This document shows positions 1 to 45,038 of a stretch of DNA of 45,038 bases, piece by piece (within the stretch, counting starts at the first letter, position 1; each line of letters begins with the position of its first letter). The translations under genes and the position numbers were made by a program. This stretch comes from an uncultured Lachnospiraceae bacterium. Lineage in GTDB: Bacteria; Bacillota; Clostridia; Lachnospirales; Lachnospiraceae. The stretch covers positions 1 to 45,038 of the forward strand of contig CANRGP010000006.1 in NCBI GenBank assembly GCA_947630085.1, read 5' to 3'. Under the pieces are notes generated by a model. That model saw only the letters and a program-made list of their open reading frames with translations, was not told the origin of the DNA and made no database searches.

Positions 1-45
1 ATCGAGCGTTAACGTGAGATCTGCCGCCTGAGAGGGGGAGATCCT

Positions 46-2637
46 ATGAATATCAATAAATTTACTCAGAAATCCATTGAAGCCGTGCAGAACTGTGAGA
101 AGCTGGCGTACGAGCACGGCAACCAGCAGCTGGAGCAGGCGCACCTGCTGTTAAGCCTTCTGACACTGGAAGACAGCCTGATCTTGAAGCTTGTCACGAA
201 GATGAACATCTCGGGCGAGATGTTCGCAAACGAGGCCCGGCAGGAGGTGGAACGCCTGCCGAAGGTCAGCGGCGGGGGACAGCTCTACGTGGGCAGCGAC
301 CTGAACAAAGTCCTGGTGAACGCCGAGGATGAAGCGAAGGCCATGGGCGACGAGTATGTGTCCGTGGAGCATCTTTTTTTGGCTATGCTGCGTCAGCCGG
401 ACAGGACGATGAAGGAGATGTTCCGCCGGTACGGAATCAACAGGGAGACCTTCCTGCAGGCCCTTTCCACCGTGCGCGGCAACCAGCGGGTGGTCAGCGA
501 CAATCCCGAGGCGACATATGATACGCTGGAGAAATACGGCTCCGACCTGGTAGAGAGGGCCAGGGAGCAGAAACTGGATCCGGTCATCGGGCGTGACAGC
601 GAGATCCGCAATGTGATCCGGATCCTGTCCCGGAAGACCAAGAACAACCCGGTGCTGATCGGTGAACCCGGCGTAGGAAAGACGGCCGTGGTGGAGGGAC
701 TCGCCCAGCGTATCGTCCGCGGCGACGTGCCGGAGGGATTAAAGGACCGCAAGCTGTTCGCGCTGGATATGGGCGCGCTGATCGCCGGGGCCAAGTACCG
801 GGGCGAGTTCGAGGAGAGGCTCAAGGCGGTCCTGGAGGAAGTGAAGAAGAGCGACGGACAGATCATCCTGTTCATTGACGAGCTGCATACCATCGTGGGC
901 GCCGGAAAGACGGAGGGCTCCATGGATGCGGGGAATTTGCTGAAACCCATGCTGGCCCGCGGAGAGCTCCACTGCATCGGCGCAACCACGCTGGACGAGT
1001 ACCGCAAATATATTGAAAAGGACGCGGCTCTGGAGCGGCGCTTCCAGCCGGTCATGGTGGATGAACCGACGGTGGAGGACACCATTTCCATCCTCAGGGG
1101 ACTGAAGGAGCGGTACGAGGTGTTCCACGGCGTAAAGATCACCGATTCCGCTCTGGTATCGGCGGCGGTGCTGTCGGATCGGTACATTACCGACCGGTTC
1201 CTGCCGGACAAGGCCATTGACCTGGTGGATGAAGCCTGCGCCCTGATCAAGACGGAGCTGGACTCCATGCCGACGGAGCTGGATGAGCTGTCCCGCAAGG
1301 TCATGCAGATGGAGATCGAGGAGGCGGCTCTCAAGAAGGAGACCGACCATCTGAGTCAGGACCGCCTGGCGGAGCTGCAGAAGGAGCTGGCGGAGCTGCA
1401 TGACGAGTTTGCAAACAAGAAGGCACAGTGGGAAAACGAGAAGCACTCGGTGGAACGGCTGTCCTCCCTGCGCGAGGAGATCGAGAGCGTGAACCGCGAG
1501 ATCGCGCAGGCGCAGCAGATCTACGATCTGAACAAGGCGGCGGAGCTGCAGTACGGCAGGCTCCCGGGACTGCAGAAGCAGCTGGCCGAGGAAGAGGAAA
1601 AGGTGAAGAACCAGGATCTGAGCCTGGTGAGGGAGAGCGTCACCGACGATGAGATCGCCCGCATCATTTCCCGGTGGACCGGCATCCCGGTGGCGAAGCT
1701 GACGGAGAGCGAGAGGAGCAAGACGCTGCATCTGGACGCGGAGCTGCACAAGCGGGTCGTGGGCCAGGATGAGGGTGTGGAGAAGGTGACCGAGGCCATC
1801 ATCCGCTCCAAGGCGGGCATCAAGGATCCGACGAAGCCCATCGGTTCATTCCTGTTCCTGGGGCCTACCGGCGTGGGCAAGACGGAGCTGGCGAAGGCGC
1901 TGGCGGCAAGCCTTTTTGACGACGAATCCAATATGGTCCGGATCGATATGAGCGAATATATGGAGAAGCACTCCGTGGCGCGTCTTATCGGAGCGCCTCC
2001 CGGATACGTGGGCTATGACGAGGGCGGACAGCTGACCGAAGCGGTGCGCAGAAAGCCCTACAGCGTGGTGCTGTTCGACGAGGTGGAGAAGGCGCATCCG
2101 GATGTATTTAATGTGCTTCTTCAGGTGCTGGACGACGGGCGGATCACCGATTCCACCGGCAAGACCGTGGATTTCAAGAATACGATCATCATTATGACCT
2201 CCAACATCGGTTCCCAGTATCTGCTGGAGGGCATCGATGAGAACGGAAATATCCGTCCGGAGGCGGAGCAGATGGCCATGAGCGATCTGCGGGCGCATTT
2301 CCGGCCGGAGTTTCTGAACCGGCTGGACGAGATCATCCTGTTCAAGCCGCTGACCCGCGACAATATTGCCGGGATCATTACGCTTTTGATGGCGGATACC
2401 AACCGCCGTCTGGCGGACCGGGAGATCCGGGTCGAGCTGACCGATTCGGCACGCGATTTTGTGACGGAACGGGGATACGATCCCGCCTACGGCGCGAGGC
2501 CGCTGAAGCGGTATCTGCAGAAGAATGTGGAGACTCTGGCGGCGAAGATCATCCTGCAGGACAGGGTGCGTGCGGGGAATACCATCGTCATCGATACATC
2601 GCCGGCCGAGGATAAGCTGATCGCATACGTGGAGTAA
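46..2637 (+). CDS. clpB: ATP-dependent chaperone ClpB (protein disaggregase)
   Basis: ClpB is a hexameric AAA+ disaggregase that threads aggregated proteins through its pore together with DnaK/DnaJ/GrpE in the cytoplasm. At 863 residues it has the normal ClpB length and layout: an N-terminal Clp-N repeat domain (about 1-145), first ATPase domain with Walker A GEPGVGKT at 206-213, a long Glu/Lys-rich coiled-coil middle domain (about 400-530) that separates ClpB from ClpC/ClpA, second ATPase domain with Walker A GPTGVGKT at 606-613 and the C-terminal D2-small domain. The ATG follows a strong purine ribosome site (AGAGGGGGAG) by a few bases. Only 45 bases of upstream sequence are present, so its promoter and any CIRCE or CtsR operator are outside the window. 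Nothing looks degraded. Confidence 0.97.
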
Positions 2638-2712
2638 CCGCGCAGGTGATGAACGGAGCGGGTTCAGGGACGGGAAAACAAAAAGCAAAAAATTTAAAAG
2701 CGAGGAAATCAT

Positions 2713-3654
2713 ATGGACATTCAATATCTTTTGTTTTTGCAGAACATAAGGGAGGCCATGGGAGGAGTGCTGAACAGCTTCTTCCTGCAGATCAGCGATC
2801 TGTCTAATGGGATTTTTATCTGGACGCTGGCCTGCGTTATGTTTTGGTCCGTCGATAAAAAGAGCGGAAGGTTTCTGTTTTTAAACATCGGCTTTGCCCG
2901 GTTTTTCATGCAGTTTCTGAAGCAGACCTTCTGCGTATACCGGCCCTGGATCCGCTCCGATCAGATCGTACCGGTGGAAACGGCTTCCGGTTATTCCTTT
3001 CCCAGCGGTCACAGCATAACGGCCACATCCAATTACGGAACTATGATAGAGCGCAACCGGAAGTATAAGCCGCTGTGCATTTTCCTGGGCCTCATGATCC
3101 TCCTTACGATCTTTTCCCGGAATTATATTGGCGTCCACACTCCCCAGGACGTGATCGTGGGGACCCTGCTCGGCGCGGCGGTAGTTGTGGGAGGCGCGAA
3201 GGTCTGGGAATGGATCGATGAGCATCCGGAAAAGGACTGGCTGATCCCCTGCGCGGGCGTGGTGCTGACCGTCCTGTTTTTGATCTACATTTCCGTCAAG
3301 TCCTATCCCATGGACTATGTGGACGGGAAGCTCCTGGTAGATCCGGAGAAGATGAAGGTGGACGGCTATAAGGATGCGGGACGGCTCCTGGGAGTCACGC
3401 TGGGGTGGTTTCTGGAAAGACGTTTCGTTAGATTTTCCATGGATGTACCGGCATTGCAGAAGGTAACCAGAGCGGGCGTGGGCGTGCTTTTGCTTATCTT
3501 CATCGAGAAGTGCCTGATGCCCGCCGTGACGGGAGCGTTTGCGTTCTCCTGGGTGAACAGCCTGATGACGTTTTTGGAACTGTTCATTCTCATGGTGGTT
3601 TATCCTTTGTGCTTTTCCCGCCTGGAGAGATCGGGCAGATCGGAGAATCCGTGA
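2713..3654 (+). CDS. PAP2-family membrane phosphatase
   Basis: This 313-residue polytopic membrane protein carries all three parts of the acid phosphatase/PAP2 signature: K-x6-RP (K70 to R77-P78), PSGH (97-100) and SR-x5-H-x3-D (S135, R136, H142, D146). Family members dephosphorylate lipid phosphates such as undecaprenyl pyrophosphate, phosphatidic acid or phosphatidylglycerol phosphate at the membrane. The C-terminal half adds further hydrophobic segments beyond the minimal catalytic core. The gene starts 75 bases after clpB behind a GCGAGGAAAT ribosome site. The intergene is A-rich but I see no convincing terminator or promoter. Substrate cannot be told from sequence; lipid-carrier recycling would fit the envelope genes nearby, which is inference. 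Confidence 0.88.
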   Translation: MDIQYLLFLQNIREAMGGVLNSFFLQISDLSNGIFIWTLACVMFWSVDKKSGRFLFLNIGFARFFMQFLKQTFCVYRPWIRSDQIVPVETASGYSFPSGHSITATSNYGTMIERNRKYKPLCIFLGLMILLTIFSRNYIGVHTPQDVIVGTLLGAAVVVGGAKVWEWIDEHPEKDWLIPCAGVVLTVLFLIYISVKSYPMDYVDGKLLVDPEKMKVDGYKDAGRLLGVTLGWFLERRFVRFSMDVPALQKVTRAGVGVLLLIFIEKCLMPAVTGAFAFSWVNSLMTFLELFILMVVYPLCFSRLERSGRSENP

Positions 3655-3727
3655 GGGTAATCTGATACAGAAGAAAGAACACACAGGAGGGCCTTAAGCG
3701 GTCCGTCCGGCCTTTTGCAGAAAATAC

Positions 3728-3756
3728 TGGACGCGTGAGGAAAGGTGTGGTATATT
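3728..3756 (+). promoter_or_regulatory. Sigma-A type promoter for the riboswitch/exchanger transcript
   Basis: TGGACG (3728-3733) and TATATT (3751-3756) are separated by exactly 17 bases, and are immediately upstream of the riboswitch aptamer. The -35 matches the consensus at 4 of 6 positions, the -10 at 5 of 6. Predicted start is near 3763, which leaves the aptamer complete. Confidence 0.55.
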
Positions 3757-3765
3757 ATTTCCTGA

Positions 3766-3924
3766 AAAGACAGTTAAAAGGGAGTAGTTTGCACCGTCCG
3801 GCGTGAGCAGGGCGGTGTGGTATGGCATCGTCAGCCCGTAGATGATACCGGGCCATACCCTGAACGGCACGTTTGGAAGCGAGACTTTTAGCGCAACACA
3901 GCGCTGGGAGTTTCGCTTTTTTTC
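3766..3924 (+). promoter_or_regulatory. yybP-ykoY family (manganese) riboswitch
   Basis: The leader shows the conserved blocks of the yybP-ykoY aptamer in the right order: AAAAGGGAGTAG (3776-3787), an internal stem block GGCATCGTCAGCCCG (3824-3838) and AGCGAGAC (3878-3885). Characterised members bind Mn2+ and turn on Mn2+ efflux or cation-homeostasis genes. The last conserved block, AGCGAGAC, is also the start of the 5' arm of a perfect terminator stem (3878-3894 with 3901-3917), so aptamer closure and termination are mutually exclusive. This predicts transcription of the exchanger gene only when ligand is bound. Identification is by eye; a covariance-model search would settle it. Confidence 0.82.
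3878..3923 (+). terminator. Riboswitch expression-platform terminator
   Basis: A 17-base 5' arm AGCGAGACTTTTAGCGC (3878-3894), a 6-base loop AACACA and a 17-base 3' arm GCGCTGGGAGTTTCGCT (3901-3917) pair throughout, with a few G-T wobbles, and run into seven T residues (3917-3923). It lies 53 bases before the ATG of the exchanger. Its 5' arm consumes the conserved 3' element of the aptamer, the hallmark of a transcriptional riboswitch. Confidence 0.85.
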
Positions 3925-3976
3925 GGGGAGACGCCCGGCGCGGGAAGGGAAACCTATTTCCAAGGAGGAAGATGAA

Positions 3977-4915
3977 ATGGTAGTTACGGTAGCATTGTTT
4001 GTTCTGGGCCTGGTTCTGATCTGCATCGGAGGGGACAGGCTGGTGGACGCGGCGGTCGCCATTGCCCGCAAGATCGGAATTCCTCAGATCGTGGTGGGGG
4101 CCACTATCGTGAGTCTGGGAACCACTCTCCCCGAGATACTGGTTTCGACTACGGCGGCGTTTGACGGTTCGGCGCCCATTGCGGCGGGAAACGCTTTCGG
4201 GTCCATTATCTGCAATACGGCCCTGATCGCGGGACTGACGCAGACGATACGGCCGACAAAGAAGGTGGAGTCGGCCCCGCTTGTCTGGCGCGGCGCCATA
4301 TTTTTTGGCGTTATCGGGATTCTGGAAGCCGTGGCGATCCTAAAGGGAGAATTCAGCCGCCCGGTGGGCTTCTTCCTCCTGGGAATGTTTGTGGTATATG
4401 CCGTACTGAATATCGTCCGTGCGAAAGCGGAGGGAGACGACGACGGGAAGCAGGAGAAGAGTGAAGACACCTCCCTGTTCCTCCAGCTGGTGATCCTGGC
4501 AGGCTGCGCCGTGCTTCTGTATTTCGGCGCCAACCTTCTTGTGGACAACGGGATCCTGATCGCGCAGGCGCTGAAGGTTCCGCAGAGAGTCATTGCCGTC
4601 ACGTTCATCGCCCTTGGAACGTCGCTCCCCGAGCTGGTGACATCCATTATGTCGATGGTCAAGGGATATGCCAATGTGGGGCTCGGCAATGTGATCGGAG
4701 CGAATATCCTGAATCTGCTGGCGGTGATCGGCATCCCGGCGGCGGTGGTGGGGATCCCGCTCGAGTCGTCTACATTTCAGATGGACATCCCCCTGTCGAT
4801 CCTGGTTATGGCCATCCTGATCCTTCCCGTTCTTTTCCGGAAGAAGGTTTCAAGGGTCCAGGGGATCCTGCTTCTCGGCATTTACGCGGCCTACTGCGTT
4901 GTGTCGTTCCTCTAA
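3977..4915 (+). CDS. CaCA-family cation exchanger (YrbG-like), probably Mn2+/Ca2+ efflux
   Basis: The 312-residue protein has the two inverted repeats of the Ca2+:cation antiporter superfamily, each with its alpha motif: SLGTTLPEILVST in the first half and ALGTSLPELVTS in the second, with hydrophobic helices either side and a short charged central loop (EGDDDGKQEKSED). I start it at the ATG at 3977, five bases after AAGGAGGAAG; an upstream in-frame extension to 3842 would run back through the riboswitch and terminator and is rejected. Family members exchange Ca2+ for Na+ or H+ across the membrane. The Mn-type riboswitch directly upstream suggests that this one exports Mn2+, or is at least induced by it; that is inference from context. 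The gene is alone in its transcription unit. Confidence 0.9.
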   Translation: MVVTVALFVLGLVLICIGGDRLVDAAVAIARKIGIPQIVVGATIVSLGTTLPEILVSTTAAFDGSAPIAAGNAFGSIICNTALIAGLTQTIRPTKKVESAPLVWRGAIFFGVIGILEAVAILKGEFSRPVGFFLLGMFVVYAVLNIVRAKAEGDDDGKQEKSEDTSLFLQLVILAGCAVLLYFGANLLVDNGILIAQALKVPQRVIAVTFIALGTSLPELVTSIMSMVKGYANVGLGNVIGANILNLLAVIGIPAAVVGIPLESSTFQMDIPLSILVMAILILPVLFRKKVSRVQGILLLGIYAAYCVVSFL

Positions 4916-4928
4916 GAGGAGAACTCTC

Positions 4929-4957
4929 TTTTCAGAGAAGAAAAAATGTGATACGAT
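4929..4957 (+). promoter_or_regulatory. Promoter with extended -10 ahead of the DUF4250/cls pair
   Basis: TTTTCA (4929-4934), 17 bases, then TACGAT (4952-4957) preceded by TGA, giving an extended -10 (TGATACGAT). The identical TGATACGAT element occurs at the promoter of the - strand phospholipase gene (41961-41969). Confidence 0.45.
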
Positions 4958-5057
4958 AGATGCAGCAGGCAGGGGCGGTGCTTTCCGGCATACGTCCCGT
5001 GCCTTCCGCGGCGTGGGGGCGCGCGCCGCAAAACAGCGGCGAACGGAGGAGAACTCT

Positions 5058-5252
5058 ATGAAGAAACTGCCGACGGATCCTATGATCCTGCTGAGCTATG
5101 TAAATACCAGGCTCCGCGATTTTTATCCTTCTCTGGAAGAGCTCTGCGCGGCAGAGGACACCGATATGGCCGCTCTGGAGAGCGCTCTGCGCGATGCGGG
5201 CTATATTTACAGCCCCGACCGGAACCGGTTCGTTTCATATCCGATTAGATAA
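5058..5252 (+). CDS. DUF4250 domain protein
   Basis: A 64-residue soluble protein starting MKKLPTDPMILLSYVNTRLR, which matches the small DUF4250 family common in Clostridia (Asp-Pro, then LLSYVNTKLRD, then a helix-turn-helix-like half ending in a GYxY motif). Function is not known. I start it at the ATG at 5058, six bases after GGAGGAGAAC; a longer in-frame reading back to 4899 would overlap the preceding gene and carries no family similarity. It ends 12 bases before the cardiolipin synthase gene and shares its likely promoter at 4929-4957, so the two are probably co-transcribed. Confidence 0.82.
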   Translation: MKKLPTDPMILLSYVNTRLRDFYPSLEELCAAEDTDMAALESALRDAGYIYSPDRNRFVSYPIR

Positions 5253-5264
5253 AGGAAAACCAGT

Positions 5265-6791
5265 ATGGAGCAGATTCTGAATGCCATCGCCTCCGTGTGG
5301 AGATGGCTGATGGAAAATCTTTTATATATCAACCTGATCCTATCCGTGATCATCGTTTTTTTCCAGCGCAGGGATCCGAAAGCCGTGTGGACGTGGCTTC
5401 TCGTCCTTTATTTCATTCCGATCTTCGGCTTTCTGCTCTACCTGATCCTCTGTCAGGACTACCGGAAGAGCAGGATGTTCCGGATCAAGGAAGTGGAGGA
5501 CCGGCTTTCCAACCCGGTGAAGGAGCAGGAGAAGATCCTGCAGGATACCATCGGAAGTCTGAAGGATTCCCCGTGGAGGGACTATGAGGCCCTGGTCCTC
5601 TATAACCTGGAGACATCCGGAGCGGTTCTGACAACGGACAACTCCGTCGAGATCTTTACGGACGGCGACAGCAAGTTCGCAGACCTGAAAAAGGAGCTTC
5701 AGGCCGCCGAAAAATATATCCACATCCAGTATTACATCATCAAGAACGACGAGCTGTTCCAGTCGATCATTCCCATTCTGAAGGAAAAGGCGGCGGAGGG
5801 CGTGGAGGTCCGTGTGCTGTATGACGGCATGGGCGGACGTTTTATGCCCAACAGGGTATGGAAGGAGCTTCGGGCCGCTGGGATCCGGGTAGGGGAATTT
5901 TTTCCTGCGTTTCTGGGAAGGCTGCAGCTGCGCGTCAATTACCGGAACCACCGGAAGATCGTGGTGATCGACGGCAAGGTGGGATATGTGGGCGGCTTCA
6001 ATATCGGGCGGGAGTACATTTCCCGCGACCCCAAATTCGGACACTGGCGGGATACCCACCTGAAGATCCGGGGCAGCGCTGTCTACAGCCTGCAGATCCG
6101 CTTTGCCCTGGACTGGAATTATGCCGCCGGGGAAAACCTGTTCCGGAGCGGAAAATATTTCGGACTGGATGATGCGGGCCAGGCCGAGGATGTGCGGGAG
6201 GCCATGCGGAGGAGTCTGAGCCCGGATATGAACGGGGACCATCAGGTGATGCTTCAGATCATTGCCAGCGGCCCCGATGCCAGCAACCGCCAGATCCGCA
6301 ACAATTATCTGCAGCTTTTTTACCGGGCCAGGAAGCACATCTATGTGCAGACGCCGTACTTCATTCCGGACGACGCCGTCCTCTCCGCGCTCAAATTCGC
6401 GGCGGAGTCGGGCGTGGATGTGCGCCTGATGATCCCGTGCAAGCCGGATCATCCGTTCGTCTATTGGGCGACGTATTCGTATATGGGGGATCTCCTGGCG
6501 GCGGGAGCCCGCTGCTATACCTATGAAGACGGCTTTCTCCATGCCAAGGGAGTCATGGTTGACGGCCTGGTGAGCTGCTACGGGACCGCCAACATGGATA
6601 TACGCAGCTTTGAACTGAATTTTGAGGTGAACGCTACCGTTTATGATGAGGAGGTCACCGGCCGGCTGGAAAAGATATTTATGAAAGACCTGGAGAGCTG
6701 CCGCGAAGTGACCCGGGAGATGTATGCCGGACGGAACCTGTGGATCCGGTTCCGTGAACAGTGCAGCAGGCTCCTCTCCCCGCTTCTTTAA
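5265..6791 (+). CDS. cls: Cardiolipin synthase (PLD superfamily)
   Basis: Cardiolipin synthase joins two phosphatidylglycerol molecules into cardiolipin and glycerol at the cytoplasmic membrane. The 508-residue protein has the bacterial ClsA layout: two N-terminal membrane helices (about 10-30 and 40-60), a linker, and two phospholipase D domains each with an HxKxxxxD motif: H229-R-K with the following VVIDG, and H426-A-K followed by GVMVDG. GGFNIGREY and TANMDIRSFELNFE after the two motifs are typical of the family. It follows the DUF4250 gene by 12 bases with AAAGGAAAAC as the ribosome site. A weak inverted repeat, GAAAACG (6795-6801) and CGTTTTC (6815-6821), just after the stop may serve as a terminator. 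Confidence 0.95.
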   Translation: MEQILNAIASVWRWLMENLLYINLILSVIIVFFQRRDPKAVWTWLLVLYFIPIFGFLLYLILCQDYRKSRMFRIKEVEDRLSNPVKEQEKILQDTIGSLKDSPWRDYEALVLYNLETSGAVLTTDNSVEIFTDGDSKFADLKKELQAAEKYIHIQYYIIKNDELFQSIIPILKEKAAEGVEVRVLYDGMGGRFMPNRVWKELRAAGIRVGEFFPAFLGRLQLRVNYRNHRKIVVIDGKVGYVGGFNIGREYISRDPKFGHWRDTHLKIRGSAVYSLQIRFALDWNYAAGENLFRSGKYFGLDDAGQAEDVREAMRRSLSPDMNGDHQVMLQIIASGPDASNRQIRNNYLQLFYRARKHIYVQTPYFIPDDAVLSALKFAAESGVDVRLMIPCKPDHPFVYWATYSYMGDLLAAGARCYTYEDGFLHAKGVMVDGLVSCYGTANMDIRSFELNFEVNATVYDEEVTGRLEKIFMKDLESCREVTREMYAGRNLWIRFREQCSRLLSPLL

Positions 6792-6839
6792 GACGAAAAC
6801 GTCAGGTATAACATCGTTTTCTCCGCGCATACTAGCACT

Positions 6840-7355
6840 ATGAAAACGATGGCTGATATGGGAAAAAAATTTATGAAATGCGGGATCGCGGGGTGGTGTC
6901 TGGAGGTAATCTTCACCTCCGCGGAATCCATGATGCTGCACGACTGGAGGCTTGTGGGAAAGACGTCGCTCCTGATGTTTCCCATTTATGGCATGGGCGC
7001 TTTCCTGGCGCCCATCGGAAGAGGAGTGGACCGGTGGCTCAGCCCGGACGGCGGGGAAGAGCTGTGTGCCCGCGACCGCATCCTCCGCCACGGGACGCTC
7101 TACATGGTGCTGATCTTTATAGCGGAGTATGTGAGCGGCTTCTTTCTGCGCAGCAGAGGAATATGCCCCTGGGACTATACGGGGAGGCACTCCAACGTCA
7201 ACGGCCTGATCCGTCTGGATTTTGCGCCGCTTTGGTTCGGCACCGGACTTTTGTTTGAGCGGATTACGGAGGGAAAGCGTCCCGCGGGCGGAGGATCCCG
7301 GGAACGGGAGCCCGTCCTGGGGCGGATCACAAAGCATCAGAGAGAGCCGGTCTGA
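6840..7355 (+). CDS. CmpB-type putative ABC transporter permease family membrane protein
   Basis: The 171-residue protein has about four hydrophobic segments and the family pattern of the small clostridial membrane proteins labelled 'putative ABC transporter permease' (ABC_trans_CmpB): GWCLEVI near the N-terminus, LLMFPIYGMGAFLAPI, then CPWDYTG, NGLIRLDFAPLWFGTGLL near the end. No biochemical role is established to my knowledge, and no ATPase partner is adjacent. The start is uncertain: the ATG at 6840 lacks a clear ribosome site, and in-frame ATGs at 6852 and 6870 are alternatives. The C-terminal 25 residues are polar and variable. Confidence 0.7.
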   Translation: MKTMADMGKKFMKCGIAGWCLEVIFTSAESMMLHDWRLVGKTSLLMFPIYGMGAFLAPIGRGVDRWLSPDGGEELCARDRILRHGTLYMVLIFIAEYVSGFFLRSRGICPWDYTGRHSNVNGLIRLDFAPLWFGTGLLFERITEGKRPAGGGSREREPVLGRITKHQREPV

Positions 7356-7371
7356 ATCGGGACGGTATACA

Positions 7372-7398
7372 GGGAGGCGCGCCGGTGACGCGCCTCCC
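7372..7398 (+). terminator. GC-rich hairpin, possible terminator without a T tract
   Basis: GGGAGGCGCG (7372-7381) and CGCGCCTCCC (7389-7398) form a perfect 10-bp stem with a 7-base loop, 16 bases after the stop of the CmpB-like gene. No run of T follows, so intrinsic termination is doubtful. It could instead be an mRNA-stabilising or Rho-pausing structure. Confidence 0.4.
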
Positions 7399-7472
7399 GC
7401 GCTGTTCCGGCACGCGGGAGAAGAGGCCGCTCACACCCGCCTCCGTATTTCCCCGGAATTTATGATTTGGGC

Positions 7473-7501
7473 TTGTTTTTTTGTGCCCGGGCCGATATAA
7501 T
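7473..7501 (+). promoter_or_regulatory. Sigma-A type promoter for plsC-pheA
   Basis: TTGTTT (7473-7478), 17 bases, consensus TATAAT (7496-7501), 36 bases before the plsC ATG. One of the clearest promoters in the window. Confidence 0.7.
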
Positions 7502-7537
7502 AAATTTGCCGATTATTTGAAGAAAAGGATATAAAAT

Positions 7538-8287
7538 ATGATCAGGTTTATTATTCTGGCGGCGCTGGTAGGGCTGTTTCTTATTTTCAGCATCCCGCTG
7601 CTGGTCGCGGAGCATTTTATCGGGAAGAAAAATCCGGAAAAAAGAGACTATCAGAGCCTGGCCGTCGTCCGCTTCATGTTCCGGCTTCTGCTCAGGATAT
7701 CCGGGGTACATATTACGGTGAGAGGACTGGAGAATATACCGGAGGACCGGGCGGTCCTGTATGTGGGGAACCACAGGAGCTATTTTGACATTCTGGTCGG
7801 ATACGTGACGGTACCCACACGGATGGGCTTCGTGGCCAAGAAGGAGATGCTGGCCTATCCGTCCCTGCGGGACTGGATGAGGAATGTGCATTGTCTCTTC
7901 CTGGACAGGGACAACCTGAAGGAGGCTCTTAAGACCATCCTTGCCGGGATCGAGCAGGTGAAGTCCGGGATCTCGGTTTTTATTTTCCCGGAAGGGACCC
8001 GCTGCAAGAACCCGGATATCCTGGATATGCTCCCGTTCCGGGAGGGGAGCCTCAAGATCGCGGAAAAATCCGGATGTCCGGTCGTTCCGGTAGCGTTTAC
8101 CGGAACGGCGGACATTTTTGAAAAGCAGGCGCCCAGGATCCGTCCGTCGGAGGTGACCATTGAATTCGGGGAGCCGTTTTTCATCGCGGATCTTCCCAGG
8201 GAGGAACGGAAATTTGCCGGGATGTATACGCAGAACCGGATACGGGATCTGCTCATTAAAGAACAGGAGATAAGGAAGGAAGCATAA
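7538..8287 (+). CDS. plsC: 1-acyl-sn-glycerol-3-phosphate acyltransferase
   Basis: PlsC transfers an acyl chain to lysophosphatidic acid to give phosphatidic acid, the precursor of membrane phospholipids. The 249-residue protein has an N-terminal membrane helix (about 2-22), the catalytic HX4D motif NHRSYFD (H79 to D84), and the phosphate-binding FPEGTR motif at 150-155, with KKEMLAYP and VVPVAFTG as further family landmarks. It has its own promoter (7473-7501) and an AAAGGATAT ribosome site. Its TAA stop (8285-8287) is directly followed by the GTG start of pheA, so translation of the two is likely coupled. Confidence 0.92.
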   Translation: MIRFIILAALVGLFLIFSIPLLVAEHFIGKKNPEKRDYQSLAVVRFMFRLLLRISGVHITVRGLENIPEDRAVLYVGNHRSYFDILVGYVTVPTRMGFVAKKEMLAYPSLRDWMRNVHCLFLDRDNLKEALKTILAGIEQVKSGISVFIFPEGTRCKNPDILDMLPFREGSLKIAEKSGCPVVPVAFTGTADIFEKQAPRIRPSEVTIEFGEPFFIADLPREERKFAGMYTQNRIRDLLIKEQEIRKEA

Positions 8288-9418
8288 GTGGATCTTCAGG
8301 AAATTCGAGGGAAACTGGATGTGATAGACGGGCAGCTCGTGCGGCTGCTGGAGGAGCGGCTGAGTCTGTGCGCCGATGTGGCGGAGTATAAGCTGGCCAT
8401 CGGGAAGCCGGTTCTGGATAAGGAGAGAGAGGAACATAAGATCCGGGAGGTGCGGGACCTGGCGGCCGGGTCTTTTGCCAAGGACGCGGCGGAGGAGATG
8501 TTCAGACAGATGATGACCGTCAGCCGCCGCCTGCAGTATCGGATCCTTCAGGAGCACGGCGTCAGGTACGATACGGGCTTTCGGGTAGTGGACTCCCTTC
8601 CCAAAGAAGGCGCCCGCATTGTCTATCAGGGGGTGGAGGGAGCCTACAGCCATGCGGCCGCCCTGGCCTATTTCGGAAGCGGAGCGGACTGCCGCAATGT
8701 AAAGACGTGGGACGACGCCATGAGCGCCGTGGAAAAGGGCGAGGCGGATTATGCGGTGATCCCCATTGAAAATTCTTCCGCGGGAGCCGTATCCGACAAC
8801 TATGATCTGCTGACGGCTCACAGCAATGTGATCGTGGCCGAGATCTTTCTTCCGGTCAACCATGCGCTCCTGGGTCTTCCGGGAGCCGATATTTCCGGCA
8901 TTTCCACGGTATATTCCCATCCTCAGGCGCTGATGCAGTGCTCACAGTACCTCAACCGCCACCGCGAATGGAAACAGATCAGTGTGGAGAATACGGCCGC
9001 GGCGGCCCGGAAGGTGCTCCGGGACGGGGACGCGTCCCAGGCCGCGGTTGCCAGCGAGACGGCGGGGAGGCTGTACGGGCTGGCGGTTCTGGCATCTTCC
9101 GTCAACCACAATAAGGACAACACGACCCGTTTCCTGATCCTCTCCAGAGACAAGGTGTACTGCCGCGGAGCAGGAAAGATCAGCATTTGCTTTGAGCTGC
9201 CGCACAGGAGCGGTTCCCTTTATAATATGCTGGGCAATTTCATATACAACAATGTAAATATGGTCATGATCGAATCCCGCCCGATCCCGGGGCACAGCTG
9301 GGAGTACCGGTTTTTCGTGGACATCGAGGGCAACCTGGGCGATCCGAATATCCGAAACGCCCTGCGCGCGATCTCCGAGGAGGCGGCGAATATGCGGATC
9401 CTGGGCAACTATTCCTGA
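8288..9418 (+). CDS. pheA: Bifunctional chorismate mutase/prephenate dehydratase (P-protein)
   Basis: The enzyme converts chorismate to prephenate and then to phenylpyruvate in phenylalanine synthesis. The 376-residue protein has the three domains in the usual order: AroQ-type chorismate mutase helices (1-85, beginning with DLQEIRGKLDVIDGQLVRLL), prephenate dehydratase (about 112-290, with PIENSSAG and the catalytic T280-R281-F282), and an ACT domain (about 295-376, with ESRPIPGHSWEYRFFVD) that usually binds phenylalanine for feedback inhibition. The start is GTG, placed immediately after the plsC stop and preceded by AAGGAAG inside plsC. Pairing with a phospholipid gene is unusual; I see no aromatic-pathway neighbours and no T-box or attenuator. 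Confidence 0.95.
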   Translation: MDLQEIRGKLDVIDGQLVRLLEERLSLCADVAEYKLAIGKPVLDKEREEHKIREVRDLAAGSFAKDAAEEMFRQMMTVSRRLQYRILQEHGVRYDTGFRVVDSLPKEGARIVYQGVEGAYSHAAALAYFGSGADCRNVKTWDDAMSAVEKGEADYAVIPIENSSAGAVSDNYDLLTAHSNVIVAEIFLPVNHALLGLPGADISGISTVYSHPQALMQCSQYLNRHREWKQISVENTAAAARKVLRDGDASQAAVASETAGRLYGLAVLASSVNHNKDNTTRFLILSRDKVYCRGAGKISICFELPHRSGSLYNMLGNFIYNNVNMVMIESRPIPGHSWEYRFFVDIEGNLGDPNIRNALRAISEEAANMRILGNYS

Positions 9419-9489
9419 ACCGGAGCGCGGTTCTTCGGGAAAGGTGCTTCCGGGCGATCCGGATTCATGACGACAGACGGGAGGCGGCG

Positions 9490-10761
9490 ATGAATTCTCT
9501 GCTTTTATACAGGAATATGGAACATCAGAAACTATTTGACGATATGGCGGCGCTTCTGGACGGATTCGCGGCGGCTTCCGCCGTGGAGTGCGCGAACGGA
9601 CTGATAGAGATCGCCTCCGCCTACGGATTCTCCGGGAACCTGTGGCACTGCTTTCTGGCGCTCTGCCTGGCGACCCATGAAAACGCCTACAGTACCTCCT
9701 GCGAGATACGGGGGGATCTCGGCGGCACGCTCAGCAGCCTGGCCCTGCGGGATTTTGCGGTGTTTAAGGCTCTTTTTGACAAGGATATCACGACCCTGGA
9801 CCGCTTCACGGCGGACGGCGGGAAGGGCTTTTGGGCGGAGATAGCGGATTTCCATCCGGCCGGCGCCGAGAGCCGCATATACAACAAAAGGGTCCGCGAC
9901 AGGATCCTCGAACTGGCGGTGGCCCTGAGCCATGCGGAAGACGCGGAAGGAGTCCGGGCTTCCGTGTCCGGCTTTTACCGGGAATTCGGCGTGGGAAAGT
10001 ACGGCCTGAACAAGGCGTTCCGCGTGGAGGAGAACGGACATGAGGCGCGGATGGTTCCGGTTGTCAATGTGGAACACGTTTATTTTGACGACATCGTGGG
10101 ATACCAGCTGCAGAAAGACAAGCTGATCGAGAACACGGAGGCGTTCCTGCGCGGGAGGGCCGCCAACAATGTGCTGCTGTTCGGCGATGCGGGGACCGGG
10201 AAATCCTCCTGCATCAAGGCGGTCCTGAACGAATATTATGGGCAGGGACTGCGGATCATCGAGGTTTATAAGCATCAGTTCCATGCGCTGTCCTCCATAC
10301 TGGAGCAGATCCAGGACAGAAACTACCGCTTTATCATCTATATGGACGACCTCTCTTTTGAGGAAAGCGAGCTGGAATATAAATACTTAAAGGCCATTAT
10401 CGAGGGCGGGCTGGGGAGAAAGCCGAAAAATGTCCTGATCTATGCCACATCCAACCGGCGCCATCTGATCCGGGAGAAGTTCAGCGACAAGAGGGAGCTT
10501 GACGACGAGCTGCACCAGAACGATACCGTGCAGGAGAAGCTGTCCCTTGTGGCCCGTTTCGGCGTCACCATCTATTTCGGGGCCCCGGATAAGCGGCAGT
10601 TCGGCGGCATCGTGAAGGCCCTGGCGGAGCGGAACCATATCCGGATCCCGGAGGAGGAGCTTCTTGCGGAGGCCAATAAATGGGAGCTGTCCCACGGCGG
10701 CCTTTCCGGGCGGACAGCCGCTCAGTTTATCACATATTTACTGGGGACAAGGGGGGAATGA
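9490..10761 (+). CDS. DUF815-type AAA ATPase
   Basis: The 423-residue protein has a helical N-terminal half without a recognised motif and a C-terminal AAA-type ATPase domain with Walker A GDAGTGKS (232-239) and a Walker B-like IIYMDDLSF. The surrounding sequence (NVLLFGDAGTGKSSCIKAV, VLIYATSNRRHLI) fits the DUF815 family, whose function is not established. It is followed after 3 bases by a Ppx/GppA gene and then by ppk, so it probably belongs to a polyphosphate unit; a role as a remodelling ATPase for that pathway is only a guess. The ATG has GGGAGGCGGCG upstream. The 71-base gap before it shows no clear promoter. Confidence 0.82.
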   Translation: MNSLLLYRNMEHQKLFDDMAALLDGFAAASAVECANGLIEIASAYGFSGNLWHCFLALCLATHENAYSTSCEIRGDLGGTLSSLALRDFAVFKALFDKDITTLDRFTADGGKGFWAEIADFHPAGAESRIYNKRVRDRILELAVALSHAEDAEGVRASVSGFYREFGVGKYGLNKAFRVEENGHEARMVPVVNVEHVYFDDIVGYQLQKDKLIENTEAFLRGRAANNVLLFGDAGTGKSSCIKAVLNEYYGQGLRIIEVYKHQFHALSSILEQIQDRNYRFIIYMDDLSFEESELEYKYLKAIIEGGLGRKPKNVLIYATSNRRHLIREKFSDKRELDDELHQNDTVQEKLSLVARFGVTIYFGAPDKRQFGGIVKALAERNHIRIPEEELLAEANKWELSHGGLSGRTAAQFITYLLGTRGE

Positions 10762-10764
10762 TTT

Positions 10765-12279
10765 ATGGCAAATCATCTGTTTGCGGCCATTGATGTCGGA
10801 TCCTTTGAGCTGGAGATGGGGATTTATGAGATGTCGCCCAAGAACGGGATGCGTCAGGTCGACCATCTGCGCCATGTGATCGCGCTGGGGCGGGAGACAT
10901 ACCACACGGGCAAGATCAGCTACCGCCTGGTGGATGAAATGTGCCGTGTTCTGGAGGATTTTTCCGGGGTGATGAAGAGCTATGGGGTGGAGGATTACCG
11001 GGCCTATGCCACCAGCGCCATGCGCGAGGCGGTCAATAACCGGATCATCCTGGATCAGATCCTTGTGCGGACGGGGATCCGCGTCCGGATCATCAGCAAC
11101 TCCGAGCAGCGTTTTCTGAGCTATAAGGCCATTGCCATGAAAGCGTCGGAATTCGAGAAGATCATCCAGAAGGGGACCGCCATCGCGGACGTCGGCTTTG
11201 GGAGCACGCAGCTGTCTCTGTTTGACAGGGACAGCCTGGTCACTACGCAGAACATTGTTCCCGGCATCCTGAAGATCCGGGATATCCTCGGCCAGATCCG
11301 GGCCAGCGGGTCAACCGAGAAGGCGGTCATCGAGGAGATCATCGACCATGAGCTGGCCAAATTCCGGAAGCTGTACCTGCGGGAGAGGGACCGGGATATC
11401 CGCAACCTGATCGCCGTCGGGGACGCCATTGTCGCTCTGATGAGGGGCGTGACCGGGGCGGGCGCGACCGATCATATTACCCGGGAGGAATTTTCACAGG
11501 TTTATGAAAAGATGATGAATCTGTCGGTCAGCAAGATGGCGGACAGCTTCGGCGTGAGCGAGAGCTTTGTGGAGCTTCTGATTCCGGCCGCCATCATATA
11601 CGAGAGGATCCTGCAGATGACGGGCGCGGAGATGGTATGGGCCCCGGGGACGCGGTTCTGCGACGGGATCGCGGCGGAATATGCCCAGGAGAACAAATAT
11701 CTTCGCTTCGCCCACAATTTTGACGACGATATCGTGGCGGCCGCCAGAAACATAGCCAAGCGCTACCGGTGCGGCAATAACCACATCCAGAATGTGGAGA
11801 ATCTGGCGGTGCAGATGTTCGACGCCATGAAAAAGCACCACGGACTTACGCAGAGGGACCGGATCCTGCTCCGCGTCGCCGCCGTGCTTTACGGCTGCGG
11901 CAAATATATTTCCATGAGGGACTACGGGATCTGCTCCTACAACATCATCATATCCACGGAGATCATCGGGCTTTCCCACAGGGAGAGGGAGATCGTGGCA
12001 AATGTGGTGCGCTACCATACGGAGCGTTTTGATTATGATAAGGCGGACATCCGGACAGCAAAGCTGACGGCAATGCTGAGACTGGCGGTCGCCCTGGATG
12101 CCAGCTACCGCCAGAAGCTCACCGACTGCCGTATGGCGGTGCGGGGCAGCGAGTTTGTGGTGGGAACATCCTATGAGGGCGATCTGAGCCTGGAGAAGAT
12201 GGCGGCTGAGACGGTGGCCGACTTTTTTGAAGAGATATTTGGGATTCAGCCGGTGCTGAAGCAGAAAAGGAGGGGGTAG
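10765..12279 (+). CDS. ppx: Ppx/GppA-family phosphatase with C-terminal HD-like domain
   Basis: Family members remove terminal phosphate from polyphosphate (Ppx) or from pppGpp (GppA). The 504-residue protein has the actin-like ATPase fold signatures: AAIDVGSFELEMGIYEM at the start, ATSAMREAVN (near residue 75) and IADVGFGSTQLSLFD (near 140). The C-terminal third (about 310-480) is a helical HD-superfamily region, as in long Ppx proteins, including a HREREIVANVVRYH stretch. It sits between the DUF815 ATPase (3-base gap) and polyphosphate kinase (3-base gap), which favours exopolyphosphatase over pppGpp phosphatase. The ATG follows GGGGGGAATGATTT; spacing is normal. Confidence 0.88.
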   Translation: MANHLFAAIDVGSFELEMGIYEMSPKNGMRQVDHLRHVIALGRETYHTGKISYRLVDEMCRVLEDFSGVMKSYGVEDYRAYATSAMREAVNNRIILDQILVRTGIRVRIISNSEQRFLSYKAIAMKASEFEKIIQKGTAIADVGFGSTQLSLFDRDSLVTTQNIVPGILKIRDILGQIRASGSTEKAVIEEIIDHELAKFRKLYLRERDRDIRNLIAVGDAIVALMRGVTGAGATDHITREEFSQVYEKMMNLSVSKMADSFGVSESFVELLIPAAIIYERILQMTGAEMVWAPGTRFCDGIAAEYAQENKYLRFAHNFDDDIVAAARNIAKRYRCGNNHIQNVENLAVQMFDAMKKHHGLTQRDRILLRVAAVLYGCGKYISMRDYGICSYNIIISTEIIGLSHREREIVANVVRYHTERFDYDKADIRTAKLTAMLRLAVALDASYRQKLTDCRMAVRGSEFVVGTSYEGDLSLEKMAAETVADFFEEIFGIQPVLKQKRRG

Positions 12280-12282
12280 TAT

Positions 12283-14430
12283 ATGGCGGAGATCGACGCG
12301 AGGTTTGTGAAGCCGGAGAACTTTGTGAACCGGGAGCTGAGCTGGCTGGAGTTTGACTACAGGATCCTGGAGGAAGCGCGGGACAAGACGATTCCTCTGT
12401 TCGAGAGACTGAAGTTTTTAAGCATTACCGCATCCAATCTGGACGAGTTCTTCATGGTCCGCGTAGCCTCCCTGAAGGATATGGTCCATGCGGGCTACAC
12501 CAAGCCCGACATTGCCGGACTAAAGGCGGACGAGCAGCTGACGCTCATCGGAGAGAAGACGCATGAGCTGGTTCAGATGCAGTATTCGACCTACAGCCGT
12601 TCCCTGGTGCCGGCCCTTAAACAGAACGGGATCCGGCTGCTTGACCGGCACGAGGAGCTTACCGGGGAGGAAGGGGCCTGGGTGGACGAATATTTCCAGA
12701 AGAATGTCTATCCGGTGCTTACGCCGATGGCGGTGGACTCGTCCCGGCCCTTCCCGCTGGTTTACAACAAATCGCTGAATATCGCGGCCCTGATCCGCAA
12801 GAAGGACGGAGAGGGAGAGGTCGATTTTGCCATGGTCCGCGTTCCCGCGGTGATCCCCAGGATCGTGGAGATCCCCACAGGCCAGGAACGGGTCTTTATC
12901 CTTCTGGAGGAGATCATCGAGCGGAATCTGCCGGCGCTCTTCCTGAACTGCGATATCATTGCCGCCCATCCTTTCCGCATCATGCGCAATGCCGATCTGT
13001 CCCTGGACGAGGAGGGCGCGGAGGATCTGCTAAAGGAGATCGAGAAGCTTTTGAAGCGCCGCCAGTGGGGAGAGGCCATTCGGCTGGAGATTGAGGACAA
13101 TGCCGACAAAAGGGTCCTGAAGCGCCTCCGAAAGGAGCTGAACATCCAGCCCGCCGATATCTATGAGGTAGGCGGCCCTCTGGATCTGACATTTTTGATG
13201 AAGATGTACGGGACGGACGGATTCGACTACCTGAAAGCGGAGAAGTATACGCCTCAGCCGCATCCGGCGCTGATGAACGACGACGATATCTTTACAAACA
13301 TACGCAGGGGAGATATTTTACTGCACCATCCCTACGAGTCCTTTGAGCCGGTAGTGAATTTTATCCGCACGGCCGCGAGGGACCCGGAGGTGCTTGCGAT
13401 CAAACAGACGCTGTACCGTGTGAGCGGAAATTCGCCGATCGTAGCCGCCCTGGCGGAGGCGAGGAACAACGGAAAGCAGGTTTCTGTCCTGGTGGAGCTG
13501 AAGGCCCGCTTTGACGAGGAGAACAACATTACCTGGGCGAGAATGCTGGAGGAAGCCGGCTGCCATGTGATCTACGGCCTTGTGGGACTGAAGACCCACT
13601 CCAAGATCACGCTGGTGGTGCGGCGTGAGGAGGACGGCATTCGCCGCTATGTCCATCTGGGCACGGGCAACTACAACGATTCCACGGCAAAGCTGTATAC
13701 GGACTGCGGGCTTCTCACCTGTCATCCCCAGATCGGCGAGGACGCCACGGCCGTCTTTAATATGCTCTCGGGCTATTCGGAGCCGCTTCAGTGGAACCAG
13801 CTTGTGGTGGCCCCCATCTGGATGCGGAAAAAATTTACCAGGCTGATCCGGCGCGAGGCGGAGAACGCCAGAGCCGGAAAAGCGGCGAGGATCATTGCGA
13901 AGGTCAACTCCCTCTGCGACCGGGATATTATCGCCGAGCTGTACGCGGCTTCCTGCGCGGGCGTGAAGATCGACCTGATCGTCCGCGGGATCTGCTGCCT
14001 GCGCGTGGGGGTTCCGGGGCTGAGCGAGAATATTTCCGTCCGCTCGATCGTGGGGAATTTCCTGGAGCACGCCCGCATTTTCTACTTTGAGAATAACGGG
14101 ATGCCGGAATACTATATGGGAAGCGCCGACTGGATGCCCAGGAACCTGGACCGCCGGGTGGAGATCATGTTCCCGATCCTGGACCAGGAGCTTCAGGAGA
14201 AGGCAATGCACATCCTGGAGGTTCAGCTGGAGGACAATCTGAAGGCCCATATCCTGAAGCCCGACGGGAGCTACGAGAAGCCGGACCGCAGGGGCCGGGC
14301 GCCGGTGGGCGCGCAGGATACATTCTGCGGAGAGGCGGTCTCCGTTGTGAGAGAACTGAAGGCGCGCCAGGATCCGGTGAACACCCGCGTGTTCGTGCCG
14401 GTCTCCGGAAGCCGCCAGGAGACGCAGTGA
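12283..14430 (+). CDS. ppk1: Polyphosphate kinase 1
   Basis: PPK1 polymerises the gamma-phosphate of ATP into long-chain inorganic polyphosphate, reversibly, through a phosphohistidine. The 715-residue protein has the full family length: N-terminal helical domain (NRELSWLEFDYRILEEA), then the head domain, then the two PLD-like catalytic domains with HHPYESFEPVV, IKQTLYRVSGNSPIV, and GLKTHSKITLVVRR, in which H439 is the candidate phosphorylated histidine, followed by HLGTGNYND. The ATG follows AGGAGGGGGTAGT at the ppx stop. A paired exopolyphosphatase and kinase in one operon allows both synthesis and breakdown to be set together. A likely terminator follows at 14445-14473. Confidence 0.96.
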   Translation: MAEIDARFVKPENFVNRELSWLEFDYRILEEARDKTIPLFERLKFLSITASNLDEFFMVRVASLKDMVHAGYTKPDIAGLKADEQLTLIGEKTHELVQMQYSTYSRSLVPALKQNGIRLLDRHEELTGEEGAWVDEYFQKNVYPVLTPMAVDSSRPFPLVYNKSLNIAALIRKKDGEGEVDFAMVRVPAVIPRIVEIPTGQERVFILLEEIIERNLPALFLNCDIIAAHPFRIMRNADLSLDEEGAEDLLKEIEKLLKRRQWGEAIRLEIEDNADKRVLKRLRKELNIQPADIYEVGGPLDLTFLMKMYGTDGFDYLKAEKYTPQPHPALMNDDDIFTNIRRGDILLHHPYESFEPVVNFIRTAARDPEVLAIKQTLYRVSGNSPIVAALAEARNNGKQVSVLVELKARFDEENNITWARMLEEAGCHVIYGLVGLKTHSKITLVVRREEDGIRRYVHLGTGNYNDSTAKLYTDCGLLTCHPQIGEDATAVFNMLSGYSEPLQWNQLVVAPIWMRKKFTRLIRREAENARAGKAARIIAKVNSLCDRDIIAELYAASCAGVKIDLIVRGICCLRVGVPGLSENISVRSIVGNFLEHARIFYFENNGMPEYYMGSADWMPRNLDRRVEIMFPILDQELQEKAMHILEVQLEDNLKAHILKPDGSYEKPDRRGRAPVGAQDTFCGEAVSVVRELKARQDPVNTRVFVPVSGSRQETQ

Positions 14431-14444
14431 AGCCGGAAAATGCC

Positions 14445-14473
14445 GTATTTTTCCCGTTTCGGAAAATACTTTT
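14445..14473 (+). terminator. Probable terminator after ppk1
   Basis: GTATTTTTCC (14445-14454) pairs with GGAAAATAC (14461-14469) with one bulged T and a 6-base loop, followed by TTTT (14470-14473). It separates the polyphosphate block from the two-component operon. Confidence 0.45.
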
Positions 14474-14516
14474 AATGGATTGGTAAAGAAAAGTTAAGGC
14501 AAAAAGGGATATTGTA

Positions 14517-14525
14517 TGTTATACT
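14517..14525 (+). promoter_or_regulatory. Extended -10 promoter of the two-component/ABC operon
   Basis: TGTTATACT (14517-14525) is a TG-n-TATACT extended -10 placed 30 bases before the response regulator ATG. No good -35 sits at 16-18 bases (the nearest is TTAAGG at 14494-14499, 20 bases away), as expected for an extended -10 or an activator-dependent promoter. The A-rich stretch upstream, with GGTAAAG and AGTTAAGG, could hold a response regulator site. Confidence 0.5.
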
Positions 14526-14555
14526 CTAAGTAAGAATGACAAAGGAGGAAAACAG

Positions 14556-15260
14556 ATGTCTCAGATAAATATTCTGGTAGTTGACGATGAGAGAGAGATC
14601 GCGGATCTGGTTGAGATCTATCTGGTCAGCGACGGCTATAAGGTATTTAAAGCCAATAATGCCCAGGCGGGTCTGGATATCCTGGCAAGGGAGGAGATCC
14701 ATCTGGTTCTCCTGGACATTATGATGCCGGGGATGGACGGCCTGGAGATGTGTCGGAAGATCCGAGAGACGAACAATATCCCTATTATCATGCTCAGTGC
14801 CCGCTCCGCCGACATCGACAAGATCGTGGGGCTCAGCACCGGAGCGGACGACTACGTGGTCAAGCCGTTCAACCCCCTGGAGCTGACGGCCAGGGTGAAG
14901 TCCCAGCTGCGCCGCTACACGCAGCTGAATCCCAACAGCACCTCCCATGAGATCAGTCAGAACGAGATCGCCATCAGAGGGCTGGTGATCAACAAGGACA
15001 ACCACAAGGTCATGGTCTACGGTGAAGAGATCAAGCTGACGCCCATTGAATTTGACATACTTTATCTGCTTGCCTCCAACCCGGGCAAGGTCTTCAACAC
15101 CGACGAGATCTTTGAGCGCGTCTGGAACGAGAAGGTCTACGAAGCGAACAACACGGTCATGGTACATATCCGCCGCCTGCGGAGCAAACTCAAGGAGGAC
15201 GGAAGAGAGAACAAGATCATTACCACGGTGTGGGGAGTAGGGTACAAAATTGAAAAATGA
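14556..15260 (+). CDS. OmpR/VanR-type response regulator
   Basis: The 234-residue protein has an N-terminal receiver domain (about 4-117; phosphoacceptor D54 in LLDIMMPGMDG, conserved K in DDYVVKPFNPLEL) and a C-terminal winged-helix DNA-binding domain (about 138-232, with ELTP-like KLTPIEFDILYLLASNPGK and NNTVMVHIRRLRSKL). The receiver, especially LSTGADDYVVKPFNPLEL and RRYTQLN, closely follows VanR-like regulators of clostridia. That family label does not imply vancomycin resistance; no van ligase or dehydrogenase is present. AAAGGAGGAAAAC is its ribosome site. It overlaps the kinase gene by 11 bases and heads a five-gene overlapping operon that ends in an ABC transporter, its probable target. 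Confidence 0.92.
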   Translation: MSQINILVVDDEREIADLVEIYLVSDGYKVFKANNAQAGLDILAREEIHLVLLDIMMPGMDGLEMCRKIRETNNIPIIMLSARSADIDKIVGLSTGADDYVVKPFNPLELTARVKSQLRRYTQLNPNSTSHEISQNEIAIRGLVINKDNHKVMVYGEEIKLTPIEFDILYLLASNPGKVFNTDEIFERVWNEKVYEANNTVMVHIRRLRSKLKEDGRENKIITTVWGVGYKIEK

Positions 15261-16407
15261 TATGAGCCGCCGTTTCCATACGCGCGTCATTACGAACATC
15301 ATATACAGCACCGTTCTGGCCTGCCTTGTGGAGGTCTTTTTGGTAACCAATCTTACCATGATCGGACGGTACGCGGCGGAAAACGGAAAAGAGGGGAGCC
15401 TGGCTGCGGTCTTTTATCAGCCGGACTCCCTGATCGTATTGCTTTATGTTCTGGTCGGGATAGCCGTATTTTCCGTTTCCTTCCTTCTGCTCCAGAGGGA
15501 ATCCCTGGCGTATATCACCAGGATCTCTGCGGCCATGCAGAATATTGCCGCCGGCGACCTGAATACCTCCGTGGAGGTGATAGGGGACGACGAATTTTCC
15601 CAGATGGCCGCCAACATCAACCTGATGGTAGGGGAGATCCGGGATCTGATGGACCGGGAGAGGGAGTCGGAACGCACAAAAAATGAACTTATCACCAATG
15701 TGGCACATGATCTCCGCACGCCGCTGACGTCGATACTCGGATACCTGGAGCTGCTTTCCGGGCCCGTAAAGCTCGATCCCAAGATGCAGGAAAAGTACAT
15801 CGGGATCACATATACGAAGGCCAAGCGCCTGCAGAAGCTGATCGAGGATCTGTTCGGCTTTACGAAGCTGAATTACGGGAAGATATCCATGCGGGTGACC
15901 CGGGTGGATATCATCAAGCTGCTGAGCCAGCTGCTGGATGAGTTTTATCCCAACTTCATGGAAAAAAACCTGGCCTATGAGCTGCAGAGCAACGTCCCCT
16001 CCATGATGATCACCGCGGACGGAAATCTCCTGGCCCGCCTGTTCGACAATCTGATCAACAACGCCATCAAATATGGGGCAGAGGGGAAACGGATCCTGGT
16101 GCGTGTGCGCGCCGACGACGAGTTTGTGACCGTATCGGTAACAAACTACGGATACGTGATCCCCAAGGAGGAGCTGCCCCTTCTGTTCAACAGGTTTTAC
16201 CGGGTGGAGCAGTCCCGCTCCACGGACACGGGCGGGACCGGGCTGGGGCTTGCGATCGCGAAGAATATTGTGGATATGCACGGAGGCACCATAAATGTGA
16301 GCAGTGACCTGAACGGGACCGTTTTTACGGTGAGGCTTCAGGTGAATTTTGATATCAACAAAGAGAACTTCGTCAGCCTGGGGGAGAATCATGAATACGA
16401 GGTGTAA
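15250..16407 (+). CDS. Membrane sensor histidine kinase (VanS-like)
   Basis: The 385-residue protein has two membrane helices (about 13-35 and 58-80) around a short external loop of only some 20 residues, a HAMP linker, a HisKA domain with VAHDLRTPLTSILGY (phosphorylated H153), and an HATPase_c domain (N box NLINNAIKYG, G1 RFYRVEQSRSTDTGGTGLGL). The short loop suggests sensing within the membrane or through a partner, as in Bce-type kinases, rather than by a large ligand-binding domain. I start it at TTG 15250, which has GGGGAGTAGGG upstream and overlaps the regulator by 11 bases; the ATG at 15262 is the alternative but lacks a ribosome site. It overlaps the next gene by 17 bases. Confidence 0.9.
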   Translation: MKNDMSRRFHTRVITNIIYSTVLACLVEVFLVTNLTMIGRYAAENGKEGSLAAVFYQPDSLIVLLYVLVGIAVFSVSFLLLQRESLAYITRISAAMQNIAAGDLNTSVEVIGDDEFSQMAANINLMVGEIRDLMDRERESERTKNELITNVAHDLRTPLTSILGYLELLSGPVKLDPKMQEKYIGITYTKAKRLQKLIEDLFGFTKLNYGKISMRVTRVDIIKLLSQLLDEFYPNFMEKNLAYELQSNVPSMMITADGNLLARLFDNLINNAIKYGAEGKRILVRVRADDEFVTVSVTNYGYVIPKEELPLLFNRFYRVEQSRSTDTGGTGLGLAIAKNIVDMHGGTINVSSDLNGTVFTVRLQVNFDINKENFVSLGENHEYEV

Positions 16408-18871
16408 ATGGATGATCGGGCCGCTTGTCTTCTGGCTGGCCCTGAACAGCGCGGTCTGCGTACCGGCGGCGGAGCCTCCCGCTATGCAGGCCGCCTCTTC
16501 CCTGACGCAGGAATCGGGGCAGGATGTGTTTGCCGACGGCGATATCCGCATGGATGTAGTCTGCGGCTACGACGGCCGGGCCAAGGGAGGGCGGTACGTC
16601 CCGATGACGGTGACGCTTGACAATGCGGGGGCCGGGGATTTTGAGGGCCGGATCCAGATCCTCACCATGGAGTCGGATTATGACGTCTACCGCTATGAGC
16701 ATCCCGTCCGGATCCCTGCCGGCGGCCGCAGCCGCTCTGTCATCTATGTTCCCATGGGGAACCGCTCGGATCAGGCGTTTGTGAGTCTCGCGGACGCTCA
16801 GGGCGCCCGGATCCTGCACAAGAGACTGAAAATGGATTTCAGCCTGGACGTTCCCGAGCTCTTTGTGGGGGCGCTCAGCGATACTCCGGAGCGGCTCAGC
16901 GCATGGGAGGCAGACGGCATCAGCTATGGGACGCTTAAAACGGCGCTGATCCCTTTTGAGACGGATACCTTTCCGGATGACAAAATGGGGCTTGACATGA
17001 TCGACGTGCTTCTGATCAGCAATTACCGGATCCGCGATCTGTCCGAGGCCCAGAGCCGGGCGCTCATCCAGTGGGTGCGGGGAGGCGGGACCATGATCCT
17101 GGGAACGGGGCTCCGGGCCGATGATACCCTGGGGCGCTTCGCGCCCGAGCTTCTTGAAGAATCCTATGGGGCGCCGGTGATCCGGGAGGTGGATATGGGG
17201 GACAAGTATGCTCTGGACGATCCCGGCGATGCCACGCTTCTGATCCCCTGCCAGGAATTTTCCCTCTCGGGAGGCGATGTCCTGTTTTCGGATGAGGAAC
17301 AGGCGCTGGTAGCTATGGTGACATACGGGAAGGGGACCATAGCGGTAGCGGCATATGATTTCACGGATATCAATGATTTTTGCTCCAGAAATCCGTCCTA
17401 CCTCGACGATCTTGTGACGGGGATCCTGGGAGCCTCACGGATCGCCGCGCTTTCCGAGGCCGTCTACAGCGGCAATTCCGACCGATACTGGTCCGTCAGG
17501 GATATGATCAACACGGGCAATGTGCGCCGGCTGCCCAATCTGAGCCTGTATACGCTGGAGATCGTGATCTATATTTTCCTGGCCGGCATCGTCCTGTATA
17601 TTTTTCTGAAGCAGCGGGACATGACGGACTATTATCGGAGCCTGGTAGTGATCCTCGCTTTGTTCTTTACGGTGATCATCTATTTTATGGGCAGCAGGAC
17701 GCGCTTTACGGAGCCCTTTTTCACGTATGCCCGCTTTCTGGAGACGACCGGGGATTCCGTCAGTGAAACGACATACATGAACATACGGGCGCCTTATAAC
17801 AGCGCGTATCAGACGGTCCTGCCCGCCGATTACGCGGTCAAGCCTATCACGAGGAGCTTTTATGAAGAGGAGAGCGCTCCCCGGTTCACGGGAAGCGAGG
17901 ACTATAAGGCGGATCTCGATTTCGGGGAGGAGCAGACGGTGATCTCCATCCAGAATGTGGCGGCCTTTGAGCCCCGGTATTTTGAACTGGAAAAGGAGAC
18001 GGACAATGAAAGCGGCATCGGGTTTTTCGGAGATGTCGAGGAAAACGCGGGGGAACTTCTGGGGAGCGTCACCAGCGGATTTACGGAGACGGTGGAGGAC
18101 TGCGCGCTCCTTTTCAACTACAGGCTGGTCCGCATCGGGGACTTGGATCCCGGCGAGACGGTGGAGCTAAACAGCCTGGACCTGATCGGCTATCCGTGGA
18201 CCGATTCTTACCGGGTCGCGGCGTATCTGTCGGGCGAGAGCGGCTTTGACGAGGCCGATATCAGCAGCGAGGAATATATAAACGCGTCGGAGAAGACGAA
18301 GCTCCTGGCATTCTATCTGGACAATTATATGCCGTATTATACGACGCCCAGCGTCAGGATGGTGGGATTCATCCGGGGCGGAGGCGATGAGGCGGCGGAA
18401 GACAAAAGAGGAAGCGGGATCACGGTGGTCACCTCTACGATCCCGGTCTACTCTGCCGATGAAGAGATGCTTTACCGGTCGGGGCTTGTAAAGACGCCCA
18501 GGATCCTGGGAGGCAATTACGACACCGAAGCGAATGCGCTCTACGGCATCGATCCGGTAACGCTGGAATATTCCTTCGGAAATGATGTGGAGATCCAAAG
18601 CCTCAGCTTCGATTATGTCTCGGATGTGTTTACGGAAAAAACGGACACGGGGGGACTCGCATCCTTCTCGGGCAGCATTTATTTTTACAATCAGATATCC
18701 GGGGCGTATGACGAGATGGATCCGCTCAAGACGGTGTACAGCGCCGATGAGCTGAAGCTTTATCTGAGCGGCGACAATACGATGTCGGTCCGCTATGTGT
18801 ATGTGGATACCGAGCGGTATAACTGGAACATTTTGCTTCCGATGCTGAATATCGTTGGGAGGGAATACTGA
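16391..18871 (+). CDS. Large exported membrane-anchored protein of unknown function, ABC-transporter associated
   Basis: I do not recognise a named family. The 826-residue protein begins with a signal peptide (MNTRCKWMIGPLVFWLALNS, likely cleaved near VCVPAAEPP). A beta-rich extracytoplasmic region (about 45-180) is followed by a glutamine-amidotransferase-like alpha/beta region (about 195-260: MIDVLLISNYRIRD, ALIQWVRGGGTMILGTG) with no obvious catalytic Cys-His pair. Two adjacent membrane helices (about 386-408 and 416-435) anchor it, and a second large domain of about 390 residues follows. The start at ATG 16391 is set by GGGGGAGAATC and overlaps the kinase gene by 17 bases. Its stop shares a base with the ABC ATPase start. 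By context it is a periplasm-side partner of the ABC transporter, loosely comparable to GldG beside GldA/GldF; that comparison is inference. Confidence 0.72.
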   Translation: MNTRCKWMIGPLVFWLALNSAVCVPAAEPPAMQAASSLTQESGQDVFADGDIRMDVVCGYDGRAKGGRYVPMTVTLDNAGAGDFEGRIQILTMESDYDVYRYEHPVRIPAGGRSRSVIYVPMGNRSDQAFVSLADAQGARILHKRLKMDFSLDVPELFVGALSDTPERLSAWEADGISYGTLKTALIPFETDTFPDDKMGLDMIDVLLISNYRIRDLSEAQSRALIQWVRGGGTMILGTGLRADDTLGRFAPELLEESYGAPVIREVDMGDKYALDDPGDATLLIPCQEFSLSGGDVLFSDEEQALVAMVTYGKGTIAVAAYDFTDINDFCSRNPSYLDDLVTGILGASRIAALSEAVYSGNSDRYWSVRDMINTGNVRRLPNLSLYTLEIVIYIFLAGIVLYIFLKQRDMTDYYRSLVVILALFFTVIIYFMGSRTRFTEPFFTYARFLETTGDSVSETTYMNIRAPYNSAYQTVLPADYAVKPITRSFYEEESAPRFTGSEDYKADLDFGEEQTVISIQNVAAFEPRYFELEKETDNESGIGFFGDVEENAGELLGSVTSGFTETVEDCALLFNYRLVRIGDLDPGETVELNSLDLIGYPWTDSYRVAAYLSGESGFDEADISSEEYINASEKTKLLAFYLDNYMPYYTTPSVRMVGFIRGGGDEAAEDKRGSGITVVTSTIPVYSADEEMLYRSGLVKTPRILGGNYDTEANALYGIDPVTLEYSFGNDVEIQSLSFDYVSDVFTEKTDTGGLASFSGSIYFYNQISGAYDEMDPLKTVYSADELKLYLSGDNTMSVRYVYVDTERYNWNILLPMLNIVGREY

Positions 18872-19821
18872 TGCTGCGAATTGAGAAGCTGACAAAAACA
18901 TTCGGGCGGACCGTGGCGCTGGACGGCATGGATATGCACGTCGAGCAGGGGGCGCTCTATGGCTTTGTCGGTCCGAACGGGGCGGGAAAGACCACCACCA
19001 TCAAGACCGTTATCGGGCTTCTTGCCGCGGACTCAGGGCGCGTTCTGGTGAGCGGGATCGACGTGGCCGAGGAGCCAGGAAGGGTTATGGCGCGGATCGG
19101 CTATATGCCGGATACGTTCGGGATCTATGACAATCTCAAGGTGGCGGAATACATGGATTTCTTTGCCGCCTGCTACGGGATCTCGGGCCTGAAGGCGAGG
19201 GAACGGTGCCGGATGCTGCTGGAACAGGTGGGACTGGACGACAAGGCGGATTTTTATGTGGAAGGTCTGTCGAGGGGGATGAAGCAGCGCCTGTGCCTGG
19301 CCAGGGCGCTGATCCACAATCCTCCGCTGCTCATCATGGATGAGCCTACGGCGGGACTGGATCCCAGGACGCGATACGAGTTCAAGGAGATCCTGAAGGA
19401 GCTGTGCAGGCAGGGAAAGACCGTTCTCATCAGCTCCCATATCCTTCCGGAGCTGGCGGAGATATGTACGGATATCGGGATCATCGACCAGGGGAAGATG
19501 GTGTACGAGGGGAGTATGGACGAGATTCTGTCCCAGATCAACGTCAGCAGTCCGCTCCTGATATCCGTAGCGGGGGACCGAAGACCTGCTCTGGAGATCC
19601 TGCGCAGCCATCCGGAGGTGGACACCATTACGATCCGGGACGAGGATATCATGGTTGGCTTCCGGGGCGATAAGAGGGATGAAATCACGCTGCTGCAGCG
19701 CCTGGTCGACGCGGAGGTCCAGGTATACGGTTTCAGCAGGGAAAGAGGAAACCTGGAGTCCGTGTTCATGCAGATCACGGATCACGACAGCGGAGAGGTG
19801 GTGCTTCGTCATGAAAATTAA
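18871..19821 (+). CDS. ABC transporter ATP-binding protein
   Basis: The 316-residue ATPase has Walker A GPNGAGKT (34-41), signature LSRGMKQRL (from 133; SRG replaces SGG, as is common in ABC-2/NatA-type proteins), Walker B LLIMDEPTAGLDP, and an H-loop in LISSHILPEL. A C-terminal extension of about 90 residues follows the nucleotide-binding domain, as in DrrA/GldA-type exporters. Its ATG overlaps the TGA of the exported protein gene by one base, with GGGAGGGAATACTG upstream, and it overlaps the permease gene by 11 bases. It would power the permease encoded next. Substrate is unknown. Confidence 0.94.
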   Translation: MLRIEKLTKTFGRTVALDGMDMHVEQGALYGFVGPNGAGKTTTIKTVIGLLAADSGRVLVSGIDVAEEPGRVMARIGYMPDTFGIYDNLKVAEYMDFFAACYGISGLKARERCRMLLEQVGLDDKADFYVEGLSRGMKQRLCLARALIHNPPLLIMDEPTAGLDPRTRYEFKEILKELCRQGKTVLISSHILPELAEICTDIGIIDQGKMVYEGSMDEILSQINVSSPLLISVAGDRRPALEILRSHPEVDTITIRDEDIMVGFRGDKRDEITLLQRLVDAEVQVYGFSRERGNLESVFMQITDHDSGEVVLRHEN

Positions 19822-20722
19822 CCCGATCTACAGACAGGAGAGCAGGGGGAGCGCCCGGTCGTTCCGTCTTCCTCTGATCGTGCTGGGCTTTAACTGCGTG
19901 CTGGCGGTCGCGGCGCTCCTGAATATGTATTCCGTTATTGCCCAGGTGCGCCTGACAGCCGAGCTTCAGTATTCCAGCTTTCTGGAAATGTATGTTTTTG
20001 TGGCGTCCGTGGAGTTCGTACTCCTTCTTCTTCTGATACCGGCCATTACTGCCGGAAGCATCAGCGGGGAGCGGGAAAGGCAGACGCTTGACCTGATGCT
20101 GACCACCCGCGTCGGAGCCGCGGATATCGTATTCGGAAAGCTCCTCTCCGGTCTTTCCACTGTGTTTCTTCTTATCGTATCCAGTTTTCCCATACTGGGC
20201 CTGGTGTTCATATACGGGGGAGTTACCGTGGCGGATATCCTGCTCCTGCTTCTCTGCTATGTGGTGACGGCCCTGTTTGTGGGGAGCATGGGGATTTTCT
20301 GCTCCGCGGTATCCGCACGCTCGACAGTGGCTACGGTATCCGCCTACTGTCTGACGGCGGCGGTCTGCGCCGGAAGCGTAGCGGTATTCGTCCTGTCCGA
20401 TTCGTTTACGGAGATGACGTCCGCGCCGGGAAGCGGCGGTGCTTCCTGGGTGGGGCTCCTTCTGCTGTGCAACCCCGCGGCAACGTTTCAGGCGGTGCTG
20501 GACGGGCAGCTGGGGCCGGGGTACGGGCTTGCCGCCGCGTTTCCGTGGCTGGAGACCGTCCTGGCCGGACACGGGCGCCTGTGGTGGATATCCGGTATCG
20601 TGGTGCAGCTTCTTCTGTCCGCGGCGATGCTTGCCGGCGCGGTGAGGAGCGTGGCGCCCCGTTCCTCCAAAAAGCGCGGGCAAAGAAGGCTTCCCCCGCA
20701 GGGGCGAAACAATTTCCGGTGA
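19811..20722 (+). CDS. ABC-2 family transporter permease
   Basis: The 303-residue protein has about six membrane helices and the ABC-2/GldF-like hallmark after the second helix, SGERERQTLDLMLTTRV, then ADIVFGKLLSGL. Start ATG 19811 (MKINPIYRQESRG) overlaps the ATPase gene by 11 bases; an in-frame extension back to 19655 lies wholly within the ATPase gene and is not real. With the ATPase and the exported protein it forms a likely three-part transporter under the adjacent two-component system. A 9-residue basic tail ends the protein. The following 72 bases contain the promoter of the next unit. Confidence 0.9.
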   Translation: MKINPIYRQESRGSARSFRLPLIVLGFNCVLAVAALLNMYSVIAQVRLTAELQYSSFLEMYVFVASVEFVLLLLLIPAITAGSISGERERQTLDLMLTTRVGAADIVFGKLLSGLSTVFLLIVSSFPILGLVFIYGGVTVADILLLLLCYVVTALFVGSMGIFCSAVSARSTVATVSAYCLTAAVCAGSVAVFVLSDSFTEMTSAPGSGGASWVGLLLLCNPAATFQAVLDGQLGPGYGLAAAFPWLETVLAGHGRLWWISGIVVQLLLSAAMLAGAVRSVAPRSSKKRGQRRLPPQGRNNFR

Positions 20723-20726
20723 ATAC

Positions 20727-20755
20727 TTGCGGGAACGGCCCGCTTATGGTATATT
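20727..20755 (+). promoter_or_regulatory. Sigma-A promoter of the SPFH/heptose/glycan unit, with an overlapping inverted repeat
   Basis: TTGCGG (20727-20732), 17 bases, TATATT (20750-20755). A short inverted repeat GCGGG-AACGG-CCCGC (20729-20743) lies over the -35 and spacer and could be an operator or the tail-end hairpin of the preceding operon. This is the only good promoter I see before the gene run that extends to 36244. Confidence 0.6.
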
Positions 20756-20794
20756 TAAGAGTAGCTTATACATTTTAAGAAGGAGGAGATAAGT

Positions 20795-22087
20795 ATGGGA
20801 ATTATTAAGGCAATCACATCCGCCGTCAGCGGCGCGCTTGCAGATCAGTGGCTTGAAGTCATAGAAGCGGACGATATGGGGGATCAGACCGTATTTACCA
20901 GCGGGGTTTCGGTCAGACAGGGAAGCAATACCAAGGGCACGCCGGGGATCATTTCCAACGGTTCCGTGATCCATGTATACCCCAATCAGTTCATGATGCT
21001 GGTGGACGGCGGAAAAGTCGTGGATTATACGGCAGAGGAAGGCTATTATACGGTGAATAATTCTTCTGCTCCTTCTCTTTTTAACGGCCAGTTCGGCGAT
21101 ACCCTGAAAGAATCGTTCAACCGTATCCGTTTCGGCGGCGTTCCGTCTTCCGGGCAGAAGGTATTTTTTATCAATCTGCAGGAAATCAAGGGGATCCGGT
21201 TCGGTACGCGCAATCCGGTCAACTATTTTGATACCTTCTACAATGCCGAGCTGTTCCTGAGGGCTCACGGTACATATTCCATCAAGATCACCGATCCGCT
21301 CCTGTTCTATGCGGAGGTGATCCCGAAGAACACCTCAAAGGTGGAGATCACTTCCATCAATGAGCAGTATTTGGGCGAATTCCTGGAAGCGCTGCAGGCG
21401 TCCATCAACCAGATGTCCGTGGACGGCAAGCGGATTTCCTATGTGACCTCCCAGGGCCGCGAGCTGGGACGGTATATGGCGGACACTCTGGATGAAGAGT
21501 GGAAGAAGATGCGCGGCATGGAGATCCAGTCGGTAGGCATTTCCAGCCTGTCCTATGACGAGGAATCCCAAAAGCTCATCAATATGCGCAACCAGGGCGC
21601 GATGCTCAGCGACCCGTCGGTCCGCGAGGGCTATGTCCAGGGGGCCGTCGCCCGGGGCATGGAGGCGGCCGGCTCCAATGCAGGCGGCTCCATGGCAGGC
21701 TTCATGGGTATGGGCATGGGAATGAACGCAGGCGGCTCTTTTATGGGGGCGGTGTCCGCTTCCAATGCACAGCAGATGCAGATGCAGCAGGAGGCGGCCC
21801 GGTCAGGAGGACAGACGCCCGCCGCGAAGGCCGGAAATACGGCGGCCCCGGGTGGATGGACCTGCTCCTGCGGAACGGTGAACACGGGCAAGTTCTGCAG
21901 TGAGTGCGGCAAGCCGGCCCCGGCGGCCCCGGGTGAGTGGACCTGTTCCTGCGGAACGGTGAATACGGGCAAGTTCTGCAGCGAGTGCGGCAAGCCGGCC
22001 CCGGCGGCTCCGAGCGAGTGGACCTGTTCCTGCGGGGCAGTGAACACGGGCAAGTTCTGCAGTGAGTGCGGCAAACCGAGGCAGTGA
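20795..22087 (+). CDS. SPFH-domain protein with three C-terminal zinc ribbons (YdjI-like)
   Basis: The 430-residue protein has an SPFH/band-7-like domain (about 30-245) of the 'virion core protein' subgroup typified by Bacillus YdjI, followed by a Gly/Met/Ala-rich linker (about 290-345) and three almost identical zinc ribbons from W355, each with CSC-x-n-CSEC cysteines. B. subtilis YdjI is encoded with a zinc-ribbon protein (YdjG), a TPM protein (YdjH) and PspA, and acts in membrane-stress scaffolding. Here the next two genes match YdjG and YdjH types, but no pspA is nearby. The ATG follows AGAAGGAGGAGAT. The ribbons are encoded by 81-base tandem repeats (see the repeat entry), one of which is shortened by the stop codon. 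Confidence 0.88.
   Translation: MGIIKAITSAVSGALADQWLEVIEADDMGDQTVFTSGVSVRQGSNTKGTPGIISNGSVIHVYPNQFMMLVDGGKVVDYTAEEGYYTVNNSSAPSLFNGQFGDTLKESFNRIRFGGVPSSGQKVFFINLQEIKGIRFGTRNPVNYFDTFYNAELFLRAHGTYSIKITDPLLFYAEVIPKNTSKVEITSINEQYLGEFLEALQASINQMSVDGKRISYVTSQGRELGRYMADTLDEEWKKMRGMEIQSVGISSLSYDEESQKLINMRNQGAMLSDPSVREGYVQGAVARGMEAAGSNAGGSMAGFMGMGMGMNAGGSFMGAVSASNAQQMQMQQEAARSGGQTPAAKAGNTAAPGGWTCSCGTVNTGKFCSECGKPAPAAPGEWTCSCGTVNTGKFCSECGKPAPAAPSEWTCSCGAVNTGKFCSECGKPRQ
21857..22084 (+). repeat. Three tandem 81-base repeats encoding zinc ribbons
   Basis: Units begin at 21857, 21938 and 22019 (the last is cut to 66 bases by the gene end). Each encodes 27 residues beginning WTCSCG and ending in a Pro/Ala-rich spacer. 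DNA identity between units is very high, with differences mainly at third positions, which suggests recent duplication and possible copy-number change. Confidence 0.93.
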
Positions 22088-22102
22088 CCCGGAGAGGCGG
22101 AA

Positions 22103-23203
22103 ATGACGACAATTACATTTAAATGTCCTAATTGCGGAGGCGGGCTCCAGTTTGATCCCGCCTCCCAGAAGTATAAGTGCGAATACTGCACGTCCCTGTT
22201 CAGCCAGGAGGAACTGGAAGCGCTTGCTCCGGAAGCGGCGGCGGACAGGCCGGAGGAAGCACGGGAGAAAAACGGGCCGGAGCAGGAGAATACGGATCAC
22301 AGCGGGAAGACAGAGAAGGAGGATGCGCAGGCCCTGATCTATACATGTCCCAGCTGCGGCGCCGAGATCGTGACCGATGCCACTACGGCGGCCACCTTCT
22401 GTTTTTACTGCCATAACCCGGTGGTGCTTATGGGCAGGCTTGGAGGAGAATACGAGCCGGATTACATAGTGCCGTTCTCGATAGACCGCGAAAAGGCAAG
22501 GGATATTTTCCTGAAATGGCTCAAGCAGAAGAAATTTGTGCCGAGCTCGTTCTACTCTCCCAGCCAGATCGACAAGATGACCGGCGTTTACTTTCCCTAC
22601 TGGTCCTACAGCTGCCATGCCGACGGAAAGCTGGAGGGCCAGGCGTCAAGGGAGGTTTCCTCCCGGATATCCGGTTCGGTCCGCTACATTGAGAACGAAA
22701 AGTTCCGGATATCCAGAAGCGGAAGCCTGGATGTGGACGGGGTCACCCGCAACGCTCTGAAAAAGGCCGACAGAAAGCTGGCGGAGGGAGTCATGCCCTA
22801 TGAGATAAAGGAGCGCAAGCCGTTCTCCATGGGTTATCTTTCCGGGTTCATAGCGGAAAAACGTGATATGGAAAAGGATCAGTTTACGGAGGAAGTGAAG
22901 AAGGAGGTAGAGGACTACGCCGTTTCCAGACTGCGCTCCTCCGTAACCGGATACGATTCCGTCCAGATCGAGCGCCAGGAGGTCAGCATCCGCGACTCGA
23001 AGTGGGACTATATCCTTATGCCGGTTTGGACGCTCACATACAAGGACAGCGCCAGCGGGACCATATATTACTTTGCCTGCAACGGCCAGACAGGAAAGGT
23101 CTGCGGCAGGCTTCCGGTGGACCGGAGAAAGCTCGTCATTTTCTTTTTGGAGATATTCCTCCCGCTGTTTATTATCCTGTTGGTCGTGGGGTATTTCATA
23201 TGA
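22103..23203 (+). CDS. Double zinc-ribbon membrane-tail protein (YdjG-like)
   Basis: The 366-residue protein has two TFIIB-like zinc ribbons near its N-terminus: C8-x2-C11 with C26-x2-C29, and C82-x2-C85 with C100-x2-C103, separated by an acidic, Glu-rich linker. A cytoplasmic middle domain of about 220 residues follows, and a single C-terminal membrane helix (IFFLEIFLPLFIILLVVGYFI). This matches proteins of the Bacillus YdjG type encoded next to SPFH and TPM proteins. It follows the SPFH gene by 15 bases with GGAGAGGCGG as ribosome site, and its TGA overlaps the next ATG (ATGA). It probably anchors the SPFH/TPM assembly to the membrane, by analogy. Confidence 0.8.
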   Translation: MTTITFKCPNCGGGLQFDPASQKYKCEYCTSLFSQEELEALAPEAAADRPEEAREKNGPEQENTDHSGKTEKEDAQALIYTCPSCGAEIVTDATTAATFCFYCHNPVVLMGRLGGEYEPDYIVPFSIDREKARDIFLKWLKQKKFVPSSFYSPSQIDKMTGVYFPYWSYSCHADGKLEGQASREVSSRISGSVRYIENEKFRISRSGSLDVDGVTRNALKKADRKLAEGVMPYEIKERKPFSMGYLSGFIAEKRDMEKDQFTEEVKKEVEDYAVSRLRSSVTGYDSVQIERQEVSIRDSKWDYILMPVWTLTYKDSASGTIYYFACNGQTGKVCGRLPVDRRKLVIFFLEIFLPLFIILLVVGYFI

Positions 23204-24090
23204 AAAGATCGGAAAGAATGTTTTTAAGAAAACGGAAAACACTGTGCCTTTTTCTGGCATCTCTGATCCTGCTGGCAGGAACGCTTTTCTGCGGCGATGC
23301 GATGGCCGCGGAGGGCGGGGAACAGCGCCTTATGGATGAGGCGGGCCTGTTCGGCAGCGAGGAAGCGGAAGAGCTGGAGCGGGAAATTGCCGATACCGCT
23401 GACCAGGTCGGATTTGATGTGGCGATACTGACTACGGACGATACCGGCGGGAAGAGCTCCCAGCTGTATGCCGATGACGAGTATGAGGCCAGAGAGCTGG
23501 GAAGCGGCTCGGACCGAAGCGGCATCCTGTTTTTGCTGGATATGGATGGAAGGGAGCTGGTCCTTTCCACGGACGGAAAGGCGAAGAGGATCTTTACCGA
23601 CTCCAGGATGGAAACGATGCTGGACGGAATATATGACAGGGCTTCCGACGGCGATTTCTATGGAGCGGCAATGAGTTTTCTGAGCGATGTCCGTTATTAC
23701 GGGAAGCAGGGGATCCCCCAGGGGCAATATAACGGGTCCGCCGAGACCGGGGAGATAAGCGTCTACCGGAGCATCAGCCCGATCGAGTTTCTGCTGGCGG
23801 CAGGCATTGCCCTGTTTGTGGCGGGAACCGCGGTGCTTACGATAAAGCGGCAGTACAATATGGAAGACAGCGGCGGGCAGGCTGCCGGGCTCAACGCTGC
23901 ATACCGGGAAGACACCCGCATCCAAAATAACGCTTCGGCGGATCAGCTGATCGGAAGATTTACGACGACGGCGATCATAGCGGCGGCCGCCGCGTCTTTT
24001 GCCGGCCGTTCCAACTCGTCTTCACGGCGGACGACGACTCACCGCAGCTCTTCCGGCCGGTCGCACGGAGGAGCCAGCAGGAAATTCTGA
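23200..24090 (+). CDS. TPM-domain membrane protein (YdjH-like)
   Basis: The 296-residue protein has an N-terminal signal sequence (hydrophobic 14-30, possible cleavage after AMA at 36), then a TPM domain (about 40-175; QRLMDEAGLFGSEEAEELE, DVAILTTDDTGG, GILFLLDMDGRELVLST), a membrane helix (about 193-210), and a cytoplasmic Ser/Arg-rich tail ending RSSSGRSHGGASRKF. TPM domains occur in envelope-associated proteins, some with phosphatase activity. Start ATG 23200 overlaps the stop of the zinc-ribbon gene by 4 bases; ATG 23218 is a less likely alternative. It completes a YdjI-YdjG-YdjH-like trio and ends 12 bases before the heptose genes, so the two groups are likely co-transcribed. Confidence 0.82.
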   Translation: MKRSERMFLRKRKTLCLFLASLILLAGTLFCGDAMAAEGGEQRLMDEAGLFGSEEAEELEREIADTADQVGFDVAILTTDDTGGKSSQLYADDEYEARELGSGSDRSGILFLLDMDGRELVLSTDGKAKRIFTDSRMETMLDGIYDRASDGDFYGAAMSFLSDVRYYGKQGIPQGQYNGSAETGEISVYRSISPIEFLLAAGIALFVAGTAVLTIKRQYNMEDSGGQAAGLNAAYREDTRIQNNASADQLIGRFTTTAIIAAAAASFAGRSNSSSRRTTTHRSSSGRSHGGASRKF

Positions 24091-24102
24091 GGGAGGTTGA
24101 CT

Positions 24103-24810
24103 ATGCAGGCAATTTTACTGGCCGGGGGACTGGGGACCCGCCTGAGAAGCGTGATAAACGACCGTCCCAAGCCTATGGCCCCGATACAGGGGAAACCGTT
24201 TTTGCAGTATGTGATCCGGGAGCTTCTCTCCAACGGCATCGACGACGTGATCTTTGCCGTGGGGTACCGCGGATCCGATGTGGAAGAATTTTTCGGCGAC
24301 GGATCCGCCTTCGGGATCCGGGCATCCTATGCCTATGAAGAGGAGCTTCTCGGCACGGCGGGAGCCATACGCAACGCTTCCCGGCTTATGAACGGCGGGG
24401 AAGCGTTTGTCCTGAACGCGGATACGCTCTTCCGGATCGACTACCGGGCCCTCGCGGCCCTGAAGAGGGAGAAGGGGCTGGATATGGCCATGGTGCTCCG
24501 CCGTGTGGAAGACGTGTCCCGCTATGGGGAGGCGGTTCTGGAGAACAATATCCTTACGGCGTTTAACGAGAAAAGCGAGGAGGCCCGGCCCGGCACCATT
24601 AACGGGGGGATCTATCTGATGGGACGGGAACTGATCGATGAGATCCCGGAGGGAAAGGTGTCTCTGGAAAATGAGATGATCCCCCGCTGGCTCGCTTCCC
24701 ACCGGCGCATCGGGGGAATGGTGGGGGACGGGTATTTCATCGATATCGGGGTCCCGGATGATTATTTCCGCTTTTCCGGGGATGTAGAGAAAGGAGCTGT
24801 CAAATGGTAA
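24103..24810 (+). CDS. hddC: D-glycero-alpha-D-manno-heptose-1-phosphate guanylyltransferase
   Basis: HddC transfers GMP to D-glycero-alpha-D-manno-heptose 1-phosphate, giving GDP-heptose, the last step of the GDP branch. The 235-residue protein has the sugar nucleotidyltransferase signature LLAGGLGTRLRSVINDRPKP at its start, then the metal-binding FVLNADTLF and INGGIYLMGREL. Length and motifs fit HddC better than glucose-1-phosphate cytidylyltransferase RfbF, which is longer and reads VVKPKPMVEIG here. Start ATG 24103 has GGGAGG six bases upstream. It overlaps hddA by 7 bases. Nucleotide preference (GTP) is inferred from the flanking hddA, gmhB and gmhA genes. Confidence 0.85.
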   Translation: MQAILLAGGLGTRLRSVINDRPKPMAPIQGKPFLQYVIRELLSNGIDDVIFAVGYRGSDVEEFFGDGSAFGIRASYAYEEELLGTAGAIRNASRLMNGGEAFVLNADTLFRIDYRALAALKREKGLDMAMVLRRVEDVSRYGEAVLENNILTAFNEKSEEARPGTINGGIYLMGRELIDEIPEGKVSLENEMIPRWLASHRRIGGMVGDGYFIDIGVPDDYFRFSGDVEKGAVKW

Positions 24811-25874
24811 TCAGAGGCAGAGCGCCCCTCCGCGTCAGCTTCGGCGGGGGCGGGACCGACGTGCCGCCGTTCTGCGACGAACAGGGAGGCGCGGTCATCG
24901 GCAGCACGATCAACAAGTATGCGTATTGCTCCATCGTACCCCGGGAGGACGAGCAGATCATCGTTCATTCCCTGGACTTTGATATGACGGTCCAATACAA
25001 TGCCAGGGAGAACTTTGTCTGCGACGGCAGGCTGGACCTGGTGACGGCGGCTCTCAGGGCGATGGACATCAAACAGGGCTGCGAGGTCTACCTTCAGTGC
25101 GACGCGCCCCCCGGCTCCGGTCTGGGGACATCGTCCGCGGTCATGGTCTGTATGCTTTCCGCGATGGGCAGATGGAAGGGCGTCGAGCCGGATGCGTATG
25201 CCCTGGCGGATCTGGCGTATCAGGTGGAGAGAATGGATCTGAAGATCGACGGGGGCTATCAGGACCAGTATATGTCTACCTTCGGCGGGTTCAATTTCGT
25301 CGAATTCCACGGCAGGAACAATGTGGTGGTGAACCCTCTTCGGATCCGCAAGGACATATACCATGAGCTCCAGTACAATCTGCTCCTGTGCTATACGGGC
25401 GGGGTTCATGTGTCCGCCAATATCATCCGCGACCAGGTGAGCAATTATGCCAGGAAAGATGCCTTCGACGCCATGTGCGAGGTGAAGGCCCTGGCGTACG
25501 CCATGAAGGACGAGCTCCTGAAGGGCAACCTGAACAGCTTCGGGAAGCTGCTGGACTACAGCTGGCAGAGCAAGAAGCGGATGAGCAGCCGGATATCCAA
25601 TCCGCAGATCGACGAGCTGTACGAGGAGGCGATCCGGGCCGGCGCGCTCGGAGGCAAGATCCTCGGGGCCGGCGGAGGCGGATACCTCCTGATGTACTGC
25701 CCCTATAATGTGCGGCACAAGGTGGCGGAGCGCCTGCAGCAGATGGGCGGCCAGCTGACCGACTGGGTTTTTGAACTTCGGGGAGCCCAGGCATGGACGG
25801 TAGATGAGGACAGATGGAATTACAACAGCGTAAAGGTACAGACACCGAACGGACTGTACCGTTTTCCGGTGTAA
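24804..25874 (+). CDS. hddA: D-glycero-alpha-D-manno-heptose-7-phosphate kinase
   Basis: HddA phosphorylates C1 of sedoheptulose-derived D-glycero-D-manno-heptose 7-phosphate to the alpha-1,7-bisphosphate. The 356-residue protein is a GHMP kinase: N-terminal RAPLRVSFGGGGTDVPPF, the ATP-binding PPGSGLGTSSAVMVCMLSA (from about residue 100), and the C-terminal GHMP motif GAGGGGYLLMYC (about 287-298). These are the usual HddA/fucose-kinase-like motifs. It overlaps hddC by 7 bases and is followed by gmhB after 2 bases. Confidence 0.92.
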   Translation: MVIRGRAPLRVSFGGGGTDVPPFCDEQGGAVIGSTINKYAYCSIVPREDEQIIVHSLDFDMTVQYNARENFVCDGRLDLVTAALRAMDIKQGCEVYLQCDAPPGSGLGTSSAVMVCMLSAMGRWKGVEPDAYALADLAYQVERMDLKIDGGYQDQYMSTFGGFNFVEFHGRNNVVVNPLRIRKDIYHELQYNLLLCYTGGVHVSANIIRDQVSNYARKDAFDAMCEVKALAYAMKDELLKGNLNSFGKLLDYSWQSKKRMSSRISNPQIDELYEEAIRAGALGGKILGAGGGGYLLMYCPYNVRHKVAERLQQMGGQLTDWVFELRGAQAWTVDEDRWNYNSVKVQTPNGLYRFPV

Positions 25875-25876
25875 AT

Positions 25877-26455
25877 ATGGACAGGGTAGTATTTCTGGAC
25901 CGTGACGGAACCATCAATGAGGAAGTAAACTATCTTCACAGGCCGGAGGACCTGAGGATCTTTGAAGGGGTCCCGCAGGCTCTGGCGAGCCTTAAACGGG
26001 CGGGCTTTGTGCTGGTGGTAGTCACCAATCAGGCGGGGATCGCCAGAGGGTATTATACGGAGAAAGAGGTGGATGTGCTCCACCGGTATTTGAACGGCAT
26101 ACTGGAGCGCTACGGGGCCGGCATCGACGCGTATTATTACTGTCCCCACCATCCCGAGGCCGGCATCGGGCCGTACCGCAGGGTATGCCGCTGCAGAAAG
26201 CCGGGCATCGGGATGTTCGAGTCGGCGCAGGAGCGCTTCGCGGTGGACAAGGCCCGCTCCTATATGATAGGAGATAAGGAGAGCGATATTCTTGCCGGAA
26301 AAAATTACGGAGTGCGGTCCATTCTGGTGGGAACAGGCTACGGCGCGGAGCTGAAGCGGAAGCAGGAAGAGGCGGGACAGCCGCCGATTTATGATTATTA
26401 TGCGGAAAATATGTCCCGGGCGGCGGAGTATATCCTCCGCGGGGAGAGGAGATAG
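25877..26455 (+). CDS. gmhB: D-glycero-D-manno-heptose-1,7-bisphosphate 7-phosphatase
   Basis: GmhB removes the C7 phosphate from heptose 1,7-bisphosphate, leaving the 1-phosphate used by HddC. The 192-residue protein is a HAD-IIIA phosphatase with the DxDGT motif (FLDRDGTINEEVNYL at the start), VVTNQAGIARG, the family's zinc-binding cluster (CPHHPEAG then CRCRKP) and MIGDKESDI. I start it at ATG 25877, two bases after the hddA stop, where the conserved N-terminus begins; there is no strong ribosome site, so translation is probably coupled to hddA. Confidence 0.92.
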   Translation: MDRVVFLDRDGTINEEVNYLHRPEDLRIFEGVPQALASLKRAGFVLVVVTNQAGIARGYYTEKEVDVLHRYLNGILERYGAGIDAYYYCPHHPEAGIGPYRRVCRCRKPGIGMFESAQERFAVDKARSYMIGDKESDILAGKNYGVRSILVGTGYGAELKRKQEEAGQPPIYDYYAENMSRAAEYILRGERR

Positions 26456-26458
26456 ATC

Positions 26459-27094
26459 ATGAAAGAGGATAAATATCTGGAAGAGCTGATCCGGCGGTAT
26501 CCCAGGCTGGAACCTGTGCGGGAGTGCATCCGCGAGGCATACAGCTGTATGGAAGATACATTTGCGGCGGGAGGAAAACTCCTGATCGCCGGAAACGGAG
26601 GAAGCGCGGCCGACGCGGAGCATATCGCGGGAGAGCTGATGAAGGGGTTCGTAAAGTCCCGTCCTGTGGACGACGCGTTTGCAGGGCGTCTCATGGATGT
26701 GGATGCGGAGCAGGGGAAGAGGCTTGCCGGAAAGCTCCAGAAGGGGCTTCCGACCATTGCGCTCACCGGCCATCCCGCCCTGTCTACGGCATTTCTGAAT
26801 GATGTGGACGGGACGATGGCGTTTGCGCAGCAGGTGCTTGGCTACGGAAGGGAAAAAGACGTCCTCCTGGCCATTTCCACCTCGGGCAATTCGGAGAATG
26901 TGTATCTGGCAGCCGTTACGGCGAAGGCCGCGGGCATGAAGGTCGTGGCGCTCTCCGGAAGGGACGGCGGCCGGATCAGCCGCATCGCCGATGCGGCGGT
27001 GATCGTGCCGGAGACGGAGACATACAGGATCCAGGAGCTTCATCTTCCGGTTTATCATACGCTGTGCCTGATGCTGGAGGAGCATTTTTTCTGA
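26459..27094 (+). CDS. gmhA: Sedoheptulose-7-phosphate isomerase (SIS domain)
   Basis: GmhA isomerises sedoheptulose 7-phosphate to D-glycero-D-manno-heptose 7-phosphate, the first step of the pathway. The 211-residue SIS-domain protein has LLIAGNGGSAADAEHIAGEL, the ISTSGNSENV phosphosugar loop, and a C-terminal ETETYRIQELHLPVYHTLC with the catalytic Glu-x2-His region. Between these is an insert (about 62-100) longer than in E. coli GmhA, as in GDP-heptose cluster versions. The gene begins 3 bases after gmhB with GGGGAGAGGAGATAG as ribosome site. With hddA, gmhB and hddC the set is complete. Confidence 0.93.
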   Translation: MKEDKYLEELIRRYPRLEPVRECIREAYSCMEDTFAAGGKLLIAGNGGSAADAEHIAGELMKGFVKSRPVDDAFAGRLMDVDAEQGKRLAGKLQKGLPTIALTGHPALSTAFLNDVDGTMAFAQQVLGYGREKDVLLAISTSGNSENVYLAAVTAKAAGMKVVALSGRDGGRISRIADAAVIVPETETYRIQELHLPVYHTLCLMLEEHFF

Positions 27095-27115
27095 ATCCGT
27101 GCGGCCGGAGACGGA

Positions 27116-27134
27116 TCCGGCGCCTGACGCCGGA
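27116..27134 (+). other. Hairpin between gmhA and the first glycosyltransferase gene
   Basis: TCCGGCG (27116-27122), loop CCTGA, CGCCGGA (27128-27134): a perfect 7-bp GC stem in the 67-base gap. No T tract follows, so it is more likely a transcript-processing or attenuation structure than a terminator. Confidence 0.35.
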
Positions 27135-27161
27135 ACGATGTGGATAAGGAGAATTTTCACT

Positions 27162-28001
27162 ATGGATTTTCATACGTTTGTGATCTGCGCGTATCGGGAG
27201 TCGCCGTACCTGGAATCGTGCGTCCGTTCCCTTCTGGGACAGACGGTAAAGACCCGGATCCTCTGCGTCACCTCTACGCCGGGGCCCTATATCAGCCGGA
27301 TCATGGAGCGGTACGGGATCCCGCTGATTGTCCGCGAAGGGAAAAGCGACATCCAGGACGACTGGAATTTTGCCCTTGCGCAGGCGGACTCCGAATTTGT
27401 AACTGTCGCTCATCAGGACGATATGTATGGCCGCCATTATGTGGAGGAGCTGTGGAAGGCATATGAAAGATGGCCGGATATGACCCTGTTTACCACCGAC
27501 GCGGTGACCGTGCGCCAGGAAAAAGCGGGCGGAGGCCCGGACAGTGCGCCGGGAACGGAAAGACCGGCCGGCTCGGGCCGCCTGGTCTATTTCAGCGGAA
27601 AGAATCTGATCAAAAGGCTTCTCCGTCTGCCTCTGCGCCTGAAGGCTCTGGCCGACAGGGAGTGGGTGAAGATGGGAGCGCTCCGGTTCGGCAACCCGGT
27701 CATATGCCCCTCCTGCACTTATCGGAAGAATTACCTCCCGGATCCTGTTTTTCATTCGGAATACCGATATGTCCTGGACTGGGACTGTCTGAGGGACCTG
27801 GCCAAATGGCCCGGAAGGTTCATCTGTGTGGAAAAGCCGCTCATGTTCTACCGGGTCCATGACGGGGCCGAGACGAAAGCCTGTATCGAAAACCATCTGC
27901 GGGAGACGGAGGAACGGCAGATGTACCGGCATTTCTGGCCGGAGCCTGTGGTCAGCCTCCTGATGCGCTTCTATCGGACCGCCTATGGGGAATATAAGTA
28001 A
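27162..28001 (+). CDS. Family 2-like glycosyltransferase
   Basis: The 279-residue protein opens with a GT-A nucleotide-sugar-binding strand (FVICAYRESPYLESCVRSLL) and has the DXD-like region TVAHQDDMYGRHYVEEL near residue 85, a common pattern in GT2 enzymes. A C-terminal section includes YVLDWDCLRDLAKWPG and a Tyr/His motif typical of capsule-type transferases. Donor and acceptor cannot be told; GDP-heptose is a plausible donor because of its neighbours. I start it at ATG 27162, nine bases after AAGGAG; a longer in-frame reading back to 27099 has no ribosome site. Confidence 0.8.
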   Translation: MDFHTFVICAYRESPYLESCVRSLLGQTVKTRILCVTSTPGPYISRIMERYGIPLIVREGKSDIQDDWNFALAQADSEFVTVAHQDDMYGRHYVEELWKAYERWPDMTLFTTDAVTVRQEKAGGGPDSAPGTERPAGSGRLVYFSGKNLIKRLLRLPLRLKALADREWVKMGALRFGNPVICPSCTYRKNYLPDPVFHSEYRYVLDWDCLRDLAKWPGRFICVEKPLMFYRVHDGAETKACIENHLRETEERQMYRHFWPEPVVSLLMRFYRTAYGEYK

Positions 28002-28019
28002 AGAAAGGACGGCGCTGCG

Positions 28020-29420
28020 ATGATAAAAGAAAGAAAGTGGTACTATCTCATGCCGCTGGCGGGCGTTATCTTCGGGATCTGGTTTGTCCGCATCGCTTCT
28101 TATGATGTGGTTTACTCGGATTACATCCGGCTGGTGAACAGCTATCTTCCCGGAGTGTGGGACCCGTCCAAATTTTTTGTCCCGGATGTGCTGACCCGTG
28201 TGCCCGCGACTTACCTGGGGCGGATCATCAATACCACGTTTTTTCACTACAGCCTGACATTCGATCAGGTCATGGGAGTCCTGGGGATGGGCGTTTCCTC
28301 AGCGGTGCTGATGGCATACTGCATCCAGAAGAAGATCGGCCCGGTCTGGGCGGTTATCATGATGATGGTATCGTTCAGCCTGAACAAGTGGGAGATGATG
28401 GTCAACGGAAGCGGCTGGATCCACTTCTGGGCCTTTGCCGGATTCTATTATCACTATATGGTGCTGGACCGTGTGCTTACCGGGACGGCGAAGCCGCATG
28501 ACGGCGTGAAGCTGTGCTTTCTGCCCTGGCTCCTGATCCTGTGTGTGGCGGGACAGTACTGCGCGGTGTATACGGCGGTCCTTCTGCTGATCTACGGAGG
28601 CAAGCTCATCCGCGACCGCGTCTGCGAGAAAAAGTGGAAGAAGGAATACATTGTGTATACCGTTCACCTTCTGATCCCGTTCGGCCTGTATCTTCTCAGC
28701 AATTCCTATGGCGGGGGCGGAGGCGGCGGAAGCTCCCTGATCGCCCAGCTTCTTGACACGCCGGGATATTTTGTCCGTTTTATGCTCAAGTCCCTGGCGT
28801 CGGCGGTGGTGGGAGTGGACTATGCGCAGTCCCATTTTTCCACGAACCTTCCCTACAATGTGATCGGCCTGCTTGTGGCGGCCGCCTATCTTCTGGCCCT
28901 CTGGCTCCAGTACCGGTACCGGATCTATGAGAAAGCGGTCCTTCCGCTCATCTTCATCATATCGGGCGCGGCGAACCACTTCCTGATCATGCTGGCGCGC
29001 TGGAGCTTCCTGAAGGAGGACTACGGAATGAGCTCCCGGTATGCCATTCAGTTCCAGCTGGGGGTCCTGGGGATCCTGATGACCTTTGCCTACGCGTGGA
29101 ACGTGTATTCCAGGAAGGAGAGGGTCCGCAGGGCAGTGGGAAGACTGGCCATGCTGGCCTGCACCTGTATGTTCCTTGCGGGAGCGGTCAATGATACCCA
29201 TGAGGAGTTGGGGATCGCGCCTTTCCGCCGGATCCTCTGCCAGAACCGGGCGCAGATCGCCCTGGATTTTGAAAACAGGACCGACGACGAACTCAGGGAA
29301 AATTTTGAATATGATACCTCCAATCCGGACGCGGGAAGGGCGGTGCGCAACGCGCTCACCATTCTGAAGGACAACGGATGGAACGTGTTTCATAATGCGC
29401 AGACGGGGGGACAGGAATGA
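28020..29420 (+). CDS. Polytopic membrane protein of glycan cluster, possible GT-C glycosyltransferase
   Basis: I do not recognise a named family. The 466-residue protein has roughly ten hydrophobic segments, a first loop with DVVYSDYIRLVNSYLPG, and an acidic-polar C-terminal segment of about 75 residues. An unusual loop around residues 231-240 is a run of seven glycines (YGGGGGGGSS). Acidic residues in the first external loop and many helices fit GT-C enzymes that use polyprenyl-phosphate sugars, and a GtrB/DPM1-like protein that would make such a donor is encoded at 32805. This pairing is inference. It starts 18 bases after the GT2 gene with AAAGGACGGCG as ribosome site, and its stop overlaps rfbG (ATGA). 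Confidence 0.6.
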   Translation: MIKERKWYYLMPLAGVIFGIWFVRIASYDVVYSDYIRLVNSYLPGVWDPSKFFVPDVLTRVPATYLGRIINTTFFHYSLTFDQVMGVLGMGVSSAVLMAYCIQKKIGPVWAVIMMMVSFSLNKWEMMVNGSGWIHFWAFAGFYYHYMVLDRVLTGTAKPHDGVKLCFLPWLLILCVAGQYCAVYTAVLLLIYGGKLIRDRVCEKKWKKEYIVYTVHLLIPFGLYLLSNSYGGGGGGGSSLIAQLLDTPGYFVRFMLKSLASAVVGVDYAQSHFSTNLPYNVIGLLVAAAYLLALWLQYRYRIYEKAVLPLIFIISGAANHFLIMLARWSFLKEDYGMSSRYAIQFQLGVLGILMTFAYAWNVYSRKERVRRAVGRLAMLACTCMFLAGAVNDTHEELGIAPFRRILCQNRAQIALDFENRTDDELRENFEYDTSNPDAGRAVRNALTILKDNGWNVFHNAQTGGQE

Positions 29421-30472
29421 ACGAGCTGAAAGAATTCTATTCCGGGAAACGTGTCCTGGTCACGGGGCATACGGGCTTTAAGGGAAGCTGGCTGACGCGT
29501 ATGCTCCAGAAGCTGGGGGCGCAGGTAAGCGGCTATGCGCTGGCACCGCAGGGGGAGAGGAACCTGTGGGAGGCGGCCGGGCTCGGAAACGCCGTGAACA
29601 GTGAGATCGGGGACATCCGGGATCTGGAGCACCTTAAAAGCGTGTTCGAGGCCGTCAGGCCGGAAATCGTGTTCCATCTGGCGGCGCAGCCCATCGTCCG
29701 CGATTCTTATAAGATGCCGGTCTATACCTATGAAACGAATGTGATGGGAACGGTCCACGTCCTGGAATGTGTCCGCCTCACTCCGTCGGTCCGCTCCTTT
29801 TTGAATGTCACCACCGATAAGGTGTACGAGAACAGGGAGACGGATTACGGATATCGGGAGAACGATCCCCTTGACGGATACGACCCGTATTCCAATTCCA
29901 AATCCTGCTCCGAGCTGGTGACCCACAGCTACGCAAGATCGTTTTTTGAGGACAAGCGGTGCGCGATCTCCACGGCTCGCGCGGGCAATGTGATCGGGGG
30001 CGGAGACTTCGCCAATGACCGGATCATTCCGGACTGCGTCCGGGCGGCCGCGTCGGGGAAAACGATCGTAGTGAGGAACCCGTACTCCGTGCGCCCGTAC
30101 CAGTATGTCCTGGAGCCTCTGTACGCTTATCTTCTGATCGCGATGAGGCAGTGGGAGGACGGAAAAAACGCGGGGTATTATAACGTAGGGCCGGACGATG
30201 AGGACTGCGTGACCACGGGACGCCTGGCCGATCTGTTCTGCGCCGCCTGGGGAGAGAATGTTTCCTGGGAGAACCGCAGCGACGGGGGACCCCATGAGGC
30301 CGGATTCCTGAAGCTGGACTGCGGCAGGCTCAAAACGGCCTTCGGGTGGCATCCCCGCCTGAATGTGGAACAGGCGGTCGCATGGACGGTGGAGTGGACA
30401 AAGGCATATCTGCGGGGAGAAAACGCGCTTTCGGCTATGGATGAACAGATAGACCGTTTCCTGGCCCTATAG
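29417..30472 (+). CDS. rfbG: CDP-glucose 4,6-dehydratase
   Basis: RfbG converts CDP-glucose to CDP-4-keto-6-deoxyglucose, the entry to CDP-linked 3,6-dideoxyhexoses. The 351-residue extended SDR protein has the NAD-binding VLVTGHTGFKGSWLTRML, the catalytic TTDKVY and YDPYSNSK motifs with HLAAQPIVRDSY between, which are specific to this dehydratase subgroup. Its ATG overlaps the preceding TGA by 4 bases, and rfbH follows after 12 bases. The cytidylyltransferase RfbF that makes its substrate is not in the window. Confidence 0.95.
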   Translation: MNELKEFYSGKRVLVTGHTGFKGSWLTRMLQKLGAQVSGYALAPQGERNLWEAAGLGNAVNSEIGDIRDLEHLKSVFEAVRPEIVFHLAAQPIVRDSYKMPVYTYETNVMGTVHVLECVRLTPSVRSFLNVTTDKVYENRETDYGYRENDPLDGYDPYSNSKSCSELVTHSYARSFFEDKRCAISTARAGNVIGGGDFANDRIIPDCVRAAASGKTIVVRNPYSVRPYQYVLEPLYAYLLIAMRQWEDGKNAGYYNVGPDDEDCVTTGRLADLFCAAWGENVSWENRSDGGPHEAGFLKLDCGRLKTAFGWHPRLNVEQAVAWTVEWTKAYLRGENALSAMDEQIDRFLAL

Positions 30473-30484
30473 GAGGGAAGACTT

Positions 30485-31822
30485 ATGTTTGAGCAAATGA
30501 CGGAAGAACAGGCGAGAGCCGAGATACTGAAGCTGGTAGGAGAATACTGTGACAAATACCACGCCGGGACCGTGTACCGGGAGGGCGACCGGATCCCCTA
30601 TGCTTCGAGGGTATACGACAGGGCGGAGATGACCAACCTGGTGGACAGTGCCCTGGAGTTTTGGCTGACATCCGGCCGCTACACCGATGAATTTGAAAGA
30701 AAGCTGGCCGGTTATCTGGGGGTGAGGTTCTGCTCCCTGGTGAATTCCGGATCCTCCGCCAACCTGGCCGCCTTTATGGCGCTGACGTCTCCGCTTCTGG
30801 GCGAGCGGCAGGTAAAGCCGGGGGACGAGATGATCACCGTGGCGGCGGGATTTCCCACTACGGTTGCTCCGGCCATCCAGTACGGGGTCGTCCCGGTGTT
30901 TGTGGACGTGACCATTCCCCAGTACAACATAGACGTGGCCGGACTGGAGGAAGCGTATTCCGAGCGCACCCGCCTGGTCATGATCGCCCATACGCTGGGG
31001 AACCCATTTGACCTGGCGGCAGTGAAAAGCTTTTGCGACAGGCACGGGCTGTGGCTGATCGAGGACAACTGTGACGCGCTGGGAAGCCGCTACTGTCTGG
31101 ACGGAAAGGAATATTTTACGGGCACGGTCGGAGATATCGGGACATCCAGCTTTTATCCGCCCCATCATATGACGATGGGAGAGGGAGGCGCCGTCTATAC
31201 GAACGACCCACTTCTGCACCGGATCATCCGTTCCTTCAGGGACTGGGGAAGGGACTGCAGCTGTCCGCCCGGAAGGGACAATCTGTGCGGGCACAGGTTT
31301 GACAGGCAGTATGGGGAGCTTCCCGTGGGGTACGACCACAAATACGTGTACTCCCATTTCGGCTACAATCTTAAAGCCACGGATCTTCAGGCGGCCATTG
31401 GCTGCGCGCAGATCGACAAATTCCCGTCCTTTGTGGAGAAACGGAGACACAATTTTGACCGGCTTAAAAAGGGACTTGCCGGAACGGAGGAGAAGCTCAT
31501 CCTTCCGGAGGCCGCGCAGGACTCCCGGCCCAGCTGGTTCGGGTTCCTCATCACCTGCAGAGAGGGCGTGGACCGGAACGAGGTGGTCCGATACCTGGAG
31601 GAAAAGGGCGTACAGACCCGAATGCTGTTTGCGGGCAATCTGACGAGGCATCCCTGCTTCGATCAGATGCGCACATCCGGAAAGGGCTACCGCATTGCCG
31701 GAAGCCTCGCCTGCACCGACAGGATCATGAGAGATACCTTCTGGGTGGGGGTATATCCGGGAATGACGGATGAGATGATCGATTATATGGCCAAAACCAT
31801 CCGGCAGGCCGTGGGAATATGA
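30485..31822 (+). CDS. rfbH: CDP-4-keto-6-deoxyglucose 3-dehydrase (E1)
   Basis: RfbH/E1 removes the C3 hydroxyl of CDP-4-keto-6-deoxyglucose using PMP and a [2Fe-2S] cluster, giving the precursor of 3,6-dideoxyhexoses once an E3 reductase acts. The 445-residue protein keeps the diagnostic features: His instead of the usual PLP lysine (H227-H228 in PPHHMTMGEGG) and four cluster cysteines, C196, C258, C260 and C268 (C-x61-C-x-C-x7-C). AGGAGGGAAGACTT precedes the ATG. Its last codons are the first unit of the tandem repeat that now separates it from licD. No E3 reductase or epimerase is nearby. Confidence 0.95.
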   Translation: MFEQMTEEQARAEILKLVGEYCDKYHAGTVYREGDRIPYASRVYDRAEMTNLVDSALEFWLTSGRYTDEFERKLAGYLGVRFCSLVNSGSSANLAAFMALTSPLLGERQVKPGDEMITVAAGFPTTVAPAIQYGVVPVFVDVTIPQYNIDVAGLEEAYSERTRLVMIAHTLGNPFDLAAVKSFCDRHGLWLIEDNCDALGSRYCLDGKEYFTGTVGDIGTSSFYPPHHMTMGEGGAVYTNDPLLHRIIRSFRDWGRDCSCPPGRDNLCGHRFDRQYGELPVGYDHKYVYSHFGYNLKATDLQAAIGCAQIDKFPSFVEKRRHNFDRLKKGLAGTEEKLILPEAAQDSRPSWFGFLITCREGVDRNEVVRYLEEKGVQTRMLFAGNLTRHPCFDQMRTSGKGYRIAGSLACTDRIMRDTFWVGVYPGMTDEMIDYMAKTIRQAVGI

Positions 31823-31915
31823 GCAGTCTGCGGGAAGATAAGCAGCCCGCGGAAAACGAACAGACCGCAGGAATATGAGCAGCCCGCGAAAAACGAGCAG
31901 TCTGCGGGAATATGA
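31804..31915 (+). repeat. Six-copy 18-19 base tandem repeat spanning the rfbH/licD junction
   Basis: Imperfect units start at 31804, 31823, 31842, 31860, 31879 and 31897; the first is GCAGGCCGTGGGAATATGA, the last GCAGTCTGCGGGAATATGA. The first lies in rfbH and contains its TGA overlapped by an ATG; the last supplies the ATG of licD in the same ATATGA context. The inserted length (31819 to 31912) is 93 bases, a multiple of three. Intermediate units drift as GCAGCCCGCGGAAAACGA-like forms. The layout suggests that an original rfbH/licD ATGA overlap was pulled apart by repeat expansion. Confidence 0.85.
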
Positions 31916-32778
31916 AAGATAAGAGGGACAGCGTGGAAGAAAAGGACTATGGGCTGGAAAAGATCCACAGGGCCAGCCTGAGCATTCTGAAAGAGATCGA
32001 CCGCATATGCCGCAAATACGGGATCCACTACAGGATGGATTCCGGGACCCTGCTGGGCGCGGTGCGCCACGGCGGCTTTATCCCATGGGACGACGACGCG
32101 GATGTGGCGTTTACCCGGGATGAGTATGAAGCGTTCGCCAGGGTGGTCCGCAAGGAGCTTCCGAAGGGAATGCGCTTCCTGGAGCCGGGAGAGCTGCGCG
32201 GAGGAAAAGCCTTTTATGATTTTACGCCCCGGATCCTCTACCTGAACAGCCGCACTCACAGCGACACGGAGGAGATGGATTTTTATGAAGGGAAGCTGAA
32301 CCATCTGTGGGTGGATCTGTTTATTCTGGACGAGCTGCCGGAAAACAGGTGGTCCGCAAACTGGACGAAGATTCTCCATGTGCTGGTATACGGACTGGCT
32401 ATGGGACACCGTTATCGCCTGGACTTTTCCAAATACGGTCCGGCCGGAAAGATAGGGGTGGGACTTTTGTCGGGAGCGGGCAGGCTTCTTCCCCTGAAGA
32501 CGATCCTGAAAATGCAGCACAGGGCGGCGGTGAAGGACAGGAAGGGGAAAAGTTCCCTGATGTATTACAGCAATTATCAGCCGGATTTTCTGTATGTGAC
32601 CGTCCGGGAGGAGTGGGTCCGGGCGACGGTGGATCTGCCCTTTGAGGATACGGTGCTGATGGCCCCTGCCGGATGGGATCCGGTCCTGAAAGCGGTATAC
32701 GGGGATTATCAGACGCTTCCCCCGCCGGAGAAGCGGGTTCCGGCTCATTCGGACAGCGAACTGGAAGTAACGGACTGA
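31912..32778 (+). CDS. licD: LicD-family phosphotransferase
   Basis: LicD proteins transfer phosphocholine or other phospho-alcohols from a CDP donor onto cell-surface glycans. The 288-residue protein has the family core: LSILKEIDRICRKYGIHY, MDSGTLLGAVRHGGFIPWDDD and ADVAFTRDEYEAF, with the metal-binding acidic cluster DDDAD at about 62-66. The ATG (MKDKRDSVEE) lies in the last repeat unit, with CGGGA as a weak ribosome site. An in-frame ATG at 31819 is cut off by a TGA at 31876. No licA/licC genes are in the window, so the transferred group is unknown. Confidence 0.9.
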   Translation: MKDKRDSVEEKDYGLEKIHRASLSILKEIDRICRKYGIHYRMDSGTLLGAVRHGGFIPWDDDADVAFTRDEYEAFARVVRKELPKGMRFLEPGELRGGKAFYDFTPRILYLNSRTHSDTEEMDFYEGKLNHLWVDLFILDELPENRWSANWTKILHVLVYGLAMGHRYRLDFSKYGPAGKIGVGLLSGAGRLLPLKTILKMQHRAAVKDRKGKSSLMYYSNYQPDFLYVTVREEWVRATVDLPFEDTVLMAPAGWDPVLKAVYGDYQTLPPPEKRVPAHSDSELEVTD

Positions 32779-32804
32779 GAGAGGAAAAGGAAGGACGGCG
32801 CGGG

Positions 32805-33767
32805 ATGGAGCGGAAACTGTCGGTGGTGGTTTCGGTCTACAATGAAGAGGCGGTCTTGGAGCAGTTTTACCGGGAAGCTGTCAGTGTCCTTGACGGCATT
32901 TCCTGGGATTACGAGCTTCTGTTTGTCAACGACGGAAGCGTGGATGACAGCCTGCGGATCCTGGATAGGCTTGCGGAGGCGGATCCCCATGTAAAGGTGG
33001 TCAGCTTTTCGAGAAATTTCGGCCACGAGGCGGCCATGATCGCCGGGCTGGATCACGCCCGCGCGGACGCCGTGCTCTGCATGGACGCGGATCTGCAGCA
33101 TCCCCCCGCCTGTATCCCGCAGATCGTGGAGAAGCTGGAGGAAGGATACCAGGTGGTAACCATGGTCCGGACCAGGAACCGGTCCGCGGGATGGCTTAAA
33201 AACGTCACCTCCGCGGCGTTCTACGGCCTGATCAATGCGGTGTCGGACGTACATTTTGAGCCCAACGCATCGGATTTTTTCGCTGTTGGGGAAAAAGCGG
33301 CCGCGGTACTCCGCAAAAATTACAGGGAGAAGATCCGTTTCCTGAGGGGATATGTGCAGAGCCTGGGATTCCGCCGGGCGGACATCGAATATGAAGCCGG
33401 CGTCCGGGCGGCGGGAAAGAGCAAATACAGCATCGGCAGGCTCTTCCGCTTCTCCATAAACGCTATCGTCTGCTTTTCCAATCTTCCGCTGAAGCTGGGG
33501 ATCTATGCAGGAATGGGCGCGGCGGCCCTGGGCGCGGTGGTGCTGATCTATACGCTTCTGACAAGGAAGGGAGCTCCCAGCGGCTATGCTACCATTGTGG
33601 TGCTGATCTGCTTTATGTTTGCGATCCTGTTCGTTCTGGTAGGGATCATCGGAGAATATATTTCCATTTTGTTTACGGAGATGAAGGACAGGCCCATTTA
33701 TATCGTTGAGGATACCAGGAACATCGATGTGACGGGGGATCCCGGCTGCGCGGCAAAGGAGCCATGA
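32805..33767 (+). CDS. GtrB/DPM1-like polyisoprenyl-phosphate glycosyltransferase
   Basis: The 320-residue protein has a GT2 domain (LSVVVSVYNEEAVLEQFY, LLFVNDGSVDDSLRIL, VLCMDADLQHPP with the DxD) and two C-terminal membrane helices (about 236-258 and 268-292), the arrangement of GtrB, ArnC and DPM1-like enzymes. These make undecaprenyl-phosphate sugars that are flipped and used by membrane glycosyltransferases. I start at ATG 32805, downstream of AAGGAAGG; an in-frame extension into licD is not supported. No GtrA-type flippase is next to it, but the polytopic protein at 28020 may be the acceptor-side transferase. It ends one base before the ThrE gene. Confidence 0.9.
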   Translation: MERKLSVVVSVYNEEAVLEQFYREAVSVLDGISWDYELLFVNDGSVDDSLRILDRLAEADPHVKVVSFSRNFGHEAAMIAGLDHARADAVLCMDADLQHPPACIPQIVEKLEEGYQVVTMVRTRNRSAGWLKNVTSAAFYGLINAVSDVHFEPNASDFFAVGEKAAAVLRKNYREKIRFLRGYVQSLGFRRADIEYEAGVRAAGKSKYSIGRLFRFSINAIVCFSNLPLKLGIYAGMGAAALGAVVLIYTLLTRKGAPSGYATIVVLICFMFAILFVLVGIIGEYISILFTEMKDRPIYIVEDTRNIDVTGDPGCAAKEP

Positions 33768-33768
33768 G

Positions 33769-34539
33769 ATGGAAAGGGATGTGATGGAGGTCGCCATAGA
33801 GGCCGGCCATATCCTGCTGGAAAACGGAGCGGAGATCTTCAGGGTGGAGGAAACCATCTACCGGATCAGCAGGCATTACGGGGTAAATACGGGCAATGTA
33901 TTTACTTTGAGCAACGGGATATTCGTGACGGCTGAAAGCGCGGGGAAGGAGCCCTTCGCAAAGGTGCTGCACGTACCGGTGGGAAGCGCGCATCTGGACC
34001 GGGTGGCGGCGGTCAATCAGCTTTCGCGGGAGATCGAGGAAGGCAAATATACGGTTCAGGAGGCCAGGGAGGCTCTGGAGCGGATCCGGAAGATGCCGTC
34101 AAAGCGCCCGCTGGTTCAGGTCGCCGCCGGCGCGCTGGGGAGCGGTGCGTTCGCCTATCTGTACGGAGGCGCTCTTTCGGACAGTCTGGCCGCTGCCGTC
34201 GCGGGCGCGGTTCTGTATATATATATTCTGATGGTAAGCCGCCCTCATCTCTCAAAGATGGTGGGAAGCATCACCGGGGCTATGGTGGCGACTATAGTCA
34301 GTGTGCTTGTCTATGCGCTGGGGCTGGGAAAGCATCTGGATTATATTGTGATCGGCTCCGTGGTGGCGCTGATCCCTGGCGTCGCTTTTACCAATGCCAT
34401 CCGGGACATCACGGATGAAAACTATCTGGCGGGAGTGGTCCGTATGCTGGACGCCCTGCTGGTCTTTTTCTGCATTGCCATCGGCGTCGGGCTTGTCTAT
34501 GCGCTGGTACACTGGCTGACGGGAGGTGCGCTGCTATGA
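33769..34539 (+). CDS. Threonine/serine exporter N-terminal (ThrE) family protein
   Basis: The 256-residue protein has the ThrE N-terminal domain: a soluble N-terminus with the conserved LLENGAEIFRVEETIYRI, NVFTLSNGIFVT, then five hydrophobic segments from about residue 110. In Clostridia the exporter is usually split into this part and a short second subunit, encoded here by the next gene with an ATGA overlap. Family members export threonine, serine or small organic acids. It follows the GtrB-like gene by one base. Its link to the glycan cluster is positional only. Confidence 0.9.
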   Translation: MERDVMEVAIEAGHILLENGAEIFRVEETIYRISRHYGVNTGNVFTLSNGIFVTAESAGKEPFAKVLHVPVGSAHLDRVAAVNQLSREIEEGKYTVQEAREALERIRKMPSKRPLVQVAAGALGSGAFAYLYGGALSDSLAAAVAGAVLYIYILMVSRPHLSKMVGSITGAMVATIVSVLVYALGLGKHLDYIVIGSVVALIPGVAFTNAIRDITDENYLAGVVRMLDALLVFFCIAIGVGLVYALVHWLTGGALL

Positions 34540-34979
34540 GCCTTGTGTTTCAGGTGGGAGCGGCGGTCCTGGGGACCGTGGGATTTTCCGTGATGTTCAG
34601 CGTGCCGAGGGCGGATTACCCGCTTTGCGGCCTGGCGGGAGGAGCCGGCTGGCTGGTGTACTGCCTGACGCTCCCGCGTCTTGACGCGCCGGGGGCCACG
34701 CTTCTCGCTACGGTGCTGGTTGTGTTTCTGTCGCGGCTTTTTGCGGTCCGGCGAAGGTGTCCGGTTACCATTTTCCTGATACCCGGCATCATACCGCTGG
34801 TTCCCGGAGGAGGCATTTACTGGACCGCTTATTATATGGTGTTTGACCGCTTCCGGGAGGCGGCGCAGACCGGCTTCGACGCCGTGAAGGTCGCCGTGGC
34901 CATCGTTCTGGGGATCGTGTTTGTGTTCCAGGTTCCCCAGAGCGTTTTCCGGATCGGGATGAGGAGGTGCCCAAAATGA
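34536..34979 (+). CDS. Threonine/serine exporter C-terminal (ThrE_2) family protein
   Basis: The 147-residue, four-helix membrane protein completes the split ThrE exporter: it has the ThrE_2 features VFLSRLFAVRRRCPVTIFLIPGIIPLVPGGGIY, seen here in pieces around residues 65-95, and a short polar tail. It overlaps the larger subunit by 4 bases and its own stop overlaps the pyrC start by 4 bases (ATGA). The overlaps imply coupled translation with both neighbours. Confidence 0.9.
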   Translation: MSLVFQVGAAVLGTVGFSVMFSVPRADYPLCGLAGGAGWLVYCLTLPRLDAPGATLLATVLVVFLSRLFAVRRRCPVTIFLIPGIIPLVPGGGIYWTAYYMVFDRFREAAQTGFDAVKVAVAIVLGIVFVFQVPQSVFRIGMRRCPK

Positions 34980-36244
34980 TCCTGATAAAAGGAGCAAGGG
35001 TCGCGGACCCGGAACGTCTTGTCCTGTATGAGGGAGATATTGTGCTGGAGGGAGACAGGATCGCCGGGATCGGGACATATGAGGACGACGGCTCGTATGA
35101 CTCCGTTATCGATGCTTCGGGGCTGACGGCGGCTCCGGGACTGGTGGATGTCCACGTCCATTTCCGCGATCCGGGACTGACCTACAAGGAGGATATCCTG
35201 ACGGGGGCGGCAGCGGCGGCTGCGGGCGGCTATACTACGGTAGTCTGTATGGCCAACACGAAGCCTGCCATCGACAATGCGGATACTCTGGAATATGTGC
35301 TTGCAAAGGGCAGAGAGACGGGGATCCATGTGCTCGCGGCGGCTGCGGTATCCATGGGGCTCAGCGGAAAAGAGACGGTTCCCATGGAGGCGCTCGCGGC
35401 GGCGGGGGCCTGCGGGTTTACCGACGACGGAAAGCCGGTGACGGATGCGGCGCTCCTGCGTGAGGCTCTGGAGAGGGCGGCTGCCCTGCATCTTCCGGTG
35501 AGCCTTCACGAGGAAGACCCGTCGCTGATCCGGCAGAGCGGGATTAACCACGGGGCCGCGGCGGAGTCCCTGGGCCTTTACGGAGCGCCCGCGGCGGCGG
35601 AGACCAGCCTTACGGCCAGGGACTGTATGCTTGCTCTGGATACGGGGGCGGCGATTCATATCCAGCACGTAAGCTCGGCGGATACCGTCAGCCTGATCCG
35701 GGCCATGAAAGGGATCGGTGTTCCGGTGACCGCGGAGGTGACGCCCCATCACTTCACGCTGACCGAGGAGGCGGTGACGGAGAAGGGTACTCTGGCCAAG
35801 ATGAATCCGCCCCTGAGAGGGGAGCGGGACCGCCTGGCCCTTATCAGAGGGCTGCAGGACGGAACCATTGACATGATAGCCACGGATCACGCCCCGCACA
35901 GCGCAGAGGAGAAGGACAGGCCGTTTACAGAGGCCCCGAGCGGGATTATTGGGCTGGAGACGGCTCTGGCGCTGGGAATCACGGAGCTGGTAGAGAAACG
36001 GTACCTGACGCTTCCGGAGCTGATGGCGAAGATGAGTCTGAATCCGGCCCGCCTTTATCACCTGGAATGCGGCCGCATGGAAGCGGGCGCGCCGGCGGAC
36101 CTGGTGCTGTTTGACCCGGAAGAAAAGTGGACGGCCGGCCGGTTCCGGTCCCGTTCCGCCAATTCGCCTTTTATCGGGCGGGAGCTCAAGGGCCGCGTGA
36201 AATACACGATCTGCGGGGGAAATATCATATACCGCGATTTATAA
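34976..36244 (+). CDS. pyrC: Dihydroorotase
   Basis: PyrC closes carbamoyl-aspartate to dihydroorotate in pyrimidine synthesis. The 422-residue protein has the zinc-binding H60-x-H62 in DVHVHFRDPG, the substrate-binding CMANTKP, HVSSADTV, EVTPHHFTLT, and the ATDHAPHS motif, all as in type I bacterial dihydroorotases. The ATG at 34976 lies seven bases after GAGGAGGT and overlaps the ThrE_2 stop. No other pyr gene is adjacent, so its position is odd. Supply of CTP for the CDP-sugar genes upstream is a possible but unproven reason for the grouping. A lipoprotein gene follows after 23 bases. Confidence 0.95.
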   Translation: MILIKGARVADPERLVLYEGDIVLEGDRIAGIGTYEDDGSYDSVIDASGLTAAPGLVDVHVHFRDPGLTYKEDILTGAAAAAAGGYTTVVCMANTKPAIDNADTLEYVLAKGRETGIHVLAAAAVSMGLSGKETVPMEALAAAGACGFTDDGKPVTDAALLREALERAAALHLPVSLHEEDPSLIRQSGINHGAAAESLGLYGAPAAAETSLTARDCMLALDTGAAIHIQHVSSADTVSLIRAMKGIGVPVTAEVTPHHFTLTEEAVTEKGTLAKMNPPLRGERDRLALIRGLQDGTIDMIATDHAPHSAEEKDRPFTEAPSGIIGLETALALGITELVEKRYLTLPELMAKMSLNPARLYHLECGRMEAGAPADLVLFDPEEKWTAGRFRSRSANSPFIGRELKGRVKYTICGGNIIYRDL

Positions 36245-36267
36245 AAAAAGAAAAGAGGGAGAAAATC

Positions 36268-37026
36268 ATGAAAAAAATGTTGAAGACGGCAGTCATATGC
36301 GGAGCACTGATCCTGACCGCCTGCGCCCCGAAGGACGGCGGAGCCGGAACGGAGGTCACGGCGGCAGAGACCACGGCAGAGACGGAGGCTGCGGCAGAGA
36401 CCACGGCAGAGACGGAGGCTGCGGCGGAGACCACGGCAGAGACAGAGACCGCGGCGGAGACGGAGGCTGCGGCGGAAACTGCGGCAGAACCGGAGACCGC
36501 GGAGCAGGAGACGGACGCCGGGGAAACGGTGCCGGAGAATATCGTGGGAGCCGATGGAGCGGGGATCCGCATTATAATCGAGAACCCCGGCATAGTGACA
36601 GGAGAAGTGACGGACGTGGGAATGAGCACGGTTACGGTGCGCTCCGAAGTGGACGGCGAGGAGTACACCTTCTCCCGGGAAGATGCGGAAACGTACCTGG
36701 AGGACGGGCTGGTTGTCGGCGGATTCGTGGAGGTGGTTTACAGCGGTGTGCCGGACGGAACGGATACCACAGGCGTCCAGGTCCTTCTGATACAGGACAA
36801 CATACGCAAGACCATTACCGGTACAGTGGTGGACGAGGAGATGAGCACGATCCGGATCGAAACGGAGGACGGGCGTGAGCTGACATTTTCCAAGGAGCTG
36901 GCTGAATCGGATCGCCCGGAGGGCTCCGTGCCGGGGGCCGCGGTGACGCTGGAGTATACGGGGGAGATATTCGACGGGGATGATACACAGTTCGCTTTCG
37001 TCTGGAAAATTTCCGACGCGGATTAA
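36268..37026 (+). CDS. Lipoprotein with Thr/Ala/Glu repeat linker
   Basis: The 252-residue protein has a lipoprotein signal (MKKMLKTAVICGALILTAC, lipobox LTAC, C19 modified), then a low-complexity linker of Glu, Thr and Ala repeats (about 27-88) and a C-terminal region with two similar beta-rich segments: GEVTDVGMSTVTVRSEVDGE (about 112-131) and GTVVDEEMSTIRIETEDGRE (about 188-207), suggesting a duplicated domain. Function is unknown; it should sit on the outer face of the membrane with the linker as a stalk. The ATG is preceded by AGAGGGAGAAAATC. An in-frame extension to 36127 overlaps pyrC and lacks the signal. Confidence 0.85.
   Translation: MKKMLKTAVICGALILTACAPKDGGAGTEVTAAETTAETEAAAETTAETEAAAETTAETETAAETEAAAETAAEPETAEQETDAGETVPENIVGADGAGIRIIIENPGIVTGEVTDVGMSTVTVRSEVDGEEYTFSREDAETYLEDGLVVGGFVEVVYSGVPDGTDTTGVQVLLIQDNIRKTITGTVVDEEMSTIRIETEDGRELTFSKELAESDRPEGSVPGAAVTLEYTGEIFDGDDTQFAFVWKISDAD
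36361..36450 (+). repeat. Thirty-base tandem repeat in the lipoprotein linker
   Basis: Two identical 30-base units (36361-36390 and 36391-36420) and a third diverged unit (36421-36450) encode AAETTAETEA-type decapeptides; related shorter units continue to about 36480. In-frame repeats of this kind commonly vary in number between strains. Confidence 0.88.
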
Positions 37027-37044
37027 ATATTTTTCGTAAAATAC

Positions 37045-37072
37045 TTGAAAAATAACGGATTTCATGTAAAAT
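37045..37072 (+). promoter_or_regulatory. Sigma-A type promoter for the ABC-F gene
   Basis: TTGAAA (37045-37050), 16 bases, TAAAAT (37067-37072), in the AT-rich 90-base gap before the ABC-F ATG at 37117. Confidence 0.6.
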
Positions 37073-37116
37073 GAGATTGTTTTTACCGTTGAATGGCTTC
37101 GTTTGGAGGGAAGTTT

Positions 37117-38766
37117 ATGATCAGTGCCAATAACATTACGCTTCGGGTGGGAAAAAAGGCGTTGTTTGAAGATGTGAACATCAAGTTCGTGGAAGGAAAC
37201 TGCTACGGGGTCATCGGCGCCAACGGGGCCGGCAAGTCCACGTTCCTCCGGATCCTTTCGGGCCAGCTGGAGCCGACGTCGGGAGATGTAGTCATCACCG
37301 ACGGACAGCGGCTTTCCTTTCTGCAGCAGGATCATTTTAAATACGACGCTTATCCGGTGATCGACACGGTGATCCTCGGGAACCCCCGCCTGTATCAGGT
37401 AATGAAGGAAAAAGACGCCATTTACATGAAAGAGGATTTCTCCGATGAGGACGGCATCCGGGCCGCGGAGCTGGAGGGGGAATTCGCGGAGATGAACGGC
37501 TGGGAAGCGGAGTCGGACGCGGCGAACCTGCTGAATGGCCTGGGCGTAGACACCCAGTTCCATTACACGCTGATGAAGGACCTGAACGGCGCGCTCAAGG
37601 TCAAGGTTCTTCTGGCGCAGGCTCTGTTTGGGAATCCCGATATCCTGCTTCTCGACGAGCCCACCAACAACATGGACCTGGATGCCATTTCCTGGCTGGA
37701 AGAGTTTTTGATCAATTTTGAGAATACGGTCATTGTCGTGTCCCATGACCGGTACTTCCTGAACAAGGTCTGCACCCAGATCGCGGACATCGACTACGGG
37801 AAGATCCAGCTCTATGCCGGCAACTATGACTTCTGGTATGAATCCAGCCAGCTTATGGTCCGCCAGATGAAGGAGGCAAACCGCAAGAAGGAGGAGAAGA
37901 TCAAGGAGCTCCAGGAGTTTATCCAGCGCTTCTCCGCCAACGCCTCCAAATCCAAACAGGCGACCTCCCGGAAGAGAGCCCTGGAAAAGATCCAGCTGGA
38001 CGACATCAAGCCATCCAGCCGGAAATATCCGTATATTGATTTTCGCCCGTTCCGCGAGATCGGAAACGAAGTGCTCACGGTGCAGAATCTTTCCAAGACC
38101 GTGGACGGGGTAAAGGTTCTGGACAACATTTCCTTTATCCTGAACCGCAATGACAAGGTCGCCCTGGTGGGACCGAATGAACAGGCCAAGACCGTGCTTT
38201 TCCAGATCCTTTCCGGACAGATGGAACCGGATGAGGGAGAGTACAAATGGGGCCTTACCACTACCCAGTCCTACTTCCCCAAGGACAACAGCGCCGAATT
38301 CAACAATGAGGATACGATTGTGGAATGGCTGACCCAGTACTCGCCGGAAAAGGATGTGACATACGTCCGGGGATTCCTGGGGAGGATGCTGTTCGCGGGA
38401 GAGGACGGTGTGAAGAAGGTGAAGGTCCTGTCCGGAGGCGAGAAGGTGCGGTGTATGCTGTCCAAGCTGATGATCTCCGGAGCCAACGTGCTGATGCTGG
38501 ACGAACCCACCGATCATCTGGATATGGAATCGATTACGGCGCTGAACACCGGCCTGACAAAATTCCCCGGCGTTCTGATCTTTTCTTCCCGTGACCACCA
38601 GATCGTCCAGACTACGGCCAACCGGATCATGGAGATCGTAAACGGCCAGCTGATCGACAAGATCACTACCTACGACGAGTATCTGGAGAGCGATGAGATG
38701 GCGAGAAAACGCCAGATATTTACAGTTGTCAATACCGACGATGAGGAACCGCTGGACGGCGAATAA
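37117..38766 (+). CDS. ABC-F family ATPase (YkpA/YbiT-like)
   Basis: The 549-residue cytoplasmic protein has two ABC domains joined by a charged linker (EANRKKEEKIKELQEFIQRF) and no membrane segments, the ABC-F layout. Domain 1 has Walker A GANGAGKST and LLLDEPTNNMDLDAISWLE. Domain 2 has LSGGEKVRCML and LMLDEPTDHLDMESI, but its Walker A is GPNEQAKT, with Ala where the canonical motif has Gly before Lys; I believe this occurs in the YkpA-like subgroup, so it need not be a defect. ABC-F proteins act at the ribosome. No antibiotic-resistance extension is evident. The ATG follows GGAGGGAAGTTT. It has its own promoter. Confidence 0.92.
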   Translation: MISANNITLRVGKKALFEDVNIKFVEGNCYGVIGANGAGKSTFLRILSGQLEPTSGDVVITDGQRLSFLQQDHFKYDAYPVIDTVILGNPRLYQVMKEKDAIYMKEDFSDEDGIRAAELEGEFAEMNGWEAESDAANLLNGLGVDTQFHYTLMKDLNGALKVKVLLAQALFGNPDILLLDEPTNNMDLDAISWLEEFLINFENTVIVVSHDRYFLNKVCTQIADIDYGKIQLYAGNYDFWYESSQLMVRQMKEANRKKEEKIKELQEFIQRFSANASKSKQATSRKRALEKIQLDDIKPSSRKYPYIDFRPFREIGNEVLTVQNLSKTVDGVKVLDNISFILNRNDKVALVGPNEQAKTVLFQILSGQMEPDEGEYKWGLTTTQSYFPKDNSAEFNNEDTIVEWLTQYSPEKDVTYVRGFLGRMLFAGEDGVKKVKVLSGGEKVRCMLSKLMISGANVLMLDEPTDHLDMESITALNTGLTKFPGVLIFSSRDHQIVQTTANRIMEIVNGQLIDKITTYDEYLESDEMARKRQIFTVVNTDDEEPLDGE

Positions 38767-38785
38767 ACAGCCGCCTTACGGTTCC
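38745..38785. terminator. Nested hairpin between the convergent ABC-F and BCCT genes
   Basis: GGAACCG (38745-38751) pairs with CGGTTCC (38779-38785), and inside it CGGC (38757-38760) with GCCG (38770-38773). The structure covers both stop codons, leaving 9 bases between genes, and is followed on the + strand by a T/C-rich run. It could stop transcripts from both sides, though the T tract is weak. Confidence 0.4.
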
Positions 38786-40329
38786 TTCCGTTCTTTCTTC
38801 TCGCGCAGATAGGCGTCTGCGTCCTTAAAGAAGCTGCCGATGATCAGGAGCATGATGATCCCCACCGGAAAAGCGGCAATGATGGAGACCGACTGCAGAT
38901 TGGCCATGGAATTCTCCGAAAAGATCAGCGCAATGGGGAACAGGATCAGCATGACCGCCCAGAACAGCCGGATATTTCTGTGCGGCTCCGCGCCCGGAGC
39001 CAGGGACTTATAGGAATATGTGGCGGCCACCATGGTGATCGAATCGAAGGATGTGGCGTAAAAAGCGATCATCGTTACGGCAAGGAGAAGGAGCCCGATC
39101 CTGGCAAGAGGCAGGGTCTGCATCACGGAGATGATCACTTCATACAGATTTCCGCCCGCGGCATACTGGCCGATCAGGTCCGCCGCGCCGGTCACCTGGA
39201 GATTCAGGCTGTAATTGCCGAGGACGATAAACGAGGTGAAGGTCCCGGCAAGCCCCCAGAAATATCCGCCCAGGATCGTCTGCCGGATGGTCCGGCCGCC
39301 GCTTATGGAGCCGATGAAGAAAGGAGTGGCCACGCACCAGACCATCCAGTAGGCCCAGTAAAAAATGGTCCAGTTCTGGGGGAAAGAGGTTTCCCTGAGG
39401 GCATCGGTCCAGGTTGAAAGGCCGATGAAGTTCTGGACGAGGTTCCCGACGGCGGTGATGCCTGTCTCAATAATATACCGGGGATGTCCGCCCCCGATGA
39501 ATACATAGAGCAGAAGCGCAAAAAACAGATAGGTACAGGAGGCCGCCAGCCGCGCGACACCCTTCATCCCGAAATATACGGTGAAGGTATAGACCAGGCA
39601 GATCAGCGCCAGTATCAGGATGGTCAGCAGATTGGACTGGGGAATGTGGAACACCGTGCTGATGGCCATGGAGAGCAGCGGAGTAGCCAGGGCAAAGGTA
39701 GTGGCAGTCCCTGCCAGCAGGGCAAATACGGCGGTCAGGTCGATCAGCTTCCCTGCCGGGCCGTCCACATACTTTCCGAGAATGGGCCGGCAGGCTTCCG
39801 AGTATTTCTGTTTGGAGCGCCTGCGGACATGGAGCATGAAACCGAAGGCCGCCGCCAGGACCATATAAAAGCTCCAGGGAATGGGCCCCCAGTGAAAAAG
39901 CGGGTAAGTCGAGGCCCAGTCCTGGATCCCGCCCATCGATTCGATCCGGCTTTCTCCGGCATACAGGATCCATTCGCAGAGCGAGTAGAAAAGAATGTCG
40001 GCCGCCAGACCGGCGGTGAACATCATGGAGCCCCACTGAAACGAGCTGTAGCGCGGCTTTTCAAGATTCCCCAGACGGATGGAGCCGTACCTGGAGAACG
40101 CGATATAGAGGGAGCATAAAAACATTCCGAGCCCGATGAGCAGATAGCAGCTGCCCAGCTCGTCCCCCAGAAAGTACCGGATGGATGATATCACATTTCC
40201 GGAGGAATCCGGGAAGACGACGAACAGAATGCACAGAAGCAGGATGCAGACAAACGGGATCACCGTAGTGATCCAGTCAAGCTGTTTCCTGAGAGGCTGT
40301 GCGCCGGAAGTATCATTTGTCTGTTTCAT
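38776..40329 (-). CDS. BCCT-family betaine/carnitine/choline transporter
   Basis: BCCT proteins move quaternary amines across the membrane by ion coupling or exchange. The 517-residue protein has twelve predicted helices and the family signature region FYWAYWMVWCVATPFFIGSI followed by SGGRTIRQTILGGYFWG, plus the W-rich segment upstream (SLCEWILYAGES). I start at the ATG at 40329 (MKQTNDTSGAQ), which has CAAGGAGTTTGCT upstream; the in-frame extension to 40431 has no ribosome site. The substrate (glycine betaine, carnitine or choline) cannot be told. It has its own promoter and a leader inverted repeat. Confidence 0.92.
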   Translation of the reverse strand: MKQTNDTSGAQPLRKQLDWITTVIPFVCILLLCILFVVFPDSSGNVISSIRYFLGDELGSCYLLIGLGMFLCSLYIAFSRYGSIRLGNLEKPRYSSFQWGSMMFTAGLAADILFYSLCEWILYAGESRIESMGGIQDWASTYPLFHWGPIPWSFYMVLAAAFGFMLHVRRRSKQKYSEACRPILGKYVDGPAGKLIDLTAVFALLAGTATTFALATPLLSMAISTVFHIPQSNLLTILILALICLVYTFTVYFGMKGVARLAASCTYLFFALLLYVFIGGGHPRYIIETGITAVGNLVQNFIGLSTWTDALRETSFPQNWTIFYWAYWMVWCVATPFFIGSISGGRTIRQTILGGYFWGLAGTFTSFIVLGNYSLNLQVTGAADLIGQYAAGGNLYEVIISVMQTLPLARIGLLLLAVTMIAFYATSFDSITMVAATYSYKSLAPGAEPHRNIRLFWAVMLILFPIALIFSENSMANLQSVSIIAAFPVGIIMLLIIGSFFKDADAYLREKKERKEP

Positions 40330-40341
40330 AGCAAACTCCTT

Positions 40342-40376
40342 GTTCAAAAAATATTTATTTATAGGATATATTGAAC
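40342..40376 (-). promoter_or_regulatory. Inverted repeat in the BCCT leader
   Basis: GTTCAA (40342-40347) and TTGAAC (40371-40376) flank a 23-base AT-rich spacer between the predicted start site and ribosome site of the BCCT gene. It could be an operator or a leader hairpin. Confidence 0.25.
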
Positions 40377-40405
40377 ATGATATCACGGTCCGGCCCGGAT
40401 TGCAA
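40377..40405 (-). promoter_or_regulatory. Promoter of the BCCT gene
   Basis: On the - strand, TTGCAA (40405 to 40400), 17 bases, TATCAT (40382 to 40377), the latter preceded by TGA for an extended -10. Confidence 0.6.
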
Positions 40406-40467
40406 GAGAAAAAATGACGATTTTCTGACATTTGAAAAAAGCACTACAAAAAACAGAAAAAATAGGC

Positions 40468-40473
40468 TATACT
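40468..40473 (+). promoter_or_regulatory. Candidate -10 element of the small lipoprotein gene
   Basis: TATACT lies 30 bases before the ATG at 40503 in an A-rich stretch. No convincing -35 is found at the right distance (TACAAA at 40445-40450 is poor). Confidence 0.35.
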
Positions 40474-40502
40474 GTTACTGTTTGCATAAGGAGGAAACGA
40501 AG

Positions 40503-41021
40503 ATGAAAAGAATGATAAGGAACGGTGTGTGCCTGCTGATGGGCGTCTGCCTTCTGTGCGGATGCACGGAGAGCACTATTACGGAGTCGACCGTCTATGA
40601 CGAGGAATATGACATAGAGGTTCCCGAGATTTCCGCGGACGGGCTTGCATGGGATCAGCTGTTTTCCGATATGAGCCGGGACTATGAAAACACGGGATTA
40701 TATCCCTTTGCGGGGACGGTCAGCATGGGATTATTTGAAAACGAGGGCGTGATACGCTTTTTCCTTCTGGTCAACGAGCCGATCTCGGAGAAGGAAGCGG
40801 CGGAATATGCCATGGATGTGGTGAAGGGCGCGGGCGGTCTGATCCATAACCAGAATTCCGCCTATACCGCTCCCGGAGAGACGTCCTTCGGCAGCTATCT
40901 TGACAAATATGACATTTATGTATTGGTTGCTCCCGATGACAGCAAATCGGACGAATCCACCTGGATCCTGGAGGATACGATCCCGGCGGGTGAGTACCGT
41001 GAATTTTCCAACGGACAGTGA
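40503..41021 (+). CDS. Small lipoprotein of unknown function
   Basis: The 172-residue protein has a lipoprotein signal (MKRMIRNGVCLLMGVCLLCG, lipobox LCGC, modified C21), an acidic N-terminal stretch (VYDEEYDIEVPEIS) and a mixed alpha/beta remainder with no recognised domain. It is probably attached to the outer face of the membrane. AAGGAGGAAACGAAG precedes the ATG; an in-frame extension to 40371 is not credible. Its last 106 bases overlap the end of the convergent phospholipase-like gene. It is divergently arranged from the BCCT gene. Confidence 0.8.
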   Translation: MKRMIRNGVCLLMGVCLLCGCTESTITESTVYDEEYDIEVPEISADGLAWDQLFSDMSRDYENTGLYPFAGTVSMGLFENEGVIRFFLLVNEPISEKEAAEYAMDVVKGAGGLIHNQNSAYTAPGETSFGSYLDKYDIYVLVAPDDSKSDESTWILEDTIPAGEYREFSNGQ

Positions 41022-41935
41022 TCTGTCCGGCAGGCCGAATCTCCCCCGATGGGGAGGCCGCTGTGCAGGGAACGGTTCCCCAGCGCAGCCAGTACGGTTT
41101 CATAATCCTTCTCCTTCGGAGTCTGTCCGGAGGAGATTTTTTCGTACAGGGAGTTCATCTGCGTATGGAGGAGGCGGCATCGGAAAAGGGTCTGTTCCAG
41201 AAGTTCCGGGAAGGATTCGACGGAACAGATGCTCTCATCCCACGGATTGAGCCAGGCGGCGTGTTTCAGATTCAGGGAGTCGTCCGGGCCGGATCTGCCG
41301 AGAAAACCGTGCAATACAAGGAGCTTCCGGCCGGTCCGGAAGGAATAAAACGAAAAGCGTATGGCGGACGGCCTGACAAGGCGCTCCCGGGAAATGCCGC
41401 AGCAGGCCCGGCTCATGCAGCCGGAGAGAAAGGAGGAAAGAAAGCGCATTTCTTCCCGGCTTACTTCTGCCGCCTGCAGATGGTCCGCCTGCAGGCTTTT
41501 CTTCTGCTCCGAGAGAAGAAGGGCGTCGATGCGGCTTTCCAGCCGGGCGTGGCGGCTCTGGTTCCGCAGATTTGTCCGGCGCCCGCCGCTCCGGAAATAG
41601 ATATAAGGATGGCATACGGAATCCAGGAGACAATGGCACACATAGCCGCTCATGTAGGCAAAGGCGCGCTCCCGGACGCAGGGGGAGCGGTCCGCCGCGA
41701 TCTCCTTCAGACAGATCTCGAAAAATCTGGACACACAGTTTTCGTGCATATAGGAGCCTACGTTCCCGCAGCCGCGGCGGTGCAGCATCAGGGGATTGTA
41801 AAAAAACATATCCGGGCCCTGCAGCCCCAGGTCATAAAGGCTGCGATGGGCGGATACCGCCTGCTTGAGAATACCGTTTTCCATCTGACTGTATGCGCGG
41901 ATCCCCGCAATGTGATGAGTGGTAAAGCCCGGCAT
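40916..41935 (-). CDS. Zinc-dependent phospholipase C family protein
   Basis: The 339-residue protein starts MPGFTTHHIAGIRAY and has the spaced His/Asp pattern of the Zn_dep_PLPC fold: LYDLGLQGPDMFFYNP, YMHENCVSRFF, FAYMSGYVCHCLLDSVCHPYIYF and a HARLESRIDALLL segment. Clostridial genomes carry many such cytoplasmic or surface proteins of unproven substrate; there is no signal peptide. I start at ATG 41935, behind GAAAGGGAATCC; the extension to 41989 would begin upstream of the predicted start of transcription. The family core seems to end near GNRSLHSGLPIG; the last roughly 45 residues are read through the convergent lipoprotein gene and look like an acquired tail. Confidence 0.82.
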   Translation of the reverse strand: MPGFTTHHIAGIRAYSQMENGILKQAVSAHRSLYDLGLQGPDMFFYNPLMLHRRGCGNVGSYMHENCVSRFFEICLKEIAADRSPCVRERAFAYMSGYVCHCLLDSVCHPYIYFRSGGRRTNLRNQSRHARLESRIDALLLSEQKKSLQADHLQAAEVSREEMRFLSSFLSGCMSRACCGISRERLVRPSAIRFSFYSFRTGRKLLVLHGFLGRSGPDDSLNLKHAAWLNPWDESICSVESFPELLEQTLFRCRLLHTQMNSLYEKISSGQTPKEKDYETVLAALGNRSLHSGLPIGGDSACRTDHCPLENSRYSPAGIVSSRIQVDSSDLLSSGATNT

Positions 41936-41960
41936 TGGATTCCCTTCTTTCTTCACGCTG

Positions 41961-41989
41961 ATCGTATCATATTTTTTTAGAAAATTCAA
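41961..41989 (-). promoter_or_regulatory. Promoter of the phospholipase-like gene
   Basis: On the - strand, TTGAAT (41989 to 41984), 17 bases, TACGAT (41966 to 41961) preceded by TGA, giving the extended -10 TGATACGAT, as at 4949-4957. The ATG is 26 bases downstream. Confidence 0.65.
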
Positions 41990-42072
41990 ATGGAAACCAG
42001 AGATTTCCTGCCCGGCCGGTCATAGTGAGGCGCCTTCCCGAATAGAAGGTACAAAGAGATCGGAGGCCGGGG

Positions 42073-43449
42073 ATGATCCATTGGCTTCATGGGCTGGTCT
42101 GGGGGCCGGCGCTGCTGTTTTTTATGCTGGGTTCGGGAGTGTTATTTACCGTTCGCTCGGGAATGTTTCAGATCCGGAGGTTTGGAGTCTGGTGGAAGGC
42201 CACGGCGGGAAGCCTGGCGTCGGGAGACGGTGCGGAGGAAAAGAAACAGGACAAGGTCGGCAGGGTCCAGGCGGCCTGCACGGCTTTGGCCGCTACCATC
42301 GGGACGGGAAATATCGTGGGGGTAGCTACCGCCCTCTGCGCCGGAGGCCCCGGCGCGGTTTTCTGGATGTGGGTATCGGCGCTTTTCGGCATGATGACGG
42401 CATACGCCGAGACGTTTTTAAGTCTGCGTTTCCGAAGAAAGCTTCCCGACGGAAAATGGCTGGCAGGGCCGTGCGCCTATCTGAGCGGCGGTCTGAAAAG
42501 ACCGGGGCTGGCGCTGGTCTACGGACTGCTTTGCCTGTCGGCTTCGCTGGGAATGGGGAGCATGGTTCAGTCCAATGCGGTATCACAGACGCTCTCCTAT
42601 TCCCTGGATGTTCCGCCCGTCGTATGCGCGGTGGCGGTGACGGCGCTTGTGCTGGACGTCGTTTCCGGGGGAACGGACCGGATCATGCAGGTGACGGTCC
42701 GGCTGATCCCGGCCGCAGCGGTGATCTATACGGTGTTTTCCGCGGCGGTGCTCATCGCGTACAGAAACAGGATCCTTCCGGCCGTGGGCCAGATTTTTGG
42801 CTATGCCCTGCTTCCCGGTTCCGTGCTGGGCGGAGTAGGCGGATACGGCGTCAGCAGGGCGTTTCGCTACGGCATCGCGCGGGGCGTGTTCTCCAATGAA
42901 GCGGGACTCGGCACACTGGCGGGGCTGCACGGGGCGACGGAGGATTCCCGCCCGCAGGAGCAGGGGATGTTTGCCATGTTTGAGGTGTTTTTTGATACGA
43001 TCTTTATCTGCACCCTGACCGCTCTTGTGATCCTGTGCGCGTCGGGAGGAGCGGAGGGACTGGCAAAGAGCCCTTACGACGGAGCGGCGCTTGCAGGACG
43101 GTCCTTTGGAAGCGTTCTGGGGGGAGCCGGCGAGGCGATGGTCTCCCTGGCTATGGCGGTCTTTGCTTTTTCCACGATGATCGCCTGGTATTTTCTGGGA
43201 AGACAGACGCTGCGCGCCGCGGCGGGGCTGGCGGCTGCGCGGTTCCCCGGGCGGGTAACGGAAGGCGCCGGATTCTGGCGGATCCTGGACAGGACATATC
43301 TGATCCTGTACGGATTTTCGGTTTTTCTGGGATGCGTGGGGAGCCTGAAGACCGTATGGGAGCTTTCGGATGTGCTGAACGGCCTGATGGCGGTCCCGAA
43401 CCTTCTGGCGCTTTTTCTTCTCAGAAAGGATGTGAAGTTCCCGGAATAA
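42073..43449 (+). CDS. AGCS-family sodium:alanine/glycine symporter
   Basis: AGCS proteins take up alanine or glycine with Na+. The 458-residue polytopic protein has the family signatures TIGTGNIVGVATAL, GGPGAVFWMWVSALFGMMTAYAE and, later, SNEAGLGTLAGLHGAT, with the conserved PQEQGMFAMFEVFFDTI after it. Helix count and length are normal, though the protein is slightly shorter than E. coli-type members at the C-terminus. The ATG follows CGGAGGCCGGGG. It lies divergent from the phospholipase-like gene (137 bases apart) and ends at a hairpin terminator. Confidence 0.93.
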   Translation: MIHWLHGLVWGPALLFFMLGSGVLFTVRSGMFQIRRFGVWWKATAGSLASGDGAEEKKQDKVGRVQAACTALAATIGTGNIVGVATALCAGGPGAVFWMWVSALFGMMTAYAETFLSLRFRRKLPDGKWLAGPCAYLSGGLKRPGLALVYGLLCLSASLGMGSMVQSNAVSQTLSYSLDVPPVVCAVAVTALVLDVVSGGTDRIMQVTVRLIPAAAVIYTVFSAAVLIAYRNRILPAVGQIFGYALLPGSVLGGVGGYGVSRAFRYGIARGVFSNEAGLGTLAGLHGATEDSRPQEQGMFAMFEVFFDTIFICTLTALVILCASGGAEGLAKSPYDGAALAGRSFGSVLGGAGEAMVSLAMAVFAFSTMIAWYFLGRQTLRAAAGLAAARFPGRVTEGAGFWRILDRTYLILYGFSVFLGCVGSLKTVWELSDVLNGLMAVPNLLALFLLRKDVKFPE

Positions 43450-43468
43450 AAGGGACGGAAGAAAAACA

Positions 43469-43494
43469 GGAACCGCCCTCTGGCAGGCGGTTCC
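43469..43494 (+). terminator. Hairpin terminator after the AGCS gene
   Basis: GGAACCGCC (43469-43477), 8-base loop, GGCGGTTCC (43486-43494): a perfect 9-bp GC-rich stem 19 bases after the stop, followed by GTTTAAAAT. The T tract is short, but position and strength favour a terminator. Confidence 0.65.
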
Positions 43495-43527
43495 GTTTAA
43501 AATAAATAAAGGAATAAAAAGGGAGGA

Positions 43528-43553
43528 GAGCTGATAATTCGCATTATCAGCTC
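43528..43553. repeat. Perfect palindromic hairpin in AT-rich intergenic DNA
   Basis: GAGCTGATAAT (43528-43538), loop TCGC, ATTATCAGCTC (43543-43553). An 11-bp perfect inverted repeat preceded by AAAAAGGGAGGAGA. The 289-base region 43450-43738 holds this, the AGCS terminator, AT-rich sequence without a credible gene and the promoter of the next gene. Confidence 0.7.
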
Positions 43554-43668
43554 GAGTATTATGAAAAAAACGTATTGGCTTTTACAATTAAAAGTATAGA
43601 GAAAAAATATGAAAAAATCATGCTGAATATGTAAATGTTTTTTGAATAAAATGTGAACACAGTAGGGC

Positions 43669-43697
43669 TTGCCTGAGCCGGTAAAAAATGCTATATT
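43669..43697 (+). promoter_or_regulatory. Promoter of the REC/HD-GYP gene
   Basis: TTGCCT (43669-43674), 17 bases, TATATT (43692-43697), 41 bases before the ATG at 43739. Confidence 0.6.
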
Positions 43698-43738
43698 TAA
43701 AGAATCACAGTAATTGAGATACGGGGGAGCTTCTTAAG

Positions 43739-45038
43739 ATGGATGAGAAAAACCAACACAACAGATATAAGGTCCTGATCGTGGATGATTCGGAGATGAA
43801 CCGGTCGATTCTCGCCGATATCCTGGGAGACGAGTATGAGATCATCGAGGCGGAGGACGGCGAGGAGGCGGTCGGGATCCTGAGGCAGATGTACACCGAG
43901 ATCTCCCTAGTTCTTCTCGACATCGTGATGCCGCGTATGGACGGATTCGAGGTCCTGGTAATGATGAACAAATACCAGTGGATCGATTTCGTTCCTGTTA
44001 TCATGATCTCCTCGGAGAGCGGGAACACCTCCGTGGAGCGGGCATATGACCTGGGCGTGATCGATTACATCAGCAGACCCTTTGACGCCGCGGTCGTCCA
44101 CCGGCGGGTGGTCAATACGATCCTGCTTTATGCCAAGCAGAAAAAGCTGGTGGGGATGGTGACGGACCAGATATATGAGAAAGAGAAGCAGAGCCGCCTG
44201 ATGATCGACATTCTCAGCCAGATCGTGGAGTTCCGGAACGGGGAGAGCGGGATGCACGTTCTCCACATCCATCTGATCACGGAGATCCTTCTCAGACAGC
44301 TTTTCCAGAAGACCGGCAAGTACAGGCTGACGCCCGAGGACATTACCATGATCTCCATGGCCTCCGCCCTGCATGATATCGGCAAGATCGCCATTCCCGG
44401 AGAGATCCTGAATAAACCGGGAAAGCTGACCAGGGATGAATACAAATCCGTCAAGACGCATCCCGCGGTGGGGGCGGCCATGCTGGAGGAGCTTCCCTTC
44501 CATCAGGACGAGCCGCTTCTTCGGCGGGCCTATGAGATCTGCCGCTGGCATCACGAGCGGTTTGACGGGAGGGGATATCCGGATAAGCTGGTAGGGGACG
44601 ACATTCCCATTTCCGCCCAGATCGTGGGTCTGGCGGATGTTTACGACGCGCTGGTGAGCGAGCGCGTTTATAAGAGAGCCTTTTCCCATGAGGTGGCAGT
44701 CGAGATGATCCTGGACGGAGAGTGCGGCGCCTTCAATCCGGTGCTTCTGGAATGCCTTATGGAGTGCGCCGAGCGCATTCAGGACAGCATTGAGTCCGCC
44801 ACGTTTGGCGCGAGTGTCAGCGAGCGCCGGGAGATCCGCAAAATCACGGAGGAAATGATGAGCCGGGAGGAGATGTCCGCTTCCGAGCGCACGCTGCGGC
44901 TTCTGGAGCATGAGCGGTCCAAATACCGGTTCTATGCTTCGATGTCCCAGGAGATCCAATTTGAATATTCCATGGAGCCGCCGATCGTCACCGTGTCGGA
45001 GTGGGGCGCCCAGCATATCGGGATGAGAGAGATCATCA
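43739..45038 (+). CDS. Response regulator with HD-GYP domain and possible PAS segment (3' end outside window)
   Basis: The reading frame is open to the window edge (433 codons visible), so the gene is partial. It has a receiver domain (about 12-130; D61 in LLDIVMPRMDG, DYISRPF) and an HD-GYP domain with HDIGKIAIP (H212-D213), HHERFDGRGYP (GYP at 279-281) and GLADVYDALVSERVYK. HD-GYP enzymes hydrolyse cyclic di-GMP. After a short helical linker (REIRKITEEMMSREEM), KYRFYASMSQEIQFEYS begins what looks like a PAS domain; in such proteins a GGDEF domain often follows, but it cannot be seen. CGGGGGAGC is the ribosome site. This suggests cyclic di-GMP signalling in the organism. Confidence 0.92.
   Translation, partial: MDEKNQHNRYKVLIVDDSEMNRSILADILGDEYEIIEAEDGEEAVGILRQMYTEISLVLLDIVMPRMDGFEVLVMMNKYQWIDFVPVIMISSESGNTSVERAYDLGVIDYISRPFDAAVVHRRVVNTILLYAKQKKLVGMVTDQIYEKEKQSRLMIDILSQIVEFRNGESGMHVLHIHLITEILLRQLFQKTGKYRLTPEDITMISMASALHDIGKIAIPGEILNKPGKLTRDEYKSVKTHPAVGAAMLEELPFHQDEPLLRRAYEICRWHHERFDGRGYPDKLVGDDIPISAQIVGLADVYDALVSERVYKRAFSHEVAVEMILDGECGAFNPVLLECLMECAERIQDSIESATFGASVSERREIRKITEEMMSREEMSASERTLRLLEHERSKYRFYASMSQEIQFEYSMEPPIVTVSEWGAQHIGMREII

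Follow-up and report, generated by a model that had tools for sequence, protein, structure and literature searches.

A candidate Mn2+ riboswitch of the yybP-ykoY class with an overlapping terminator upstream of a CaCA exchanger gene in Lachnospiraceae

The exchanger gene and its leader RNA

The window analysed here is a 45,038-nt stretch of a contig from an uncultured Lachnospiraceae bacterium. On its plus strand, which also carries the leader features described below, positions 3977–4915 encode a 312-residue CaCA exchanger of the YrbG-like type, and an AGGAGG resembling a ribosome-binding site is read from the sequence at 3963–3968. The protein scores 200.7 bits against TIGR00367 (curated cut-off 179.65) and 189.5 bits against PF01699, the latter in two Na_Ca_ex stretches, and contains two alpha repeats with the glutamates of GT(S/T)LPE. 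The assignment to the CaCA proteins made in an earlier note on this DNA is upheld. The narrower model PRK10734, which bears the same description (calcium/sodium antiporter), gives 188.6 bits, under its cut-off of 432. Near relatives of the gene, at 80–83% identity, sit in Lachnospiraceae contigs. The preceding gene (2713–3654) encodes a PAP2 family protein, and the region downstream (5265–6791) a cardiolipin synthase (TIGR04265 above cut-off).

Upstream of the exchanger gene lies a leader in which all core elements of the yybP-ykoY (Mn2+) aptamer can form (3776–3889). It is preceded at 3728–3756 by a promoter-like site, TGGACG and TATATT spaced by 17 nt with a TG ahead of the second hexamer; this is a consensus match, and a consensus scan of 3600–5000 gives two such sites against 0.6 expected. 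Comparison of leaders places TGGACG...TATACT at the same spot in loci L031, L032, L036 and L037. The aptamer is closed by P1.1 (AAAAG, 3776–3780, paired with CUUUU, 3885–3889), supported by sequence, covariation and the model R3 described below. P1.1 stands beside (G)CGAGAC and beside the L1 block GGAGUAG (3781–3787), whose columns are invariant in both of our leader alignments, A1 and A2. AAAAG GGAGTAG is read at 3776–3787, and AGCGAGAC (3878–3885) together with the 3′ strand of P1.1 occupies 3878–3889, supported by sequence and covariation; the conserved blocks described in the earlier note are present where it placed them. P1.2 (3787–3789 with 3878–3880) is supported by covariation, and the hairpins P2 (3791–3818; 3791–3799 with 3810–3818) and P4 (3860–3876; 3860–3866 with 3870–3876) by folding and covariation. 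The P3 arm (3819–3859) has a lower stem (3819–3826 with 3852–3859), an upper stem (3838–3840 with 3846–3848) and the loop L3, with CGUCA (3829–3833) on its 5′ side (3827–3837) and CGG (3849–3851) on its 3′ side. We take the metal-contacting adenosine of L3 to be that of the UCA motif. An L3 adenosine, A48, contacts the metal in the Mn2+ riboswitch (PMC6754395). The fold of 3778–3925 (−71 kcal/mol, z −6.0) contains P2, P3, P4 and a terminator. In the minimum-energy fold of the leader, L3 is closed by an additional helix (3827–3832 with 3841–3846), which forms six of six pairs in the window and two to four of six in the other 14 leaders of A1.

The intrinsic terminator (3879–3923) consists of an unbroken 16-bp stem with four G-T pairs (3879–3894 with 3901–3916), a loop at 3895–3900 and seven T at 3917–3923; folded by itself, 3870–3925 gives z −7.4. 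The earlier note had described a 17-bp stem ending in seven T. The overlap with the aptamer stands, and the count becomes either 16 bp followed by seven T or, with A3878-T3917 included, 17 bp followed by six. Against this, a simple terminator scan of 3600–5000 lists two hairpins, and the 16-bp hairpin at 3879–3916 is absent from it despite its 6-nt loop and seven T. Positions 3879–3889, the 3′ bases of P1.2 and P1.1, are common to terminator and aptamer, giving an expression platform that competes with P1.1. Of 50 leaders, 46 have at least four of the five P1.1 3′ bases paired downstream; by automatic reading, 41 of the 50 also carry four or more T in the eight bases that follow this hairpin.

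In members of the class from Lactococcus lactis and Xanthomonas oryzae, Mn2+ stabilises P1.1 and thereby blocks the terminator (PMC6754395, PMC11087558). Because the window leader has the same arrangement, activation by Mn2+ is the expected sign, a direction that we infer from anatomy; the geometry of a transcriptional ON switch, proposed earlier, is thus supported by comparison, the terminator taking the 3′ strand of P1.1. At low Mn2+, this strand (3885–3889) would enter the terminator hairpin, and RNA polymerase would halt near 3917–3923. At higher levels, Mn2+ would be held between L1 and L3, with the CGUCA adenosine (3833) as the expected metal contact; the bound ion would stabilise P1.1, the terminator would be blocked and the exchanger produced. 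The exchanger, in turn, would most likely lower cytosolic Mn2+, and perhaps Ca2+ too.

Covariance models and covariation

An Rfam covariance search had been proposed in the earlier note as a check on the leader. It returns no Mn2+ family and no match to RF00080, either at gathering level in the whole window or at E 10 in 3655–3990; the leader does not reach the RF00080 gathering score, which is a rule of detection and not a structural feature. Yet RF00080 equally fails two leaders of Escherichia coli, that of mntP, at 41.6 bits below the cut-off of 45, and that of alx, which goes unreported at E 1 (E. coli loci L123:2462–2558, L124). Its silence at the window is therefore weak evidence. RF00080 likewise has no match at E 0.001 in the window's own genome, and in 150 genomes of the family it matches at E 1 in 16 and above cut-off in none.

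We built a covariance model, R1, from 15 leaders of CaCA genes, with no E. coli sequence among them. R1 finds the E. coli leaders of mntP (46.4 bits, E 2e-11) and alx (25 bits, E 2.4e-5), and these are its sole matches at E 1 in 15,502 bases. At E 0.01, with up to 25 candidates scored per genome, it has matches in at least 85 of the 150 family genomes, a count that includes the window's own genome and one of the same genus, both sources of training rows. A group of such leaders is missed by RF00080. Since RF00080 exceeds its cut-off in none of the 150 genomes in which R1 has these matches, Mn2+ regulons drawn up from RF00080 only would be incomplete in Lachnospiraceae. A further model, R3, was made from 12 leaders without the window and with E. 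coli mntP and alx, its rows being aligned via R1, which contained the window; it matches the window at 3773–3889 (58.5 bits, E 3.1e-12), its sole match at E 10 in 45 kb. R2, built from leaders of sister lineages and also without the window in training, matches the window as well (24.3 bits, E 0.0043 in 513 kb). Both strands were also searched for a core pattern (GGAGTAR; SGTCA or TCAACA; RCRAGAC within 60–200 bases; at least four of five P1.1 pairs): the window has one instance, and 100 dinucleotide shuffles of it have none.

Covariation was followed in two alignments, A1 (15 leaders) and A2 (25 leaders of sister lineages), together 40 of the 50 leaders; the others are L035 and L037 (copies of L031 and L002), L021, L018, L092, L095, L046, L048, L058 and L060. 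In A1, pairing holds in 91.2% of cells, and 21 of 35 pairs are changed on both sides, at least one of them in each of the six helices of the four-helix junction P1–P4. None of 500 shuffles attained the A1 values, and slides of one to three columns cut pairing to 34–48%. In A2, 98.4% of cells pair, with double changes in 9 of 23 pairs. When 100 leaders are aligned to R1, 92.1% of cells pair, in an alignment biased towards structure. Covariation and the models R1 and R3 lend support to the claim that the leader holds an aptamer of yybP-ykoY type.

One CaCA leader (L021:1006–1123) weakly matches RF02617, SSRC10 or 'Streptococcus sRNA 10' (29 bits, cut-off 56, E 0.1). It is a guess that the SSRC10 sRNA could be the terminated transcript of a Mn2+ riboswitch.

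Genes behind related leaders and the transported ion

We fetched 110 R1 matches, leaving aside G063:C54 (contig end) and, save two, the rows from E 2.1e-4 on; 109 had an open reading frame of 60 aa or more that begins no further than 700 nt away, and L156 was excluded at a contig end. Downstream groups were formed by single-linkage BLAST of the longest reading frame starting within 700 nt, and from each of the P-type, Band_7, OAD_beta, CNNM, CitMHS and unnamed groups a single member was checked against Pfam. Behind the 109 elements lie genes for P-type ATPases (41), CaCA proteins (21), MntP (13) and others (34), the last comprising OAD_beta (9), an unnamed family (7), Band_7 (6), CNNM (3), CitMHS (2) and a remaining seven. 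The yybP-ykoY-like leaders before OAD_beta group genes (L142, L158, L178, L179, L183, L187, L191, L203, L225) precede what is, from the one member checked against Pfam, the beta subunit of a Na+-transporting decarboxylase, no obvious Mn2+ gene. Leaders of the same class precede the unnamed family of 138–178 aa (L173, L213, L217, L220, L222, L226, L233), whose sole member put to Pfam, L173, gave no match at E 1e-5. A second R1 match in the window's own genome (L155, G000:C17:12589–12681, minus strand; 34.1 bits) lies before a gene for a Band_7/SPFH protein; among the 109 loci, five further genera show the same arrangement. A tie between the 3′ letters of L3 (CGC/CGU versus CGG) and the downstream gene was considered and dropped, CGU being found also in 10 of the 41 ATPase leaders.

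The same genome additionally carries mntP (L235, G000:C29, 4144–4590, minus strand). Its upstream region holds a promoter-like TTGACA...TACAAT and GGGAGCAG, as well as a hairpin that resembles a terminator and has a T run; no aptamer lies between the first two and the hairpin, and R1 has no match there at E 1. The mntP of a same-genus genome retains the long leader form (L236, 15.6 bits). Either the riboswitch of the first gene has been lost or the assembly has a gap.

Approached from the exchanger side, 105 CaCA loci were fetched and four dropped (under 300 nt upstream and no hit). Among the 101 evaluable loci, an R1 match lies within 700 nt upstream in 54 (at 50–688 nt) and at 876–877 nt in two (L092, L095), and 45 are without a match; at 60% identity or more, 22 of 64 loci have none. 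These counts and those from the 50 leaders are not independent, since the sets have loci in common (L001 being the window) and one leader serves both members of L002/L037, as of L025/L104. The order leader-MntP-CaCA is found in L025 and L104, which count as one case because their leader is identical, and leader-GDT1-CaCA in L092 and L095. The R1 matches of these two pairs are weak (20.6 and 24 bits), with core and terminator present. That MntP or GDT1 shares a leader with CaCA in sister loci bears out the association of the exchanger with Mn2+ genes.

We consider it highly probable that the YrbG-like CaCA exchanger is governed by a yybP-ykoY (Mn2+) riboswitch acting as a transcriptional ON switch; the exchanger would then most likely lower cytosolic Mn2+. 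Weighing against this reading are the silence of RF00080 at the window, the additional helix that closes L3, the CaCA loci that lack an R1 match, the family elements before other genes, the weak matches of L025/L104 and L092/L095, and the presence of mntP in the window's own genome. Being preceded by an RNA switch of Mn-sensing type, the exchanger probably handles manganese. Judged from sequence, its induction by Mn2+ is very likely. That it is a Mn2+ exporter is plausible, given the riboswitch and the neighbours behind the same leader.

The protein itself is less telling. Its nearest solved structure is NCX_Mj (MJ0091; PDB 3v5s/3v5u), aligned over residues 2–304 of 312 (E 4e-36). We take E54, N81, E213 and D240 of NCX_Mj to be ion ligands, and compared the positions that we assume to form its ion sites (47, 50, 51, 54, 77, 81, 206, 209, 210, 213, 236, 237 and 240). 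There the window exchanger reads S T T E S N A T S E A N N: it keeps T50, E54, S77, N81, T209, S210 and E213 and differs by A47S, S51T, S236A and D240N. The same string is seen in 45 of 54 loci with a leader and 32 of 46 without, the latter set including L092 and L095, whose leader sits 876–877 nt upstream. A residue marking Mn2+ transport was sought and none emerged, as no ion-site residue separates the two sets; the sequence cannot distinguish Mn2+ from Ca2+ as the transported ion. It is therefore conceivable that the aptamer senses Mn2+ but Ca2+ is the main ion carried, the exchanger responding to Mn2+ for some secondary reason, for instance to balance Mn and Ca. The retention of E54, N81 and E213, with D240 replaced by N, would fit this. 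Moreover, a gene may stand under a Mn2+ riboswitch without encoding an exporter, as the example of Alx shows, which is apparently no exporter according to a review (PMC9936198). We nonetheless hold a mainly Ca2+-moving exchanger to be unlikely, as CaCA recurs with the leader RNA and shares a single leader with MntP or GDT1, and cells without functional BP3410, a CaCA protein of Bordetella pertussis, contain more Mn (PMC8546581).

It may also be asked whether the leader is a variant of the yybP-ykoY fold that responds to a divalent ion other than Mn2+, such as Ca2+. The authors of PMC7266159 regard changed specificity as likely for some yybP variants, and the 25 CaCA leaders of A2 (within L040–L077 and L085–L091) lack P2, and so have one helix fewer, and carry an altered L3, reading YCAACAAUC or GCAACAUAUC. 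For the window this is very unlikely: its leader keeps the full four-helix form with an alx-like L3, and the sister L3 (YCAACAAUC / UGG) is like the one in E. coli mntP (UCAACAUAC / UGG). The idea that P2-less leaders form a separate RNA class was rejected on this likeness and because R1, trained without them, finds them at 20–36 bits. Close kinship is nevertheless made less likely by R2, which was trained on them and misses the E. coli leaders at E 0.01. An ordinary intergenic terminator with a chance likeness to yybP-ykoY, to which the lack of an RF00080 match might point, is exceedingly improbable in view of the covariation, the recovery of E. coli leaders by R1, the terminator overlap in relatives, the detection of the window by R2 and R3, both made without it, and the absence of the core pattern from shuffles.

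If a Mn2+ riboswitch controls the exchanger, a large family of gut bacteria carries likely Mn2+ genes under the bare annotation of calcium/sodium antiporter. The MntP-CaCA and GDT1-CaCA loci behind one leader render this assignment testable. A much broader proposal, which we doubt, is that Lachnospiraceae CaCA proteins make up a wide group of Mn2+ exporters that has gone unrecognised, controlled by yybP-ykoY RNAs invisible to RF00080, with sister aptamers (no P2, reshaped L3) perhaps shifted in ion preference, for instance towards Ca2+.

Comparison with known systems

A CaCA exchanger under a Mn2+ riboswitch is not new in kind. The earlier note saw a new assignment for the transporter; B. pertussis BP3410 is a precedent (PMC8546581), to which this locus adds a member. 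According to that study, BP3410 is a CaCA protein induced by Mn through yybP-ykoY, its transcript ends early without Mn, its expression is unaffected by added Ca2+, and cells in which it is non-functional contain about 5-fold more Mn. A 2023 review places BP3410 and BPP3560 among Mn exporters under Ca2+:cation exchanger, YRBG (PMC9936198). BP3410 and the window exchanger both stand behind a riboswitch, and for both the nearest solved structure is the Methanocaldococcus jannaschii exchanger. The host of BP3410 is distant, and its leader is found by Rfam (E 8.5e-15, PMC8546581), whereas the window leader is not; its effect on cell Mn has been measured, whereas the window exchanger is known from sequence. 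A literature search, largely of titles and abstract openings, found no Mn2+ riboswitch before a CaCA gene in Lachnospiraceae or elsewhere in Clostridia, and earlier studies could mention one.

In expression platform, the window leader is closest to the Mn2+ riboswitches of L. lactis and X. oryzae, ON switches in which, as here, the terminator takes the 3′ strand of P1.1 (PMC11087558, PMC6754395). The L. lactis riboswitch controls yoaB, a P-type ATPase gene (PMC11477304), whereas the window leader precedes a CaCA gene. E. coli mntP differs in being under a translational riboswitch (PMC11647493), whereas the window leader carries a terminator. Further differences from the yybP-ykoY class are the upper P3 stem in the window, of 3 bp, and the silence of RF00080 there at E 10. 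The aptamers themselves share several features: the mntP and alx leaders have, as in the window, P1.1, L1 with GGAGUA(G/A), GAGAC, a P3 arm with UCA and CGG or UGG in L3, and metal-transport genes downstream. In L3 the window resembles alx, which reads AUCGUCA...CCGG beside AUCGUCA / CGG in the window.
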